Source: Sediminihabitans luteus
GTDB lineage: Bacteria > Actinomycetota > Actinomycetes > Actinomycetales > Cellulomonadaceae
Assembly: GCF_002797595.1 (NCBI RefSeq)
Contig: NZ_PGFE01000002.1
Location: 372,001 to 436,000 of the forward strand
DNA: 64,000 nucleotides
Direction of reading: 5' to 3'
Positions 1-64,000 of the stretch are shown here, in pieces (within the stretch, counting starts at the first letter, position 1; every line of letters begins with the position of its first letter). A program made the position numbers and the translations under genes. The notes under the pieces were generated by a model. The model was not told where the DNA came from and did no database searches. It saw only the letters and a program-made list of their open reading frames with translations.

Positions 1-221
1 TCGTCGTCGGCACGGGCGTGCTCGCGGCCGGCGTCGTGCTCGCGAGCGCCCCCGTGACGCAACCGACCTGGCTCGCGCTCGGCGCGGCGCTCGTGCCGCT
101 CGGCGCACTGAGCGTCGGGATGCCGCCCGCACCGCGCACGTCCGGCACGGCGGACCCACGAACGGTGCGCGCACGAGCGGCGCGCGGGGAACCATCGGCA
201 CGGACGGAGGGCGCGGCATGA
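1..221 (+). CDS. C-terminal end of a membrane protein, probably EcfT (partial)
   Basis: The frame is open from the left edge (codons begin at base 3) and stops at 219-221, leaving about 72 residues. The visible part has two hydrophobic stretches (GVLAAGVVLA and LALGAALVPLGALSV) followed by a polar Arg/Ala-rich tail. The stop overlaps the ATG of the next gene, an ECF-type double ATPase followed by an S component. In such operons the remaining subunit is the transmembrane coupling protein EcfT, which holds the ATPases and S component together in the membrane. The identity is therefore inferred from context; the fragment itself carries no diagnostic EcfT motif, because the Ala-Arg-Gly coupling helices would lie upstream of the window. 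Confidence 0.5.
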   Translation, partial: VVGTGVLAAGVVLASAPVTQPTWLALGAALVPLGALSVGMPPAPRTSGTADPRTVRARAARGEPSARTEGAA

Positions 222-1882
222 ACGGACCGGACCGAGGGCTCGGCGCGGTGTCGCTCGAGGGCGTGAGCGTCGAGTACGTCGAGGGCGTCCCGGTGCTGCG
301 CGACGTCGACCTCGACCTCGCCGACGGCACGTTCGCGCTCGTCGTCGGGCGCACGGGAGCCGGCAAGTCGACACTGCTGCGCACGCTCGACGGACTCGTC
401 CCGCGCGCCTCGGGCGGGGTGCTGCGCGGCGCGGTGCGCGTCGGCGGCGTCGACGTCGCCACGACCCCGACGCGGGACCTCGCGCCCGTGGTCGGGTACG
501 TCGCGCAGAACCCCGCCCGGACGTTCGTCACGCGCACCGTCGAGGCCGAGCTCGCGTTCGGGCTCGAGCACCAGGGCATGGACGCGCCGACCATGCGCCG
601 CCGGGTCGAGGAGACCCTCGACCTGCTCGGGCTCGACGCGGTGCGCGACCGTGCGCTTGAGACGCTCTCGAGCGGCCAGCAGCAGCGCGTCGCCATCGGG
701 ACGGTCGTCGCGTCCGGGCCCCGCGTGCTCGTGCTCGACGAGCCGACGTCGGCCCTCGACCCCGTCGGCGCCGAGGAGGTGCTCGGCACGCTGCACCGCC
801 TGGTCCACGACCTCGGCCTCACGGTCGTCGTGGCCGAGCACCGCGTCGAGCGCATCGCCTCGCTCGTCGACGTCGTGGTGCACGTGCGCGACGACGGACG
901 GGTACGGGCCCTGCCGCCCGCGGGCCTGCGCGGGACGCCGTTCGCGCCACCCGTCGTCCGGCTCGCGGACCGGCTCGGCTGGGACGACGCACCGCTGTCG
1001 GTCCGCGACGCACGGCGGGCGCTCGCCGCGGCGGAGGCCGACGCCGTGCCGGTGCCCGTGACGCCCGCGCCAGCGACACCGACGCCCGTGACGCCCACGC
1101 CAGCGACACCGACGCCCGCGACGGCCGGGTCGCCGGCCGTGCTGCGCGCCCGGCGCCTTACCGTGCGCTACGGCGCGTTCGTCGCGCTCGACGCCGTCGA
1201 CCTCGACCTGCACGCGGGCGAGGTGACCGTGCTCATGGGACGCAACGGCTCGGGCAAGTCGACCCTCCTGTGGTCGTTGCAGGGCGCACGACGCCGCGAG
1301 CGCGGGACGGTCGACGTCGCCGGGCAGGACCCGGCCGCGCTCAAGCCCCGCGCGGCTCGCGGCGTCGTCGGCCTCGTCCCGCAGGACGTCGACCTGCTCC
1401 TGCCGCGCGAGAGCGTCGGGGCCGAGCTCGCGGCGTCCGACCGTGACGTCGGTGCGCCCGACGGGAGCGCACCGACCGGGGAGATCCTCGACCGGCTCGC
1501 CCCCGGCGTCGACCGCGACACGCACCCGCGCGACCTGTCCGAGGGGCAGCGACTCGCGCTCGGTCTCGCCGTGCAGCTCGCCCCGGCGCCCCCCGTGCTG
1601 CTGCTCGACGAGCCGACCCGCGGCCTCGACGCGCCCGCCAAGGCCGAGCTCGTCGACCTGCTGCGTGACCTCGCTCGCGACGGCCGCGCGGTCGCGGTCG
1701 CGACGCACGACGTCGAGCTCGCCGCGACCCTCGCAGACCGGGTCGTGGTGCTCGCGCACGGCGAGGTCGTCGTCGACGGGCCCGCGCGCGACGTCCTGAC
1801 GTCGAACCCTGCGTTCGCGCCGCAGGTCAGCCGTGTGCGACCCGACTGGCTGCGGCTCGACGACGTCCCGGGCGCGCCGTGA
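218..1882 (+). CDS. ECF transporter ATPase, fused EcfA1-EcfA2 (two ABC domains)
   Basis: A 554-residue protein with two complete ABC ATPase domains in one chain. Domain 1 has Walker A GRTGAGKS (residues 44-51), signature LSSGQQQR and Walker B VLVLDEP. Domain 2 has Walker A GRNGSGKS (341-348), a signature-like LSEGQRLAL and Walker B VLLLDEP. In group II ECF importers two such ATPases power uptake of vitamins or transition metals through EcfT and an S component; here they are fused, as is common in actinobacteria. The domains are joined by a low-complexity Pro/Thr linker (about 281-305) built from a ten-residue repeat. It starts with ATGA overlap on the upstream gene and ends with GTGA overlap on the S component, so the three are co-translated. 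The substrate cannot be told from the ATPase. Confidence 0.93.
   Translation: MNGPDRGLGAVSLEGVSVEYVEGVPVLRDVDLDLADGTFALVVGRTGAGKSTLLRTLDGLVPRASGGVLRGAVRVGGVDVATTPTRDLAPVVGYVAQNPARTFVTRTVEAELAFGLEHQGMDAPTMRRRVEETLDLLGLDAVRDRALETLSSGQQQRVAIGTVVASGPRVLVLDEPTSALDPVGAEEVLGTLHRLVHDLGLTVVVAEHRVERIASLVDVVVHVRDDGRVRALPPAGLRGTPFAPPVVRLADRLGWDDAPLSVRDARRALAAAEADAVPVPVTPAPATPTPVTPTPATPTPATAGSPAVLRARRLTVRYGAFVALDAVDLDLHAGEVTVLMGRNGSGKSTLLWSLQGARRRERGTVDVAGQDPAALKPRAARGVVGLVPQDVDLLLPRESVGAELAASDRDVGAPDGSAPTGEILDRLAPGVDRDTHPRDLSEGQRLALGLAVQLAPAPPVLLLDEPTRGLDAPAKAELVDLLRDLARDGRAVAVATHDVELAATLADRVVVLAHGEVVVDGPARDVLTSNPAFAPQVSRVRPDWLRLDDVPGAP
1058..1117 (+). repeat. 30-bp in-frame tandem repeat, two copies
   Basis: Two head-to-tail copies (1058-1087 and 1088-1117) differ at one base. 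They encode VTPAPATPTP and VTPTPATPTP in the linker between the two ABC domains. Being a multiple of three, copy number can change without breaking the frame. Confidence 0.85.
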
Positions 1883-2733
1883 CCTCGGCCCGCACCGCGG
1901 TGCTCGTGCGCCGCGTCGTGCTTCTCCTGACCAGCGTCGTCGGCCTGGGCGTGCTCGCGTGGCCGCTCGCCGCCGAGGTCGCTCCCCGCCCCACGGGACA
2001 GGACGCCCCCTGGCTCGTCGTCGTGCTCGCGACGGCGCTCGTCGTGCTCGTCCTGTCCACGTTCGACGCCGCCGGGATGGACGCGCGGACCGTCGCCGTG
2101 CTGGGCATGCTCGCCGCGCTCGGCAGCGTGCTGCGCCTCGTCGGCGCCGGGACCGGGGGCGTCGAGCTCGTGTTCTTCCTGCTCGTGCTCGCCGGCTACG
2201 TCTACGGGCCGACGTTCGGGTTCGCGCTCGGTGCGCTCACCCTGCTCGCCTCCGCGCTGCTGACCGCGGGTGTCGGCCCCTGGCTGCCGTTCCAGGCGCT
2301 CGCCGCGGCCTGGGTGGGCGGCGGCGCAGGGCTGCTCGGGCGGGTGCTGGGCGCGCCGGGGGCCGGACGGCGGGGTCGTGTCCGGGCCGGCGGCGGGGGA
2401 GCGCTGCCCGCCACGAGGGCGCGCCGTGCGCCGACCGTCGCGGCGCTCGCGGTCTACACCGCGCTCGCCTGCTACGCGTTCGGCGCGCTCATGAACCTGT
2501 GGTTCTGGCCGTTCGCGCTCGGGGAGGGCACGGCGATCTCGTACGTGCCGGGGGCGGGGGTGGCCGAGAACCTGCGCCGCTTCACCGCGTTCACGCTCGC
2601 GACCTCGACGCTCACGTGGGACACGGTGCGGGCGGTCGTCAACGCCGGCGCGGTCGTCGTCCTCGGGCCGGCCGTGATCGCCGTGCTCGCCCGGGCGAAC
2701 CGGCACGGGACGTTCGCGCCGACGACGGCCTGA
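1879..2733 (+). CDS. ECF transporter S component (substrate-binding membrane protein)
   Basis: A 284-residue integral membrane protein with about six hydrophobic segments, including a long pair near residues 95-135 (VELVFFLLVLAGYVYG and FALGALTLLASALL) and a final segment near the C-terminus after an Ala/Arg-rich loop (about 155-185). Position directly after the fused ECF ATPase with a 4-base GTGA overlap, plus the size and hydrophobic pattern, make it the S component, the subunit that binds the substrate and topples in the membrane during transport. The related actinobacterial proteins have no agreed substrate; B12, thiamine precursors and cobalt or nickel remain possible. No riboswitch is visible because the operon start lies outside the window. 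Confidence 0.82.
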   Translation: MTSARTAVLVRRVVLLLTSVVGLGVLAWPLAAEVAPRPTGQDAPWLVVVLATALVVLVLSTFDAAGMDARTVAVLGMLAALGSVLRLVGAGTGGVELVFFLLVLAGYVYGPTFGFALGALTLLASALLTAGVGPWLPFQALAAAWVGGGAGLLGRVLGAPGAGRRGRVRAGGGGALPATRARRAPTVAALAVYTALACYAFGALMNLWFWPFALGEGTAISYVPGAGVAENLRRFTAFTLATSTLTWDTVRAVVNAGAVVVLGPAVIAVLARANRHGTFAPTTA

Positions 2734-2748
2734 GCCGTCGCGGGCCAC

Positions 2749-2771
2749 GGGACCGGGACCGGGACCGGGAC
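2749..2771. repeat. GGGACC hexamer repeat
   Basis: Three perfect GGGACC units and a fourth truncated unit (GGGAC) lie just after the S-component gene. They sit in the loop of a possible 8-bp stem (2744-2751 with 2782-2789), which may be a weak terminator for the ECF operon. Confidence 0.5.
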
Positions 2772-2799
2772 ACGGTGCGCGCCCGTGGCGCCGCACCCC

Positions 2800-2805
2800 T
2801 AGGCT
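2800..2805 (+). promoter_or_regulatory. -10 hexamer TAGGCT for the alkylsulfatase gene
   Basis: TAGGCT is the recurring -10 word of this window. A start of transcription around 2812 would give a leader of about 60 bases with the AAAGG ribosome site before the ATG at 2873. No convincing -35 element is seen. Confidence 0.5.
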
Positions 2806-2872
2806 GCGGGTGCAGGGTGTCCCCGGGGCCGGTCGGTCCCGCACCGCCCACCGTCCACCAGGGAAAGGCATC

Positions 2873-4756
2873 ATGACCGAGCTCTCGAAGGACCCCATCG
2901 ACCCGATCCTCGCCCAGCACCGCGACGTCCTTGCCTCGCTGCCGTTCGACGACGTCGCCGACTTCGACGACGCGCGGCGCGGCCTGCTCGGCTCGGCGGC
3001 CTCGGCCGTGGTGCGCGACGCCGACGGGCGGGTCGTGTGGGACAACGACTCCTACGCGTTCCTCGAGGGCGACGCCCCGCCGACGGTCAACCCGAGCCTG
3101 TGGCGCCAGTCGACGCTCACCGCGATGCAGGGCGTCTACGAGGTCGTGCCGGACCTCGTCTACCAGGTGCGCGGGTTCGACGCGTCCAACCTCACGTTCA
3201 TCGAGGGCGACACGGGCGTCATCGCGGTGGACCCGCTGGTCTCGGCGGAGACGGCCGCGGCCGCGCTCGCGCTCTACCGCGAGCACCGCGGCGAGCGTCC
3301 GGTCACGGGCGTGATCTACACGCACTGCCACGCCGACCACTACGGCGGCGTGCGCGGCGTGACGACCCAGGAGGACGTCGACGCCGGCCGGTGCCCCGTG
3401 ATCGCGCCCGAGGGGCTCGTGCGGCACCTCGCGAGCGAGTGGGTCTACGCGGGCGGCGCCATGGCGCGGCGGATCGCCTACATGTACGGCACAGTGCTCG
3501 ACCGCGGCCCGCGCGGGCAGGTCGGCGTCGGCCTCGGGCAGACGAACTCGACCGGGTCGATCACGCTCATCACGCCCACCGTCGACGTCACCGCGACGGG
3601 TCAGGAGCACACGGTCGACGGCGTGCGGATGGTGTTCCAGCTCGCGCCCGGCACCGAGGCGCCCGCCGAGATGCACTTCTACCTGCCCGAGCACCGCGCG
3701 CTGTGTGTCGCCGAGAACGCGACCCACACGCAGCACAACCTGCTGACGCTGCGCGGCGCCGAGGTGCGCGACGCGCACGCGTGGGCGCACTACCTGCAGG
3801 AGATGATCGACCTGTTCGGCGGCGACGCCGAGGTGATCTTCTCGCCGCACCACTGGCCCACCTGGGGCAACGAGCGCATCGTCGAGTTCCTCTCGCTGCA
3901 GCGCGACCTGTACGCGTACCTGCACGACCAGACGCTGCGTCTGCTCAACAAGGGCTACGTCGGCTCCGAGATCGCGGAGATGATCACGCTGCCGCCGGCG
4001 CTCGAGAACGCCTGGCACGCGCGCGGCTACTACGGCTCGGTCAGCCACAACGTCAAGGCCATCTACCAGCGCTACATGGGCTGGTACGACGGCAACCCGG
4101 CGCACCTGTGGCAGCACACGCCCGAGAACCAGGCCACGCGCTACGTCGAGTACATGGGCGGCGTCCCGGCGGTGCTCGAGCGCGCGCGGCGCTCGTTCGA
4201 GGAGGGCGACCTGCGCTGGGTCGCCGAGGTCGTGGGCCACTGCGTGTTCGCCGAGCCCGACAACGCGGAGGCCAAGGCACTCCTGGCCGACACGTTCGAG
4301 CAGCTCGGCTACGGTGCCGAGAACGGCACCTGGCGCAACGTCTACCTCGCGGGTGCGCACGAGCTGCGGCACGGGAACTTCGGGACGCCCGTGTCGAGCC
4401 GCTCGGCCGACACGTTCGCCCAGCTCACGCCGCCGCAGGTCTTCGACGCGATCGCGGTCCAGATCGACGGCCCCGGCGCGTGGGACGACTCCCTCACGAT
4501 CGACGTCGCGCTGCCCGACGACGGCGTGACCTACCGCCTCAGCCTGAACAACGGCGTCCTGACGCACACCGCGTCGCCGGGCGCCGGAGCCGCGGACCTC
4601 ACCATCACGGTGCCCGCGAGCCGGCTCTTCGCGGCGCTGACCGCGGCCGACCCCGCGGACGCGGGCGCCCGGGTCGAGGGCGACGTCGGCGTGCTCGCGC
4701 GGCTGCGCGGGTACATCGACGCGCCCGACCCGGACTTCGAGATCGTGCTGCCGTAG
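2873..4756 (+). CDS. Alkyl/aryl-sulfatase, metallo-beta-lactamase fold (SdsA/BDS1 type)
   Basis: A 627-residue zinc enzyme of the alkylsulfatase family, which hydrolyses alkyl sulfates such as SDS to alcohol and sulfate. The metal motif THCHADHYGG gives His151, His153, Asp155 and His156, and ENATHTQHN (about 280-288) supplies further ligands. After the beta-lactamase-fold domain come the family's dimerisation region (about 335-500, with EMITLPPALEN and YQRYMGWYDGNP) and a C-terminal SCP2-like lipid-binding domain (about 505-627). The ATG at 2873 is preceded by GGGAAAGG; an earlier in-frame start at 2810 would overlap the predicted transcription start. There is no signal peptide, so the enzyme should act in the cytoplasm, unlike the secreted Pseudomonas form. 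It is monocistronic, with its own promoter and hairpin terminator. Confidence 0.92.
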   Translation: MTELSKDPIDPILAQHRDVLASLPFDDVADFDDARRGLLGSAASAVVRDADGRVVWDNDSYAFLEGDAPPTVNPSLWRQSTLTAMQGVYEVVPDLVYQVRGFDASNLTFIEGDTGVIAVDPLVSAETAAAALALYREHRGERPVTGVIYTHCHADHYGGVRGVTTQEDVDAGRCPVIAPEGLVRHLASEWVYAGGAMARRIAYMYGTVLDRGPRGQVGVGLGQTNSTGSITLITPTVDVTATGQEHTVDGVRMVFQLAPGTEAPAEMHFYLPEHRALCVAENATHTQHNLLTLRGAEVRDAHAWAHYLQEMIDLFGGDAEVIFSPHHWPTWGNERIVEFLSLQRDLYAYLHDQTLRLLNKGYVGSEIAEMITLPPALENAWHARGYYGSVSHNVKAIYQRYMGWYDGNPAHLWQHTPENQATRYVEYMGGVPAVLERARRSFEEGDLRWVAEVVGHCVFAEPDNAEAKALLADTFEQLGYGAENGTWRNVYLAGAHELRHGNFGTPVSSRSADTFAQLTPPQVFDAIAVQIDGPGAWDDSLTIDVALPDDGVTYRLSLNNGVLTHTASPGAGAADLTITVPASRLFAALTAADPADAGARVEGDVGVLARLRGYIDAPDPDFEIVLP

Positions 4757-4788
4757 GGCGGAACGGCGGCGCCGAGGGACAGACGGCA

Positions 4789-4821
4789 CGGCGCCCGGAC
4801 CTTGCGAAGGTCTGGGCGCCG
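4789..4821 (+). terminator. Hairpin terminator after the alkylsulfatase gene
   Basis: A 15-bp stem (4789-4803 with 4807-4821, one G-T pair) closes a GCG loop 32 bases after the stop codon. There is no T-run, as with the other hairpins in this window. Confidence 0.7.
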
Positions 4822-5029
4822 GCGACCGCGGCACGGTTGGAACGAATGCTGCGCCTCGAGTGCGCGAGATGACACATGCGACTGCGGTCCCAGAAGTGGT
4901 ACTCACCGCCACCTAAACCGCGGCGACACTCCGCAATTCAGTCACGTCCGAGGCCAGCCGGACCGAGACTGGCACGTCTCAGTAGCGTCGATGCCTCGGC
5001 CCGGCGCGCGGAAGGCAAGGGCGCGATGC
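4822..5029. other. Low-GC left flank of the SH3 gene, no gene seen
   Basis: From about 4870 base composition falls abruptly. I see no convincing reading frame, tRNA, inverted terminal repeat or recombinase remnant. Together with 6077-6235 it flanks the atypical lipoprotein gene. Confidence 0.45.
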
Positions 5030-6076
5030 CTACCAGCCAAAGTTCGAAGAGCCATCTCGCCCCGTCACCCAGTGATAGATGATCGTGTTCGAGGGTGTGA
5101 CTCCAAGGTCGAAGCCGCTTCCCGGGTAGGGAGTCGACGTGCAGGCCCGAAAGCGAACGTCCTGCTCGGTCCCGGGCGCCACGTAGGCGTCGACCTGCAC
5201 TGGCGCGGGAGCCTGGGCAGTAACCTGCGTGCTTGCGTCGGAGTATCCATTGACGTATTCCGCCTCGACCGAAGTGAAGGTAAAGCCCGCGATCGCTGTA
5301 TTCGACTGGTTCACAACCCGGACGTGCCAGTTGGAGCATTCTCCGTCCGCGAATCCTTGTCCGTAGTTTCCGCCTCCTTCCGGGCCGTAGATTCGTACGC
5401 TTCCGATCGGTTCCGTAGCCGCTGTTGACGAGAGCTGATCTGCGATTGTCGATCCGCAGAGCTGCCCGATCTGAGGGACCTCAGGACCAGAGAGCAGACT
5501 CCCAGCGATCCATCCTTCGAGGTCGCCTGCCTTGACGGGGTACCAGCCCGACTGCGGGTCGCCGGTCAGTTCTACACTCGTGTTGGCCGCGAGCCTGGTC
5601 ACCACCTTTGCGCTGCATGACGGCGCCACACGGACATTCGCTTGCTCGCTGGTCTCTACTGCCGAGGTCGCGTCTCCGCATAGCTGCGCGATTTCAGGTA
5701 TCCCGGGGCCGTCGAGCACGCTTCCCGCCACCCACCCCTCAAGTCCCGAGATCTCTACTGGGTACCAGCCAGATCTTGGATCACCTGCAATCTGAACAGG
5801 TGCGCCCGCTTCAAGTTTGACGAGGGCAGTGGCGTCGCACTCTGGCGCCTCACGGACGTTCGCCAAAGCGCTTGTGACGGCGATTGGCGGCACAGTAACG
5901 GAAGGGCTGGGGGCGTCTGAGGGTGATGGCATTGTCGGATGGTCCAGAGCGCTAGGTGCCCTTGGGGGATGGCTGGCGTCGGAGACAGCTACCGGACCTT
6001 CGCAGCCTGAGGTGAGCAAGCCGAGGAGAAGCATAGCCACGACGCCCGGGCGCAGGTACGTCTTGATCGCGACCAA
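5030..6076 (-). CDS. SH3-domain lipoprotein of unknown function, atypical composition
   Basis: A 348-residue predicted lipoprotein. The TTG start at 6076 follows a purine-rich GGAGAGGAA ribosome site; residues about 10-25 form a signal peptide ending in the lipobox LTSGC. A Ser/Pro-rich spacer (about 26-65) leads to two consecutive bacterial SH3 domains (about 66-135 and 138-207) with the repeated pattern ANVR-AP-C...SGWYPV...LEGW(V/I)AGS. Bacterial SH3 domains usually bind cell-wall peptides, so surface anchoring at peptidoglycan is likely. The last 140 residues form a beta-rich domain I do not recognise, with three cysteines. The gene is visibly poorer in G+C and uses A/T-ending codons avoided by its neighbours, as do its flanks, which suggests horizontal acquisition. 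No partner gene is adjacent. Confidence 0.75.
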   Translation of the reverse strand: MVAIKTYLRPGVVAMLLLGLLTSGCEGPVAVSDASHPPRAPSALDHPTMPSPSDAPSPSVTVPPIAVTSALANVREAPECDATALVKLEAGAPVQIAGDPRSGWYPVEISGLEGWVAGSVLDGPGIPEIAQLCGDATSAVETSEQANVRVAPSCSAKVVTRLAANTSVELTGDPQSGWYPVKAGDLEGWIAGSLLSGPEVPQIGQLCGSTIADQLSSTAATEPIGSVRIYGPEGGGNYGQGFADGECSNWHVRVVNQSNTAIAGFTFTSVEAEYVNGYSDASTQVTAQAPAPVQVDAYVAPGTEQDVRFRACTSTPYPGSGFDLGVTPSNTIIYHWVTGRDGSSNFGW

Positions 6077-6235
6077 CTGAGTTCCTCTCCGAAGCGCGAC
6101 ATGCGCTAACCAAGGCTAAGCGCGCAGGCGGTCAGAATTGACGCGTGCGCGGGTGAAGATCCAGGGTTCAGCGATCGTCGTGGAGATCCCTCCGATGACC
6201 ATGTACTCCCATTGCGTTTCCGACCTTGGTTCCTC
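6077..6235. other. Low-GC right flank of the SH3 gene, promoter region
   Basis: This stretch holds the upstream region of the SH3 lipoprotein (reading left) and the 3' side of metH. Composition returns to the window norm at the metH stop codon. No hairpin terminator for metH is obvious. Confidence 0.4.
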
Positions 6236-9200
6236 TCAGACGCTGAAGTACTTCGCCTCCGGGTGGTGGAGCACGAACGCGTCGGTCGACTGCTCGGGGT
6301 GCAGCTGCAGCTCCTCGCTCAGCACCACGCCCACGCGCTCGGGCCTGAGCAGCTCGACGACCTTGCGGCGGTCCTCCATGTCGGGGCACGCGGGGTAGCC
6401 GAGCGACATGCGCGCCCCGCGGTACTGGAGCTTGAAGTACCCCTCGACGGTCCCGGGCTCCTCGCCGGCGAACCCGAGCTCCTCACGCACGCGGGCGTGC
6501 CAGAACTCGGCGAGCGACTCGGTGAGCTGCACCGACAGGCCGTGCAGCTCCATGTAGTCGCGGTACTGGTTCGCGGCGAACATCGTGGCCGTGTGCGCGT
6601 CGACGGCGTCGCCCATGGTCACCAGCTGCACGGGAAGCACGTCGTAGCGGCCGGTGGCCTCGACCCACTCCTTGGGCTTGATGAAGTCGGCGAGGCACAG
6701 GTGCCGGTCGCGGCGCTGGCGCGGGAACGTGAACCGCAGCCGCTCGGTGCCGGGCTCGCCGCCCGACCCGCCGTCGGGCGCCGTGCCTCCCGCCAGGCCC
6801 GGACCGTGGTGGGCCACGACCACGTCGTCGCCCTCGGACCACGCGGGGAAGTACCCGTAGATCACCGACGGGTCCATCATGCCCTCGGCCGCGATGCGGC
6901 TGAGCCACTCGCGCAGGCGCGGGCGGCCCTCGGTCTCGACGAGCTCCTCGTACGACCTGCCGTCCTCGCCGCGGCCCGGCTTGAGGCCCCACTGGCCCAT
7001 GAACGTCGCCCGCTCGTCGAGCAGCGCCGAGTACTCGGCGAGCGCGATGCCCTTGACGATGCGCGTGCCCCAGAACGGCGGGGTCGGGACCTCGTTGTCG
7101 GTCGCGACGTCGGAGCGCGCGGGCAGGTCCTCGAGCGGCGTCTCGGTCACGGTCACCGCGGCGTGGCGGCGCTTCTTGAGCGGGGGCAGCCCGACGGCGT
7201 CCGGCGCCTCGCCGCGTGCGACGCGCACGAGCGGCTCCATGAGACGCAGACCCTCGAACGCGTCCTTCGCGTACCGGACCTGCCCGTCGTACACCGCGTC
7301 GAGGTCGTCCTCGACGTACGTGCGGGTCAGGGCCGCGCCGCCGAGCAGCACCGGGTACCGGCCGGCGAGGCCGCGGGCGTTGAGCTCCTCGAGGTTCTCC
7401 TTCATGACGACCGTCGACTTCACGAGCAGGCCCGACATGCCGATCACGTCGGCGTCGTGCTGCTCCGCGGCCTCGATGAACGCCGAGACGGGCTGCTTGA
7501 TGCCGATGTTGACGACGTCGTAGCCGTTGTTGGTCAGGATGATGTCGACGAGGTTCTTGCCGATGTCATGCACGTCGCCGCGCACCGTGCCGAGCACGAT
7601 CGTGCCCTTGCCCGCAGCCCCGGACTTCTCCATGTGCGGCTCGAGCAGCGCGACCGCGGCCTTCATGACCTCGGCCGACTGCAGCACGAACGGCAGCTGC
7701 ATCTCGCCCTTGCCGAACAGCTCGCCGACGACCTTCATGCCCTCGAGCAGGTGGTCGTTGACGATCGCGAGCGCGCTCGTGCCGCCTGCGCGCGCCTCGT
7801 CGAGGTCGGCCTCGAGGCCCTTGCCCTCGCCGTCGATGATGCGGCGCGCGAGGCGCTCGCCCACGGGCAGCGCGGCCATCTCGGCGGCGCGCTGGTCCTT
7901 GAGCGCGGCGGAGTCGACGCCCGAGAAGAGGTCGAGCAGGTGCGAGAGCGGGTCGTGCGTGAGGTTCCCCGCGTCGTCGTACACGCGCTTGTCCCACACG
8001 AGGTCGAGCGCGGCCTGGCGCTGCTCGTCGGGGATCTTGTTCAGCGGCAGGATCTTCGCGGCGTGCACGATCGCGGAGTCGAGGCCCGCCTGGACGCACT
8101 CGTGCAGGAACACCGAGTTGAGGACCGTGCGCGCGGCCGGGTTGAGACCGAACGACACGTTCGACACGCCCAGCGTCGTGTGCACCCCGGGGTACTTGGC
8201 GACGAGCGCGCGGATCGCCTCGATGGTCTCGATGCCGTCGCGGCGCGTCTCCTCCTGCCCCGTGGCGATGGGGAACGTGAGGGTGTCGACGATGATGTCG
8301 TCGAGCCGCATGCCCCAGTCGTCCACGAGCGTGTCGATCAGGCGCGAGGCGATCGCGACCTTCGTCTCGGTCGTGCGGGCCTGCCCCTCCTCGTCGATCG
8401 TCAGGGCGATCACCGCGGCGCCGTGCTCCTTGACGATCGGCATGATCCGCTGGAACCGGGACGTCGGAGTGTTGCCGTCCTCGAAGTTGACCGAGTTGAC
8501 GACGGCGCGGCCGCCGACCAGCTCGAGCCCGGCCTGGATCACGGCGGGCTCGGTCGAGTCGATCACGAGCGGCAGCGTCGACGCGCTCGCGAACCGCGAG
8601 ACGATCGCGCGCACGTCCTCGACGCCGTCGCGGCCCACGTAGTCGATGCACACGTCGAGCAGGTGCGCGCCCTCGCGGGTCTGGGTGCGCGCGATCTGCA
8701 CGCACTCGTCCCACTCGCCGGCCAGCATGGCCTCGCGGAACGCCTTGGAGCCGTTGGCGTTGGTGCGCTCGCCGATCGCGAGGAACGACGAGTCCTGCGA
8801 GAAGTCGACGTGCGAGTAGAGGCTCGCGACGCCGTTCTCGCGCTCGGGCGTGCGAGGCGCGACGGGCTGCCCGCCCACGGCCTCCACGACCTGGCGCAGG
8901 TGCTCGGGCGTCGTGCCGCAGCACCCGCCCACGAGGCCCAGGCCGAACTCGCGCGCGAACTGGGCGTGCGCGGCGGCGAGCTCGGCGGGGGTGAGGGGGT
9001 ACGAGGCGCCGTCCTTGCCGAGCACCGGGAGGCCCGCGTTCGGCATGCACGTCACGGGCATCGTGGCGTGCTTGGACAGGTGGCGCAGGTGCTCGGACAT
9101 CTCGGCGGGGCCGGTCGCGCAGTTGAGCCCGATCGCGTCGACGTCGAGCGACTGCAGCGTCGTGAGCGCCGCCCCGATCTCGGAGCCCATGAGCATGGTG

Positions 9201-9811
9201 CCGGTCGTCTCGACCGTGACCTGCACGAACACGGGAACGCTCATGCCGAGCTCGACCATCGCCGCGCGCGAGCCGTTGACGGCCGCCTTGGTCTGCAGCA
9301 GGTCCTGGCTCGTCTCGACGAGGATCGCGTCGGCGCCGCCGCGCACGAGGCCGACGGCCTGGAGCGCGAACGTGTCCTTGAGGTGCTGGTAGGTCGTGTG
9401 CCCGAGGCTCGGCAGCTTGGTGCCGGGGCCCATCGAGCCGAGCACCCAGCGCGGCTTGTCGGGCGTCGACCAGTGGTCGGCCCGCTCGCGCGCGATGCGT
9501 GCGCCCGCCTCGGCGAGCTCGGTGATGCGGTCGTCGATCTCGTAGTCCGACAGGTTCGACCAGTTCGCCCCGAACGTGTTCGTCTCGACGCAGTCCGAGC
9601 CGACCTCGAAGTAGGCGTCGTGGACCGCGGCGATCGCGTCGGGCCGGGTCACGTTGAGGATCTCGTTGCAGCCCTCGAGGCCCTGGAAGTCCTCGAGCGT
9701 GAGGTCCTGCGCCTGGAGCATCGTGCCCATCGCGCCGTCGGCGACGACGACGCGGGTGCGGACCGCCTCGAGCAGGGCGGCGGAACGGGGGGTCAGCGCG
9801 GGGGAGGGCAT
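6236..9811 (-). CDS. metH: Cobalamin-dependent methionine synthase
   Basis: A 1191-residue enzyme, close to the usual length, transferring a methyl group from 5-methyltetrahydrofolate to homocysteine through methylcobalamin in the cytoplasm. Domains in order: homocysteine S-methyltransferase (about 1-325; zinc cysteines in GLNCATGP and GGCCGT), pterin-binding domain (about 330-600, GERTNANGSK), the B12 cap and Rossmann module (about 640-890), with the cobalt-binding DVHDIGKN near residue 745, and the reactivation domain (about 930-1191; RGARMSLGYPACPD). All four modules are intact, so it should be active and able to be reductively reactivated. It is transcribed divergently from the GNAT gene; a TAGAAT -10 box ends six bases before the ATG, implying a leaderless mRNA and leaving no room for a cobalamin riboswitch. 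Confidence 0.97.
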   Translation of the reverse strand: MPSPALTPRSAALLEAVRTRVVVADGAMGTMLQAQDLTLEDFQGLEGCNEILNVTRPDAIAAVHDAYFEVGSDCVETNTFGANWSNLSDYEIDDRITELAEAGARIARERADHWSTPDKPRWVLGSMGPGTKLPSLGHTTYQHLKDTFALQAVGLVRGGADAILVETSQDLLQTKAAVNGSRAAMVELGMSVPVFVQVTVETTGTMLMGSEIGAALTTLQSLDVDAIGLNCATGPAEMSEHLRHLSKHATMPVTCMPNAGLPVLGKDGASYPLTPAELAAAHAQFAREFGLGLVGGCCGTTPEHLRQVVEAVGGQPVAPRTPERENGVASLYSHVDFSQDSSFLAIGERTNANGSKAFREAMLAGEWDECVQIARTQTREGAHLLDVCIDYVGRDGVEDVRAIVSRFASASTLPLVIDSTEPAVIQAGLELVGGRAVVNSVNFEDGNTPTSRFQRIMPIVKEHGAAVIALTIDEEGQARTTETKVAIASRLIDTLVDDWGMRLDDIIVDTLTFPIATGQEETRRDGIETIEAIRALVAKYPGVHTTLGVSNVSFGLNPAARTVLNSVFLHECVQAGLDSAIVHAAKILPLNKIPDEQRQAALDLVWDKRVYDDAGNLTHDPLSHLLDLFSGVDSAALKDQRAAEMAALPVGERLARRIIDGEGKGLEADLDEARAGGTSALAIVNDHLLEGMKVVGELFGKGEMQLPFVLQSAEVMKAAVALLEPHMEKSGAAGKGTIVLGTVRGDVHDIGKNLVDIILTNNGYDVVNIGIKQPVSAFIEAAEQHDADVIGMSGLLVKSTVVMKENLEELNARGLAGRYPVLLGGAALTRTYVEDDLDAVYDGQVRYAKDAFEGLRLMEPLVRVARGEAPDAVGLPPLKKRRHAAVTVTETPLEDLPARSDVATDNEVPTPPFWGTRIVKGIALAEYSALLDERATFMGQWGLKPGRGEDGRSYEELVETEGRPRLREWLSRIAAEGMMDPSVIYGYFPAWSEGDDVVVAHHGPGLAGGTAPDGGSGGEPGTERLRFTFPRQRRDRHLCLADFIKPKEWVEATGRYDVLPVQLVTMGDAVDAHTATMFAANQYRDYMELHGLSVQLTESLAEFWHARVREELGFAGEEPGTVEGYFKLQYRGARMSLGYPACPDMEDRRKVVELLRPERVGVVLSEELQLHPEQSTDAFVLHHPEAKYFSV

Positions 9812-9817
9812 GCCACG

Positions 9818-9823
9818 ATTCTA
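9818..9823 (-). promoter_or_regulatory. -10 hexamer TAGAAT, leaderless metH promoter
   Basis: TAGAAT on the minus strand ends six bases before the metH ATG, placing the predicted transcription start on the A of the start codon. Confidence 0.65.
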
Positions 9824-9938
9824 GGCGGGCGCGCGCCGGCTCACGCCGTGCCGTCCACGGCGGCGCGAGGCCGGGCACGCGTCGTCCGCCCGGCGCCGGT
9901 TCCCCGCTTAATCCCGTGCCCGACGGCGGCCCCCGACC

Positions 9939-9944
9939 TACGCT
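9939..9944 (+). promoter_or_regulatory. -10 hexamer TACGCT, leaderless promoter of the GNAT gene
   Basis: TACGCT ends six bases before the ATG at 9951. With the metH -10 it forms a divergent pair of leaderless promoters. Confidence 0.6.
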
Positions 9945-9950
9945 CGAGGC

Positions 9951-10979
9951 ATGACCTCCCTCGCCGAGCGTGTCGCCGCACCCCGCGACCTGCCGCCCCT
10001 GCCCGACGCCCTGACCTGGCGGGCGCTGACCCGTGACGACGTGCCGGCGCTGACCGCACTGATCATCGCCGGGCAGGAGGCCGACGGCGCCCGGTACCGC
10101 ATCTCGCCCGAGGAGGTCGACGAGAAGTTCGACGGGTCGTGGAAGGACCCTGTCGCGAACTCGCGCGTCGGCGTGGACGCGGACGGCGCGTTCCGGGCCT
10201 GGGCGTGGGTCGAGACCTACCCGGCCGACGAGCGCACGGTGCGGGCGTCGATCGAGGGTGGCGTGCACCCGGCGGTGCGGCGGCAGGGGATCGGGCGGGC
10301 GGTCGTCGCGTGGCTCGAGGCACGGGCGCGCCAGGCGCTCGTCGAGACCGGCAAGGAGCTGCCCGCGCGGATCGCGGCCTACGTGGACGACGACGCGCCT
10401 GCGGCCGAGAAGGCCGTGTACGAGCGGGCCGGGTTCACCGCGCTGCGCTACTACTCGAACCTGCGCCGTGACCTGACCCTGCCCGTCCCGACCGCGCCGC
10501 TGGGCGCGGGACTGCGGCTCGTGCCGTGGTCCGACGACGTCGACGAGGCGGCGCGGCTCGCGCACAACGACGCGTTCCGTGACCACTGGGGCAGCGAGCC
10601 GCGCAGCCCCGAGAGCTGGGCGAAGGGTCGGGCGACGTTCGCCCCCGCGTGGAGCTTCACGATCGTCGACGACACGATCGTCGACGACGCCGGCCCGTTC
10701 GTCGCGGGCTACCTCGTCTCGGGCAAGTACGAGCAGGACTGGCCCGTGCAGGGGTACACCTCGGGCTACACCGAGCTGCTGGGCGTGCGCCGCAGCCACC
10801 GCGGCCGCGGGATCTCGGTCGCGCTGCTCGAGGCCGCGATGACGGCCTACGCGCGCGACGGCATGCAGTACGCCGAGCTCGACGTCGACACGGAGAACCC
10901 CTCGGGCGCGCACGGGCTCTACGCGAGCCTCGGCTACGAGAAGGTCGACGGGTCGCGGATGTACTCGATCGAGCTCTGA
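9951..10979 (+). CDS. Tandem GNAT acetyltransferase
   Basis: A 342-residue protein with two GNAT folds. The N-terminal domain carries the acetyl-CoA pyrophosphate loop RRQGIGRA (about 109-116), the C-terminal domain SHRGRGIS (about 281-288), followed by the family-typical ENPSGAHGLYASLGYE. Two-domain GNATs of this sort are frequent in actinobacteria (mycothiol synthase MshD is one), but the sequence lacks enough context to assign MshD; the natural substrate is unknown. Both loops look intact, so both domains may bind acetyl-CoA. It is monocistronic, divergent from metH, and ends against a hairpin shared with the convergent topoisomerase gene. Confidence 0.85.
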   Translation: MTSLAERVAAPRDLPPLPDALTWRALTRDDVPALTALIIAGQEADGARYRISPEEVDEKFDGSWKDPVANSRVGVDADGAFRAWAWVETYPADERTVRASIEGGVHPAVRRQGIGRAVVAWLEARARQALVETGKELPARIAAYVDDDAPAAEKAVYERAGFTALRYYSNLRRDLTLPVPTAPLGAGLRLVPWSDDVDEAARLAHNDAFRDHWGSEPRSPESWAKGRATFAPAWSFTIVDDTIVDDAGPFVAGYLVSGKYEQDWPVQGYTSGYTELLGVRRSHRGRGISVALLEAAMTAYARDGMQYAELDVDTENPSGAHGLYASLGYEKVDGSRMYSIEL

Positions 10980-11000
10980 GGCGACGACGCTCGCAGGTGA

Positions 11001-11036
11001 CGACGCCCTGACCCGCGGTCGCGGGCCGGGGCGTCG
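11001..11036. terminator. Bidirectional hairpin between GNAT and topoisomerase genes
   Basis: An interrupted stem (8 bp, a 3x3 internal loop, then 6 bp) lies in the 67 bases between two convergent stop codons. It could stop transcription from both sides. Confidence 0.55.
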
Positions 11037-11046
11037 CTCCGGGTGG

Positions 11047-13512
<2,466 letters not shown>

Positions 13513-13639
13513 GGGGGGTCGGGCTCCCGGGTCTCGAGGGTGCAGGGCGGTCGGGCGGAACGGTACGCGAAACCACCGACGCCCAGCGCCATTGTCCCTG
13601 CTCCGGCGCGTGCCGGACGCCCTGGCGCGCCGGACCGCC

Positions 13640-13645
13640 TAGCCT
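13640..13645 (+). promoter_or_regulatory. -10 hexamer TAGCCT, leaderless promoter
   Basis: TAGCCT ends seven bases before the GTG at 13653, the start of the GNAT/acyl-CoA synthetase fusion. Confidence 0.6.
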
Positions 13646-13652
13646 GGGGCGC

Positions 13653-16382
13653 GTGGAGGACAGCGCCGCCCAGGGCAGGTATCCCGTCGAGTGGGAGGCC
13701 GACGTCGTCCTGCGCGACGGCGGGACCGCGCACGTGCGCCCGATCCGCCCCGAGGACGCCGAGGCGCTCCAGCGGTTCCACGTCAACCAGTCCGAGCGCT
13801 CGACGTACCTGCGGTTCTTCGCGCCCATGGAACGGCTCTCCGAGCGCGACCTGCGGCGCTTCACGCACGTCGACCACGTCGACCGCGTCGCGCTCGTGGC
13901 CGTGCGCACGCTCGCCGACGGCACCGAGGAGATCATCGGCGTGGGTCGGTTCGACCGCGTCGAGCCGACCGAGGCCGAGGTCGCGTTCAACATCGCGGAC
14001 GCCGCGCAGGGCCGTGGCGTCGGGTCCGTCCTGCTCGAGCACCTCGCCGCAGCGGCGCGCGAGCTCGGGATCCGCCGGTTCACGGCCGACGTGCTGCCGC
14101 AGAACGGCAAGATGATCGACGTGTTCCGCGAGGCCGGCTTCGAGCTCACGCAGCGCATCGAGGACGGGATCGTGCTCGTGCACGTCGACCTCGACCCGAC
14201 CGTGCGCTCGCGCGCCGTCATGGCCGACCGCGAGCACCGCGCCGAGTCGCGCAGCATGGCCCGCCTGCTGCGGCCCGACGCCGTGGTCGTGGTCGGCCCC
14301 GGCGAGGGCGACACGACGTCGTCCGAGGCGCTCGCGGCCATGCGTGTCACGGCGTCGCTCGTCGCGCAGGGCACGCCCACGCACACCGTCGGCGTGGCCG
14401 AGCCCGCGCCGCTGCCCGCGGGCGCCGCGCGGCCGTTCCGGGCGGACGACGTCGCCGCGGTCCCGGCGCCCGTCGAGCTCGCGGTGCTGTCCCTCGCCCC
14501 GGCCGAGGCGATCCGCGCGGTCCGGGCCCTGGTCCCGCTCGGCGTCCGCGGCCTGGTGATCCTCTCGTCCGGCTACGCCGAGGCGGGGCCCTCGGGGCTC
14601 GCGGCGCGGCGCGAGCTGCTGCGCGCCGCGCACGGCGCGGGCATGCGGATCGTCGGCCCCGCGTCGTACGGGCTGTTCACGACCGACCCCGAACGTCCGC
14701 TCAACGCGAGCCTGCTCGACGAGCTGCCGCCCGCGGGCGACGTCGGGTTCTTCTGCCAGTCCGCGCCCATGGCGGTGACGCTGCTCGCGACCGTGCGCCG
14801 CCGTGGTCTCGGGGTGTCGTCGTTCCTCTCGGGCGGGCACCGCGCGGACGTCTCGGGCAACGACCTCATGCAGCACTGGCAGGACGACGCGCGCTCGAAG
14901 GTCGTGTGCCTGTACCTCGAGTCGATCGGCAACCCGCGCAAGTTCTCCCGCATCGCGCGACGGCTCGCCCGCGCCAAGCCGGTCGTGGTCGTGACCGCGG
15001 GCCGCTCGGGGCACGTCGTGCCGCCCGGGCACGCGGTGCGCACCACGCGCGCCCCGCGCCGCACGCTCGAGGAGATGCTGCGGCAGTCCGGCGTGATCCA
15101 CGCCGACAACACGCACCACCTGGTCGACATCGCCCAGCTCCTCGCGCACCAGCCCCTCCCGGCGGGCCGCCGGGTCGGGGTGCTCGCGAGCTCGGCGGCG
15201 CTCGCCGCGCTCGTCGCCGAGGCCGTCTCGGCCGCGGGCCTCGAGGTGGCCCCCTGCTCGGGCTCGCTCTACGAGGGCGTCACGGACGACGTCGTGGAAC
15301 GTGCCGTCGAGCCCATGTACGCGGACGGCGCGTGCGACGCGGTCGTGGTGGTGCACGTGCCGACGCTGCACCCGCGCGACGAGCGGCTCTCGCACGCGGT
15401 CGCCCGGCACGCCGCGCGCACGGGGCGCACGACCGTCGTCAGCACGCTCGGCCTGCACGGGCTCACCGACGAGCTCGCCGCGCCCGACGCGGACGGGACC
15501 GTGCGGCACGTGCCCGCGTACTCGACCCCCGAGGACGCGGTCGCCGCGCTCGGGGCGGTCGTGCGGTACGCGGACTGGCGCGCGGTCGACCAGGGCACGC
15601 TCGTCGAGCCGGACCGCGTGCGGCCCGCGCGCGCCCGCGCGCTCGTCGAGGAGGTCGTCGCCGACCGCACGCTCGACGACCCGCCCGTGGCCCTCGACGC
15701 GACGCGCACCGCCGAGCTGCTGGGCGCGTACGGCATCAACGTGTGGCCCTCGGCCAAGGTCGCGGACGCCGACGCCGCGGTCGCCGCGGCCGACGCGCTC
15801 GGGTGGCCGATCGCGCTCAAGCACACCGCGGACGCGCTGCGGCACCGCACCGACCTGGGCGCCGTGCGGCTCGACCTGCACACCGCCGACGAGCTGCGCA
15901 CCGCGGTCGCGCAGATGTCGGAGGCGTTCACCGACCTGGTGCCCGCGATCGACCCCGGTCCGCTGCCGTTCGAGGTGCAACCCATGGCGACCTCGGGCGT
16001 CGCGTGCGTCGTGCGCTCGACCGAGGACCAGCTGTTCGGTCCCGTCGTCGCGTTCGGTCTCGCGGGCGACGCGGTCGACCTGCTCGAGGACGTCGCGTAC
16101 GGCGTCCCGCCCCTGACCGACGTGGACGTCGCCGCGATGGTCCGCGCGGTGCGGGCCGCGCCGCGGCTCTTCGGGTACGAGGGTGCCCCCGTCGCGGACG
16201 TCGCCGCGCTCGAGGACCTCGTCGCGCGCGTGTCGGTCATGGCCGACGACCTGCCCGAGCTGCGCAGCCTCGAGCTGTACCCCGTGGTCGTGGCCGACCG
16301 CGGCGCGGCGGTGCTCACGGCGCGGGTCACGCTCGCGCCGTCGTCCCGCACGGACGCTCTGCGCCGGGCGCTCCCCGGGTAG
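13653..16382 (+). CDS. GNAT acetyltransferase fused to an NDP-forming acyl-CoA synthetase-like protein (Pat family)
   Basis: A 909-residue fusion. Residues about 1-190 are a GNAT domain (acetyl-CoA loop RGVGSVLLEHL near 120). They are followed by a CoA-binding Rossmann domain (about 210-330), a succinyl-CoA-ligase-like flavodoxin region (about 340-650) and an ATP-grasp domain (about 680-905, with PIALKHTADALRHRTDLGAV). This architecture is that of protein lysine acetyltransferases (Pat), which acetylate and silence AMP-forming acetyl-CoA synthetase; actinobacterial versions put GNAT first. The loop that in active ADP-forming synthetases holds the phosphorylated histidine (SHTG) reads PPGHAVRTTRAP here, so synthetase catalysis is doubtful and a regulatory, ligand-sensing role is more likely. 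The leaderless GTG start is supported by TAGCCT just upstream. Confidence 0.88.
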   Translation: MEDSAAQGRYPVEWEADVVLRDGGTAHVRPIRPEDAEALQRFHVNQSERSTYLRFFAPMERLSERDLRRFTHVDHVDRVALVAVRTLADGTEEIIGVGRFDRVEPTEAEVAFNIADAAQGRGVGSVLLEHLAAAARELGIRRFTADVLPQNGKMIDVFREAGFELTQRIEDGIVLVHVDLDPTVRSRAVMADREHRAESRSMARLLRPDAVVVVGPGEGDTTSSEALAAMRVTASLVAQGTPTHTVGVAEPAPLPAGAARPFRADDVAAVPAPVELAVLSLAPAEAIRAVRALVPLGVRGLVILSSGYAEAGPSGLAARRELLRAAHGAGMRIVGPASYGLFTTDPERPLNASLLDELPPAGDVGFFCQSAPMAVTLLATVRRRGLGVSSFLSGGHRADVSGNDLMQHWQDDARSKVVCLYLESIGNPRKFSRIARRLARAKPVVVVTAGRSGHVVPPGHAVRTTRAPRRTLEEMLRQSGVIHADNTHHLVDIAQLLAHQPLPAGRRVGVLASSAALAALVAEAVSAAGLEVAPCSGSLYEGVTDDVVERAVEPMYADGACDAVVVVHVPTLHPRDERLSHAVARHAARTGRTTVVSTLGLHGLTDELAAPDADGTVRHVPAYSTPEDAVAALGAVVRYADWRAVDQGTLVEPDRVRPARARALVEEVVADRTLDDPPVALDATRTAELLGAYGINVWPSAKVADADAAVAAADALGWPIALKHTADALRHRTDLGAVRLDLHTADELRTAVAQMSEAFTDLVPAIDPGPLPFEVQPMATSGVACVVRSTEDQLFGPVVAFGLAGDAVDLLEDVAYGVPPLTDVDVAAMVRAVRAAPRLFGYEGAPVADVAALEDLVARVSVMADDLPELRSLELYPVVVADRGAAVLTARVTLAPSSRTDALRRALPG

Positions 16383-16444
16383 CCGCTGCGCGCGGCTCCC
16401 CACAGCCCCGCCGCGCGGGCTGGCCCGGCGCTCGGTGCAGGTGG

Positions 16445-16450
16445 GAGAAT
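16445..16450 (+). promoter_or_regulatory. -10-like hexamer GAGAAT before the DUF5998 gene
   Basis: GAGAAT ends six bases before the GTG at 16457. It matches the leaderless spacing seen elsewhere but is a weaker hexamer. Confidence 0.4.
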
Positions 16451-16456
16451 GCGCCG

Positions 16457-17050
16457 GTGCCCTCCAGGACCCCCGACACCCATCCCGCCCTGACCGCCGA
16501 GCTCCGCCGCGCGGGCTACTACCCGGACCTCGTGCGCGACGTCCTCGACGTGGCGCTCGGGGACGAGGACGTCGTCGCGCAGCTCGTGCACGCCGAGACG
16601 ACGTTCGACGTCGCCGAGGTCCGCCGCCACCTCACGGTCCTCGTGCTCACCCCGACCCGGCTCGTCTCGGCGCACGTCGACGACCACCCGGCCGACAGCG
16701 AGCACCCGTCGGCGTCGGCCGCCGCGACCACCGAGTCCGTCCCGCTCTCGGAGCTGCGCTCGGTCACGCTCACGCACGTCATGGCCGACCCCGAGAAGCA
16801 CCGGTCGGGCGACCTCGCCGTCGAGATCACGCTCGCGGTGGGCTGGGGGAGCGTCTCGCGCGTCGACCTCGAGCCCGCGCAGTGCCCCGACCCGGAGTGC
16901 GACGCCGACCACGGCCTGACCGGCCAGATCACCCCGGACGACGTCGTGGTGCGCGTGAGCTCCGAGGCCGAGGGCCGCGACGCGGTGCGCGCCGCGACCG
17001 ACTTCGCGCGGCGCCTGTCGGCGCTGAGCTCGGTCACGGCCCGCCGGTGA
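16457..17050 (+). CDS. DUF5998 family protein
   Basis: A 197-residue soluble protein conserved in actinobacteria, of unknown function. It opens with an amphipathic helix (ALTAELRRAGYYPDLVRDVLDVAL) and continues as an alternating beta/alpha domain ending in ATDFARRLSAL. A CPDPECDADHG segment (about 143-153) has two cysteines and acidic residues that might hold a metal, though I know no evidence for this. The GTG start is chosen from the -10 spacing and from the loss of similarity upstream. Its stop overlaps the GTG of the phosphodiesterase gene (GTGA), so the two products are co-translated and probably functionally linked, together with thymidine kinase 28 bases further on. Confidence 0.78.
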   Translation: MPSRTPDTHPALTAELRRAGYYPDLVRDVLDVALGDEDVVAQLVHAETTFDVAEVRRHLTVLVLTPTRLVSAHVDDHPADSEHPSASAAATTESVPLSELRSVTLTHVMADPEKHRSGDLAVEITLAVGWGSVSRVDLEPAQCPDPECDADHGLTGQITPDDVVVRVSSEAEGRDAVRAATDFARRLSALSSVTARR

Positions 17051-18207
17051 CGGCGGCCGCGCTCCCCGCGGGCTTCGTCGCCCCCGCGTACGCGGGCCGC
17101 TCGCTCGCCGCCGTGCTGCCCGCGGCCGCCGGCGCGCTCGGCGTCGACCTGACGACCAGCACCGGGATCGTCGCGGCGCAGGCGCGCGCGACGCTCGCGC
17201 TGCCGTCCGCCGAGCGCGTGTGCGTCGTCCTCGTCGACGGCCTCGGGTACCGCAACCTCGCCGAGCGGTCCGGGCACGCGCCGTTCCTGCGCTCGCTCCT
17301 GGCGGGCTCCGAGCCCCTGGTCACGTGCGCGCCCAGCACGACCGCCGCGGCGCTCGCGACGTTCGGCACCGGCACGTCGCCGGGCACGACCGGCATGGTC
17401 GGGTACACCCAGCGCGACCGGCTCACGGGGGCGCTCGCGACCATGGTCTCGTGGGACGGCGCGAGCGACCCGCTCGAGGTCCAGCGCGAGACGACGGTGC
17501 TCGAGACGCTCGCTGCCGCCGGCACGCCCGTCACGACGGTCGGCCCGCGCCGGTTCCAGGGCTCGGGCATGACGCGCGCCGCGCTGCGGGGCAGCCGGTA
17601 CCGCGTCGCCGAACGGCTCGCGGACCGCGTCGACGCCGCGGTCGACGTGCTCGCCCGCCCGGGACTGGCCTACCTGTACTGGGAGGAGGTCGACCACACG
17701 GGGCACGTGCACGGCGTCGACTCCTGGCAGTGGGGCGACCGGCTCGAGGCGACCGACGGCGAGCTCGCGTCGCTCGTGCGCAGGCTCCCGCGCGGGACGC
17801 TCGTGATCGTCACCGCCGATCACGGCATGGTCGACGTCGACCCGTCGGTGCGCCGCGACGTCGCGCACGACCCGCGCCTCGCGCAGGACGTCGACCTCGT
17901 CGGCGGCGAGCCCCGCGCCGTGCACCTGTACACCGACCGCGCGGACGACGTCGCTGCGCGCTGGACCGACGTGCTCGGCGACGACGCGTACGTCGTGCGG
18001 CGCGACGACGCGGTCGAGGCGGGGCTGTTCGGCGCCGTCCGACCTGACAACCTCGGGGTGCTCGGCGACGTCCTCGTGCTGTCCACCGGCCTGGCGACCG
18101 TCGTCGACTCGCGCACCCAGAGCGCCGCGTCGATCGCGCTGCGCGGCATGCACGGCTCGCTCACCGAGACCGAGATGCTCGTTCCCGGGCTCGTGCACCA
18201 GTCCTGA
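17047..18207 (+). CDS. Alkaline phosphatase superfamily phosphodiesterase (nucleotide pyrophosphatase-like)
   Basis: A 386-residue member of the nucleotide pyrophosphatase/phosphodiesterase branch of the alkaline phosphatase superfamily. Metal-binding signatures are visible: VLVDGLGYRN (first Asp, about residue 64), PSTTAAAL (nucleophile Thr/Ser, about 97-104), EEVDHTGHVHG (about 216-226), TADHGMVDVD (about 257-266) and the closing HGSLTETEMLVP histidine. All two-zinc ligands seem present, so it should hydrolyse a phosphodiester or pyrophosphate bond, substrate unknown. No signal peptide is evident, pointing to the cytoplasm. It is translationally coupled to the DUF5998 protein and followed by thymidine kinase, so a nucleotide-related role is reasonable inference. 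Confidence 0.85.
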   Translation: MTAAALPAGFVAPAYAGRSLAAVLPAAAGALGVDLTTSTGIVAAQARATLALPSAERVCVVLVDGLGYRNLAERSGHAPFLRSLLAGSEPLVTCAPSTTAAALATFGTGTSPGTTGMVGYTQRDRLTGALATMVSWDGASDPLEVQRETTVLETLAAAGTPVTTVGPRRFQGSGMTRAALRGSRYRVAERLADRVDAAVDVLARPGLAYLYWEEVDHTGHVHGVDSWQWGDRLEATDGELASLVRRLPRGTLVIVTADHGMVDVDPSVRRDVAHDPRLAQDVDLVGGEPRAVHLYTDRADDVAARWTDVLGDDAYVVRRDDAVEAGLFGAVRPDNLGVLGDVLVLSTGLATVVDSRTQSAASIALRGMHGSLTETEMLVPGLVHQS

Positions 18208-18235
18208 CCGACCCACCGACCGACCGAGGAGCACC

Positions 18236-18874
18236 GTGGCAGAACTCGTCTTCTTCTCCGGGACCATGGACTGCGGCAAGTCGACGCTCGCGCTCCAGAT
18301 GGACCACAACCACGCCGCGCGCGGTCGCACCGGCCTGGTGTTCACGCGCGACGACCGCGCGGGCACCGACCGGATCTCGTCGCGGCTGGGGCTCGAGCGT
18401 GTCGCGCGCGAGGTGCACGACGAGACCGACTTCGGCGACGTCGTCCTGCGCGAGCACGCGGCCGGGCGCCCCATCGACTACCTCGTGTGCGACGAGGCGC
18501 AGTTCTACTCGCCCGAGCAGGTCGAGCAGCTCGCCCGCCTGGTCGACGAGATGGCCGTCGACGTGTTCGCGTTCGGGATCACCGCCGACTTCCGCACCCG
18601 CCTGTTCCCCGGCGCGGCACGGCTCATCGAGCTCGCCGACCGGGTCGAGGTGCTGCAGGTGCGGTCGCTGTGCTGGTGCGGGGCCCGCGCGACGCACAAC
18701 GCGCGCACCGTCGACGGGGTCATGGTCGTCGAGGGCGAGCAGGTCGTCGTCGGCGACACCGGGGGAGCGGCGAGCATCGGGTACGAGGTGCTGTGCCGCC
18801 GCCACCACATGCGCCGCATGACCGCCTCGGGCGCGCGCGCCCGCACCGAGCACGGCGCGACCGTCCTGCTGTAG
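18236..18874 (+). CDS. tdk: Thymidine kinase (type II, TK1-like)
   Basis: A 212-residue enzyme phosphorylating thymidine with ATP in the pyrimidine salvage pathway. P-loop GTMDCGKS spans residues 9-16, the Mg/ATP motif CDEAQF lies near 85-90, the lasso loop follows (FGITADFRT), and zinc cysteines occur in CWCGA (about 146) and CRRHH near the C-terminus, as in tetrameric TK1 enzymes. The GTG start has a GAGGAG ribosome site seven bases upstream. It sits 28 bases after the phosphodiesterase gene and is probably in its operon. Many actinobacteria lack this gene, so its retention implies use of external thymidine. Confidence 0.95.
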   Translation: MAELVFFSGTMDCGKSTLALQMDHNHAARGRTGLVFTRDDRAGTDRISSRLGLERVAREVHDETDFGDVVLREHAAGRPIDYLVCDEAQFYSPEQVEQLARLVDEMAVDVFAFGITADFRTRLFPGAARLIELADRVEVLQVRSLCWCGARATHNARTVDGVMVVEGEQVVVGDTGGAASIGYEVLCRRHHMRRMTASGARARTEHGATVLL

Positions 18875-18957
18875 GCGCGCTGGCCGTCGTCCGGGGCGCC
18901 CGTGTGCCGCGTGGGCCCGTGTGTCCGGCCGCGCGAGCAGCCACCGGGCAGGTGCAG

Positions 18958-20211
18958 CTAGTCCTGCTTCGCGCCGAAGAGGATGTCGTCCCAGCTCGGG
19001 ACCCCCGCGCGGCCCTTGCGGGCAGGCTTGCGCCCGGCGCGGGCGACCCGGGACGGCGTCGACGGGGCCTCGTCGCCACTGGCGTCCTCGCGCCGAGCGA
19101 CCGCGTGCTGTTCGCGCTCGGGTGCGTCCGTGCGGGGGTGGTTCTCACGGCCTTGACCCCCACGGCCTTGGTCCCCGCGGCCTTGATCCCCGGTCTGCGT
19201 CCGGTGCTCAGGCTCGGCGGCATGCTCCGCAGCGGCCTCGGGCGGGCTCGCGGGCGCCGACGCGCGCTCGTCCGCGTCCCGGTCGCGCGACCCCGGCGCG
19301 GCCGGGCGCTGGAGCTGGAGCACCCGCGCACCGGCCGGCGGTTCGTCTTCGGACGGCGCACCCGGGCCCGCGTCGTCCGACAGGCGGACCGTCGGAACCT
19401 GGACACGTCCCGACGAGACGGGCTGCGGACGTCCCGTGCCCTCGAGCGAGTCCTGGCGGCCGCGGGGGTCGGACCGCACACCGCGCCGCATGTGCAGGTC
19501 GTCGAGCAGCACGCTCGTCGGGTCGGGCGCGGGGCGCGGCGGGGCGTCGACCGCCGCGAGCACGGGCCGCGTGACGGCCGAGACGTCGTAGTCGCCGGGC
19601 ACCTCCCAGATGTCGGGCGCCGAGTCGTCCTGCGTGAGCCACAGCGCCTCGTCGTCCATCGCGTGCTGCTCGCGCGACGACGGGTCGAACGTCCACCGCG
19701 CGGTGCGCTCCGTGCCGCCCACGGTGAACGTGGCGCTCACGACCCAGGGGTGACCGTGCTCGCGCGCGGCGGACCACCTCACGTCGTCCTCGGTGACGTC
19801 ACGGACCGCGAGCCGCTCGTCGATGCGCTCCGCGAGCGTCGGCACGTCGTCCGCGCCCCGACCCGAGCGCTCCGGCGCGGGGCTCACCGTCGGGGTCGAG
19901 CGGAGCCTGGCGACGACGTACTCCTGCTCGGCGACCACGGGGCCCTCGAAGCGGCGCACGTGCTCGACCGGGACGCCCGCGGCTTCCGCGACCTCCTGCG
20001 CCGACGCGCCCGCACGCAGGCGCGACTGGATCTCGCGCGGTGAGGCCGCCGAGGTGCTCGCGGCTCGCCACTGCTCGAGCGACGCGCGGTCACGGCGGAC
20101 GGCGGCGCGCAGCGCCTCGGTGATGGGCAGCATGAAGGTCTGCCCGTCCGGACCGTGGAGCCGCAGGTGCTCCCCGTCCTCGTGCAGACCCACGAGCTCG
20201 AGCTCAGACAT
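18958..20211 (-). CDS. sepH: Septation protein SepH (DUF3071)
   Basis: A 417-residue actinobacterial cell-division protein. The N-terminal domain (about 1-220: ELELVGLHEDGEHLRL, the helix-turn-helix-like SPREIQSRLRAGASAQEVAEAAGVPVEHVRRFEG) matches SepH, which in Streptomyces stimulates FtsZ assembly. The middle and C-terminal part (about 230-395) is disordered and charged, with a GDQGRG-type micro-repeat near 347-360, and the protein ends in the conserved motif PSWDDILFG. The ATG at 20211 is preferred over an upstream in-frame start because GGAGG lies five bases before it and the conserved N-terminus begins there. It converges with thymidine kinase, with 83 bases between the stops, and is divergent from the TRIC-like gene. 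Confidence 0.9.
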   Translation of the reverse strand: MSELELVGLHEDGEHLRLHGPDGQTFMLPITEALRAAVRRDRASLEQWRAASTSAASPREIQSRLRAGASAQEVAEAAGVPVEHVRRFEGPVVAEQEYVVARLRSTPTVSPAPERSGRGADDVPTLAERIDERLAVRDVTEDDVRWSAAREHGHPWVVSATFTVGGTERTARWTFDPSSREQHAMDDEALWLTQDDSAPDIWEVPGDYDVSAVTRPVLAAVDAPPRPAPDPTSVLLDDLHMRRGVRSDPRGRQDSLEGTGRPQPVSSGRVQVPTVRLSDDAGPGAPSEDEPPAGARVLQLQRPAAPGSRDRDADERASAPASPPEAAAEHAAEPEHRTQTGDQGRGDQGRGGQGRENHPRTDAPEREQHAVARREDASGDEAPSTPSRVARAGRKPARKGRAGVPSWDDILFGAKQD

Positions 20212-20352
20212 GTCACCCTCCGATGCGTTCCGCGGGCGGTCGCCCACCTGCCGCGCCCTTCGAGGGTGCCACCCGATCCGCGCCCAGCCGTGCAGGCGAC
20301 ACGGTGTGCCGCGACCTTCACGCTGCGCCGCGACCGCGACGGGGCCCTGCGC

Positions 20353-20358
20353 GATGAT
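20353..20358 (+). promoter_or_regulatory. -10 hexamer GATGAT, leaderless promoter of the TRIC-like gene
   Basis: GATGAT ends six bases before the GTG at 20365. Confidence 0.5.
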
Positions 20359-20364
20359 GGGCAC

Positions 20365-21042
20365 GTGACCGCACTCCTCGTGCTCGACGCGCCCGACGTC
20401 GCCCGGCTCCCGTTCGACACCGCGCTCGAGATCGTCGCGGTGTTCTGCGCCGCGCTGTCGGGCGGCCTCGCCGCGGTCCGCAAGAACTTCGACCTGTTCG
20501 GCGTGCTCGTGCTCGCGTGGTGCACGGGCCTCGGCGGCGGGCTCGTGCGCGACGTGCTGATCGGCGCCGTGCCACCCGTCGGCATCGCGGACTGGCGGCT
20601 CGTCGCGTCGGCGCTCGCGGCCGGGATCCTGATCTTCTTCCTCAACCCACGGCTCGAGCGCATGCGGCGCAGCATCATCGTGCTCGACGCGGGTGCGCTC
20701 GCGCTGTTCGTGCTCGTCGGCACGGTCAAGGCGCTCGGCCTCGGCGTCGGCCTGCTGCCGTCGGTCATCGTCGGCATGCTCACCGGGATCGGCGGCGGCG
20801 TGCTGCGCGACCTGCTCACGGGCGAGGTGCCGCTCATCCTCCAGGACCGTCAGCTCTACGCGATCCCGGCGCTCGCGGGTGCGCTCGTGACCGCGGCGGT
20901 CTGGCAGGCCGGCCTGCTGGGCGTGGTCGCGCAGCTCGCGATCATCGCGCTCGTGTTCGGGTTCCGGCTCGCGTCGCTGCGGCTCGGGTGGACGGCGCCC
21001 GGGCCGTGGTCGTCGCGCGGCGGCAGCTCGGGCAGGATGTGA
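20365..21042 (+). CDS. TRIC-type cation channel / UPF0126 membrane protein
   Basis: A 225-residue membrane protein made of two homologous three-helix halves. Each half has the glycine-rich loop typical of the family: GTGLGGGLVRDVLIG-type sequence (about 52-66) and GIGGGVLRDLLTGEVP (about 138-153). These are the hallmarks of UPF0126 proteins, prokaryotic relatives of trimeric intracellular cation channels that conduct K+ or Na+. The GTG at 20365 fits the leaderless -10 spacing and places the N-terminus just before the first helix. Two bases after its stop begins the inositol-phosphatase-like gene, so the pair forms an operon. Confidence 0.88.
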   Translation: MTALLVLDAPDVARLPFDTALEIVAVFCAALSGGLAAVRKNFDLFGVLVLAWCTGLGGGLVRDVLIGAVPPVGIADWRLVASALAAGILIFFLNPRLERMRRSIIVLDAGALALFVLVGTVKALGLGVGLLPSVIVGMLTGIGGGVLRDLLTGEVPLILQDRQLYAIPALAGALVTAAVWQAGLLGVVAQLAIIALVFGFRLASLRLGWTAPGPWSSRGGSSGRM

Positions 21043-21044
21043 CC

Positions 21045-21893
21045 ATGGCCTTCATCGACGACCCCCGCATCCCTCCCGGCACGACCGTCGACGACCTGCG
21101 CGCGCTCGCGGTGCGCCTCGCGACCGAGGCGGGCTCGCTCGTGCGCGAGGGGCGCCCCGACACGGTCGAGGTCGCCGCGACCAAGTCGAGCGCGGTCGAC
21201 GTCGTCACGCAGATGGACGCCGACTCCGAGGCGCTGCTGCGGCGTGTCATCGCGAGCGAGCGGCCGGACGACGCGGTGCTGGGCGAGGAGGACGGCCACA
21301 GCACCGGCGGGTCGGGCCTGACGTGGGTCGTCGACCCGATCGACGGCACCGTGAACTACCTGTACGGCGTGGGCCCGCACGCGGTGTCCGTCGCGGTCGT
21401 GGTGGGGGAGCCCGACCCGACGACGTGGACCGTGCTGGCCGGTGCGGTGCACTGCGTCAACGACGGGCGCACGTGGAGCGCCGGGCTCGGTGCGGGCGCG
21501 ACCCTCGACGGGCGCCCCGTGCGCGTGAACGACCCGCGACCGCTCGCCGAGTCGCTGTGCGGCACCGGGTTCGGGTACGCGGCCGAGCGCCGCGCGGCGC
21601 AGGCGGCCGTGCTCGTCGAGGTGCTGCCCCGCGTGCGTGACATCCGCCGGCTCGGGTCGGCCGCGGTCGACCTGTGCCTGGTCGCCTCGGGCGCTCTCGA
21701 CGTGTACTACGAGCGCGGCCTGAACCCCTGGGACATGGCCGCAGGCCTGCTCGTCGTCGAGGAGGCCGGGGGCGTCGTCCGCGGCCTGCACGGGCGCCCG
21801 GCCACGGGCGAGATGACGGTCGCGGGACCGCGCGAGACGGTCGCCGCGCTCGTGTCGGTCCTCGAGGACGCCGGGGCCGACCAGGGCGCCTGA
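21045..21893 (+). CDS. Inositol monophosphatase family protein
   Basis: A 282-residue Mg-dependent phosphatase of the IMPase/FIG superfamily. Metal ligands are visible in GEEDG (about 85-89), DPIDGTVNY (about 97-105) and NPWDMAAGLLVVEEAGG (about 227-243). Family members hydrolyse inositol phosphate, histidinol phosphate or fructose-1,6-bisphosphate; the sequence alone does not decide. In actinobacteria inositol phosphatase feeds phosphatidylinositol and mycothiol synthesis, but no other gene of those pathways is nearby. ATG at 21045 lies two bases after the TRIC-like stop; the ribosome site GGCAGGATG overlaps the end of that gene. Confidence 0.9.
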   Translation: MAFIDDPRIPPGTTVDDLRALAVRLATEAGSLVREGRPDTVEVAATKSSAVDVVTQMDADSEALLRRVIASERPDDAVLGEEDGHSTGGSGLTWVVDPIDGTVNYLYGVGPHAVSVAVVVGEPDPTTWTVLAGAVHCVNDGRTWSAGLGAGATLDGRPVRVNDPRPLAESLCGTGFGYAAERRAAQAAVLVEVLPRVRDIRRLGSAAVDLCLVASGALDVYYERGLNPWDMAAGLLVVEEAGGVVRGLHGRPATGEMTVAGPRETVAALVSVLEDAGADQGA

Positions 21894-22168
21894 GCGTGAC
21901 CGGACCGTGCGCCCGACGTGAGCGCGGGGTGACGCGCTCGTGGGGTGACCGACGACACCCGCCGAAGATGGTGCGGTGGCGCTGAATCTGGTGCAGAATC
22001 CGTTCGCCCGCGGGAATGAAACGACGCCCGCGAGCATTGCATCGCGTACCGCTCGCGACGGGCGCCCGACCCCCCGGTCCCGGCCCGTCGCGCCGCACGG
22101 CGCTCGGCACCGCCCGACGCCGCGCATCCTTTCTCCACCGACCGTCACCCCGGAGTGTGAAGCCCGAT

Positions 22169-22468
22169 ATGGCAACTGACTACGACGCCCCTCGCAAGAA
22201 CGAGGAAGACATCAGCGAGGACTCGATCCAGGAGCTGCAGACGCGTCGCTCTGACAAGTCGTCGGGCGTCGTCGACGAGGACGAGACCGAAGCGGCCGAA
22301 GGGTTCGAGCTCCCGGGCGCGGACCTCTCGGGCGAGGAGCTGTCCGTCCGGGTCCTGCCCCGCCAGGCGGACGAGTTCACGTGCTCGAGCTGCTTCCTGG
22401 TGCACCACCGCAGCCAGCTCGCCGGCGAGAAGAACGGCCAGCCGATCTGCACCGAGTGCGCCGCCTGA
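22169..22468 (+). CDS. DUF4193 zinc-ribbon-like acidic protein
   Basis: A 99-residue actinobacterial protein of unknown function. The first 60 residues are acidic and probably disordered (ATDYDAPRKNEED, then DEDETEAAEGFELPG). The C-terminal third has four cysteines in two pairs, Cys72-x2-Cys75 and Cys94-x2-Cys97, which should bind one zinc ion as a ribbon. The overall look recalls small RNA-polymerase-binding proteins such as RbpA-like factors, but that is only a resemblance. The gene has a 275-base upstream region and a strong hairpin downstream, so it is probably expressed alone. The ATG is preceded by GGAGTG. Confidence 0.85.
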   Translation: MATDYDAPRKNEEDISEDSIQELQTRRSDKSSGVVDEDETEAAEGFELPGADLSGEELSVRVLPRQADEFTCSSCFLVHHRSQLAGEKNGQPICTECAA

Positions 22469-22485
22469 CCTCGCGTCCCCACACC

Positions 22486-22521
22486 GCAGGGCCGCCGTCC
22501 CGACCGGGACGGCGGCCCTGC
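22486..22521. terminator. Bidirectional perfect hairpin between DUF4193 and DUF3093 genes
   Basis: A perfect 16-bp stem (22486-22501 with 22506-22521) with a GACC loop stands between two convergent stop codons. There is no T-run on either side. Confidence 0.8.
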
Positions 22522-22526
22522 GTGCG

Positions 22527-23078
22527 TCAGGCCGGGTCTGCGCCGTCCGCCACGACGTTGCCGTCCGCCGCTGCGTTGCCGCCCGCCGCTGCGTTGCCGG
22601 CGGCCCCGCCGGCCACCGCGCCGCGGGCCGCGTCGATCGCGTCCGCGAGCGCGTCAGGTCGGCGGGTCGAGACGAGCCAGTAGGGCGTCGGGTCGGCCGG
22701 GTCGACGATCGGGACGCGTACCGCGGCACGCGCCCACGGGCGGTGGCACACGTACGCGCGCGCGTCGAGGCCGCGGCCGAGCTCGTGGCGCAGCCCGTCG
22801 CGGTCGACCGCGCGCGCCTCGCCGAGCGCGGCGAGCGGGATGCGCGCCGACCCGGCGCGCAGCTCGGCGTCGTCCACGCTCACGACGGGCGACGTGAGCC
22901 ACAGCAGCACGAGGGCTCCCACGGTCGCCGCGACCGCGAGCCCGAGCGAGATCCCGACGCCGAGCGGCAGCGTCGCGAGCACCACGAACAGCCCGAGCCC
23001 GAACGCCGCCGCGACCGCGCCGGGCCCGGGGACGAGACGTTCGTGCAGTCGGGGTGCGGTGGCCGAGGGCGTCGTCAT
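22527..23078 (-). CDS. DUF3093 membrane protein
   Basis: A 183-residue protein with two adjacent transmembrane helices (about 21-38 and 43-61), then a soluble beta-rich domain (about 65-150). A C-terminal Ala/Gly/Asn low-complexity tail follows, made of a short repeat ([21 protein letters not shown]). DUF3093 is actinobacterial and uncharacterised. The ATG at 23078 is chosen over one at 23090 because GATGAT, ending seven bases upstream, fits the leaderless pattern of the window. It is divergent from dut; the same divergent arrangement is widely kept in actinobacteria. Confidence 0.82.
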
Positions 23079-23085
23079 GCCCGCC

Positions 23086-23091
23086 ATCATC
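23086..23091 (-). promoter_or_regulatory. -10 hexamer GATGAT, leaderless promoter of the DUF3093 gene
   Basis: On the minus strand GATGAT ends seven bases before the ATG at 23078; it overlaps the alternative start at 23090, which argues against that start. Confidence 0.45.
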
Positions 23092-23123
23092 GCAGGTGCG
23101 ACTCGGCCTCCGGGTACGGGCGC

Positions 23124-23129
23124 TACGCT
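23124..23129 (+). promoter_or_regulatory. -10 hexamer TACGCT, leaderless dut promoter
   Basis: TACGCT ends seven bases before the GTG at 23137. Confidence 0.6.
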
Positions 23130-23136
23130 CTGGGGC

Positions 23137-23619
23137 GTGCCTCACGACGACAGCGTCCTCGACGACCCCGCCGACGTCCAGATCCTCCTCCAGCTGCTCG
23201 ACGACGTGCCCGTGCCGTCGTACGCGCACCCGGGTGACGCGGGCGCCGACCTCGTGACCCGTGTCGACGTCGAGCTCGCGCCGGGCGAGCGCGCCACGGT
23301 GCCCACGGGTGTCGCGATCGCGCTCCCGCACGGCTACGTCGCGCTCGTGCACCCGCGCTCGGGCCTCGCGGCCAAGCACGGGGTCACGGTCGTCAACGCG
23401 CCGGGCACGGTCGACGCGGGGTACCGCGGGGAGATCAGCGTGACGCTGCTCAACACCGACCGCACCGAGCCCGTGACGCTGCGGCGCGGCGACCGCATCG
23501 CGCAGCTCGTGGTGCAGAAGGTCGAGCACGCGGTGTTCGTGCAGGCCGAGCGGCTGCCCGGCTCGCACCGCGGCACGGGCGGTTTCGGCTCCTCGGGCGG
23601 CTGGACCCCGACCCCGTGA
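23137..23619 (+). CDS. dut: dUTP diphosphatase
   Basis: A 160-residue trimeric dUTPase that splits dUTP to dUMP and pyrophosphate, keeping uracil out of DNA and supplying dUMP for thymidylate synthesis. All five family motifs are present: AGADL (motif 1), [11 protein letters not shown] (2), [14 protein letters not shown] (3), [11 protein letters not shown] (4) and [10 protein letters not shown] (5, the C-terminal arm closing over the substrate). The GTG start is supported by the leaderless -10 spacing. An extra N-terminal stretch (about 20 acidic residues) precedes the core. It is followed by the DUF3710 gene with its own promoter. Confidence 0.96.
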
Positions 23620-23683
23620 GGTGAGCCGGCCGGGCCGCGGACGGCGCCGGGCGGGGGTTGACCCTGCCCGCGCCGATGCGGTC

Positions 23684-23689
23684 TAGGCT
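23684..23689 (+). promoter_or_regulatory. -10 hexamer TAGGCT for the DUF3710 operon
   Basis: TAGGCT lies 20 bases after a TTGACC (23658-23663), a slightly long but plausible -35/-10 pair. Transcription from about 23697 gives a leader of about 66 bases with an AGGAG site before the GTG at 23763. Confidence 0.55.
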
Positions 23690-23762
23690 GGTGCAGTGGC
23701 GCGTCGGACGGCGCGCCGTGTCCAGGGGTGGCCTGGACGTACGACACGACAGGAGATCGTCA

Positions 23763-24491
23763 GTGGCTTTGTTCCGGCGCAGTGCAGCGCAGTCCGGCCC
23801 CGAGCAGGACGCGGCAGGACCGGTCGACGAGACGTCGCCCGACGCCCCGGAGCCCAAGGCCCCGATGGGTGCCGGCCCGTACGACCTCACCGACGTCCCC
23901 GAGCTCGGGCGGCGCGTCGACCTGGGCGCGGTGCGCCTGCCGATGATGCCGGGCCTCGAGCTGCGCATGGAGGCCGACCGCAAGTCGGGTCGCATCACGG
24001 GCGCTTCGTGCGCGATCAACGGCTCGGCGCTGCAGGTGCAGGCCTTCGCGGCCCCGCGCACGGCGGGCATCTGGGACGAGATCCGCGGCGAGATCGCGGA
24101 GTCCGTGCGCACCCAGGGCGGGTCGGTCGACGACATCCCCGGCACGTTCGGGCGCGAGCTCCTCGCACGCCTGCCCGCGACCGCCCCCGACGGCTCGAAG
24201 GGGTTCCGGCCCGTGCGCTTCGTCGGTGTCGATGGGCCGCGGTGGTTCGTGCGCGGCGTGATCACGGGCGCGGCGGCGGTCGACGCCGAGAAGGCCAAGG
24301 TCATCGAGTCGATCTTCGCCAACATCGTCGTGGCGCGTGACGAGACCGCACGCCCGCCGCGCGACCTGCTCGACCTGCACCTGCCGGGCGACGACTCGGG
24401 CATGAAGGTCGGGGGACCGGCGGGCGCCACCGCACCCGCCGCGCCGCTCGACCCGATGACCCGCGGCCCGGAGATCCAGGAGATCCGATGA
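23763..24491 (+). CDS. DUF3710 family protein
   Basis: A 242-residue soluble protein found across actinobacteria, function unknown. The N-terminus (about 1-35) is polar and disordered; the conserved core (about 38-205) contains GPYDLTDVPELGRRVDLGA, a basic-hydrophobic beta region, and RFVGVDGPRWFVRGVITGAAA. The C-terminal 30 residues are Gly/Ala/Pro-rich. It shares an ATGA overlap with the OB-fold gene and is followed by DUF3159, a gene trio that keeps this order in many actinobacteria. That conservation suggests one process, but which is not known. Confidence 0.85.
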   Translation: MALFRRSAAQSGPEQDAAGPVDETSPDAPEPKAPMGAGPYDLTDVPELGRRVDLGAVRLPMMPGLELRMEADRKSGRITGASCAINGSALQVQAFAAPRTAGIWDEIRGEIAESVRTQGGSVDDIPGTFGRELLARLPATAPDGSKGFRPVRFVGVDGPRWFVRGVITGAAAVDAEKAKVIESIFANIVVARDETARPPRDLLDLHLPGDDSGMKVGGPAGATAPAAPLDPMTRGPEIQEIR

Positions 24492-24871
24492 GCGAGCGCA
24501 CCGCCGACCGGGCGCTCGACCGCCTCCCTGTGCTCGCGTCCCAGGAGGAGTTCGCGGCCCGCGAGGAGCGTGACGACGCGCGCAAGCAGCACGGCTGCAC
24601 GCCCGTGGCCGATCTCGCCGACCGGCGTCGGGCGTCCGTGACGGGGGTGCTGCGCTCGGTCGTGCTGCGCCCGCGCGAGGGCGTGCCGACGGTCGAGGCC
24701 GAGCTCTACGACGGCAGCGGCGTGGTCGACCTCGTGTGGCTGGGCCGCCGCCAGATCGCGGGCATCGAGCCGGGGCGCCGTCTGCGCGCCGACGGGCTCG
24801 TGTGCGAGATGAAGGGCCGCCGCACCCTCTACAACCCCCGCTACGAGCTGCGCGCGCGGCCGGGCGACTGA
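24488..24871 (+). CDS. OB-fold nucleic-acid-binding domain protein
   Basis: A 127-residue protein whose C-terminal two thirds form one OB-fold (SVTGVLRSVVLRP, VEAELYDGSGVVDLVWLG, GRRLRADGLV, YNPRYEL), the type seen in tRNA-binding and RecG-like anticodon domains. It is uncharacterised; binding of RNA or single-stranded DNA is inference from the fold. The N-terminal helix is charged. Its start overlaps the DUF3710 stop by four bases, and the DUF3159 gene begins 14 bases after its stop. Confidence 0.85.
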   Translation: MSERTADRALDRLPVLASQEEFAAREERDDARKQHGCTPVADLADRRRASVTGVLRSVVLRPREGVPTVEAELYDGSGVVDLVWLGRRQIAGIEPGRRLRADGLVCEMKGRRTLYNPRYELRARPGD

Positions 24872-24885
24872 ACCGGACGGACCCC

Positions 24886-25743
24886 GTGGACCACACCCCG
24901 ACCGACGCCGCCGACGGCGCGGCCCCCGCACGCGGCGTACGCGTCCTGACCGCCGAGACCTTCTCGTTCGCCGACGCCGTGGGCGGCTGGCGCGGGCTCG
25001 TCGAGTCGACGGCGCCGGGCCTCGTGTTCGTCGTCGTCTTCATCGCCTCGGGCCAGCAGCTCACGCCCCCGCTCGTCGCGTCCGTCGCGGTCGCGCTCGT
25101 GGCCGTGGTCGCGCGGCTCGTGCAGCGCACCCCGCTCACGCAGGCGCTCGGCGGGGTGCTCGGTGTCGGGATCGGCGTGATCTGGGCGTGGCGCTCGGGC
25201 GAGGCCGGCGACTACTACGTGTGGGGGCTCCTGACGAACGTCGCGTACCTCGCGGGGCTGCTCGTGTCGCTGCTCGTGCGGTGGCCCGCGGCGGGGCTCG
25301 TGGTCGAGGGTGGGCGCAGCCTCGCCGGTGCGGCCGCCGCCCCCACGGACGGGTCCGACGGTTCCGAGCGGACTCGCGACGAGGCCGTTCGCGCGTCGGC
25401 GGACGTCGCGCCGGCGCACGCGGAGACCGAGCGCGCGTCGTCGATCGAGACCGGGTCGACCGACGGGACCTCGACCATCGGCACGACGGACGTCCCCGCC
25501 TGGAAGGCGTGGCGGTCGGACGCCGCGCTCGTGCGCCGGTACGTGCTCGTGACGTGGCTCTGGGTCGCGATGTTCGGGCTGCGCCTCGCGGTGCAGGGGC
25601 CGCTCTACCTCGCCGACATGGTCGGCTGGCTCGGGACCGCGCGGCTCGTCATGGGCGTGCCGCTGTTCGCGCTGACGCTGTGGGCGTCGTGGGTGATCGT
25701 GCGGCGCCCGTCGTCGGCGGAGGGCGTCAGCGCGACGGCGTGA
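24886..25743 (+). CDS. DUF3159 membrane protein
   Basis: A 285-residue integral membrane protein of the actinobacterial DUF3159 family. About six hydrophobic segments are seen: around residues 45-60, 64-80, 88-104 and 110-130, and two near the C-terminus (LVTWLWVAMFGLRLAVQG and LVMGVPLFALTLWASWVIV). Between them lies a long polar Ser/Thr/Asp-rich loop (about 150-205) that is probably cytoplasmic. No enzymatic motif or binding site is recognisable. The 3' end overlaps the convergent TrkA gene by 17 bases, leaving no room for a terminator. Confidence 0.83.
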   Translation: MDHTPTDAADGAAPARGVRVLTAETFSFADAVGGWRGLVESTAPGLVFVVVFIASGQQLTPPLVASVAVALVAVVARLVQRTPLTQALGGVLGVGIGVIWAWRSGEAGDYYVWGLLTNVAYLAGLLVSLLVRWPAAGLVVEGGRSLAGAAAAPTDGSDGSERTRDEAVRASADVAPAHAETERASSIETGSTDGTSTIGTTDVPAWKAWRSDAALVRRYVLVTWLWVAMFGLRLAVQGPLYLADMVGWLGTARLVMGVPLFALTLWASWVIVRRPSSAEGVSATA

Positions 25744-26395
25744 CGAGCAGCGCCTCGAGCGCGTGCTCGTCCACGTCGCGGCCGGCGACGATCAGCAGCT
25801 CGTCGCCCGCCTCGAGCGGGTCGTCGCCCGTCGGGGCGAACGGCTGCGCGTCGCGCACGATCGCGGCGAGCACCGTGTCGGGCGGCCACTCGACCTCCGA
25901 GACGCGCGAGCCGATGAGGCGCGACTCCGCGGGCAGCGTGAGCTCGAGGATGTCCGCGCCCGACTGGTGGAACGTGAAGATGCGCACGAGGTCGCCCACC
26001 GCGACGGCCTCCTCGACCATCGACGTCATGATGCGGGGCGTCGAGACCGCGACGTCGACGCCCCACGACTCGTCGAACATCCACTCGTTCGCGGGGTTGT
26101 TCACGCGCGCGACCGTGCGCGGCACGCCGTACTCGGTGCGGGCCAGGAGCGAGACCACGAGGTTGACCTTGTCGTCGCCCGTGGCCGCGACGATCACGTC
26201 GCACTCGTCGACGCGCGCCTCGGTCAGGGTCGAGAGCTCGCACGCGTCGGCCAGGAGCCAGTCGGCGTCCGCGACCTGGGTGATCCGCATCGCGCTCGGC
26301 TGCTTGTCGATGAGCGTCACCTCGTGGTCGTTGCCCAGCAGCTCGCGGGCGATGGACCGGCCGACGGAGCCTGCCCCGGCGATGACGACGCGCAT
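25727..26395 (-). CDS. TrkA-family K+ uptake regulatory subunit (CeoC-like)
   Basis: A 222-residue RCK protein: N-terminal Rossmann domain with the NAD-binding GAGSVGRS (residues 7-14) and acidic LIDKQPSAM after beta-2, then a TrkA-C domain (about 140-222) for ligand sensing. Such subunits form rings that gate Trk/Ktr K+ transporters in response to NAD(H), ATP/ADP or c-di-AMP. Its start overlaps the stop of the second TrkA gene (TGATG), so the two are made together as a likely heteromer, as with CeoB/CeoC in mycobacteria. The window contains no TrkH-type pore gene. Confidence 0.9.
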   Translation of the reverse strand: MRVVIAGAGSVGRSIARELLGNDHEVTLIDKQPSAMRITQVADADWLLADACELSTLTEARVDECDVIVAATGDDKVNLVVSLLARTEYGVPRTVARVNNPANEWMFDESWGVDVAVSTPRIMTSMVEEAVAVGDLVRIFTFHQSGADILELTLPAESRLIGSRVSEVEWPPDTVLAAIVRDAQPFAPTGDDPLEAGDELLIVAGRDVDEHALEALLVTPSR

Positions 26396-27060
26396 CAGAT
26401 CTCCTTCGAGGGTTCGCGGCCGAGCATGCGCTCCACGGCGTCGGCCTGCGTCGCGTGCATGAGCACGTGGACGATGTCGTTCTCCTGGAGCACCGCGTCG
26501 GGCGTCGGGAGGATCCCCTCGCCGAACCGCGTCAGGAACGCGACGCGCGCGCCCGTCGCCTCCTCGATCGAGGTGACCGAGCGGGCGACCCAGCCGGGGT
26601 GCACGTCGATCTGCGCGAGGCGCACCTTGCCGGACGGGTCGCGGTACTCGTCGGTCGCGCCGAGCGGCAGCATGCGGCGCAGCACCTGGTCCGAGGTCCA
26701 GCGCACCGTCGCGACGGTCGGGATGCCCAGGCGTTCGTAGATCTCGGCACGCCGGGGGTCGTAGATGCGGGCGACGACCTGCTCGACGCCGTACGTCTCG
26801 CGCACCACGCGTGCCGCGAGGATGTTCGAGTTGTCGCCGTCGGAGACCGCGGCGAACGCGAACGCGTCCTCGATCCCGGCCTGCACGAGGGTGTCGCGGT
26901 CGAACCCGATGCCCTTGACCTTCTTGCCCGCGAAGTCGGGCGGCAGCCGACGGAACGCGTCGGGGTTCTGGTCGACGACGGCGACCGAGTGGCCGCGGCC
27001 CTCGAGCGAACGGGCGAGCGCCGCCCCGACACGGCCGCAGCCCATGATCACGAAGTGCAC
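26395..27060 (-). CDS. TrkA-family K+ uptake regulatory subunit (CeoB-like)
   Basis: A 221-residue RCK protein, first gene of the TrkA pair. The Rossmann core has GCGRVGAAL (residues 7-15) and VVDQNPDAFRRL for nucleotide binding; the C-terminal TrkA-C domain runs from about 137. GTG at 27060 is chosen because it opens directly on beta-strand 1 (MHFVIMGCGRVG) and a TATAGC box ends eight bases upstream. It is divergent from the KimA-like K+ importer across 71 bases, so the regulator and a transporter share a promoter region. Confidence 0.9.
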   Translation of the reverse strand: MHFVIMGCGRVGAALARSLEGRGHSVAVVDQNPDAFRRLPPDFAGKKVKGIGFDRDTLVQAGIEDAFAFAAVSDGDNSNILAARVVRETYGVEQVVARIYDPRRAEIYERLGIPTVATVRWTSDQVLRRMLPLGATDEYRDPSGKVRLAQIDVHPGWVARSVTSIEEATGARVAFLTRFGEGILPTPDAVLQENDIVHVLMHATQADAVERMLGREPSKEI

Positions 27061-27068
27061 GGGACGAC

Positions 27069-27074
27069 GCTATA
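27069..27074 (-). promoter_or_regulatory. -10-like hexamer TATAGC, leaderless promoter of the TrkA pair
   Basis: TATAGC on the minus strand ends eight bases before the GTG at 27060. The last base departs from the usual T. Confidence 0.4.
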
Positions 27075-27117
27075 CCGTCCACCCGCCGGTCGCGGCACGC
27101 GCGCGGCGTCGGCGGCA

Positions 27118-27123
27118 TAGCAT
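27118..27123 (+). promoter_or_regulatory. -10 hexamer TAGCAT, leaderless promoter of the KimA-like gene
   Basis: TAGCAT ends eight bases before the GTG at 27132. It forms a divergent pair with the TrkA promoter. Confidence 0.5.
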
Positions 27124-27131
27124 GGTGCCTC

Positions 27132-29156
27132 GTGTCAGACATCGCGGACTCCGCCAAGCGGCTCCTCCTCGGGCGCCCGATGCGCAGCGACACCCTCGGG
27201 CACACGCTGCTGCCCAAGCGCACCGCGCTCCCCGTGTTCGCCTCGGACGCGCTCTCGTCGGTCGCGTACGCGCCCGACGAGATCCTGCTGACCCTCTCCC
27301 TGGCCGGGATCACCGCCGTCGCGGTCTCCCCGTGGGTCGGGCTCGCGGTCGTCGTCGTGCTCGTCACGGTCGTCACCTCGTACCGCCAGAACGTGCGCGC
27401 ATACCCCTCGGGCGGCGGCGACTACGAGGTCGCGACGGTCAACCTGGGGCCGAACGCCGGCATCGGCGTCGCCTCGGCGCTCCTCGTCGACTACGTGCTC
27501 ACGGTCGCGGTGTCGATCTCCTCGGGAGCCCAGTACGCGGCGTCCGCCATCCCGGCGCTGCGGGGGCACGAGGCGCTGCTGGCCGTGGTCATCGTGATCT
27601 TCCTGGCCGTGATGAACCTGCGCGGCGTCAAGGAGTCGGGCACGTTCTTCGCGATCCCCGTGTACCTGTTCATGTTCTCGATCGGCGCGATGGTGCTCGT
27701 CGGGTTCCTGCGCAACCTCACGGGGTCGCTCGCGCCGGCCGAGAGCGCCGACTTCACGCTCGTCGCGCAGCCGGGCTTCGACGAGGGGCTGACGGGGCTC
27801 GCGGGCGCGTTCCTGCTCGCGCGCGCGTTCGCCTCGGGCTGCGCCGCCCTCACGGGCGTCGAGGCCATCAGCAACGGCGTGCCCGCGTTCAAGAAGCCCA
27901 AGTCGCGCAACGCCGCGACGACGCTCGGCCTGCTCGGGCTCATCTCGGCGACCATGATGATGTCGATCCTGTTCCTCGCGAGCGCGATCGGCGTGCACTA
28001 CACCGAGGACCCGCACACGCAGATGCTCGACGCGGGCGGCGTGCCGCTGCCGGCCGACTACGTGCAGCACCCGGTCATCTCGCAGATCGCGCAGTCCGCG
28101 TTCTCGGGCTTCACGCCCGCGTACCTGTTCGTCGCGGCGATCACGGGCGTGATCCTGGTGCTCGCCGCCAACACGGCGTTCAACGGGTTCCCCGTGCTCG
28201 GGTCGATCCTCGCGAAGGACGGCTACCTGCCGCGCCAGCTGCACAACCGCGGCGACCGGCTCGCGTTCTCGAACGGCATCGTGACCCTCGCGGTCGGTGC
28301 GATCGTGCTGATCCTGGCGTTCGACGCGCAGGTCACGCGCCTCATCCAGCTCTACATCGTCGGCGTCTTCGTGTCGTTCACGCTCTCGCAGCTCGGCATG
28401 GTCAAGCACTGGAACCGCGAGCTGCGCACCGCGATCGACCCGCGCGAGCGGGCGCGCATGAAGCGCTCGCGCGTCGTCAACGGGTTCGGCCTGCTCATGA
28501 CCGGCACGGTCCTCGTGATCGTGCTCATCACGAAGTTCACGCACGGCGCTTGGATCGCGATCCTCGCGATGGCCGTGGTCTTCGTGCTCATGCAGGGCAT
28601 CCGCAAGCACTACGACCGGGTGCGCGACGAGCTCACGCTCGCGGTCGAGGACGAGGGGGAGGCGCGCGCGCTGCCGAGCCGTGTGCACGCGATCGTGCTC
28701 GTCTCGCGCATGCACAAGCCGACCATGCGCGCGCTCGCCTACGCCCGTGCGTCGCGCCCGTCGGTGCTCGAGGCGGTGACCGTCGGGGTCGAGAAGGACG
28801 AGGCCGAGGAGCTCGTGGCGCGCTGGGCGGCCATGGACATCCCCGTACCGCTGCGCGTCCTCGACTCGCCGTTCCGCGAGATCACGCGCCCGATCCTCGG
28901 GTACGTGCGCTCGATCCGCCGCGAGAGCCCCCGCGACCTCGTCGTGGTGTACATCCCCGAGTACGTCGTGGGCCGGTGGTGGGAGCAGCTGTTGCACAAC
29001 CAGAGCGCGCTGCGGCTCAAGGGGCGCCTGCTGTTCAGCCCCGGCGTGGTCGTGGCGTCCGTGCCGTGGCAGCTGCAGTCGTCGGTCGCGACCGACCACG
29101 ACGGCCTCGGCCCGGGATCCGGGTCGGTGCCCGCGCCCGGCGGACCGACCGGCTGA
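27132..29156 (+). CDS. KimA-like potassium importer (APC superfamily)
   Basis: A 674-residue membrane transporter. After a short cytoplasmic N-terminus with LLLGRPMRSD and LPVFASDALSSVAYAPDEIL come 12 predicted helices (about 45-500), then a soluble C-terminal domain (about 510-650) ending in LLHNQSALRLKGRLL and VVASVPWQL. These landmarks match what I recall of Bacillus subtilis KimA (YdaO), a proton-coupled high-affinity K+ importer inhibited by c-di-AMP, rather than a classical amino-acid permease, although automatic annotation often says APC permease. The soluble domain has the alternating beta/alpha look of a Usp-like fold. Divergent placement beside two TrkA subunits supports a K+ role. 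The GTG start fits the leaderless -10 spacing. Confidence 0.88.
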   Translation: MSDIADSAKRLLLGRPMRSDTLGHTLLPKRTALPVFASDALSSVAYAPDEILLTLSLAGITAVAVSPWVGLAVVVVLVTVVTSYRQNVRAYPSGGGDYEVATVNLGPNAGIGVASALLVDYVLTVAVSISSGAQYAASAIPALRGHEALLAVVIVIFLAVMNLRGVKESGTFFAIPVYLFMFSIGAMVLVGFLRNLTGSLAPAESADFTLVAQPGFDEGLTGLAGAFLLARAFASGCAALTGVEAISNGVPAFKKPKSRNAATTLGLLGLISATMMMSILFLASAIGVHYTEDPHTQMLDAGGVPLPADYVQHPVISQIAQSAFSGFTPAYLFVAAITGVILVLAANTAFNGFPVLGSILAKDGYLPRQLHNRGDRLAFSNGIVTLAVGAIVLILAFDAQVTRLIQLYIVGVFVSFTLSQLGMVKHWNRELRTAIDPRERARMKRSRVVNGFGLLMTGTVLVIVLITKFTHGAWIAILAMAVVFVLMQGIRKHYDRVRDELTLAVEDEGEARALPSRVHAIVLVSRMHKPTMRALAYARASRPSVLEAVTVGVEKDEAEELVARWAAMDIPVPLRVLDSPFREITRPILGYVRSIRRESPRDLVVVYIPEYVVGRWWEQLLHNQSALRLKGRLLFSPGVVVASVPWQLQSSVATDHDGLGPGSGSVPAPGGPTG

Positions 29157-29181
29157 TCCCCGTCCCACCGCGCGGCGGTGG

Positions 29182-29187
29182 GATACT
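29182..29187 (+). promoter_or_regulatory. -10 hexamer GATACT, leaderless promoter of the TRAM methyltransferase
   Basis: GATACT ends six bases before the ATG at 29194. Confidence 0.5.
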
Positions 29188-29193
29188 CGGAGC

Positions 29194-30477
29194 ATGCCCC
29201 ACGACTCCGCCGACCCTGCCGTGCCCGGAACCGACCCCGGCGCCGCACCCCTGCTCGAGCTCGAGGTCGGGCCCGTGGCCCACGGCGGGCACTGCGTCGC
29301 CCGCGTCGACGGCCGCGTCGTGTTCGTGCGGCACGCCTTGCCCGGCGAGCGCGTGCGCGCCCGCGTGACCGAGGGCGGCGACTCCGCGAAGTTCTGGCGG
29401 GCCGACGCCGTCGAGGTGCTCGACGCCTCGCCCGACCGCGTGCCCTCCGCCTGGCCCGCCGCGGGCCCGGGCGGCGTCGGCGGCGGCGAGCTCGCGCACG
29501 TCTCGCTCGACGGGCAGCGCCGCTGGAAGGCCGCCGTGCTGCGCGAGCAGCTGACCCGTCTCGCCCAGGACGAGCGCGAGGTCACGGTCGAGGCCGCGCC
29601 CGGGGACGACGTCCGCGGCGGGCTGGGGTACCGCACCCGCATCGACCTCGTGGCGGACGCCGCGGGGCGGGCCGGGATGCGCGCGCACCGTTCGCACGAC
29701 GTGCACCCGCTCGACGCGATGCCCCTGGCGACCGACGAGGTCGCGGCGCTCGCGGCCGCCGAGAAGGTCTTCACGCGCCGCTGGCGCCCGGGGACGCGGC
29801 TCGAGCTGGTCGCGCCCTCGGGCGGGGCGCCGATCCTGCTCGCGGACGGCGTGGTGTGGCGCGGCGGGCCGGACACGCGTCCCAACGCACGCCGGACCGT
29901 GGCCGAGCACGTCGAGGTCGCGGGCCACGAGCACCGGTACAAGGTCGCCGCGGACGGGTTCTGGCAGGTGCACCGCGAGGCGCCCGCGCTGCTCGCAGGT
30001 ACCGTGCTCGACGCGGTCGGCGACGTCGCCGGCGCGCGCGTGCTCGACCTGTACGCGGGCGCGGGGCTGTTCACCGCGCCGCTCGCGCGCGCGGTCGGCC
30101 CGGACGGGACCGTGGTCGCCGTCGAGGGGGACGACGACGCGGTGCGCCAGGCCCGCCGCAACGCGCACGGGCTCGACCAGGTCGAGCTGCACCGCGGTGC
30201 GGTCGACGCGGTGCTGGGTGCGGGTGAGCACGCGGCGCGCGGGGGAGCGGACGTCGTCGTTCTCGACCCGCCCCGCGTGGGTGCCGGACGCCGCGTGGTC
30301 GAGCAGGTCGCGGCCCTGGGCGCGTCCCGGGTGGTCTACGTCGCGTGCGACCCGGCCGCGCTCGCGCGCGACGTCGCCTACCTCGCGGGCCACGGCTACG
30401 GCCTGACGAGCGTGCGCGCGTTCGACCTGTTCCCGCACACGCACCACGTCGAGGCGGTCGCGGTCCTCGACCGGTGA
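29194..30477 (+). CDS. TRAM-domain class I SAM-dependent RNA methyltransferase (TrmA/RlmD family)
   Basis: A 427-residue methyltransferase of the RNA uridine C5 family. A TRAM domain (about 22-80: LELEVGPVAHGGHCVARVDGRVVFVRHALPGERV) binds RNA; a central domain follows (about 110-270), then the Rossmann catalytic domain with SAM motif LDLYAGAGLF (about 285-294), VVLDPPRVGAG (about 353-363) and the nucleophile loop VYVACDPAALARD. The Fe-S cluster cysteines of E. coli RlmD are absent, as usual in actinobacterial members. The methylated uridine (rRNA or tRNA) is not determined by sequence. It lies 37 bases after the KimA-like gene with its own predicted leaderless promoter. Confidence 0.9.
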   Translation: MPHDSADPAVPGTDPGAAPLLELEVGPVAHGGHCVARVDGRVVFVRHALPGERVRARVTEGGDSAKFWRADAVEVLDASPDRVPSAWPAAGPGGVGGGELAHVSLDGQRRWKAAVLREQLTRLAQDEREVTVEAAPGDDVRGGLGYRTRIDLVADAAGRAGMRAHRSHDVHPLDAMPLATDEVAALAAAEKVFTRRWRPGTRLELVAPSGGAPILLADGVVWRGGPDTRPNARRTVAEHVEVAGHEHRYKVAADGFWQVHREAPALLAGTVLDAVGDVAGARVLDLYAGAGLFTAPLARAVGPDGTVVAVEGDDDAVRQARRNAHGLDQVELHRGAVDAVLGAGEHAARGGADVVVLDPPRVGAGRRVVEQVAALGASRVVYVACDPAALARDVAYLAGHGYGLTSVRAFDLFPHTHHVEAVAVLDR

Positions 30478-30492
30478 CGGATGTCCGCGAGG

Positions 30493-30510
30493 TATCTTGA
30501 CGTCAAGATA
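30493..30510. promoter_or_regulatory. Perfect 18-bp palindrome, candidate operator upstream of aconitase
   Basis: TATCTTGACGTCAAGATA is identical to its reverse complement and lies 102 bases before the GTG of acnA. It embeds the -35-like word TTGACG (30498-30503); a -10-like TATGCT sits at 30518-30523. A protein bound here would block or reposition RNA polymerase. The shape suits a dimeric repressor of the MarR, GntR or TetR kind; the regulator is unknown and not encoded nearby. It does not resemble the CAGNAC-type AcnR site I recall from Corynebacterium. Confidence 0.7.
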
Positions 30511-30611
30511 TATGCGGTATGCTGGGCGGGAAATCGCCCCCACGTACCATCGGCAGCCGCATGCCCCACGGCGTGCTGCCCGCCATCTCGTCATGGAGTA
30601 AAGGAGCACCC

Positions 30612-33368
<2,757 letters not shown>

Positions 33369-33403
33369 TCCGCTGACCGGTCGGCACGGCTGACCAGCAC
33401 GTG

Positions 33404-33443
33404 AACGGCGGGGCGTCCACCTTCGGGTGGGCGCCCCGCCGTT
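33404..33443. terminator. Hairpin with TTCG tetraloop after acnA, bidirectional
   Basis: An 18-bp stem (33404-33421 with 33426-33443, one G-T pair) capped by a stable TTCG loop lies between the convergent acnA and CotH genes. Confidence 0.8.
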
Positions 33444-33450
33444 CGCGTTC

Positions 33451-33490
33451 GGTGCTCGGTGCTCGGTGCTCGGTGCTCGGTGCGTGGTGC
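33451..33490. repeat. GGTGCTC heptamer tandem repeat
   Basis: Four perfect 7-bp units (33451-33478) are followed by decayed units. It is non-coding, between the acnA terminator and the end of the CotH gene. Confidence 0.85.
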
Positions 33491-33519
33491 TGCCGCTGCC
33501 GCTGCCAGATCGCATCCGC

Positions 33520-35004
33520 CTACGAGAGGTACTCCGCGACGGCGTCCGACTCCTGCTCGATCGTGTCGACGTCGACCAGGTCGTCGGCCTGCTCCTCGAG
33601 CACCGTGGTCCACGAGTCGAGCGTCTCGAGCCCCGCCCCCGAGTCGACGAGCGTCTCGTCGAGCTCGTCCTGGGCCGCCTCGTAGAGGGCGGCGAACTCG
33701 TCGTCCGCGAGGAAGCGCTCCGTGAGGACGTTGGAGCCGCCCATCGCGCCGGCACCCATCGCGCCGGCGCCCATCGCGCCGTCGCCCGTGCCCTCGGCGC
33801 CCGTGCCCTCGCCCGTGGTCCCCGCGTCCGTGCCCGCGCCCAGGCCCCCGGCACCCGGGCCGCCCTGTGGGGCTCCGGCTCCGGCGTCGGCCGGGGGAGC
33901 CCCCTGCGCCGGGCCGCCGGCCTGCCCGCCCGGGCGGACGCCGTCGGGCGTCGTCCCGGCCTCGCCGCCCTGCGCGGCGGGCGAGGCGCCGAACGCGAGG
34001 TTCAGGTCCCAGTTGACGACCGTCATGAGGCCGGTCTCCTCGTCGTAGCGCAGGTACGAGTTGTTGCCGCGGCCGTCGATGTCGTCGTCGTTCGCCACGA
34101 GGTCCTGGAACGCGAGGTACGTCGCGAAGGCCTCGACGTCGAGGTGGTCCTCGAGCTCGGCGGAGAACGTCTCGTCGTCGGCCGTGTCGACGAACTCGAG
34201 GAAGTCCATGAGCGGCTCGAGGTCGTCCTCCCCGGCCTCCTGGTCGAACACGTCCTCGTACGCGCTCGGGTCGTCGCCGCGGTAGCTGTAGTCGCCCCCG
34301 CTCTCGGCCTTGTAGAGCATGCCCGAGGAGTCGAACTGCTCGGCGTCCCAGGTGTCGCTCGGGTTCTGGACCAGGAGTCGCAGGGTCTCGTCGGAGCCGT
34401 TCACGCTGAACCGGGACGCCGAGGCCTCCTCGGTCGCGAGGCCCGTCTGGCCGAGCAGGTCGAGGGCCACCGCCTCGTTGAGCGAGGTCTGCGAGCTGTT
34501 GCTGCGCACCACGATCTCGGTCTCGCCCAGGTAGTCCTGGTCGTCGACGAACTTGTCGGTGCGGATGATCCACGGCAGGGAGACCGGGTCGTCGTCCGCG
34601 GAGACGCCGCGGAGGCTCGAGTTGCCCTTGAGCTTGAGGCCGACGTCCTCGACGAGGGTGCCGTCGATCGTGACGTCGGCCGTGATCCACTCCTTCTCCC
34701 CGGTCTCGACGTAGGTCGTGACCGCGGCGGTCAGGTCGTCCTCGTCGGCCTCGACGTCGACGTCGTGCACGACGCTCTCGTCCCAGACGGAGTCGGTCCT
34801 CACGGCGGACCCTTCGCCGTCCGCCGCTGCGGCGGAGCACGCGGTCAGTCCCGCGGCACCGAGGCCTGCGGCGACGAGGAAGGCCGTCCTGCGGGTGCGG
34901 CGGCGCCGCGGGGTCCGGTGCGGGTCGGGCGTCGTGGAGCCGGGGGGCGCGGGGGTCGGCGTGGTGTCGGTGTCGGTCGGGGGGAGGGCGTCTGGCGTGG
35001 TCAT
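33520..35004 (-). CDS. CotH kinase-like secreted protein with Gly-rich insert
   Basis: A 494-residue protein. A Thr/Pro-rich N-terminus and twin-arginine-like RRRRTRR precede a hydrophobic signal segment (AAFLVAAGLGAAGL-like) ending in the lipobox-like LTAC, so it is probably an exported lipoprotein. The core contains CotH features: VGLKLKGNSSLRG, IIRTDKFVDDQDYLG, NSSQTSLNEAVALDL and NNSYLRYDEETGLMTVVNWDLNLAFG, the last matching the catalytic Asp region. CotH proteins are atypical kinases that phosphorylate spore-coat or surface proteins. An unusual 85-residue Gly/Ala/Pro/Met insert (about 345-430, with repeated GAMGAGAMGAGAMGG) splits the C-terminal part. ATG at 35004 is chosen over a GTG at 35013 because AGGTGG lies five bases before it. 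Confidence 0.82.
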   Translation of the reverse strand: MTTPDALPPTDTDTTPTPAPPGSTTPDPHRTPRRRRTRRTAFLVAAGLGAAGLTACSAAAADGEGSAVRTDSVWDESVVHDVDVEADEDDLTAAVTTYVETGEKEWITADVTIDGTLVEDVGLKLKGNSSLRGVSADDDPVSLPWIIRTDKFVDDQDYLGETEIVVRSNSSQTSLNEAVALDLLGQTGLATEEASASRFSVNGSDETLRLLVQNPSDTWDAEQFDSSGMLYKAESGGDYSYRGDDPSAYEDVFDQEAGEDDLEPLMDFLEFVDTADDETFSAELEDHLDVEAFATYLAFQDLVANDDDIDGRGNNSYLRYDEETGLMTVVNWDLNLAFGASPAAQGGEAGTTPDGVRPGGQAGGPAQGAPPADAGAGAPQGGPGAGGLGAGTDAGTTGEGTGAEGTGDGAMGAGAMGAGAMGGSNVLTERFLADDEFAALYEAAQDELDETLVDSGAGLETLDSWTTVLEEQADDLVDVDTIEQESDAVAEYLS

Positions 35005-35087
35005 GACATCCACCTGACACGACCTGCGGAAGCGGGCGCTGAGGCGGGCCTGTGCCCCGTCTGAGAGCCCGGCGCGGGCGCCGCCTC

Positions 35088-35129
35088 CCTGCGTCGGCTC
35101 GCGCCCCTGTGCCTGCGGCGGCTCGCGCC
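35088..35129. repeat. 18-bp imperfect direct repeat
   Basis: Two copies (35088-35105 and 35112-35129) differ by one base, 24 bases apart, in the gap between the CotH and DUF4241 genes. No other feature is seen in this gap. Confidence 0.5.
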
Positions 35130-35160
35130 GCGGCGCGTCTCTGCGGCTGTGCCGCCGTGC

Positions 35161-35835
35161 TTACGCCGCCGCGCCGTCGTCCGCGGCCGGGTCCGCCCCC
35201 GCTGCGACCGCGACGTGGAGGTCGATGTGCACCCCGAGCATCGTCCCGTCCGCCGCGTACGTCGCGCGCACGGGGTAGAAGCCGTCGCCCCAGCCTGCGT
35301 GGGCCATGACGACGTTGGCGCCCTCGACCCCGGGCAGCGGCACGTTCGCGCAGCCGGGCCGCACGTGCTCCGGGTCGTCCTGGCGCGCGAACCAGCTGTC
35401 GTCACGCCCCGAGTCGAAGTGCTCGTCGTACCAGGTGTCGTCGGGCGCGGCGGCAGCGGTCGCGTCGGCGTCGACGAACGCGACGACGCCCGCGTCGACC
35501 GGGACGCCCACGTACCCGGGACCGTCGAGCCGCTCGGCCGAGTGCGGCGGCGCGACGCGCTCGACCTCTCCCTCGGCGAGGACGACGCTCAGGTACGCCT
35601 CGCGCAGGTGCGACCCGTCCTGCGCGGGCGAGACGTCCGCGACGGTCACGCGCACGGGGTGGCTCCCCGCGGGCACCCGGATCACCGCGCCGCCGCCCAG
35701 GAACACGTACGGGTCGACCGCCTCGAGCCGCCCGCTGGGTACGTGGACCTCGCCGAGGTCGTGCACGCTCAGGCGGTAGGGGCTCGGGGTCGCGTCGCCC
35801 TCGCGCAGGGCGGCGAAGGTCTCCAGGGTGGTCAT
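35161..35835 (-). CDS. DUF4241-like protein
   Basis: A 224-residue soluble beta-rich protein. The segment GGGAVIRVPAGSHPVRVTVADV and the ending VVMAHAGWGDGFYPVRATYAADGTMLGVHIDL are characteristic of DUF4241, whose members are scattered in bacteria, often beside polymorphic-toxin immunity genes, and whose biochemical role is unknown. No toxin gene is adjacent here, so an immunity role is not supported. There is no signal peptide or membrane segment. A TACGGT box ends six bases before the ATG, so the mRNA is probably leaderless and the gene independent of the phosphotransferase gene behind it. Confidence 0.72.
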   Translation of the reverse strand: MTTLETFAALREGDATPSPYRLSVHDLGEVHVPSGRLEAVDPYVFLGGGAVIRVPAGSHPVRVTVADVSPAQDGSHLREAYLSVVLAEGEVERVAPPHSAERLDGPGYVGVPVDAGVVAFVDADATAAAAPDDTWYDEHFDSGRDDSWFARQDDPEHVRPGCANVPLPGVEGANVVMAHAGWGDGFYPVRATYAADGTMLGVHIDLHVAVAAGADPAADDGAAA

Positions 35836-35841
35836 GCGACG

Positions 35842-35847
35842 ACCGTA
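35842..35847 (-). promoter_or_regulatory. -10 hexamer TACGGT, leaderless promoter of the DUF4241 gene
   Basis: TACGGT on the minus strand ends six bases before the ATG at 35835. Confidence 0.55.
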
Positions 35848-35892
35848 CAGATGTGTCCGCTATGCGGCAATCATCGACCAGCGGTCGAACGA

Positions 35893-36780
35893 TCAGCCGC
35901 CGAGCACCGCGTCCAAGGTCTGGCGCCCCAGCTCTCCGTAGAGCGGGTTGTCGTCCGAGTGGACGAGCAACGACGTCGTGACCGCCAGCGCGCTCGCCCG
36001 CGCCCGGTCCCAGGTCGCGGCCGTCGTCCCGCACGCGGCGGTCACGGCGTCGCGGAACTCGGCCCGCCCGACGTCGTCGAGGACGAGCCACGCGGCAGCC
36101 AGGTCGGTCGCCGGGTCGCCCGCGGTCATGTCGCCGAAGTCGACCACCGCCCGCAGGGTGCCGTCCGGGCCGCACACGAGGTTGCCCGGGTGCAGGTCGC
36201 CGTGCAGCCACAGCGGCGGACCGTCCCACACGGGCGAGGCGAGCAGGCGCTCCCAGACGGCCAGCACAAGCGGGGCGTCCGGGACGTGGCCCGTGGCGAG
36301 GCGCTCGCGGACGGCGGCATCCCGGGCGGCGAGCGGGACGCCGCGATAGGGGTTGACCGGGGCGTCCGGGGGAGCGGGCCGGTGCAGCGCCGCGACGAAC
36401 GCCGCCAGGGGCGCCGCTGCCGGACGTCGCGCGGGGGCCGGGAGGTCGAGCATCCTCGTCCCGTCGAACCATGGCACGACGCTCCACGACCAGGGGTAGC
36501 CGAGCGCGGGCACGCCCGTGCGCACCGGCGCCGGGACGGGCACCGGCAGGTGGCCGGCGAGGCCTGGCAGCCAGCGCTGCTCGTGCTCGACGAGCACCGC
36601 GGCGAGCGCACGGCGGGGCACGCGCACCGCGAGCTCGTCGCCCAGGCGCAGGACGACGTTGTCCCAGCCGTTCGCCACGACGCGCAGCGGGAGCTCGGCG
36701 AGGTCGGGGTGCTGGTCGCGCAGGAGGCGGCGCACGAGGTCGACGCTCACGTCGACGTCGGCGGCGGGCATGTCGGGCAT
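35893..36780 (-). CDS. Aminoglycoside phosphotransferase-family kinase
   Basis: A 295-residue APH-fold small-molecule kinase. The N-lobe has VVANGWDNVVLRLGDELAVRVPRR (nucleotide-positioning strand and lysine-equivalent region), the C-lobe has the catalytic loop LWLHGDLHPGNLV (about 194-206; base Asp, Asn) and the metal-binding VVDFGDMTAGDPATDLA (about 216-232). The family covers antibiotic kinases as well as choline, homoserine and sugar kinases; the substrate cannot be called, and resistance should not be assumed. ATG at 36780 has GAGGAG eight bases upstream. The 155 bases before it hold a palindrome that may be its operator. Confidence 0.85.
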   Translation of the reverse strand: MPDMPAADVDVSVDLVRRLLRDQHPDLAELPLRVVANGWDNVVLRLGDELAVRVPRRALAAVLVEHEQRWLPGLAGHLPVPVPAPVRTGVPALGYPWSWSVVPWFDGTRMLDLPAPARRPAAAPLAAFVAALHRPAPPDAPVNPYRGVPLAARDAAVRERLATGHVPDAPLVLAVWERLLASPVWDGPPLWLHGDLHPGNLVCGPDGTLRAVVDFGDMTAGDPATDLAAAWLVLDDVGRAEFRDAVTAACGTTAATWDRARASALAVTTSLLVHSDDNPLYGELGRQTLDAVLGG

Positions 36781-36824
36781 CGGCTGCTCCTCGGCAGATC
36801 GCGTGCGGTCAGGGCCGGGCGGGT

Positions 36825-36841
36825 CTCGACCTGAGGTCGAG
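36825..36841. promoter_or_regulatory. 17-bp inverted repeat upstream of the APH-family kinase
   Basis: CTCGACCT-G-AGGTCGAG is a perfect 8-1-8 inverted repeat 45 bases before the start codon. Another copy of the half-site (AGGTCGAG, 36876-36883) lies further upstream. The spacing suits a repressor or activator binding site; the regulator is unknown. Confidence 0.4.
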
Positions 36842-36935
36842 GGTCGAACGCGGGCGTGCCTTCACCTTCAGGTAGAGGTCGAGTGTTGGGTGCGGATGTC
36901 GCGAGATTCCGCGGGTGCGACGGGTCGTGCGCGCG

Positions 36936-39112
<2,177 letters not shown>

Positions 39113-39198
39113 CGAGCGCCGCGCGACGCGTGGGGATCGTCACAGGCGCCGCGCGCCGGCACCCGGCGGCCGATGCGCGGCGGGTGCGCGGCACGGCC

Positions 39199-39204
39199 TA
39201 GAGT
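39199..39204 (+). promoter_or_regulatory. -10 hexamer TAGAGT of dxs
   Basis: TAGAGT predicts transcription from about 39211. That leaves a leader of about 20 bases with GGAG before the ATG at 39232, or almost no leader if the ATG at 39214 is used. Confidence 0.5.
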
Positions 39205-39231
39205 GTGTCGGTCATGGAGAACGGAGCACCG

Positions 39232-41154
39232 ATGTCGTCGAAGCCCACCCCTGCGGGGTCGCAGGAGCCCGGGCCGCTGCTCGGCCGGATCACCTCGCCC
39301 GCAGACCTCAAGGCGCTGGATCCCGAGCAGGTGCGAGAGCTCGCCGCGCAGGTGCGCGACTTCCTCGTGCAGTCGGTCTCGCGCACCGGCGGGCACCTCG
39401 GGCCGAACCTCGGCGTCGTCGAGCTCACGCTCGCGATGCACCGCGTGTTCGACTCGCCCACCGACTCGTTCGTGTTCGACACGGGCCACCAGTCCTACGT
39501 GCACAAGCTCCTGACGGGGCGGCAGGACTTCTCGGACCTGCGCAGCCGCGGAGGCCTGTCCGGGTACCCGAGCCGCGCCGAGTCGGAGCACGACGTGGTC
39601 GAGAACTCGCACGCGTCGACGGCCCTGAGCTGGGCCGACGGCATCGCGAAGGCGAACGTCGTGCGCGGGCTCGACGACCGGCACGTGGTCGCCGTGATCG
39701 GCGACGGCGCGCTCACGGGCGGCATGGCCTGGGAGGCGCTGAACAACATCGCCGAGTCGCAGGACCGCCGCCTCGTGATCGTCGTCAACGACAACGGGCG
39801 CTCGTACTCGCCGACGATCGGCGGCCTCGCGCACCACCTGTCGACGCTGCGCACCACGCGCGGCTACGAGGCGTTCCTCGGCTGGGGCAAGCGCACGCTG
39901 CACCGCTCGGGCGCGCCCGGCCGGTTCGCGTACGACTGGCTGCACGGGCTCAAGAAGGGCCTCAAGGACGTCGTCGCGCCGCAGGGCATGTTCGAGGACC
40001 TCGGCATCAAGTACATCGGGCCGGTCGACGGGCACGACGAGGCGGCCATGGAGCGGGCGCTGCGCCAGGCGCGCGCGTTCGGGGCGCCCGTGATCGTGCA
40101 CGCCATCACCGAGAAGGGCCGGGGGTACTCGCCGGCCGAGCAGGACGTCGCGGACAGGTTCCACGCGGTCGGGCAGATCCACCCCGAGACGGGCCTGCCG
40201 GTCGCGCCGTCGCGCTTCGGGTGGACCAAGGTGTTCGCCGACGAGATCGTCAAGATCGGGCACGACCGCAAGGACGTCGTCGCGATCACGGCCGCGATGC
40301 TGCACCCGGTGGGCCTCGCGCCGTTCGCCAAGCACTTCCCGGAGCGCACGTTCGACGTCGGCATCGCCGAGCAGCACGCCGCGACGTCGGCGGCCGGCAT
40401 GGCGTTCGCCGGCCTGCACCCCGTGGTCGCGGTCTACGCGACGTTCCTCAACCGTGCGTTCGACCAGGTGCTCATGGACGTCGCGCTGCACCGCGCGGGC
40501 GTGACCTTCGTGCTCGACCGCGCCGGAATCACGGGCGCGGACGGCGCGAGCCACAACGGCATGTGGGACATGGCGATGCTGCGGGTCGTGCCCGGGCTGC
40601 GCCTGGCCGCGCCGCGCGACGAGACGACGCTGCGCTCGGCGCTGCGCGACGCGGTCGACGTGGACGACGCGCCGACGGTCATCCGGTTCCCCAAGGGCTC
40701 GCTGAGCGAGCTGCTGCCCGCCATCGACGAGCTCGACGGCGTCGACGTGCTGGCCCGGCACGAGCCCGCCGAGCCGTCGGCGCGTCGCGTGCTGGTCGTG
40801 GGTGTCGGGGCGATGGCCGGGTGCGCGCTCGAGGCGGCACGGACGCTCGCGGCGCACGGCGTCGGCGTGACCGTCGCGTCGCCGACGTGGGTCATGCCCG
40901 TGCCGAGCGCGCTGGTCAAGCTCGTCGACGAGCACGACCTCGTGGTCACGATCGAGGACGGCGTGGTCGAGGGGGGCGTGGGGTCGCTCGTCGCGCAGCG
41001 CTCGGCCGAGGCAGGGGGGCGGACGCCGTTCGTGCACTCGGGTCTGCCCGCGCAGTTCCTGGACCACGCCACGCGCGAGGAGATCGCGCACGACGCCGGG
41101 ATGACCCCGGGCGACGTCGCGCGCGAGGCGCTCGACGCGCTCGCCCTGCTCTGA
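39232..41154 (+). CDS. dxs: 1-deoxy-D-xylulose-5-phosphate synthase
   Basis: A 640-residue thiamine-diphosphate enzyme condensing pyruvate and glyceraldehyde-3-phosphate, the entry of the MEP isoprenoid pathway. The TPP-binding signature [16 protein letters not shown] is near residues 152-167, the catalytic histidine region [12 protein letters not shown] near 45-56, and the transketolase pyrimidine domain [13 protein letters not shown] near 375-387. Length is normal. The start is ambiguous: ATG at 39232 has GGAG at good spacing, while ATG 39214 and GTG 39205 are in frame upstream; the predicted transcription start excludes GTG 39205. Divergent from guaB1; followed by a strong hairpin, so monocistronic. 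Confidence 0.95.
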
Positions 41155-41169
41155 CCCTCCCGGCCCCGC

Positions 41170-41203
41170 ACGCCGCGTCCACCCTCCGGGGTGGGCGCGG
41201 CGT
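41170..41203 (+). terminator. Hairpin terminator after dxs
   Basis: A 15-bp stem (41170-41184 with 41189-41203, one G-T pair) and a TCCG loop start 15 bases after the dxs stop. Confidence 0.78.
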
Positions 41204-41285
41204 CGTCGTCCACCCCTGACGTCACCTCACGGGAGCGCGCGCCGGGCCCGGTCCGGCAGGCAAAGAGCGAGTGTTCGGGGTGTCA

Positions 41286-41301
41286 TGTGAAGGAACTCAC
41301 A
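41286..41301. promoter_or_regulatory. CRP/FNR- or Rex-type operator upstream of pflB
   Basis: TGTGAAGGAACTCACA has both perfect half-sites of the CRP/GlxR consensus (TGTGA-N6-TCACA). It also matches the actinobacterial Rex consensus (TGTGAAC-N3-TTCACA) at all but two defined positions. It lies 199 bases before the pflB ATG. Either a cAMP/redox CRP-FNR protein or the NADH sensor Rex would make sense for an anaerobic enzyme. Confidence 0.65.
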
Positions 41302-41499
41302 AGCGTACCAGCGGCGTGTCGGACGACGTCGGAGGCGCGGAATCCCGCCGCTCCTCGGCGTGCGCGTCGCGCCCGCCCGGGGCATCCTGTGACTCGGGAG
41401 ACAAGCCCTTGACCGACCATGCGAACCTCCCCAGACGTAGTCTTGAAGGCAGAGGCGATGCGTGAGATCCACGCGTCAGGCTGGAGGAGGAGACTTCGC

Positions 41500-43785
41500 A
41501 TGACGAGCGTTCCTGAGGCACCGAGCACCGGCACGACGACCGGCGCCGACGACGCCCACGTCCCCGCGTGGGCAGGGTTCGAGCCGGGGGCCTGGCGCGA
41601 CCGCATCGACGTGCGCGACTTCATCCAGCGCAACTACGCCCCCTACGAGGGTGACGGCGCGTTCCTCGCCGGCCCGACGTCGCGCACGACCGGCGTGTGG
41701 GACACGCTCTCGGCGATGTTCCCCGAGGAGCGCGAGAAGGGCGTGCACGACGTCGACCCGACGACGCCCGCCGGCATCACGGCGCACGCGCCCGGATACA
41801 TCGACAAGGACGCCGAGGTCATCGTCGGCCTGCAGACCGACGCGCCGCTCAAGCGGGCGATCATGCCCAACGGCGGCTGGCGCATGGTCGAGAACGCGCT
41901 CGAGACCTACGGGTACGAGGTCGACCCCGTGCTCAAGGAGTTCTACACGCACGAGCGCAAGACCCACAACCAGGGCGTGTTCGACGTCTACCCGGCCAAC
42001 GTCCGGGCCGCGCGCAGCTCGCACATCATCACGGGCCTGCCCGACGCGTACGGCCGCGGCCGCATCATCGGCGACTACCGCCGCGTCGCCCTCTACGGCG
42101 TCGACGCGCTGATCGCCGCGAAGAAGGCGGACCGCGCGCTCATCGACATGGAGCCGTTCAGCGAGGCGAACCTGCGCGACCGCGAGGAGAACTCGGAGCA
42201 GATCCGGGCGCTCGGCGAGCTCGTGCAGATGGCCGAGTCCTACGGGTTCGACGTCCGGCGCCCCGCCGAGAACGGCCGCGAGGCCGTCCAGTGGCTCTAC
42301 TTCGCCTACCTCGGCGCGGTCAAGGAGCAGAACGGCGCCGCGATGTCCCTCGGGCGCACCTCGACCTTCCTCGACATCTACCTCCAGCGCGACATCGCCG
42401 CGGGCCGCCTCACCGAGTCCGAGGCCCAGGAGATCATCGACGACTTCGTCATCAAGCTGCGCATCGTGCGGTTCCTGCGCACGCCCGAGTACGACGCGCT
42501 GTTCTCGGGCGACCCGACCTGGGTCACCGAGACCATCGGCGGCATGGGCGAGGACGGTCGTCCGCTCGTGACGCGCACGTCGTTCCGCTACCTGCAGACG
42601 CTCTACAACCTGGGCCCGGCCCCCGAGCCGAACATGACCGTGTTCTGGAGCGCCGCGCTGCCGCAGGGGTTCAAGGACTTCTGCGCCAAGGTCTCGATCG
42701 ACACCTCGGCCGTCCAGTACGAGTCGGACGACGAGATCCGTGCGGCCTGGGGCGACGACGCGGCCATCGCGTGCTGCGTCTCGCCCATGGCGGTCGGCAA
42801 GCAGATGCAGTTCTTCGGCGCCCGCGTGAACCTCGCCAAGACCCTGCTCTACGCCATCAACGGCGGCCGCGACGAGGTCACGGGCAAGCAGGTCTCGCCC
42901 GCCGTGCCGCCCGTCGACGGCGACGTCCTCGACTACGACGACGTGCGTGCCCGCTTCGACAAGACCATGGACTGGCTCGCCGAGACGTACGTCGAGGCCC
43001 TCAACTGCATCCACTGGTCGCACGACAAGTACGCGTACGAGCGCCTCGAGATGGCGCTGCACGACCGCGAGGTGCTGCGCACCATGGCGTGCGGCATCGC
43101 CGGCCTGTCCGTCGCGGTCGACTCGCTGTCCGCGATCCGGTACGCCACCGTGCGGGTCGTGCGCGACGAGCGCGGCCTCGTGACCGACTACGTGACCGAG
43201 GGCGACTTCCCGACCTACGGCAACGACGACGACCGCGCCGACGACATCGCCGTCGAGCTCGTCGAGTCGTTCATGGCGAAGATCCGCACGCACCCGATGT
43301 ACCGCGACGCGGTGCCGACGCAGTCCGTGCTGACCATCACGTCCAACGTCGTGTACGGCAAGGCCACGGGCAACACGCCCGACGGCCGCCGCGCGGGCGA
43401 GCCGTTCAGCCCGGGCGCCAACCCGATGAACGGCCGCGACACGCACGGCATGCTCGCCTCGGCGCTGTCCGTCGCGAAGCTCCCGTACGCGGCGGCGCAG
43501 GACGGCATCTCGCTGACCAACACGATCGTCCCCTCGGGCCTCGGCCGCACCGACGACGAGCGCGTGCGCAACCTCGCGGGCCTGCTCGACGCCTCGGTCG
43601 GCGGCGACGGGTACCACATGAACGTCAACGTGCTGAACCGCGAGACGCTCGAGGACGCCATGGAGCACCCCGAGAACTACCCGCAGCTGACGATCCGCGT
43701 CTCCGGCTACGCCGTGAACTTCGTCCGCCTCACCCGCGAGCAGCAGCTCGACGTACTCGCCCGCACGTTCCACGGCGCGCTCTGA
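41500..43785 (+). CDS. pflB: Formate C-acetyltransferase (pyruvate formate-lyase)
   Basis: A 761-residue glycyl-radical enzyme splitting pyruvate and CoA into acetyl-CoA and formate without oxygen. The active-site cysteine pair is Cys425-Cys426 (AIACCVSPM) and the radical glycine is Gly736 in VSGYAVNF; the E. coli enzyme has Cys418/419 and Gly734 in 760 residues, so length and geometry are fully conserved. ATG at 41500 follows an exceptionally strong GGAGGAGGAG (41483-41492); an in-frame ATG at 41419 lacks one. The activase gene overlaps its stop. The enzyme is oxygen-sensitive, indicating mixed-acid fermentation in a facultative actinobacterium such as Cellulomonas. Confidence 0.97.
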
Positions 43786-44642
43786 TGACGACGGTCCCGC
43801 TCGAGGCCCCCACCCGCCGCACGGCGGGTGCGGGGCTCCGGGGCGTGGCCACCGCCGACGTCGACCGGCACGACCGGTTGGCGCTCATGCGCACGGGCGA
43901 GCTCGGGTCGGTCCACTCGTGGGAGCTCGTGACCGCGGTCGACGGCCCCGGCACCCGGATGACCCTGTTCGTCTCGGGCTGCCCGCTGCGCTGCGCGTAC
44001 TGCCACAACCCCGACACCATGGCGATGAAGGACGGCGACCCCGTCCTCGCGAGCGAGATCCTCGACCGCGTGCGCCGGTACCTGCCGGTCTTCCGGGCCA
44101 CGGGCGGCGGCCTCACGCTCTCGGGCGGAGAGATCCTCATGCAGCCCGCCTTCGCGGGGCGCCTGCTGCACGGCGCCAAGGAGATGGGCGTGCACACCGC
44201 GCTCGACACCTCGGGCTACCTCGGCGCCAACGCGACCGACGCGATGCTCGCCGACACCGACCTCGTGCTGCTCGACGTCAAGTCGGGCGACCCCGAGACC
44301 TACCGGGCCGTCACGGGTCGTGAGCTGGCCCCGACCCTCACGTTCGGCCGCCGGCTCGCCGAGACGACCGACTGCGAGGTCTGGATCCGGTTCGTCCTCG
44401 TGCCGGGCCTCACCGACGACCAGCGCAACGTCGAGCGCGTGGCCGCCTACGCAGCGTCCCTCAACCGGCGCCGCGCCGGCACGGTCACCCGGGTCGAGGT
44501 GCTCCCGTTCCACCAGATGGGGCGCGACAAGTGGGCGAGCCTCGGCATGGAGTACTCGCTCGAGGACACCGAGCCGCCGACGCCCGAGGCCGTCGAGGCC
44601 GTGCGCGAGCAGTTCCGCGCCCAGGGGCTCACCACGTACTGA
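43785..44642 (+). CDS. pflA: Pyruvate formate-lyase activating enzyme
   Basis: A 285-residue radical SAM enzyme that generates the glycyl radical on PflB. The 4Fe-4S motif Cys66-x3-Cys70-x2-Cys73 (CPLRCAYC) is intact, followed by GGGLTLSGGE (SAM binding), DTSGYL, DLVLLDVKS and RFVLVPGLTDD, all typical of PflA. About 35 extra N-terminal residues precede the core that begins GSVHSWELVTAVDGPGTR. Start and pflB stop share one base (TGATG), so synthesis is coupled to that of its target. No terminator is evident before the next gene, which begins 83 bases later. Confidence 0.96.
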   Translation: MTTVPLEAPTRRTAGAGLRGVATADVDRHDRLALMRTGELGSVHSWELVTAVDGPGTRMTLFVSGCPLRCAYCHNPDTMAMKDGDPVLASEILDRVRRYLPVFRATGGGLTLSGGEILMQPAFAGRLLHGAKEMGVHTALDTSGYLGANATDAMLADTDLVLLDVKSGDPETYRAVTGRELAPTLTFGRRLAETTDCEVWIRFVLVPGLTDDQRNVERVAAYAASLNRRRAGTVTRVEVLPFHQMGRDKWASLGMEYSLEDTEPPTPEAVEAVREQFRAQGLTTY

Positions 44643-44725
44643 CGCGCCGAGTCAGAGCGCGACCGCCCGCACCGACGACCCCGGCCCGAGGGGCGAGTCG
44701 GGCGTGACCCGCCCACACTGCACGC

Positions 44726-45850
44726 ATGACGAAACCAGCAGCACGGACCATCGGTGTCGAGGAGGAGTACCTCCTCGTGGACGACGACGGCGTCCCGGCC
44801 GCCGTCGCGCAGGACGCCCTGGCGCTCGCGGACCAGCACGAGCCCGAGCTGCACCCCGAGACGGGGGAGCCGGTGCCAGGCGGGGCGCTCGAGGCGGAGC
44901 TCAAGCAGCAGCAGCTCGAGACGTCGACGCCGCCGTGCACCGACCTCGAGGCGCTCGGCAAGGAGCTGCGGGTCGGGCGCGCGAACGCGGGCCGCGCCGC
45001 GGGCCGGGCGGGCGCGCACGCCGTGGCGGTCGCGACGTCGCCCCTGGCCGCGGCGTCGACCGTGACGGCGGACCGCCGGTACCGCGAGATCAGCACGCTG
45101 CTCGGGCTCACGGCGCGCGAGCAGCTCACGTGCGGGTGCCACGTGCACGTCTCGGTCGAGAGCGACGAGGAGGGTGTCGCGGTGCTCGACCGGATCTCGC
45201 CCTGGCTCCCGGTGCTCCTCGCGCTGAGCAGCAACTCGCCGTTCTGGAACGGGCAGGACTCGCACTACGCGTCGTACCGGTCGCAGGTCTGGAGCCGGTG
45301 GCCGACCGCCGGACCGACGACGCCCTTCGGCTCGGTCGCGGGCTACCGCGCGGCGGTCGACGCGCTCATCGCCACGGGGACTGCGCTCGACGAGGGCATG
45401 GTCTACTTCGACGCGCGGCTCTCGGCGCGCTACCCCACGGTCGAGATCCGGGTGGCCGACGTGTGCCTCGACGTCGACGACGCGGTGCTCGTGGCGGCCC
45501 TCGCCCGCGCACTGGTCGAGACCGCGGCGCGTGAGGCCGCGCAGGGAGTCCCGCCGTCGTTCCAGCGTGCCGACCTCCTGCGCGCGGCCACGTGGCGCGC
45601 GAGCCGGTCGGGCGTGCGCGACGACCTGCTGAGCCCGCGCACGTACCGCCCCGTGCCCGCGTTCGAGGCGGTCGCCGAGCTCGTCGCGCACGTGCGCGAC
45701 GCCCTGACGGACACCGGAGACCTGGAGGGCGTGACCGCACGGATCGAGCGGATCGCGGAGCGGGGGACGGGCGCCGACCAGCAGCGCCGGTGGCGCGCGG
45801 AGGGGCTCGAGACGCTCGTCGAGCGTGCGTCGCTGCGCACCCTCGCCTGA
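44726..45850 (+). CDS. Glutamate-cysteine ligase-like carboxylate-amine ligase (GCS2/YbdK)
   Basis: A 374-residue ATP-dependent carboxylate-amine ligase of the GCS2 family. Motifs: GVEEEYLLVD at the N-terminus (metal/ATP-binding glutamates), CGCHVHVSV (about 134-142), SNSPFWNGQDSHYASYRSQVWSRWP (about 171-195) and EIRVADVC (about 241-248). E. coli YbdK makes gamma-glutamylcysteine weakly; in actinobacteria without glutathione the true product is unknown. It may be read through from pflBA, though the 83-base gap and a weak CACACT box ending six bases before its ATG allow its own promoter. A long perfect hairpin follows. Confidence 0.9.
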   Translation: MTKPAARTIGVEEEYLLVDDDGVPAAVAQDALALADQHEPELHPETGEPVPGGALEAELKQQQLETSTPPCTDLEALGKELRVGRANAGRAAGRAGAHAVAVATSPLAAASTVTADRRYREISTLLGLTAREQLTCGCHVHVSVESDEEGVAVLDRISPWLPVLLALSSNSPFWNGQDSHYASYRSQVWSRWPTAGPTTPFGSVAGYRAAVDALIATGTALDEGMVYFDARLSARYPTVEIRVADVCLDVDDAVLVAALARALVETAAREAAQGVPPSFQRADLLRAATWRASRSGVRDDLLSPRTYRPVPAFEAVAELVAHVRDALTDTGDLEGVTARIERIAERGTGADQQRRWRAEGLETLVERASLRTLA

Positions 45851-45854
45851 CGCG

Positions 45855-45895
45855 CCACGGCCCGCCCGCCCTCGACGAGGGCGGGCGGGCCGTGG
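45855..45895. terminator. Bidirectional perfect hairpin between GCS2 ligase and FadB genes
   Basis: A perfect 19-bp stem (45855-45873 with 45877-45895) and a 3-base loop lie between convergent stops. No T-run is present. Confidence 0.8.
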
Positions 45896-45907
45896 ACCAC
45901 GGGCCGG

Positions 45908-48091
45908 TCAGCCGCGCGGGACGTTCCCCACGCCGTCGGGCAGCAGACGGCGGCCGAGGACCTTCTCGGAGTACCCGGTGCGGTCCAGGTAGGGCGTGAT
46001 CCCGCCCAGGTGGAACGGCCACCCCGCGCCGAGGATCATGCACAGGTCGATCTGGCTCGGCGACTGCACGACGCCCTCGTCGAGCATGTGCCCGATCTCG
46101 ACCGTGAGCGCGGTGAGGATCGAGTCGAGCACGCCCGCCTCGTCCAGCACGACGTCGTCCGAGGAGTCCCGCACGCCGTCGAAGACCGCCTGGATGGCCG
46201 GGTCGACGTCCGCGGGGATGCCCTTGGCGACGGGCGGCAGCGCGACCTTGGTGCCGTCGGCGACGAGCTTCTCGAGCCCGGGCGACTGCGGGAACCGGTC
46301 GCCGAGGTCCTCGCGCAGCGACGTCAGCACGTGCAGGCCGACCGCGGGGCCGACGAGGTCGAACAGCGCGAACGGCCCCATGGGAAGGCCGAGCGGACGC
46401 GTCGCGCGGTCGGCGACCTCGACGGGCGTGCCCTTCTCGACGGCCTCGACGATCTTGCCCATGAGGAGCACGAGCAGCCGGTTGACGACGAAGCCCGGGC
46501 GGTCGAGGCAGCCCACGGCGGTCTTGCGCAGACCCTTGGCGATCTTGAACCCGGTCGCGAGCGCCGCGTCCGAGGTCTTCTCGGCCTTGATGACCTCGAC
46601 GAGCGGCATCTGGGCCACGGGGTTGAAGAAGTGGATGCCGACCACGCGCTCGGGGTGCTCGAGGTCGGCCGCCATCTCGGTGATCGAGAGCGCCGAGGTG
46701 TTGGTCGCGAGGATCGCGTCGGGGGAGATGATGCCCTCGAGCTCGGCGAAGACCTTCTTCTTGAGACCCATGACCTCGGTCACGGCCTCGATCACGAAGT
46801 CGCAGCTCGCGAACTCGGTGATGTCGGTCGTGCCGTGCACCGACGCGACGATCTTCGCGGCGACGTCGGGCGACATGCGGCCCGAGCCGACGAGCTTCTC
46901 GGTCGTCGAGCGGACGAACGCGAGTCCCTTGTCGACGCGCTCGGCGTCGAGGTCGCGCATGACGACGGGGACGCCCAGGCGCTGGGCGAACAGCAGCGCG
47001 ATCTGCGCGGCCATGAGCCCGGCGCCGACGATCCCGACGCGTGTCACGGGCTGCGCGAGCTTCGGGTCCGGTGCGCCCTGGGGGCGCTTGCCGCCCGAGA
47101 CCTGGCTGAACGCGTAGACGCTCGAGCGCATCTCGTCGGTCATCATGAGGTCGGCGAGCGCCTCGTCCTCGGCCGCGAAGGCCTCGTCGAGGCTCGCGGT
47201 GCGGGCCGCGGCGAGCAGGTCGATCGCCCGGTACGGCGCGGGGCGCGAGCCGTGCACGACTGCGTCGACGCGCTGGCGCGTCGCGGCGACCACGGCGTCC
47301 CAGACCTCCGGCGGGTCGAGCTCGCGGCGCTCGACGACGACCTCGCCGCGCAGCACCTGCTCGGTCCACAGGATCGACTGCTCGAGGAAGTCCGCGGGGG
47401 CGAACAGCGCGTCGGCCAGTCCCAGGCCGAACGCCTCGGCGGCCTTGAACGGCTTGTTCGCGGCCGGGCGCGTGAGGATCACGTCGACGGCCTTCTCGAT
47501 GCCCACGAGGCGCGGGACGAGGTAGGCGCCGCCCCAGCCGGGGACGAGGCCGAGGCCGGTCTCGGGCAGGGCGACCGTCGCGTCGGCGGCGATCGTGCGG
47601 TAGTCGGCGTTGAGGGCGACCTCGAGGCCGCCGCCGAGCGCGAGCCCGTTGACGTAGACGAACGTGGGCACGCCCATCTCGCCGAGCAGGCGGTAGGTGT
47701 CGTGGCCGGCGCGGCCGAGCGCGAGCGCCTCGTCGCGACCCGAGAGGCTCGCGGCCTGGAGCAGGTCGGCGCCCGCGGCGAGGAAGTACGGCTTGCCGGT
47801 GACGGCGACCGCGACGATCTCGCCGCGCGCGGCGCGGTCGCGCTGCGTCTCGAGGGCCGCGCGGATCTCCGCGAGGCCGAGCGGGCCGAGCGTCGTCGGC
47901 TTGGTGTGGTCGAGCCCGTTGTCGAGCGTCACGAGCGCGAGGGTCCCGGTGCCGCCCGGCAGGGTGACGTCGCGCACGAGCGCGTGCGTCACGCGCTCGC
48001 CGCGGCCGGCGGGCGCGCCCTGGGGGGCGGGCGCCGCGGGGGTGATCGTCTGGTCGCCGGCGGTCGTGCCGGGCGTGGTGCTCTCTGCCAT
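45908..48091 (-). CDS. fadB: Fatty-acid oxidation multifunctional protein: enoyl-CoA hydratase / 3-hydroxyacyl-CoA dehydrogenase
   Basis: A 727-residue FadB/FadJ-type protein. Residues about 30-320 form the enoyl-CoA hydratase/isomerase (crotonase) domain, with the oxyanion hole in GKPYFLAAGADL and NGLALGGGLEVALN and the catalytic glutamate in PETGLGLVPGWGG. The NAD-binding domain begins at about 345 (VGIVGAGLMAAQIA) with VIEAVTE and the catalytic HFFNPVAQMPLVEVI (His) at about 485-500; the helical C-terminal dehydrogenase domain completes it. It performs hydration and NAD-dependent oxidation of beta-oxidation. ATG at 48091 has GGGGAG upstream. Two bases separate it from the thiolase gene, giving a fadA-fadB operon. 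Confidence 0.95.
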   Translation of the reverse strand: MAESTTPGTTAGDQTITPAAPAPQGAPAGRGERVTHALVRDVTLPGGTGTLALVTLDNGLDHTKPTTLGPLGLAEIRAALETQRDRAARGEIVAVAVTGKPYFLAAGADLLQAASLSGRDEALALGRAGHDTYRLLGEMGVPTFVYVNGLALGGGLEVALNADYRTIAADATVALPETGLGLVPGWGGAYLVPRLVGIEKAVDVILTRPAANKPFKAAEAFGLGLADALFAPADFLEQSILWTEQVLRGEVVVERRELDPPEVWDAVVAATRQRVDAVVHGSRPAPYRAIDLLAAARTASLDEAFAAEDEALADLMMTDEMRSSVYAFSQVSGGKRPQGAPDPKLAQPVTRVGIVGAGLMAAQIALLFAQRLGVPVVMRDLDAERVDKGLAFVRSTTEKLVGSGRMSPDVAAKIVASVHGTTDITEFASCDFVIEAVTEVMGLKKKVFAELEGIISPDAILATNTSALSITEMAADLEHPERVVGIHFFNPVAQMPLVEVIKAEKTSDAALATGFKIAKGLRKTAVGCLDRPGFVVNRLLVLLMGKIVEAVEKGTPVEVADRATRPLGLPMGPFALFDLVGPAVGLHVLTSLREDLGDRFPQSPGLEKLVADGTKVALPPVAKGIPADVDPAIQAVFDGVRDSSDDVVLDEAGVLDSILTALTVEIGHMLDEGVVQSPSQIDLCMILGAGWPFHLGGITPYLDRTGYSEKVLGRRLLPDGVGNVPRG

Positions 48092-48093
48092 GG

Positions 48094-49338
48094 TCAGTTC
48101 TCCCCGTCGGTCGTGGTGGCGCTCGTGTGGCCCGAGTAGTCGGCGTGGTGGGGGTTCTCCCAGATCACGGTGCCGCCCATGCCGAGGCCGACGCACATCG
48201 TCGTCAGGCCGTACCGGACCTCGGGGTGCTGCTCGAACTGGCGCGCGAGCTGCGTCATGAGGCGCACGCCCGAGCTCGCGAGGGGGTGCCCCATCGCGAT
48301 CGCGCCGCCGTAGACGTTGACGCGCTCGTCGTCGTCCGCGATGCCGTAGTGGTCGAGGAAGCTCAGGACCTGGACGGCGAAGGCCTCGTTGATCTCGAAC
48401 AGGCCGATGTCGTCGATGCTGAGCCCGGCGGTGCGCAGCGCGCGCTCGGTCGCGGGGACCGGGCCGATGCCCATGACCTCGGGCGCGACGCCCGCGTAGG
48501 CGAACGCGACCATGCGCATGCGCACGTCGAGCCCGAGCTCCTCGGCGACGTCGCCCGCGGCCACGAGGCACGCGGTCGCGCCGTCCGTCAGGGGCGAGGC
48601 GTTGCCCGCGGTGACCTTGCCGCCGGGGCGGAACGGGGTCTTGAGGTTCGCGATGTCGGCGGCCGTGGTGCCGGGGCGGGGGAGCTCGTCGGCGGTGGCC
48701 AGCCCCCAGCCCTTCTCGGCCGAGCGGACGGCGATCGGCACGATCGCGGGGTCGATGTCGCCGTTGGCGAGGGCCTTGGCGTACTTGTCCTGGCTCGCGA
48801 CGCCGTACGCGTCGGTGCGCTCCTTGGTCAGGTGCGGGAACCGGTCGTGCAGGTTCTCGGCGGTCGAGCCCATGACGAGCGCGGAGCCGTCGACGAGCTT
48901 CTCGGCCACGAACCGGGGGTTGGGGTCCATGTCCTCACCCATGGGGTGGTGGCCCATGTGCTCGACGCCGCCGGCGATCGCGACGTCCTGCGCGCCGACC
49001 ATGATCGCCGAGGCGACGTTGGTCACGGCCGTCATGGCGCCCGCGCACATGCGGTCGATCGCGTAGCCGGGCGTGGTGCTGGGCAGGCCCGCGAGCAGCG
49101 CGACGCTGCGACCGAGGGTCAGGCCCTGGTCGCCGGTCTGCGTCGTGGCGGCGAGGGCGACCTCGTCGACGCGCTCGGCGGGCAGGGCGGGCTGGCGGCG
49201 CAGCAGCTCACGGATGGTCTTGACGGCGAGGTCGTCCGCACGGGTCTCGGCGAACAGACCGTCGGGGCGGGCCTTGCCGAACGGGCTGCGCACCCCTTCG
49301 ACGAACACGACGTCGCGCACGACGTTCCGGTGGGTCAT
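48094..49338 (-). CDS. fadA: Acetyl-CoA C-acyltransferase (3-ketoacyl-CoA thiolase)
   Basis: A 414-residue thiolase. The acyl-accepting cysteine lies in DRMCAGAM (about residue 97), with the other active-site residues in EINEAFAV, GGAIAMGHPLASSG (His) and the terminal TTMCVGLGMGG (Cys). It cleaves 3-ketoacyl-CoA with CoA, the last step of the cycle begun by the downstream FadB. ATG at 49338 is preferred to the adjacent GTG at 49341 because AGGAG is then five bases away. It is the first gene of the operon; the thiolase C-terminal tail (about 15 residues, Thr/Ser/His-rich) exceeds the family norm. Confidence 0.96.
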   Translation of the reverse strand: MTHRNVVRDVVFVEGVRSPFGKARPDGLFAETRADDLAVKTIRELLRRQPALPAERVDEVALAATTQTGDQGLTLGRSVALLAGLPSTTPGYAIDRMCAGAMTAVTNVASAIMVGAQDVAIAGGVEHMGHHPMGEDMDPNPRFVAEKLVDGSALVMGSTAENLHDRFPHLTKERTDAYGVASQDKYAKALANGDIDPAIVPIAVRSAEKGWGLATADELPRPGTTAADIANLKTPFRPGGKVTAGNASPLTDGATACLVAAGDVAEELGLDVRMRMVAFAYAGVAPEVMGIGPVPATERALRTAGLSIDDIGLFEINEAFAVQVLSFLDHYGIADDDERVNVYGGAIAMGHPLASSGVRLMTQLARQFEQHPEVRYGLTTMCVGLGMGGTVIWENPHHADYSGHTSATTTDGEN

Positions 49339-49488
49339 CACAACTCCTGGGTCGGGACGGCGGTGTCCGGAGCGGCACCGCTCTCACGCTGTACACGATA
49401 CCGCCGGTATCAGTAAAAGAGAACCGACCGCGCCCGGGGACGACGACGCCCCGGCACCGTGGGGTACCGGGGCGGACGACGGAGGGCC

Positions 49489-49591
49489 GGCTCAGCGTGC
49501 GACGCAGGGTTCGTTCAGCGTGGGACGCAGGGTTGGCTCAGCGTGCGACGCAGGGTTGGCTCAGCGTGCGACGCAGGGTTGGCTCAGCGCG
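49489..49591. repeat. 23-bp tandem repeat, 4.5 copies, reaching into the FemABX stop codon
   Basis: Units at 49489-49511, 49512-49534, 49535-49557 and 49558-49580 plus a partial fifth. Units 1, 3 and 4 are identical; unit 2 carries three changes. The last unit contains the stop codon of the FemABX gene, so the array lies in its 3' untranslated region and in the gap to the fadA start. Confidence 0.92.
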
Positions 49592-50672
49592 AGCCGCGCA
49601 GCTTGCGCACGACCTTCTTCGCGGTCGGCAGCGCGTTGTTCCACGCCGAGTACCACATCGAGAACGGCACGTCGACGCTGCGCACGAGCTCGTCCGAGTG
49701 CTGCGCGAAGCTCTTCTTGAACTCGCTGATCCCGTCGTTGAGCAGCCCGTTCATGTCGTAGCGCACCACGCCGGCCGCGCGCGCGACCTCGACCGCGTGC
49801 CACTTGACGGGCGCGTTGGCGCGCAGGCGGCGCCCGGCGTCGTCGATGCCGCCGTAGAGCTCGAACGACGTCGACGCGGACTGCACGCACCACACGAACG
49901 ACACGGGCGCGCCGTCCGCGAACGCCGCGACGAGCACCGAGTGCTCGCCGAGCTCGCGGTGGATCGCGAGGTAGTAGTCGTCGTCGTGCAGCGCGAAGCC
50001 CGCGCGGGCCGCGGTCTCCTTGTAGACCTCGAGCACCGCGCGCACCTCGGACTCGTCCTGCACGCGCCGGACCTCGAGGCCGGTGCGCGCGGCCTTGCGG
50101 ATGTCGTAGCGCGTCGACTTGCCCATGACCTTCGTCAGGTCCTCGGGGCTGCGGGTGAGGTCCAGGATCAGGGTCGAGGGGTACAGGATCGGGTTCGGCG
50201 AGGGGCGCGCGCCCTCGAGCTCGAGCGACGAACCCTCGGGCCAGTCGGGCTCGAGCGTGATGCCGACGCCGCCGACGCGGTCCTTGCACCAGGAGACCAC
50301 GGCCGCCGAGACCTGCGAGCGCAGCGGCTCGGTGCCCACGCCGTACCCGCCACCCCGGTACGCGCCCTCGGGGAGGTCCGCGGGGACGTCGTCCGCGGCG
50401 GGGTCGGGGGAGATCACGACCGGGCCGCGCGGCACGTGCGCGAGGGCCTTGAACTGTGCCGGCAGGGACCGCACCAGGACCTGCGCGAGGCCGACCACGA
50501 CCCCGTCGGGACCCGTGACGCGCAGGCGCCGGGGGGTCCAGGCGCCCGTGGCCTTGACCTCGCCCCAGCCCCAGAGCTGCAGCGGGTGACCGCCCGCGTC
50601 GAGGACCATGCGGTCCCACGCGGAGCGGTCGGTGATCTCGTCGACGGTCAGGTTCAGGTTCGGCGCGTGCAC
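49584..50672 (-). CDS. FemABX-family peptidyltransferase (lipid II cross-bridge type)
   Basis: A 362-residue protein with the double GNAT-like fold of Fem transferases. Family features: HPLQLWGWGEVKATGAW near the N-terminus, a central LTKVMGKSTRYDIRKAARTGLEVR (about 178-202), then YKETAARAGFALHDDDYY and the final KWHAVEVARAAGVVRYDMNGL...ISEFKKSF (about 290-335). Fem enzymes add amino acids from aminoacyl-tRNA to the lipid II stem peptide in the cytoplasm. In an organism whose bridge may be made by an ATP-grasp ligase (54187-55458), its precise substrate is open. GTG start at 50672 is fixed by TAGGGT ending seven bases upstream. Its 3' end runs into a 23-bp repeat array. Confidence 0.88.
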   Translation of the reverse strand: MHAPNLNLTVDEITDRSAWDRMVLDAGGHPLQLWGWGEVKATGAWTPRRLRVTGPDGVVVGLAQVLVRSLPAQFKALAHVPRGPVVISPDPAADDVPADLPEGAYRGGGYGVGTEPLRSQVSAAVVSWCKDRVGGVGITLEPDWPEGSSLELEGARPSPNPILYPSTLILDLTRSPEDLTKVMGKSTRYDIRKAARTGLEVRRVQDESEVRAVLEVYKETAARAGFALHDDDYYLAIHRELGEHSVLVAAFADGAPVSFVWCVQSASTSFELYGGIDDAGRRLRANAPVKWHAVEVARAAGVVRYDMNGLLNDGISEFKKSFAQHSDELVRSVDVPFSMWYSAWNNALPTAKKVVRKLRGSR

Positions 50673-50679
50673 GCGGTCG

Positions 50680-50685
50680 ACCCTA
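50680..50685 (-). promoter_or_regulatory. -10 hexamer TAGGGT, leaderless promoter of the FemABX gene
   Basis: TAGGGT on the minus strand ends seven bases before the GTG at 50672, between the RNase D gene and FemABX. Confidence 0.6.
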
Positions 50686-50708
50686 CCGTGCCGGGTCCCG
50701 GGGCCCGC

Positions 50709-52010
50709 TCACGCCCCCGGGCTCGCCGGTGTCGCCCGCAGGGCCGTGACCAGCGGTTCCACGAGCAGATCGCGCTGCCAGGGGCGCGCGCCGCGCCCCG
50801 CGAGGAACGCGTCCACGCCCGCGGCGTCGGCCGGGTCCGGCGGCGTCCAGCACAGCCGCCGCAGGGCGTCGGGCTGCAGCAGGTTCTCGACCGGCGTCGA
50901 GCGCTCCTCGCTCACGCGCTGCACGACGTCGCGCGCGGCCTCGAGCCGTGCGGCGGCCCCGGGGTCGCGGTCGGCCCAGGCGCGCGGCGGCGGCGGGGCG
51001 TCCGTGCTCGGCCCGCGCGAGGACGGCAGCTCGCTCTCGGGCAGCCGCAGCGCGGCGTCGATCGCGGCCTGCCACTGCGGGGCACGGCGCTTGGTCATCT
51101 TGCCCGCGAACTCGCGCAGGGCCGTGAGCTCGGGCACCGTGCGGGGCAGGGCCTTCGCGGCCGCGACGATCGCGCGGTCGGGCAGCACGCGCCCGGGGGC
51201 GACGTCGCGGCGGCGTGCGTTCTCGTCGCGCGCGAGCCACAGGCTGCGCACCACGGCGATGCGGCGGCGGTCGCGCAGCACGTGCATGCCGGACGTGCGG
51301 CGCCACGGGTCCTGGCGCGGCGGGGGCGGGGGAGCGGTGCGCACCGCCTCGAACTCCTGCGCGGCCCACCCGGCCTTGCCGGCCGCCTCGAGCCGCTCCG
51401 CGAGCCGGTCGCGCAGCTCGACGAGCACCTCGACGTCGAGCGCGGCGTACCGCAGCCAGTCCTCGGGCAGCGGGCGCGTCGACCAGTCGACCGCCGAGTG
51501 CTCCTTGGCGAGCCCCAGGCCGAGGACCTCGGCGACCACGGCCGCGAGGCCGACCCGCTCCATGCCCAGCAGGCGCGCGGCGAGCTCGGTGTCGAACACG
51601 CGCGCGGGGCGCAGGCCGTGCTCGCCGAAGCCCGGGAGGTCCTGCGACGCGGCGTGCAGCACCCACTCGGCGTCGCCCACGGCCTCGCTGAGCGCCGACA
51701 TGTCCGGCACCCCCACCGGGTCGATCAGCGCCGTCCCGGCCCCCGCGCGCCGCACCTGCACGAGGTACGTCGCCTGGCCGTACCGGTAGCCCGACGCGCG
51801 CTCGGCATCGGCCGCGACCGGGCCCGTGCCCGCCGCGAACGCCTCGACCACGCGCGCGAACGCCGCCGGGGTGTCGACGACGCGCGGGATCCCGTCGGCC
51901 GGCTCGGTCAGCGGCGTGACGGCGGGCGCCTCGGGCGCGCTCTCGGGCGGGGTCCCGGTCGCGGACCCGGTCGGGTCGCTCGGGACGTCGGGCGTGACGG
52001 GCTGGCTCAT
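50709..52010 (-). CDS. Ribonuclease D-like 3'-5' exonuclease with HRDC domain
   Basis: A 433-residue DEDD-family exonuclease. After a Pro/Thr-rich N-terminus (about 1-40) the exonuclease domain shows the motifs VAADAERASGYRYGQ (Asp/Glu pair), LHAASQDLPGF (Asp), and a YAALDVEVLVELRD ending (DEDDy tyrosine and aspartate). An HRDC domain follows at about 225-305 (LWLARDENARRRDVAPGRVLPD), and a second HRDC-like region at the C-terminus. It trims RNA 3' ends, probably tRNA or stable RNA. ATG at 52010 overlaps the DUF3000 stop by four bases, so it is the second gene of that operon. Confidence 0.9.
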   Translation of the reverse strand: MSQPVTPDVPSDPTGSATGTPPESAPEAPAVTPLTEPADGIPRVVDTPAAFARVVEAFAAGTGPVAADAERASGYRYGQATYLVQVRRAGAGTALIDPVGVPDMSALSEAVGDAEWVLHAASQDLPGFGEHGLRPARVFDTELAARLLGMERVGLAAVVAEVLGLGLAKEHSAVDWSTRPLPEDWLRYAALDVEVLVELRDRLAERLEAAGKAGWAAQEFEAVRTAPPPPPRQDPWRRTSGMHVLRDRRRIAVVRSLWLARDENARRRDVAPGRVLPDRAIVAAAKALPRTVPELTALREFAGKMTKRRAPQWQAAIDAALRLPESELPSSRGPSTDAPPPPRAWADRDPGAAARLEAARDVVQRVSEERSTPVENLLQPDALRRLCWTPPDPADAAGVDAFLAGRGARPWQRDLLVEPLVTALRATPASPGA

Positions 52011-52597
52011 GACCCCATGGTCTCGCGTCGGGGCCGGAACGCGGACACGCCGTCCGGCAGCGGGGGCAGACCGGCGGCCGCGCACAGGAACGTCGCCCAC
52101 GCGCTCAGGTGCGGGCCGAGGTCGGGGGACCCGGGCGTCCACGACGTGCGGGCCTCGAGCTCGACGTCCGCGTCGCGTCCCGCGAGCGCGCCGAAGCTCT
52201 CGGAGACCACGCGCGTGATCGTGCCGCCCGTCGCGTGCGCGTCGACGCCGTCGAGGGCGTCCTCGAGCCACGTCCAGGCGACCTCGGCGAGCAGCGGGTC
52301 GGCGGCCATGTCGGGCTCCATGACGGTCCGCACGAGCGTCACGACGCGGAACGTGCCGTCCCACGCCTCCTGCCCGGCGGGGTCGTGCAGCACGATGAAC
52401 CGGCCCGAGGCGACCTCGTCGTCCGCGTCGTGGCCGCCGCGGTGCACGCTCGCCTCGAGCGCGACGGCGAACGGCGCGATGCGGCGCGGCGCGGGGATCT
52501 CGCGCAGCACGACCTCGGGCCGCAGCCGTGTGCTCCCGATCGCCCGCAGGGCGTCCCTGAAGGCTCCGGGGACGTCGGCGCGTCCGGGCGTGGTCAT
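52007..52597 (-). CDS. DUF3000 family protein
   Basis: A 196-residue soluble actinobacterial protein of unknown function. It begins with ALRAIGSTRLRPEVVLREIPAPRRIAPFAVALEA and contains SGRFIVLHDPAGQEAWDGTFRVVTLVRT and WTWLEDALDG, followed by ESFGALAGR and RTSWTP; these are DUF3000 landmarks. No catalytic motif is visible. ATG at 52597 rather than an upstream in-frame start at 52606 is favoured by a TAGTGT box ending seven bases before it. The RNase D gene is translationally coupled behind it, a pairing conserved in actinobacteria, which hints at RNA metabolism. Confidence 0.85.
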   Translation of the reverse strand: MTTPGRADVPGAFRDALRAIGSTRLRPEVVLREIPAPRRIAPFAVALEASVHRGGHDADDEVASGRFIVLHDPAGQEAWDGTFRVVTLVRTVMEPDMAADPLLAEVAWTWLEDALDGVDAHATGGTITRVVSESFGALAGRDADVELEARTSWTPGSPDLGPHLSAWATFLCAAAGLPPLPDGVSAFRPRRETMGS

Positions 52598-52604
52598 GCG
52601 CAGC

Positions 52605-52610
52605 ACACTA
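52605..52610 (-). promoter_or_regulatory. -10 hexamer TAGTGT, leaderless promoter of the DUF3000-RNase D operon
   Basis: TAGTGT on the minus strand ends seven bases before the ATG at 52597 and overlaps the alternative start at 52606, excluding it. Confidence 0.55.
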
Positions 52611-52673
52611 CGAGGTGGTGTCCACGATGTGGAGCAACGGCGCGCGGGCAGGGGCTCGGGCCGGGCCGCGTAC

Positions 52674-52679
52674 TAGGGT
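52674..52679 (+). promoter_or_regulatory. -10 hexamer TAGGGT of gnd
   Basis: TAGGGT predicts transcription near 52686 and a leader of about 68 bases with AAGGAG (52738-52743) before the gnd ATG. Confidence 0.5.
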
Positions 52680-52753
52680 GAGGTGTGCGGGAGCGCCACC
52701 ACGGTCGCTGACCCGCTGCGAACTGATCCCCTTCTCAAGGAGCTTCGAAGCGA

Positions 52754-54190
52754 ATGTCTGCACGCGCACAGATCGGTGTCACCGGGCTCGCCGTCATGGG
52801 CCGCAACCTCGCCCGCAACTTCGCGCGTCACGGGTACACCGTCGCCGTGCACAACCGTTCCTACGGCAAGACGCAGTCGCTCATCGCCGAGAACGGTGAC
52901 GACGGGGACTTCGTGCCGTCGGAGTCGATGGAGGACTTCGTCGCGTCGCTCGAGCGCCCGCGCAAGGTCGTCGTCATGGTCAAGGCCGGCGCCGCGACCG
53001 ACGCCGTGATCGACGAGCTCGTGCCGCTGCTCGAGGAGGGCGACATCGTCGTCGACGCCGGCAACGCGCACTTCCCCGACACGATCCGCCGCGAGAACGC
53101 GCTGCGCGAGAAGGGCCTGCACTTCGTCGGCACGGGCGTCTCGGGCGGCGAGGAGGGCGCGCTCAACGGCCCGTCGATCATGCCGGGCGGCACCGCGGAG
53201 TCGTACGAGAGCCTCGGCCCGATCCTCGAGGACATCTCGGCCAAGGTCGACGGCGTGCCGTGCTGCACCTACGTCGGGCCGGACGGCGCCGGGCACTTCG
53301 TCAAGATGGTGCACAACGGCATCGAGTACGCCGACATGCAGCTCATCGCCGAGGCCTACGACCTGCTCAAGCAGGGGCTCGGCGCGTCGGCCGCGGAGAT
53401 CGGCCAGATCTTCGCCGAGTGGAACACGGGCGACCTCGAGTCGTTCCTCATCGAGATCACCGCCGACGTGCTGCAGCACGTCGACGCGGAAACCGGCTCG
53501 GCGTTCGTCGACGTCGTGCTCGACCAGGCCGAGCAGAAGGGCACGGGCCGCTGGACCGTGCAGAACGGCCTCGACCTGGGCGTGCCGATCACGGGCATCG
53601 CCGAGGCGACGTTCGCGCGCGCGCTCTCGGGCTCGGTCCCGCAGCGCGAGGCGGGCCGCGCGGCCCTGCCCGCGGACGCGGGCACCTGGGCCGTCGAGGA
53701 CCGCGACGCGTTCGTCGAGGACGTGCGCCTCGCACTGTTCGCGTCGAAGGTCGTCGCGTACTCGCAGGGCTTCGACCAGATCGCCGCCGCCTCGGCCGAG
53801 AACGGCTGGGACATCGACCGCGGCGCCATGGCCCGCATCTGGCGCGGCGGCTGCATCATCCGTGCCCGGTTCCTCAACCGCATCACCGAGGCGTACGAGC
53901 GCGACGCGGAGCTCCCGCTGCTGCTCGCCGACGAGTACTTCACCGGTGCGGTCGGCAACGGCCTCGCCGCGTGGCGCCGGATCGTGTCGCAGGCCGCCCT
54001 CAACGGCGTGCCCGTGCCCGCGTTCGCGTCGTCGCTGTCGTACTACGACGGCGTGCGCGCCGAGCGTCTGCCCGCCGCGCTGATCCAGGCGCAGCGCGAC
54101 TTCTTCGGGGCGCACACCTACAAGCGCGTCGACCGCGAGGGCACGTTCCACACCGAGTGGTCGCTCGACCGCTCCGAGTCGCAGGCGTGA
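52754..54190 (+). CDS. gnd: 6-phosphogluconate dehydrogenase, decarboxylating
   Basis: A 478-residue enzyme of the oxidative pentose phosphate pathway: 6-phosphogluconate plus NADP to ribulose-5-phosphate, CO2 and NADPH. N-terminal coenzyme domain: GVTGLAVMGRNLARN (residues 8-22) and VHNRSYGKT, the Arg/Lys pattern that favours NADP. Catalytic residues lie in VSGGEEGALNGPSIMPGG (about 128-145) and FVKMVHNGIEYADM (Lys, His, Asn, about 182-195). The C-terminal tail ends TYKRVDREGTFHTEW. Length matches long-chain dimeric Gnd. Its stop overlaps the GTG of the ATP-grasp ligase, an unexpected operon partner. Confidence 0.97.
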   Translation: MSARAQIGVTGLAVMGRNLARNFARHGYTVAVHNRSYGKTQSLIAENGDDGDFVPSESMEDFVASLERPRKVVVMVKAGAATDAVIDELVPLLEEGDIVVDAGNAHFPDTIRRENALREKGLHFVGTGVSGGEEGALNGPSIMPGGTAESYESLGPILEDISAKVDGVPCCTYVGPDGAGHFVKMVHNGIEYADMQLIAEAYDLLKQGLGASAAEIGQIFAEWNTGDLESFLIEITADVLQHVDAETGSAFVDVVLDQAEQKGTGRWTVQNGLDLGVPITGIAEATFARALSGSVPQREAGRAALPADAGTWAVEDRDAFVEDVRLALFASKVVAYSQGFDQIAAASAENGWDIDRGAMARIWRGGCIIRARFLNRITEAYERDAELPLLLADEYFTGAVGNGLAAWRRIVSQAALNGVPVPAFASSLSYYDGVRAERLPAALIQAQRDFFGAHTYKRVDREGTFHTEWSLDRSESQA

Positions 54191-55458
54191 GCGCGCCCGC
54201 ACCGACGGCGACGAACCTGCTGCCGGTCGCGGTCGGCGGCGACATCGGCTCGTACGCGATGCTCCGCGCGTTCCACGAGCGCTACGGGTGCGACGCGGTC
54301 GTGGTCGCGAGCGTCGTCACGCGCGCGATGGCCGACTCGTCGTTCGTGCGCGTCGTCGTCGAGCCGAAGGTCGACGAGCCCGAGGCCATGGTCGCCGCGC
54401 TCGAGCGGGTCGCCGCGCAGCACCCGGACCGCACGCTCGTGCTGCTCACGAACGCCGACTGGTACGTGCGATCGGTCATCGAGCACCGCGAGCGCCTGGA
54501 GGCGGCCGGCTACCTGCTGCCGTACTGCTCGCTCGACGTGCTCGAGAAGGTCTCGTCCAAGGAGGGCTTCGCCGAGATCTGCGACCGCCTGGGCATCCCG
54601 ACGCCGCGCACCGTCGCGGTCGACGTGCCCGCCCTGGTCGCGGCCGGGGGGCGGACGGCGGTCCCGACGTTCCCGGTCGACCTCGAGTTCCCGATCGTGG
54701 GCAAGCCGTCGTCGTCGGCGGACTACTACTACGTGTCGTTCCCGGGCAAGAAGAAGATCCACCACATCGACACGCGCGCGGAGCTCGACGAGCTCCTCGG
54801 GCACCTCGTCGACGCGGGGTACGCCGGGACGTTCCTGCTGCAGGAGTTCATCCCCGGGGACGAGACGCAGATGCGCTCGCTGACCGCCTACCGGGACCGT
54901 GCGGGGCACATCACCCTGCTCGCGACGGGTCGGGTGCTGCTCGAGGAGCACACGCCCGGCACGCTCGGGATCCCCGCGGCGATCCTGGTCGAGCCGTACG
55001 AGGACGCGATGGACGCCGCGACCCGGTTCCTCGACGAGGCCGGGTACGTGGGGTTCGCCAACTTCGACTACAAGCTCGACCCGCGCACGGGTCGGCACGT
55101 GTACTTCGAGATGAACCCGCGTGTGGGCCGGAACAACTACTACGTGACCGGCTCGGGGGCGAACGTCGCCGAGGCGATCGTCGAGGACCACGTGCACGAC
55201 CGGGCGGGGGAGGTCGCGCGCTCGCAGCGCGAGGTCCTGTACTCGGTGGTGCCGTTCGGGCTGCTGCAGAAGTACGTGCTCGACGACGCCCTGCGGGCAC
55301 GGCTCGTGGCCGCGAAGAAGCGCGGGGACGTCGTCCACCCGCTCAAGTACGGCGCGGACGCGGGCATCAAGCGTCGGCTCGTGGTCGAGGCCGTGACGCA
55401 GAACTACCGGCGCAAGTACGCGCAGTACTACCCGAAGCCCACGAGCTCGGGGTACTGA
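54187..55458 (+). CDS. ATP-grasp carboxylate-amine ligase, resembling D-aspartate ligase (Asl)
   Basis: A 423-residue ATP-grasp enzyme. The N-terminus LLPVAVGGDIGSYAMLRAFHERYG, the FPIVGKPSSSADYYYVSFPGKKK stretch (about 172-195), LLQEFIPGDETQMRS (about 218-232), and GFANFDYKLDPRTG with YFEMNPRVGRNNY (about 290-320, metal ligands) follow the pattern I recall from Enterococcus faecium Asl(fm), which attaches D-aspartate to the peptidoglycan stem lysine. Cellulomonas-type walls are reported as ornithine with D-Glu or D-Asp bridges (A4 type), so a ligase adding a D-amino diacid to the stem peptide is a good inference, not proven. GTG start overlaps the gnd stop (GTGA). A 23-bp hairpin ends the operon. 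Confidence 0.85.
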   Translation: MSAPAPTATNLLPVAVGGDIGSYAMLRAFHERYGCDAVVVASVVTRAMADSSFVRVVVEPKVDEPEAMVAALERVAAQHPDRTLVLLTNADWYVRSVIEHRERLEAAGYLLPYCSLDVLEKVSSKEGFAEICDRLGIPTPRTVAVDVPALVAAGGRTAVPTFPVDLEFPIVGKPSSSADYYYVSFPGKKKIHHIDTRAELDELLGHLVDAGYAGTFLLQEFIPGDETQMRSLTAYRDRAGHITLLATGRVLLEEHTPGTLGIPAAILVEPYEDAMDAATRFLDEAGYVGFANFDYKLDPRTGRHVYFEMNPRVGRNNYYVTGSGANVAEAIVEDHVHDRAGEVARSQREVLYSVVPFGLLQKYVLDDALRARLVAAKKRGDVVHPLKYGADAGIKRRLVVEAVTQNYRRKYAQYYPKPTSSGY

Positions 55459-55475
55459 CCCTCAGGGTCCGACGA

Positions 55476-55523
55476 CGAGAGCCCCGGGGCGCCCACCGTG
55501 CGGTGGGTGCCCCGGGGCTCTCG
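55476..55523. terminator. Bidirectional 23-bp hairpin after the ATP-grasp ligase gene
   Basis: A 23-bp stem (55476-55498 with 55501-55523, one G-T pair) and a very small loop lie between convergent stops. It is the longest hairpin in the window. Confidence 0.8.
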
Positions 55524-55549
55524 TGGTTCCCGGGCGGGTTCGTCCGGGC

Positions 55550-56035
55550 TCAGCCGAGCTCGGACGTGCCGAGGTAGATGTGCAGCACCGGCACCTGCAG
55601 GCTCTCGCGCGCCTTCGACGCCCAGTCGGTGTGGAACGTGTCCTCGACCGCGTGCGGGTACGTCAGCACCACGATCTCGCGCGCCTCGCCGGCCTCGACG
55701 ATCGCGCGCACGGCCGGCAGCGGGTCGTCCTCGGTGACCTCGCCGACGACGTCGACGCCCGCGTCCGCGAGCGCCTGCACCGTCGTCGCGAGCTGCTCGC
55801 CCGCGGTCTGCCGGGCGACCACGGGGTCGGGCTCCTTGCCGATCATCGCGTCCCACGCCTCGCGCAGGTAGCCCAGGCTCAGGTAGTCGATGAACGACTC
55901 CACGAGGTTGTGCTCGGTGTCGGCGGGCACCAGCACCCGGTAGCGCACGTCGTCGTCCGTGTGCAACGACGTCACGTGCTCGACGTCCGAGGCGGACAGG
56001 GCATCTTCGGCAAGAACCAGGATCGTGTCGGTCAC
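55550..56035 (-). CDS. UspA-like small protein of unknown function
   Basis: A 161-residue protein with a flavodoxin/Usp-like alternating pattern: TDTILVLAEDALSASDVEHV at the start, YRVLVPADTEHN, a helix-rich middle (LVESFIDYLSLGYLREAWDAMIG), then VDVVGEVTEDDPLPAVRAIVEAGEAREIVVLTYPHAVEDTFHTDWASKARESLQVPVLHIY. The last section resembles the ATP-loop end of universal stress proteins, but the canonical G-x2-G-x9-G(S/T) motif is missing, so nucleotide binding is doubtful. Orthologues in actinobacteria are sometimes mislabelled indole-3-glycerol phosphate synthase; nothing here supports that. GTG at 56035 is set by TACGGT ending seven bases upstream. Confidence 0.75.
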   Translation of the reverse strand: MTDTILVLAEDALSASDVEHVTSLHTDDDVRYRVLVPADTEHNLVESFIDYLSLGYLREAWDAMIGKEPDPVVARQTAGEQLATTVQALADAGVDVVGEVTEDDPLPAVRAIVEAGEAREIVVLTYPHAVEDTFHTDWASKARESLQVPVLHIYLGTSELG

Positions 56036-56042
56036 GGGACCC

Positions 56043-56048
56043 ACCGTA
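56043..56048 (-). promoter_or_regulatory. -10 hexamer TACGGT, leaderless promoter of the Usp-like gene
   Basis: TACGGT on the minus strand ends seven bases before the GTG at 56035, and overlaps the alternative GTG at 56044. Confidence 0.55.
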
Positions 56049-56101
56049 GTCGGCGCGACGACGCAGCGTCGCCCCGCCGACGCGTGTCACACCGCGACAC
56101 C

Positions 56102-56107
56102 TAGGCT
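56102..56107 (+). promoter_or_regulatory. -10 hexamer TAGGCT, leaderless promoter of the SDR-like gene
   Basis: TAGGCT ends six bases before the GTG at 56114. Confidence 0.65.
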
Positions 56108-56113
56108 GGTGGC

Positions 56114-56920
56114 GTGACCGCCACGTCGTCCGGTGCCGTGCCCGGCGAGCCACCAGCCCCTCGCACGGTCGCGCCCGGCGCCTCCGCACCTGCCGACGCC
56201 GATGCCCCCGAGGCCGACGCTCCTGACGCCGGTGCACCTACTGCCGGTGCACCTGCTGCCGGTGCCGCCGACCGTCGGGGCGTCGTCGTGCTCGGTGCCA
56301 CGGGTCTCGTGGGCGGTGCGGTCGCCCGCGCGCTGCGGGCCGACGGCGTGCCCGTCCTCGCGGCGGGGCGCGACCAGGACCGGCTCGCCGCGCTCGCCCA
56401 CGAGGGCTGCGCGACCACGCGGCTGGGCGAGCCCGCGCTCCTGGGGCAGGACGTCGCACGGTTCGCCGCGACGCACGGCGTCCAGGGCGTCGTGGCCGCG
56501 ATCGGCGGCTGGTGGATCGGCGACCGGCTCCTCGACCTCGACCCCACCACCTGGGAGGCGATGCTCGCGAGCCACCTCACCGCGCACCTCGACGCGGCCC
56601 GCACGCTCGCACCGCACCTGCCGCCCGGCGCCGCGTGGGTCGTGCTCAACGGCGCCGCGTCGTCCGAGCCCATGGCGCACTCGGGACCGGTGTCCGTGAC
56701 GGGGGCCGGGCTGCACATGCTCGTCGAGGTGCTGCGCGCCGAGGAACCCCCGGGCGGGACCCGGTTCCACGAGGTCGTCGTCGACCACGCGATCGCGGGG
56801 GACGACCGCAACCTCGACCCCGCGGTCGAGGTGCCGCTCGACGCCGTCGTGGCCACGGTGCTCGCACGCCTGCCGCACGACGCCGCACCCGGCGTCGTGC
56901 ACGTGCCCGCGCGGGCGTGA
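56114..56920 (+). CDS. SDR-family NAD(P)-binding protein lacking the usual catalytic residues
   Basis: A 268-residue protein. Residues 1-55 are an Ala/Pro/Asp/Gly low-complexity tail (PADADAPEADAPDAGAP). The Rossmann core starts at about 56 with VVVLGATGLVGGAVARAL, the SDR glycine motif, then AGRDQDRL. VVAAIGGWWIGDRLLDLDPTTWEAMLASHLTAHLDAARTLAP matches the NNAG and helix regions, although NNAG itself reads AIGG. At the active site the expected Y-x3-K is replaced: the aligned stretch is GPVSVTGAGLHM, with neither Tyr nor Lys. It therefore looks like a non-catalytic or altered SDR. The start is fixed by TAGGCT just upstream. Confidence 0.78.
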   Translation: MTATSSGAVPGEPPAPRTVAPGASAPADADAPEADAPDAGAPTAGAPAAGAADRRGVVVLGATGLVGGAVARALRADGVPVLAAGRDQDRLAALAHEGCATTRLGEPALLGQDVARFAATHGVQGVVAAIGGWWIGDRLLDLDPTTWEAMLASHLTAHLDAARTLAPHLPPGAAWVVLNGAASSEPMAHSGPVSVTGAGLHMLVEVLRAEEPPGGTRFHEVVVDHAIAGDDRNLDPAVEVPLDAVVATVLARLPHDAAPGVVHVPARA

Positions 56921-56973
56921 GGTAGGCGGGCGTGAGGTGGGCGACGTCACAGCGTCCCACCCACGGCCGGGCG

Positions 56974-56979
56974 TAGGCT
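56974..56979 (+). promoter_or_regulatory. -10 hexamer TAGGCT, leaderless zapE promoter
   Basis: TAGGCT ends eight bases before the GTG at 56988. Confidence 0.55.
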
Positions 56980-56987
56980 TGAACGTT

Positions 56988-58097
56988 GTGACCAGCGCAC
57001 CTTCGCAGACCCCCCGCACGTCCTCCACGACGGCACCGCCCGCCACCGGGGGCGCCGGTCTGCGCGCGCTCGCCAGCATCCGCCCCGTCGTGGCCCCCGA
57101 GCGACTGCTCGCCGACCTCGTGCCCCCGCGGCACTTCGACGACGCGCGCTTCGCGACGTACCGGGCCAGCGCCGACCACCCGAGCCAGGCCGCGACGGTC
57201 GCCCGCCTCGAGCAGGTCGCGGCCGAGCTCGTCCGCCCCCGCCGCGGCGGGCTGTTCTCGCGCCGCAGGACGGCCGCACCCGCGGTGTACCTCGACGGCG
57301 GCTTCGGCGTCGGCAAGACCCACCTGCTCACGTCCCTCGCGCACGCCGTCGGACTCGAACGCTCCGCCTACGGGACCTTCGTCGAGTACACCAACCTCGT
57401 CGGAGCGCTCGGGTTCGCCCCCACGGTCGAGGCCCTCGCGACCCGGACGCTCGTGTGTATCGACGAGTTCGAGCTCGACGACCCCGGCGACACCGTGCTC
57501 ATGTCGCGGCTGCTGCGCGAGCTCGCCGACCGCGGCGTGGCGCTCGCGGCCACGTCCAACACGCTGCCCGACGCGCTCGGCGAGGGGCGGTTCGCCGCCG
57601 AGGACTTCCTGCGCGAGATCCAGGCGATGGCCGCCCGCTTCGAGGTCATGCGGGTCGACGGCGAGGACTACCGGCACCGGGCCGTGGTCACCCACGCCGA
57701 GCCCGTGGGCGGCGACACGATCGCCGCGACGGTCGCCCGCACGCCCGGCGCGACGTTCGACGCGTTCGACGACGTCCTCGCGCACCTGGCGACCGTGCAC
57801 CCCAGCCGCTACGGCGCGATGCTCGACGACGTCCCGCTCGTGGGACTCACGGGCGTGCGCCCCGTGACCGAGCAGTCCGCCGCGCTGCGGCTCGTCGTGC
57901 TCGTCGACCGGCTCTACGACCGCGACATTCCCGTGCTGCTCGGCCGCGACGACCCGGCGCAGGGCGGCACCGACGTGCCCGCGCTGTTCACCGACGCGAT
58001 GCTGCGCGGCGGCTACCGCAAGAAGTACTACCGCGCGCTGTCGCGGCTCGGCTCCCTCGCGGAGGACGGCCGCGCGGTCGTCGCCCGCCAGGGCTGA
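56988..58097 (+). CDS. zapE: Cell division protein ZapE (AFG1-like ATPase)
   Basis: A 369-residue P-loop ATPase of the AFG1/ZapE family. Walker A GGFGVGKTH (about 105-113), Walker B LVCIDEFELDD (about 159-169), sensor 1 LAATSNTLPDALGEGRF (about 190-206) and the C-terminal VDRLYDRDIPVLL and YRKKYYRALSRL are all present. In E. coli ZapE destabilises FtsZ bunches under low oxygen; in mitochondria AFG1 works with proteases. The N-terminal 35 residues are Ser/Thr/Pro-rich and not conserved. GTG at 56988 is supported by TAGGCT eight bases upstream; an in-frame start at 56937 would precede the predicted transcription start. Confidence 0.92.
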   Translation: MTSAPSQTPRTSSTTAPPATGGAGLRALASIRPVVAPERLLADLVPPRHFDDARFATYRASADHPSQAATVARLEQVAAELVRPRRGGLFSRRRTAAPAVYLDGGFGVGKTHLLTSLAHAVGLERSAYGTFVEYTNLVGALGFAPTVEALATRTLVCIDEFELDDPGDTVLMSRLLRELADRGVALAATSNTLPDALGEGRFAAEDFLREIQAMAARFEVMRVDGEDYRHRAVVTHAEPVGGDTIAATVARTPGATFDAFDDVLAHLATVHPSRYGAMLDDVPLVGLTGVRPVTEQSAALRLVVLVDRLYDRDIPVLLGRDDPAQGGTDVPALFTDAMLRGGYRKKYYRALSRLGSLAEDGRAVVARQG

Positions 58098-58133
58098 GAC
58101 GGGACCGGCGCCGGCCCGACGCACGACCGAGTT

Positions 58134-58189
58134 CCCACGACGCAGCACCCACGACGCAGCACCCACGACGCAGCACCCCCGACGCAGCA
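58134..58189. repeat. 14-bp tandem repeat, four copies, upstream of the amino-acid ABC operon
   Basis: Three identical units (58134-58147, 58148-58161, 58162-58175) and a fourth with one change (58176-58189) fill the gap between zapE and the binding-protein gene, ending 20 bases before its start codon. Its GACGCAG core recurs in the 23-bp array at 49489-49591. Confidence 0.9.
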
Positions 58190-58209
58190 CCGACCCGAAA
58201 GGCCGACCC

Positions 58210-59073
58210 TTGCGCCTGCACCGCACCCGCACCGCCGCCCTCCTCCTGCCCGTGCTCGCCCTCGCGCTCGCTGGCTGCTCGGACGACGACGGCACCGCGG
58301 CCGACGACGCCACGGCGGGCGCGGCGTCCGACACCTGCACGCCCGACGCGCTCGAGACCCTCACCGCGGGCACGCTCACGGTCGGCGCGAGCGACCCGTT
58401 CGAGCCGTGGTACGTGGGCGAGCCGAGCAGCGGCGAGGGCTTCGAGTCCGCCCTCGTGTACGCGGTCGCCGACGAGCTGGGCTTCGCCGAGGACGACGTC
58501 GAGTGGACCTCGGTCACGTTCGAGCAGATCGTCAGCCCCGCCATCAAGCCGTTCGACCTCGCGGCCTACCAGACCACCATCACGGACGAGCGTCGCGCCG
58601 CGGTCGACTTCTCGAGCCCCTACCTGACCACGCGCCAGGGCGTCATCGTGGCGGACGACGGGCAGTACGCGGGCGCGACGACGCTCGCCGCGCTCGAGGG
58701 CGCCAAGGTCGGCGTGACCGCCTCGCAGACCTCGCTCGACGCGGCCGAGGCCGCCTGGGGCGACGCGGTCGAGGTCGTGCCGTTCAACGGGGCGGGCGAC
58801 GGCATGACCGCGCTCACGTCGGGCACCATCGACGCGATGGTCATGGACGTCGACCAGGGAGTCGCTGCCTCGACCGTGTACTTCCCGGACACCGCCGTGA
58901 TCGGCACGCTGCCCGCGGTCGGGGACCCCGAGCAGCTCGGTCTCGTGCTCGACAAGGACTCGGCGCTCACCGCGTGCGTGAGCGACGCGGTCGACACGCT
59001 GCGCGAGGACGGCACGCTCGACGAGCTGCGCGCGACGTGGCTCGACTCGGACGACATCGCCGACCTGACCTGA
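58210..59073 (+). CDS. Amino-acid ABC transporter substrate-binding lipoprotein
   Basis: A 287-residue type II solute-binding protein (SBP_bac_3 family). A signal peptide ends in the lipobox LALAGC (Cys about residue 22), followed by an Asp/Ala-rich spacer and the core LTAGTLTVGASDPFEPWYVGEPSSGEGFESALVYAVADELG, the common opening of polar amino-acid binders; DLAAYQTTITDERRAAVDFSSPYLTT and GVTASQTSLDAAEAAWG follow. Its TTG start at 58210 has GAAAGG seven bases upstream. It delivers an amino acid, probably polar, to the permease encoded 19 bases downstream. The 14-bp repeats just upstream may affect its expression. Confidence 0.93.
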   Translation: MRLHRTRTAALLLPVLALALAGCSDDDGTAADDATAGAASDTCTPDALETLTAGTLTVGASDPFEPWYVGEPSSGEGFESALVYAVADELGFAEDDVEWTSVTFEQIVSPAIKPFDLAAYQTTITDERRAAVDFSSPYLTTRQGVIVADDGQYAGATTLAALEGAKVGVTASQTSLDAAEAAWGDAVEVVPFNGAGDGMTALTSGTIDAMVMDVDQGVAASTVYFPDTAVIGTLPAVGDPEQLGLVLDKDSALTACVSDAVDTLREDGTLDELRATWLDSDDIADLT

Positions 59074-59092
59074 GCGCGCGCGGGGGACTGAC

Positions 59093-59962
59093 GTGAGCGA
59101 GACCGAACCGTCCGAGCGCGCCCGCGCGCGCACGGCGTTCCGGCGCGCCCAGCACCGGCGCGCACTGCTCGTCGCGGGCGTCGCGACGGCGATCGTCCTC
59201 GCTCTGGTCGCGTGGGTCGTGACGACCGCCCCCGGCTGGGACCGCGCTCGCGAGGCGTTCTTCTCGCCCGAGCGTGCCGTCGAGGTGCTGCCCGAGGTCG
59301 CCGCCGGGCTGTGGCTCAACCTGCGGGTATGGCTCGTGGCGAGCGTCGTCGGCCTCGTGCTCGGCCTGCTGCTCGCGGTCGTGCGCACCTCGCGCATCCC
59401 CGCGCTGTTCCCCCTGCGGATGCTCGCGATCGCGTACGTCGACGTGTTCCGCGGCGTCCCGCTGCTGCTCACGCTCCTGCTCGTCGGGTTCGGCCTGCCC
59501 GCGCTGCGCCTGACCTGGCTGCCCGTGAGCGCCGCGTTCCTCGGCGGGCTCGCGATCGTCCTCACCTACACCGCGTACCTCGCGGAGATCTTCCGGGCCG
59601 GCATCGAGTCGGTGCACCCGTCGCAGGTCGCCGCGGCCCGGTCGCTCGGCCTGAGCCGCGGTCGTGCGGTGCGGCACGTCGTGCTGCCCCAGGCGGTGCG
59701 CAACGTGACCGCGCCCGTGGCGAGCATGCTCGTGTCGCTGCAGAAGGACTCGGGCCTCATCTCGATCCTGGGCGCGGTCGACGCGATCCGCGCCGCGCAG
59801 ATCGCGACCACGGGCGACTACAACTTCACGCCCTACGTCGTCGCGGGCCTGCTGTTCCTGCTGATCTCGATCCCGCTGACCCGGCTCGTGGACGCGTGGT
59901 CCGCCCGCCACGGGTGGCGCGGAGGCCTGAGCACCGTCTCGGGCGCGGGAGGCCTGCGATGA
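59093..59962 (+). CDS. Amino-acid ABC transporter permease (HisM/GlnP type)
   Basis: A 289-residue permease of the polar amino-acid uptake family. After a basic N-terminus come about five to six helices (first near residues 24-42, then 77-100 and onward). The EAA coupling motif is clear: EIFRAGIESVHPSQVAAARSLGLSRGRAVRHVVLPQA (about 163-199), which docks to the ATPase. As only one permease gene is present, it presumably forms a homodimer. The stop overlaps the ATPase gene by four bases; GTG at 59093 lies 19 bases after the binding-protein stop. Confidence 0.94.
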   Translation: MSETEPSERARARTAFRRAQHRRALLVAGVATAIVLALVAWVVTTAPGWDRAREAFFSPERAVEVLPEVAAGLWLNLRVWLVASVVGLVLGLLLAVVRTSRIPALFPLRMLAIAYVDVFRGVPLLLTLLLVGFGLPALRLTWLPVSAAFLGGLAIVLTYTAYLAEIFRAGIESVHPSQVAAARSLGLSRGRAVRHVVLPQAVRNVTAPVASMLVSLQKDSGLISILGAVDAIRAAQIATTGDYNFTPYVVAGLLFLLISIPLTRLVDAWSARHGWRGGLSTVSGAGGLR

Positions 59963-60738
59963 GCGGGACCGGCGCGCCGCTGCTGTCGCTGCGCGGCGTG
60001 CGCAAGAGCTTCGGCGGCACGCGTCGCCGCGGCGCGCGTGGTGGGGTGGCCCACCTCGTGCTCGACGGCGTCGACCTCGACCTCGCGCCGCACTCGTGCA
60101 CCGTGCTCGTGGGCGCCTCGGGCTCGGGCAAGTCGACGCTGCTGCGCGTCGTCGACCTGCTCGAGGACGTCGACGACGGGCAGATCCTGCTCGACGGCGT
60201 CGACGTCGCCGACCCGTGGGTCGACGCCGACGCGGTCCGGGCGCGACTCGCGCTCGTGTTCCAGCAGTACAACCTGTTCCCGCACCTGCGGGTCATGGAC
60301 AACCTGACGCTCGCGCCGCGCGTGGTGCACGGTCGCCCGCGCGACGAGGCCGAGGCGGCCGCCGAGGCGATGCTCGCCAAGGTCGGCCTCGCGCACAAGG
60401 CCCGTGCCTACCCCGACCAGCTCTCGGGCGGCGAGCAGCAGCGCGTCGCCATCGCGCGCGCCCTCGTGGGCGACCCCGAGGTGCTGCTGCTCGACGAGGT
60501 CACCTCGGCCCTCGACCCGGCGCTCGTGGGCGAGGTGCTCGACCTCCTGCTCGACCTGCGCACCGAAGGCACGACGATGCTCGTCGCCACGCACGAGATG
60601 GGCTTCGCGCGGGACGTCGCCGACGAGGTCGTGTTCCTGCACGAAGGGCGCGTGCACGAGCGCGGCACCCCCGCGCAGGTGCTCGACGACCCGCAGCGGG
60701 CCGCGACGCGCGAGTTCCTGCGGCGGCTGCACCGCTGA
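59959..60738 (+). CDS. Amino-acid ABC transporter ATP-binding protein (GlnQ type)
   Basis: A 259-residue ABC ATPase. Walker A GASGSGKS begins at Gly53, the Q-loop is VFQQYNLFPHL, the signature LSGGEQQRVAIARAL and Walker B VLLLDEVTSALD, followed by THEMGFARDVADEVVFLHEGRVHERG, all diagnostic of the polar amino-acid (GlnQ/HisP) subfamily. An Arg/Gly-rich insertion (TRRRGARGG, about 21-29) sits between the first strands, longer than usual. Last gene of the three-gene operon; a 10-bp inverted repeat lies between it and the convergent CNNM gene. Confidence 0.95.
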   Translation: MSGTGAPLLSLRGVRKSFGGTRRRGARGGVAHLVLDGVDLDLAPHSCTVLVGASGSGKSTLLRVVDLLEDVDDGQILLDGVDVADPWVDADAVRARLALVFQQYNLFPHLRVMDNLTLAPRVVHGRPRDEAEAAAEAMLAKVGLAHKARAYPDQLSGGEQQRVAIARALVGDPEVLLLDEVTSALDPALVGEVLDLLLDLRTEGTTMLVATHEMGFARDVADEVVFLHEGRVHERGTPAQVLDDPQRAATREFLRRLHR

Positions 60739-60743
60739 GCTCG

Positions 60744-60796
60744 GCGGACCCGCAGGGCTGGAGGGATCACTGACGCCGGTGGCCCGGCGGGTCCGC
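60744..60796. terminator. Possible long-loop hairpin between ABC operon and CNNM genes
   Basis: A 10-bp perfect stem (60744-60753 with 60787-60796) encloses a 33-base loop between convergent stops. It is weaker than the other hairpins. Confidence 0.35.
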
Positions 60797-60805
60797 GCCC
60801 GCCCG

Positions 60806-61831
60806 TCAGTCCGTCCCGCGCGTGCCCGCGGCCCCCGGGAGCACCCGCTCGGCCACGTCGGTGAGCGTGACGACGCCCCGGGACTCGCCCTGCTCCTCGA
60901 CGACGGCCAGCTGCACGGCGTCCGTCCGCATGCGGCGCAGCAGAGCGTCGACGGTCGTCGACGCGTCCACCACGAGCGCGGGCCGCGCGTACCGGGCCAC
61001 GGGCTCCGCGCCGTCCGCCACGAGCGTGTCGCGCACGTGCACGACCAGGGAGAGCCGACCCGCGGCGTCTGCCAGGAGCACCCGCAGGTGGCCGGAACCG
61101 AGGGCGGCCGCGTGCACGTCGGCGACCGTGGCGTCCTGGGGGACCGCCGACGGGGCCGTCGAGCGTGACGCGATCTGGCCGACCGTGAGCGTCTGCAGCT
61201 CGAGGACCTGCGTGATCTGGGTGCGCAGCGCGGGCTCGAGGACCCCGACCTGCGCGGAGTGCTCGACGAGGGTGCGGATCGTGTCCGCGTCGCGCCCGCC
61301 CACGGCCGCGCTCTCGACCGGTTCGACGCCCGTGCGGGCGACGAGCCGGTTCGCGATCCGGTTGACCCACGTGAGGAACGGGCGCAGCGGGAGGACGAAC
61401 GCCCGCGCCGGCGCACCGACGATCGTCGCGGCGCGCTCGGGATGCGCGATCGCCCACGACTTGGGGGCCATCTCACCGATCACGAGGTGCAGGAACGTGA
61501 CGAGCAGCAGCGACAGCGCGAACGCCGAACCGCCCGCGAGCCACTCGGGCAGCCCCCACGACTCGAGCACGGGGCCGAGCCAGGCGTCGACCGCGGGCTT
61601 GGTGACGGCACCGAGCGCGAACGTGCAGACCGTGATGCCGAGCTGCGCGCCCGCGAGCATGATCGTCAGCTCGTTCATGCCGCGCAGGGCGGCCCGCGCG
61701 CCACGGCTGTGCTGCGCCTGCTCCTCAAGACGGTGGCGCCTCGCCCCGAGCAGCGCGAACTCGACGACCACGAAGAACGCGCTCAGCGCGATGAGCGCGA
61801 CGGTGATCAGGGTGACGGTCCAGGCGTTCAT
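60806..61831 (-). CDS. CNNM/CorC-family transporter-associated protein (hemolysin family), second of pair
   Basis: A 341-residue membrane protein with a DUF21 transmembrane domain (about 1-145, three to four helices; LSAFFVVVEFALLGARRHRLEE at the start) followed by a CBS pair (about 190-330; IASRSTAPSAVPQDATVADV, then VVEEQGESRGVVTLTDVAERVL). The short C-terminus lacks the CorC-HlyC domain that its partner has. CNNM proteins handle Mg2+ or Co2+ export and sensing; many are still labelled hemolysins. Its ATG overlaps the stop of the upstream CNNM gene by four bases, so the pair may form a heterodimer. Confidence 0.9.
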   Translation of the reverse strand: MNAWTVTLITVALIALSAFFVVVEFALLGARRHRLEEQAQHSRGARAALRGMNELTIMLAGAQLGITVCTFALGAVTKPAVDAWLGPVLESWGLPEWLAGGSAFALSLLLVTFLHLVIGEMAPKSWAIAHPERAATIVGAPARAFVLPLRPFLTWVNRIANRLVARTGVEPVESAAVGGRDADTIRTLVEHSAQVGVLEPALRTQITQVLELQTLTVGQIASRSTAPSAVPQDATVADVHAAALGSGHLRVLLADAAGRLSLVVHVRDTLVADGAEPVARYARPALVVDASTTVDALLRRMRTDAVQLAVVEEQGESRGVVTLTDVAERVLPGAAGTRGTD

Positions 61832-63177
61832 CGGTCCTCCTCCTGGAGCCGCACGCGCAGCTCGCTCGGCACGTGCCGCTCGACACGCACGACCTCGACG
61901 TCGAGCGTCGGTCGGGGAGTGCCGTCGACGAGCTCCGCGCCCTCGGCGGGCAGGGCGATCGTGAGCGTGACCCCGACGTCCGGCAGACCGCCGTGCTCCG
62001 CGACGACGAGCCCCGCGAGGGTCTCGTGGTCGCCGTGCGGCAGGTCGCGCCCGATGGCCCGCTCGACCTCGTCGACGGGCAGGTCGCCGGACATGACCCA
62101 CGCGCCGTCGTCGTCACGCGCCACGCCGGCGGGCGCGACGGCGTCGTGCTCGTCGCGCACGTCGCCGAGGAGCTCCTCGGCGAGGTCCTCGATCGTCACG
62201 ATGCCCGTGAACCCGCCGTACTCGTCGATCACGCAGGCGAGCTCGTGGCCCGTGCGGGTGAGCTGCTCGAGCAGGTGCGGCAGCGCCATGACCGTCGGGA
62301 CCACGAGCGGCTCGCGCATGATCGCCGTCACCGGGCGCGCGTCGTCGGGAGCGGTCGCGAGCACCGCGCCGAGCTCGACGACGCCGACCGGCTCGTCCCG
62401 CACCCCGAGCACCGGGTAGCGGGTGTGGCCGTGCGCCATCCGGGTGCGCACCTGCGCGACCGTGGTCGCGGGCGTCACGACGTCGACCTGCAGGCGCGGC
62501 AGCATCGCGTGCTCGACGTCCCGGTCGGGGAAGTCGAGGACGCGGTCGAGCAGCAGCGAGAGGTCGTCGGACAGGTCGCCGCTGGCACGCGAGTCGTCGA
62601 TGATCCGCTCGAGGTCCTGGGCGGTGGCGCTGCTGTCGACGTCGTGCACGGGCTCGACGCGCAGGAGGCGGAGCACCGCGTTCGACGACGCGTCGAACAA
62701 CGTGACGAGCCACCCGAAGGCGGCGAGGTAGATCAGCGTCGAACGGGCCAGGGCGCGTGCCAGGGGATCGGGGTCGGCGATCGCGAGGTTCTTCGGGAAC
62801 AGCTCGCCGAAGATCATCTGCGTCACGGTCGCCAGCACGAGGGCGGCCACGGTCCCGACGGCGAGGCTCGTGGCGGTCGCGACGCCCGCGCCGCCGAGCA
62901 TCTGGGCGAACGCCTCGCCGATGAACGGTTCGGCGACGTAGCCGACCATCAGGCCGGTCACCGTGATGCCGAGCTGGGCGCCCGAGAGCATGAACGACGT
63001 GCGGCGTGTCACGGCGAGCGCCCGTCGCGCCGACGCGTCGCCCTTGTCCGCCCGCGTCCGCAGCGCCGCGCGGTCCACGGACATGTACGCGAACTCCTGG
63101 GCGACGAAGTACCCGTTCGCGGCGATGATGACGGCCGTGAGCGCCAGACCGGCCAGGAGCAGCAGCACGGCGCTCAT
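61828..63177 (-). CDS. CNNM/CorC-family transporter-associated protein (hemolysin family), first of pair
   Basis: A 449-residue protein: DUF21 membrane domain (about 1-200; AANGYFVAQEFAYMSVDR and GELFPKNLAIADP), CBS pair (about 215-335; HAMLPRLQVDVV, ACVIDEYGGFTGIVTIEDLAEELLGDVRDEHD) and a C-terminal CorC/HlyC transporter-associated domain (about 345-435; WVMSGDLPVDEVERAIG and TLAGLVVAEHGGLPDVG). It has the full architecture of bacterial Mg/Co efflux proteins. It is the first gene of a two-gene unit with the shorter CNNM protein. I see no clear -10 box before its ATG. Confidence 0.92.
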   Translation of the reverse strand: MSAVLLLLAGLALTAVIIAANGYFVAQEFAYMSVDRAALRTRADKGDASARRALAVTRRTSFMLSGAQLGITVTGLMVGYVAEPFIGEAFAQMLGGAGVATATSLAVGTVAALVLATVTQMIFGELFPKNLAIADPDPLARALARSTLIYLAAFGWLVTLFDASSNAVLRLLRVEPVHDVDSSATAQDLERIIDDSRASGDLSDDLSLLLDRVLDFPDRDVEHAMLPRLQVDVVTPATTVAQVRTRMAHGHTRYPVLGVRDEPVGVVELGAVLATAPDDARPVTAIMREPLVVPTVMALPHLLEQLTRTGHELACVIDEYGGFTGIVTIEDLAEELLGDVRDEHDAVAPAGVARDDDGAWVMSGDLPVDEVERAIGRDLPHGDHETLAGLVVAEHGGLPDVGVTLTIALPAEGAELVDGTPRPTLDVEVVRVERHVPSELRVRLQEEDR

Positions 63178-63388
63178 CGAGGGCTCACCGCCGGGGTGCG
63201 CGTGCGGGCGTGCGCGCGGTCGTCGCGACGTGCGGCACGCGGGGCCGGACTATGGCTGGGGTCGTCGGTCGAGGCGTCGGGCAGGGTGGTGTCCACGTGG
63301 GTCCAACGACGTGCCGGCCGCGGAGGTTCCCGGGCCGTGCCCGCGGGAACGGGCACGGCGCCGGGCGGGCGGACGGCGCGGGCCGGGC
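63178..63388. other. 211-bp intergenic region, no gene seen
   Basis: It separates the PPK2 stop from the first CNNM start and must contain the CNNM promoter. I see no strong hairpin or repeat. Confidence 0.4.
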
Positions 63389-64000
63389 TCAGGCCTGCGC
63401 GAGCAGCCGCTTCTGCTCCTCGACGTCGAACGTCGCGGGCGGCCAGCCCAGGTCGAGGTCGCGGAACGCGTCGAGCAGCAGCTGGGTGATCGTCAGTCGT
63501 GCGTACCACTTGTGGTCCGCCGGGATCACGTGCCACGGCGCGACGTCGGTCGAGGTGTGGTCGAGCACCGCCTGGTACGCCTCCTGGTACTCGGGCCAGC
63601 GGGCTCGTGCCGCGAGGTCGCTCGGGTCGAACTTCCAGTGCTTGTCGGGGCGCTCGAGGCGTTCGCCCAGGCGCGCCTTCTGCTCGTCGAGCGACACGAA
63701 CAGCGCGACCTTGACGATCGTGGTCCCCGCCGCGACGAGCTCGGCCTCGAACGCGTTGATCTCGTCGTAGCGGGCCTCGACGACGTCCGCGGGCACGAGC
63801 GCGTCGACCTTCGCGATGAGCACGTCCTCGTAGTGCGAGCGGTCGAACACCCCGAGGCGTCCGGCGCGCGGGAGCTCCTTGCGGATGCGCCACAGGAAGT
63901 CGTGCGCGAGCTCCTCGGGTGTCGGGGCCCCGAACGACGAGTGGTCGACGCCCTGCGGGTCGACCATGCCGACGACGTGCCGCACGATCCCGCCCTTGCC
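63389..64000 (-). CDS. Polyphosphate kinase 2 family protein (5' end cut by the window)
   Basis: About 203 C-terminal residues are visible; the gene continues beyond 64000. The fragment opens inside the Walker A loop (GKGGIVRHVVGMVDPQGV), followed by the PPK2 landmarks DHSSFGAPTPEELAHDFLWRIRKELP, Walker B VFDRSHYEDVLIAKV, the lid-region arginines EQKARLGERLERPDKHWKFDPSDL and APWHVIPADHKWYARL. PPK2 enzymes transfer phosphate between polyphosphate and nucleotides. HWKFDPSDLAARARWPEYQEAYQ and the TSTDVAPWHVIPAD ending suggest the class I/III group (ADP- or AMP-using); without the N-terminus this is uncertain. The stop is followed by a 211-base gap to the CNNM genes. Confidence 0.9.
   Translation of the reverse strand, partial: GKGGIVRHVVGMVDPQGVDHSSFGAPTPEELAHDFLWRIRKELPRAGRLGVFDRSHYEDVLIAKVDALVPADVVEARYDEINAFEAELVAAGTTIVKVALFVSLDEQKARLGERLERPDKHWKFDPSDLAARARWPEYQEAYQAVLDHTSTDVAPWHVIPADHKWYARLTITQLLLDAFRDLDLGWPPATFDVEEQKRLLAQA

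Follow-up and report, generated by a model that had tools for sequence, protein, structure and literature searches.

What kind of peptidoglycan bridge is built with the help of an ATP-grasp ligase gene that overlaps the end of gnd? This gene, called asl here, lies in a window of DNA of 64,000 nucleotides, and the initial annotation had described its product as an Asl-like D-amino-acid ligase of the wall bridge. Among the classical markers of actinobacterial taxonomy are A4-type bridges that contain D-Glu or D-Asp. In general terms, the accessible text of one source states that cross-links of D-Asp and D-Glu are made by ATP-grasp ligases and those of L-residues by Fem enzymes (PMC2922099). The question is which of the two D-residues the asl product joins, and to what.

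The asl gene and its transcript

The features of the locus are collected in Table 1. The translated asl frame contains zero inner stops and the GTG start fits the alignment, in which conserved sequence begins at about residue 11. Relatives occur in 214 of the 221 genomes of the GTDB family (E <= 1e-20), in 194 of its 196 good genomes and in 87 of 198 genomes sampled from the order (E <= 1e-10), and since they are so widespread, the frame is not due to chance. The window genome has asl as its sole full-length copy at E <= 1; a second match (29% over 119 aa) lies within a 1112-aa open frame, presumably a carbamoyl-phosphate synthase. A scan of viral contigs gave six stretches that fit a pattern, none of which encodes an asl relative.

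Table 1. Features of the ligase locus, in coordinates of the window.
Feature	Position	Strand	Basis
thiolase, beyond fem	48094..49341	-	conserved position
fem, FemAB-family aminoacyltransferase, 362 aa, predicted to add the bridge L-residue	49584..50672	-	PF02388 2.8e-22
ribonuclease-D-like exonuclease, between fem and gnd	50709..52364	-	conserved position
gnd, 6-phosphogluconate dehydrogenase, upstream neighbour of asl	52754..54190	+	Pfam 6PGD 7e-124; conserved neighbour
asl-type ATP-grasp ligase, 423 aa, predicted D-Glu bridge ligase	54187..55458	+	ORF, homology, residues, tree, model
GTGA overlap, asl GTG start / gnd TGA stop	54187..54190	+	4 bases in common
very strong hairpin 3' of asl	55478..55523	+	folding energy vs shuffles
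small conserved protein, downstream limit of the ligase slot in several relatives	55550..56044	-	no Pfam match

The overlap with gnd, which had been pointed out before, is real (Table 1). Behind asl, the region 55459-55540 folds with -70.9 kcal/mol (z -7.66, with 0 of 200 shuffles equally low), and the hairpin in it is likely the end of the gnd-asl transcript. Because of this stable hairpin gnd and asl, which are probably carried on one transcript, look like a two-gene unit with an end of its own. The initial annotation had called this an unexpected operon. The linkage exists, but it is no one-off oddity: at 35 of the 80 named loci, with both ligase types described below, gnd and the ligase are no more than 300 bp apart. 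A functional reason for gnd beside the ligase was considered and rejected, as both types stand behind gnd; the linkage looks like an inherited position and not like pathway logic.

Family and fold of the ligase

The asl product resembles over its whole length the racemase-linked protein of Latilactobacillus curvatus (28% identity, 52% positives, E 6e-65), and the identity to the proteins of L. crispatus and L. fermentum is 30% and 26%, respectively. All three species are taken to have D-Asp bridges. These lactobacillar homologues, found by tblastn in plasmid records, cover 96-97% of the asl length, and the L. curvatus gene lies directly 3' of an annotated amino acid racemase and aspS. The available text on Lactococcus lactis places aslA and racD in one operon, has AslA adding D-Asp, and attributes D-Asp bridges to most lactobacilli (PMC4155827).

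All four motifs quoted in the initial annotation, GDIGSYAM, FPGKKK and EFIPGDETQMR among them, are present in the window protein. They had been presented there as the motif set of the Enterococcus faecium D-aspartate ligase; the strings are in fact the letters of the window protein itself, and what is shared are the blocks, which the L. curvatus protein carries with other letters (GSDFNVYGM, FEGRKK, DFIPGDDSRMH and GYANLDMKYDER). Pfam finds only a generic ATP-grasp domain in asl and NCBIfam is likewise generic, with PRK12767 as its best match (8e-9, 34.8 bits against a cut-off of 316). A search of the PDB with phmmer for a solved Asl structure returned only carbamoyl-phosphate synthase or weak matches.

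Structure prediction, which had been proposed as a check on the family assignment, gave a confident ATP-grasp fold (AlphaFold2 model from 37 sequences, pLDDT 93.4). The best PDB matches of this model are carbamoyl-phosphate-synthase-like, PurK and PylC structures, and PylC 4ffl superimposes over 296 residues at 3.4 A with a Z of 24.1. The residues K173, E308, N310 and R312 are invariant in the 37 sequences of the ligase family and, by analogy, would be its conserved metal/ATP residues. A phylogenetic placement among unrelated ATP-grasp enzymes, which had been named as a possible objection, was not seen, as judged by pairwise homology, the tree being made up of family members only. Thus the Asl-family claim is borne out by the full-length homology to the L. 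curvatus protein, the tree and the ATP-grasp model, and asl is very probably an Asl-family ligase of the peptidoglycan bridge.

The closest named ligase is that of Paraoerskovia marina DSM 21750 (82% identity), followed by those of Promicromonospora, Myceligenerans and Sanguibacter, and the organism was assigned to Paraoerskovia. The premise of a Cellulomonas-type ornithine wall, from which the initial annotation had started, does not follow from such a neighbourhood, and Cellulomonas as the source was rejected on the same ground. The open-licence literature, including the accessible parts of PMC6113628 and PMC3035266, yielded no wall type of Paraoerskovia.

Two types of ligase

We compared 100 ligases, namely the proteins from 80 named loci, those of four plasmid records and the window protein. 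A ligase was called racemase-linked if a racemase gene lies at most 700 bp away on the same strand. The maximum-likelihood tree splits the ligases into groups of 68 and 32 with a support of 100/99, and the split, which was defined on a first tree and then evaluated in the careful one, is present in 200 of the 200 bootstrap trees tested. The window protein belongs to the 68, whereas all 29 racemase-linked ligases belong to the 32. Their racemases lie within 206 bp on the same strand, which holds for 29/32 ligases on that side and for 0/68 on the side of the window; the remaining three of the 32 are those of L. crispatus and L. fermentum and a second Demequina copy.

Three residues follow the same division, in columns chosen post hoc by an alignment scan of the set that contains the window: N89, S231 and N316 (N-S-N) occur together in 68/68 ligases on the window's side and in 0/31 on the other. 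The latter have C or S, I, V or T, and S or C at these positions in 31 of 31 cases, the second Demequina copy, with S, I and S, being left out of the count. As an outside check, 59 stretches from further genomes of the order gave 61 usable ligases, of which three were identical to known ones and 58 were counted. None of the 14 N-S-N ligases among them is racemase-linked on its own strand, none of the 16 racemase-linked ones is N-S-N, 12 lack both N89 with S231 and a linked racemase, and 16 are mixed. N-S-N and racemase linkage are therefore mutually exclusive in every case seen, yet they do not cover the family. In a tree of all 158 ligases a single change divides the N-S-N from the racemase-linked rows (99; the 31 rows that are neither left out), and with all rows counted three changes are needed for N-S-N and eight for racemase linkage. 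The N-S-N type probably arose once, and since it seems to have one origin, its association with the absence of a racemase is backed by a small number of independent events.

Racemases on the opposite strand stand within 219 bp of six Brachybacterium-type N-S-N copies (one a duplicate), two of them among the 68 and four from outside, and each such copy adjoins a second ligase that is racemase-linked. A similar tandem is found in Isoptericola, where gnd, an N-S-N ligase, a racemase-type ligase and a racemase follow each other in one run. All seven linked racemases tested exceed the cut-off of the aspartate-type model TIGR00035; D-Asp is nevertheless only their presumed product, because NCBIfam calls five of the seven cysteate racemase, also above the cut-off.

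Whole genomes were counted for 49 of the 80 named loci and for the window, 50 in all. The 20 genomes with the racemase-linked type, assigned by residues or by linkage, all have at least two PF01177 racemases. Among the 30 whose ligases are all N-S-N, the number is at least two in 10 and at most one in 20. The window genome encodes one PF01177 protein, the glutamate racemase according to TIGR00067 (215.6 bits, cut-off 146.65). At the window locus no racemase gene was found, so the aspartate racemase in the same operon, an Asl-family trait seen in L. lactis, is missing there, and for this reason we file asl as an Asl variant and not as a D-Asp ligase.

The fem gene and the conserved slot

The initial annotation did not mention a FemAB gene, which lies 3.5 kb from asl on the opposite strand and reaches 79.6 bits with PF02388 (gathering cut-off 24); the match to FemX of NCBIfam is weak (43 bits, cut-off 500). 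This neighbour amends the earlier view of the bridge, as it points to an L-residue placed before D-Glu. PF02388 matches 20 of the 50 genomes and a model of the window's Fem type 21, of which 20 at E <= 1e-56; the 21st is Brachybacterium (6e-20), where the match is not on the contig of the ligases. In all of the 20 genomes the Fem type lies within 6.6 kb of a ligase. They belong to Paraoerskovia (2), Promicromonospora (5), Demequina (2), Myceligenerans, Jonesia, Sanguibacter, Antribacter, Cellulosimicrobium marinum, Pseudoclavibacter and five Actinomyces-like organisms. The type was not found in the Cellulomonas, Actinotalea, Pengzhenrongella and Isoptericola genomes among the 50.

A comparison of 13 loci from 12 genomes (P. 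marina counted twice) shows the order thiolase, (fem), ribonuclease D, gnd and ligase in 11 cases, the exceptions being Myceligenerans, which is rearranged, and genome G451, where fem adjoins the ligase. At two Cellulomonas loci and one of Isoptericola the thiolase adjoins ribonuclease D and fem was not found between them. Within the genus of the window, two of four genomes have an N-S-N ligase, and in two the same gnd is followed by a C-I-S ligase accompanied by a racemase. The latter two are 91-92% identical to the window in gnd and 86-91% in the thiolase, and only 48% in fem and 43% in the ligase; the respective values for P. marina are 92, 88, 76 and 82%. The fem genes of the two C-I-S genomes group with those of Myceligenerans, C. 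marinum and Pseudoclavibacter at 100/100, and the window fem is on the other side of the Fem tree, with Sanguibacter, Jonesia and Promicromonospora. Because fem and ligase diverge while gnd and thiolase stay alike, and because the fem groupings differ, the data suggest that fem and ligase may have been exchanged as a set within the genus, in either direction.

Reported wall chemistry

Wall types were taken from excerpts of published descriptions, and those of old descriptions can be wrong. The walls of Sanguibacter keddieii (Lys-Ser-D-Glu; PMC3035225) and Jonesia denitrificans (Lys-L-Ser-D-Glu; PMC3035236) are those of species with an N-S-N ligase and fem. Pengzhenrongella, given as Orn-D-Glu at the genus level (PMC11165906), has an N-S-N ligase and one PF01177 protein, and fem was not found. 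Cellulomonas flavigena (ornithine and D-Asp; PMC3035266) has an S-I-S ligase with a racemase and no fem within 12.5 kb, and Actinotalea bogoriensis (Orn-D-Asp; PMC8878594) has a racemase-linked ligase, fem again not being found. Xylanimonas cellulosilytica, with Lys-D-Asp (PMC3035249), carries both ligase types in tandem with a racemase, and its N-S-N copy is not accounted for. Actinotalea carbonis is described as Orn-D-Glu (PMC8878594) and has the racemase-linked type only, against a D-Glu reading of N-S-N. For A. subterranea the excerpt reports two D-residues, D-Glu and D-Ser, and the single ligase is on the N-S-N side, which leaves D-Ser unaccounted for.

According to these excerpts, the D-residue agrees with the ligase type in six of eight cases, one has both types and one disagrees, and the fem pattern agrees with the reported wall in 8/8 (for C. 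flavigena and X. cellulosilytica at the locus only). Reported D-Glu walls and N-S-N ligases go together only in part: S. keddieii, J. denitrificans, A. subterranea and Pengzhenrongella fit, A. carbonis has D-Glu and lacks N-S-N, and X. cellulosilytica, with D-Asp, has N-S-N as one of its two types. As regards A. carbonis, we take the strain of the genome record to be that of the wall report. A rule by which the number of ligases equals the number of D-residues was rejected; it fails for A. subterranea and, as reported, for X. cellulosilytica.

Discussion

We consider it probable that asl encodes a D-Glu-specific ligase of the Asl family, whose acceptor would be an L-residue added by Fem, in a bridge L-X-D-Glu. 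The initial annotation had left D-Glu and D-Asp side by side; we predict D-Glu, since the window's side of the tree has no ligase with a racemase neighbour on the same strand. The FemAB transferase would first attach the L-residue X to the stem diamino acid. The asl product would then use ATP to phosphorylate one of the D-Glu carboxylates. The bridge amino group on the cytoplasmic wall precursor would attack the resulting acyl phosphate; this amino group probably belongs to the X already in place and not to the stem diamino acid itself. The expected product is an A4-type bridge. The bridge of Myceligenerans uses L-Thr and that of Promicromonospora L-Ala, and because of them Ser, or Ala, is our best guess for X. 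We infer the substrate, the acceptor, the order of steps and X from the observed gene with its full-length homology, model fold, tree side and diagnostic residues and from Fem in the locus.

One could argue that asl uses D-Asp, as the characterised Asl enzymes do, and that the split of the tree reflects the acceptor or ancestry and not the donor. Those members of the family that have been characterised ligate D-Asp, as far as the accessible text goes (PMC4155827), the split is a single evolutionary event, A. carbonis combines an Orn-D-Glu wall with the racemase-linked type only, X. cellulosilytica has both types with a D-Asp wall, and 10 of the 30 N-S-N-only genomes have a second PF01177 racemase elsewhere. 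However, 0/68 and 0/14 ligases on the window's side have a same-strand racemase, the glutamate racemase is the only PF01177 member of the window genome, and the excerpted wall reports place four D-Glu taxa (S. keddieii, J. denitrificans, A. subterranea and Pengzhenrongella) on the window's side and C. flavigena with D-Asp on the other. Thus it is unlikely that asl uses D-Asp. No more likely is a direct transfer of D-Glu by asl to the stem diamino acid, with another role for the nearby Fem. The opposite strand of fem and its distance would suit this, as would the Cellulomonas-type relatives on the window's side that have no Fem type, Pengzhenrongella with Orn-D-Glu among them; yet the Fem type accompanies a ligase at close range in 20/20 genomes, the two Ser-D-Glu walls reported in the excerpts coincide with it, and fem and ligase are both strongly different in the two same-genus genomes in which gnd and thiolase are alike. 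The two alternatives are not mutually exclusive.

ATP-grasp ligases serve many pathways and the Pfam domain of asl is a generic one, so one could also think of a role outside wall synthesis, for example in a peptide antibiotic or a protein tag, with the resemblance to Asl being ancestral. This is highly improbable in view of the near-universal presence in the family's good genomes, as one would expect of a wall gene, the full-length homology to a racemase-linked Asl-type gene and the linkage of ligase and Fem.

For the D-Glu ligase proposed here, the wider setting of the locus is of interest. We lean, with some reserve, towards the view that a swappable cassette within a constant chromosomal frame determines the chemotype of the wall bridge, where the ligase type with its racemase would decide between D-Glu and D-Asp and the fem slot would decide on the L-residue. 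If this is true, a taxonomic marker in long use can switch by the replacement of a few genes. The initial annotation had noted that the bridge ligase of this group is unassigned; the open-licence literature that we searched contains indeed no assigned A4-type bridge ligase, an actinobacterial D-Glu one included, and candidate genes can now be named. Three residues would allow a prediction of D-Glu or D-Asp, and Fem a prediction of whether an L-residue is present.

Comparison with known systems

The carbamoyl-phosphate-synthase-like proteins of PRK12767 provide the best NCBIfam match, yet asl is so far below the cut-off that by this model it is not a member. PylC is among the best structural matches to the asl model (Z 23-24) and links the carboxylate of a D-amino acid to the amino group on the lysine side chain, with which the PDB titles agree. 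It differs from asl in sequence (13-14% identity), and PylC uses free amino acids as substrates and belongs to the pyrrolysine pathway. The FemAB/FemX aminoacyltransferases are represented by the neighbour and not by the ligase, as the partner of asl. The closest system is that of Asl and AslA (Aslfm of E. faecium and AslA of L. lactis), to which asl is tied by full-length homology by way of the L. curvatus protein only, by the ATP-grasp fold with the acyl-phosphate chemistry expected of it, and by a predicted role in the wall bridge. In contrast to these enzymes, asl stands across the 100/99 branch with N89/S231/N316, has gnd and Fem and no adjacent racemase as neighbours, and is expected to use D-Glu and an L-residue acceptor.

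Additional ligase types and their gene neighborhoods

The genomes of Promicromonospora and Antribacter harbor, beside the copy with the window-type letters N-S-N at ligase positions 89, 231 and 316 (predicted to use D-Glu), a second ligase that is racemase-linked, that is, with a racemase gene on the same strand within 700 bp, and for which D-Asp is the inferred substrate. Since these two ligase types co-occur, D-Glu as well as D-Asp bridges may be possible in both genera. Three further letter combinations were found in ligases lacking a linked racemase (see table). These ligases perhaps represent additional substrate classes, their substrate being possibly L-Glu or some other residue.

Ligases and Asl-like genes mentioned here
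Ligase	n	Loci	Coordinates	Linked racemase
N-V-S	8	L141, L143, L148-L151, L153, L155 (family f13)		no
S-A-S	6	L135, L140, L160-L162, L173		no
N-T-P	2	L136, L139		no
Second ligase, Promicromonospora and Antribacter		L041, L080, L083, L084, L093	L041 10582-11757	yes
Split ligase, one family genome	1	G172	C2:400318-401452	
Asl-like gene with asnB, L. crispatus plasmid		L035	2027-5281	

In two loci from the window's own genus, L201 (genome G411) and L202 (G412), gnd and the thiolase gene are well conserved relative to the window, whereas the FemAB-family gene and the ligase at the same locus are unlike those of the window and a racemase gene is present in addition. In one genome of the family, the ligase is made up of two overlapping pieces in different frames.

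The ligases recorded as Xylanimonas cellulosilytica 352_XCEL (L101) and Cellulosimicrobium cellulans DE0111 (L060) are placed in the ligase tree with Actinomycetaceae and Cellulomonas hominis, and the species names on these records may be wrong. The unverified phage record MT835538.1 (L039) carries two ligases in tandem, closely resembling those of Brachybacterium, and is probably a bacterial contig. Fragments of an Asl-like gene (32% identity) also occur in OR847535.1 and OR848680.1, both of them short records labelled 'Listeria phage'.

On the L. crispatus plasmid, the Asl-like gene is immediately preceded by asnB, an order which is consistent with amidation of the D-Asp bridge by an asparagine synthase (PMC4155827).
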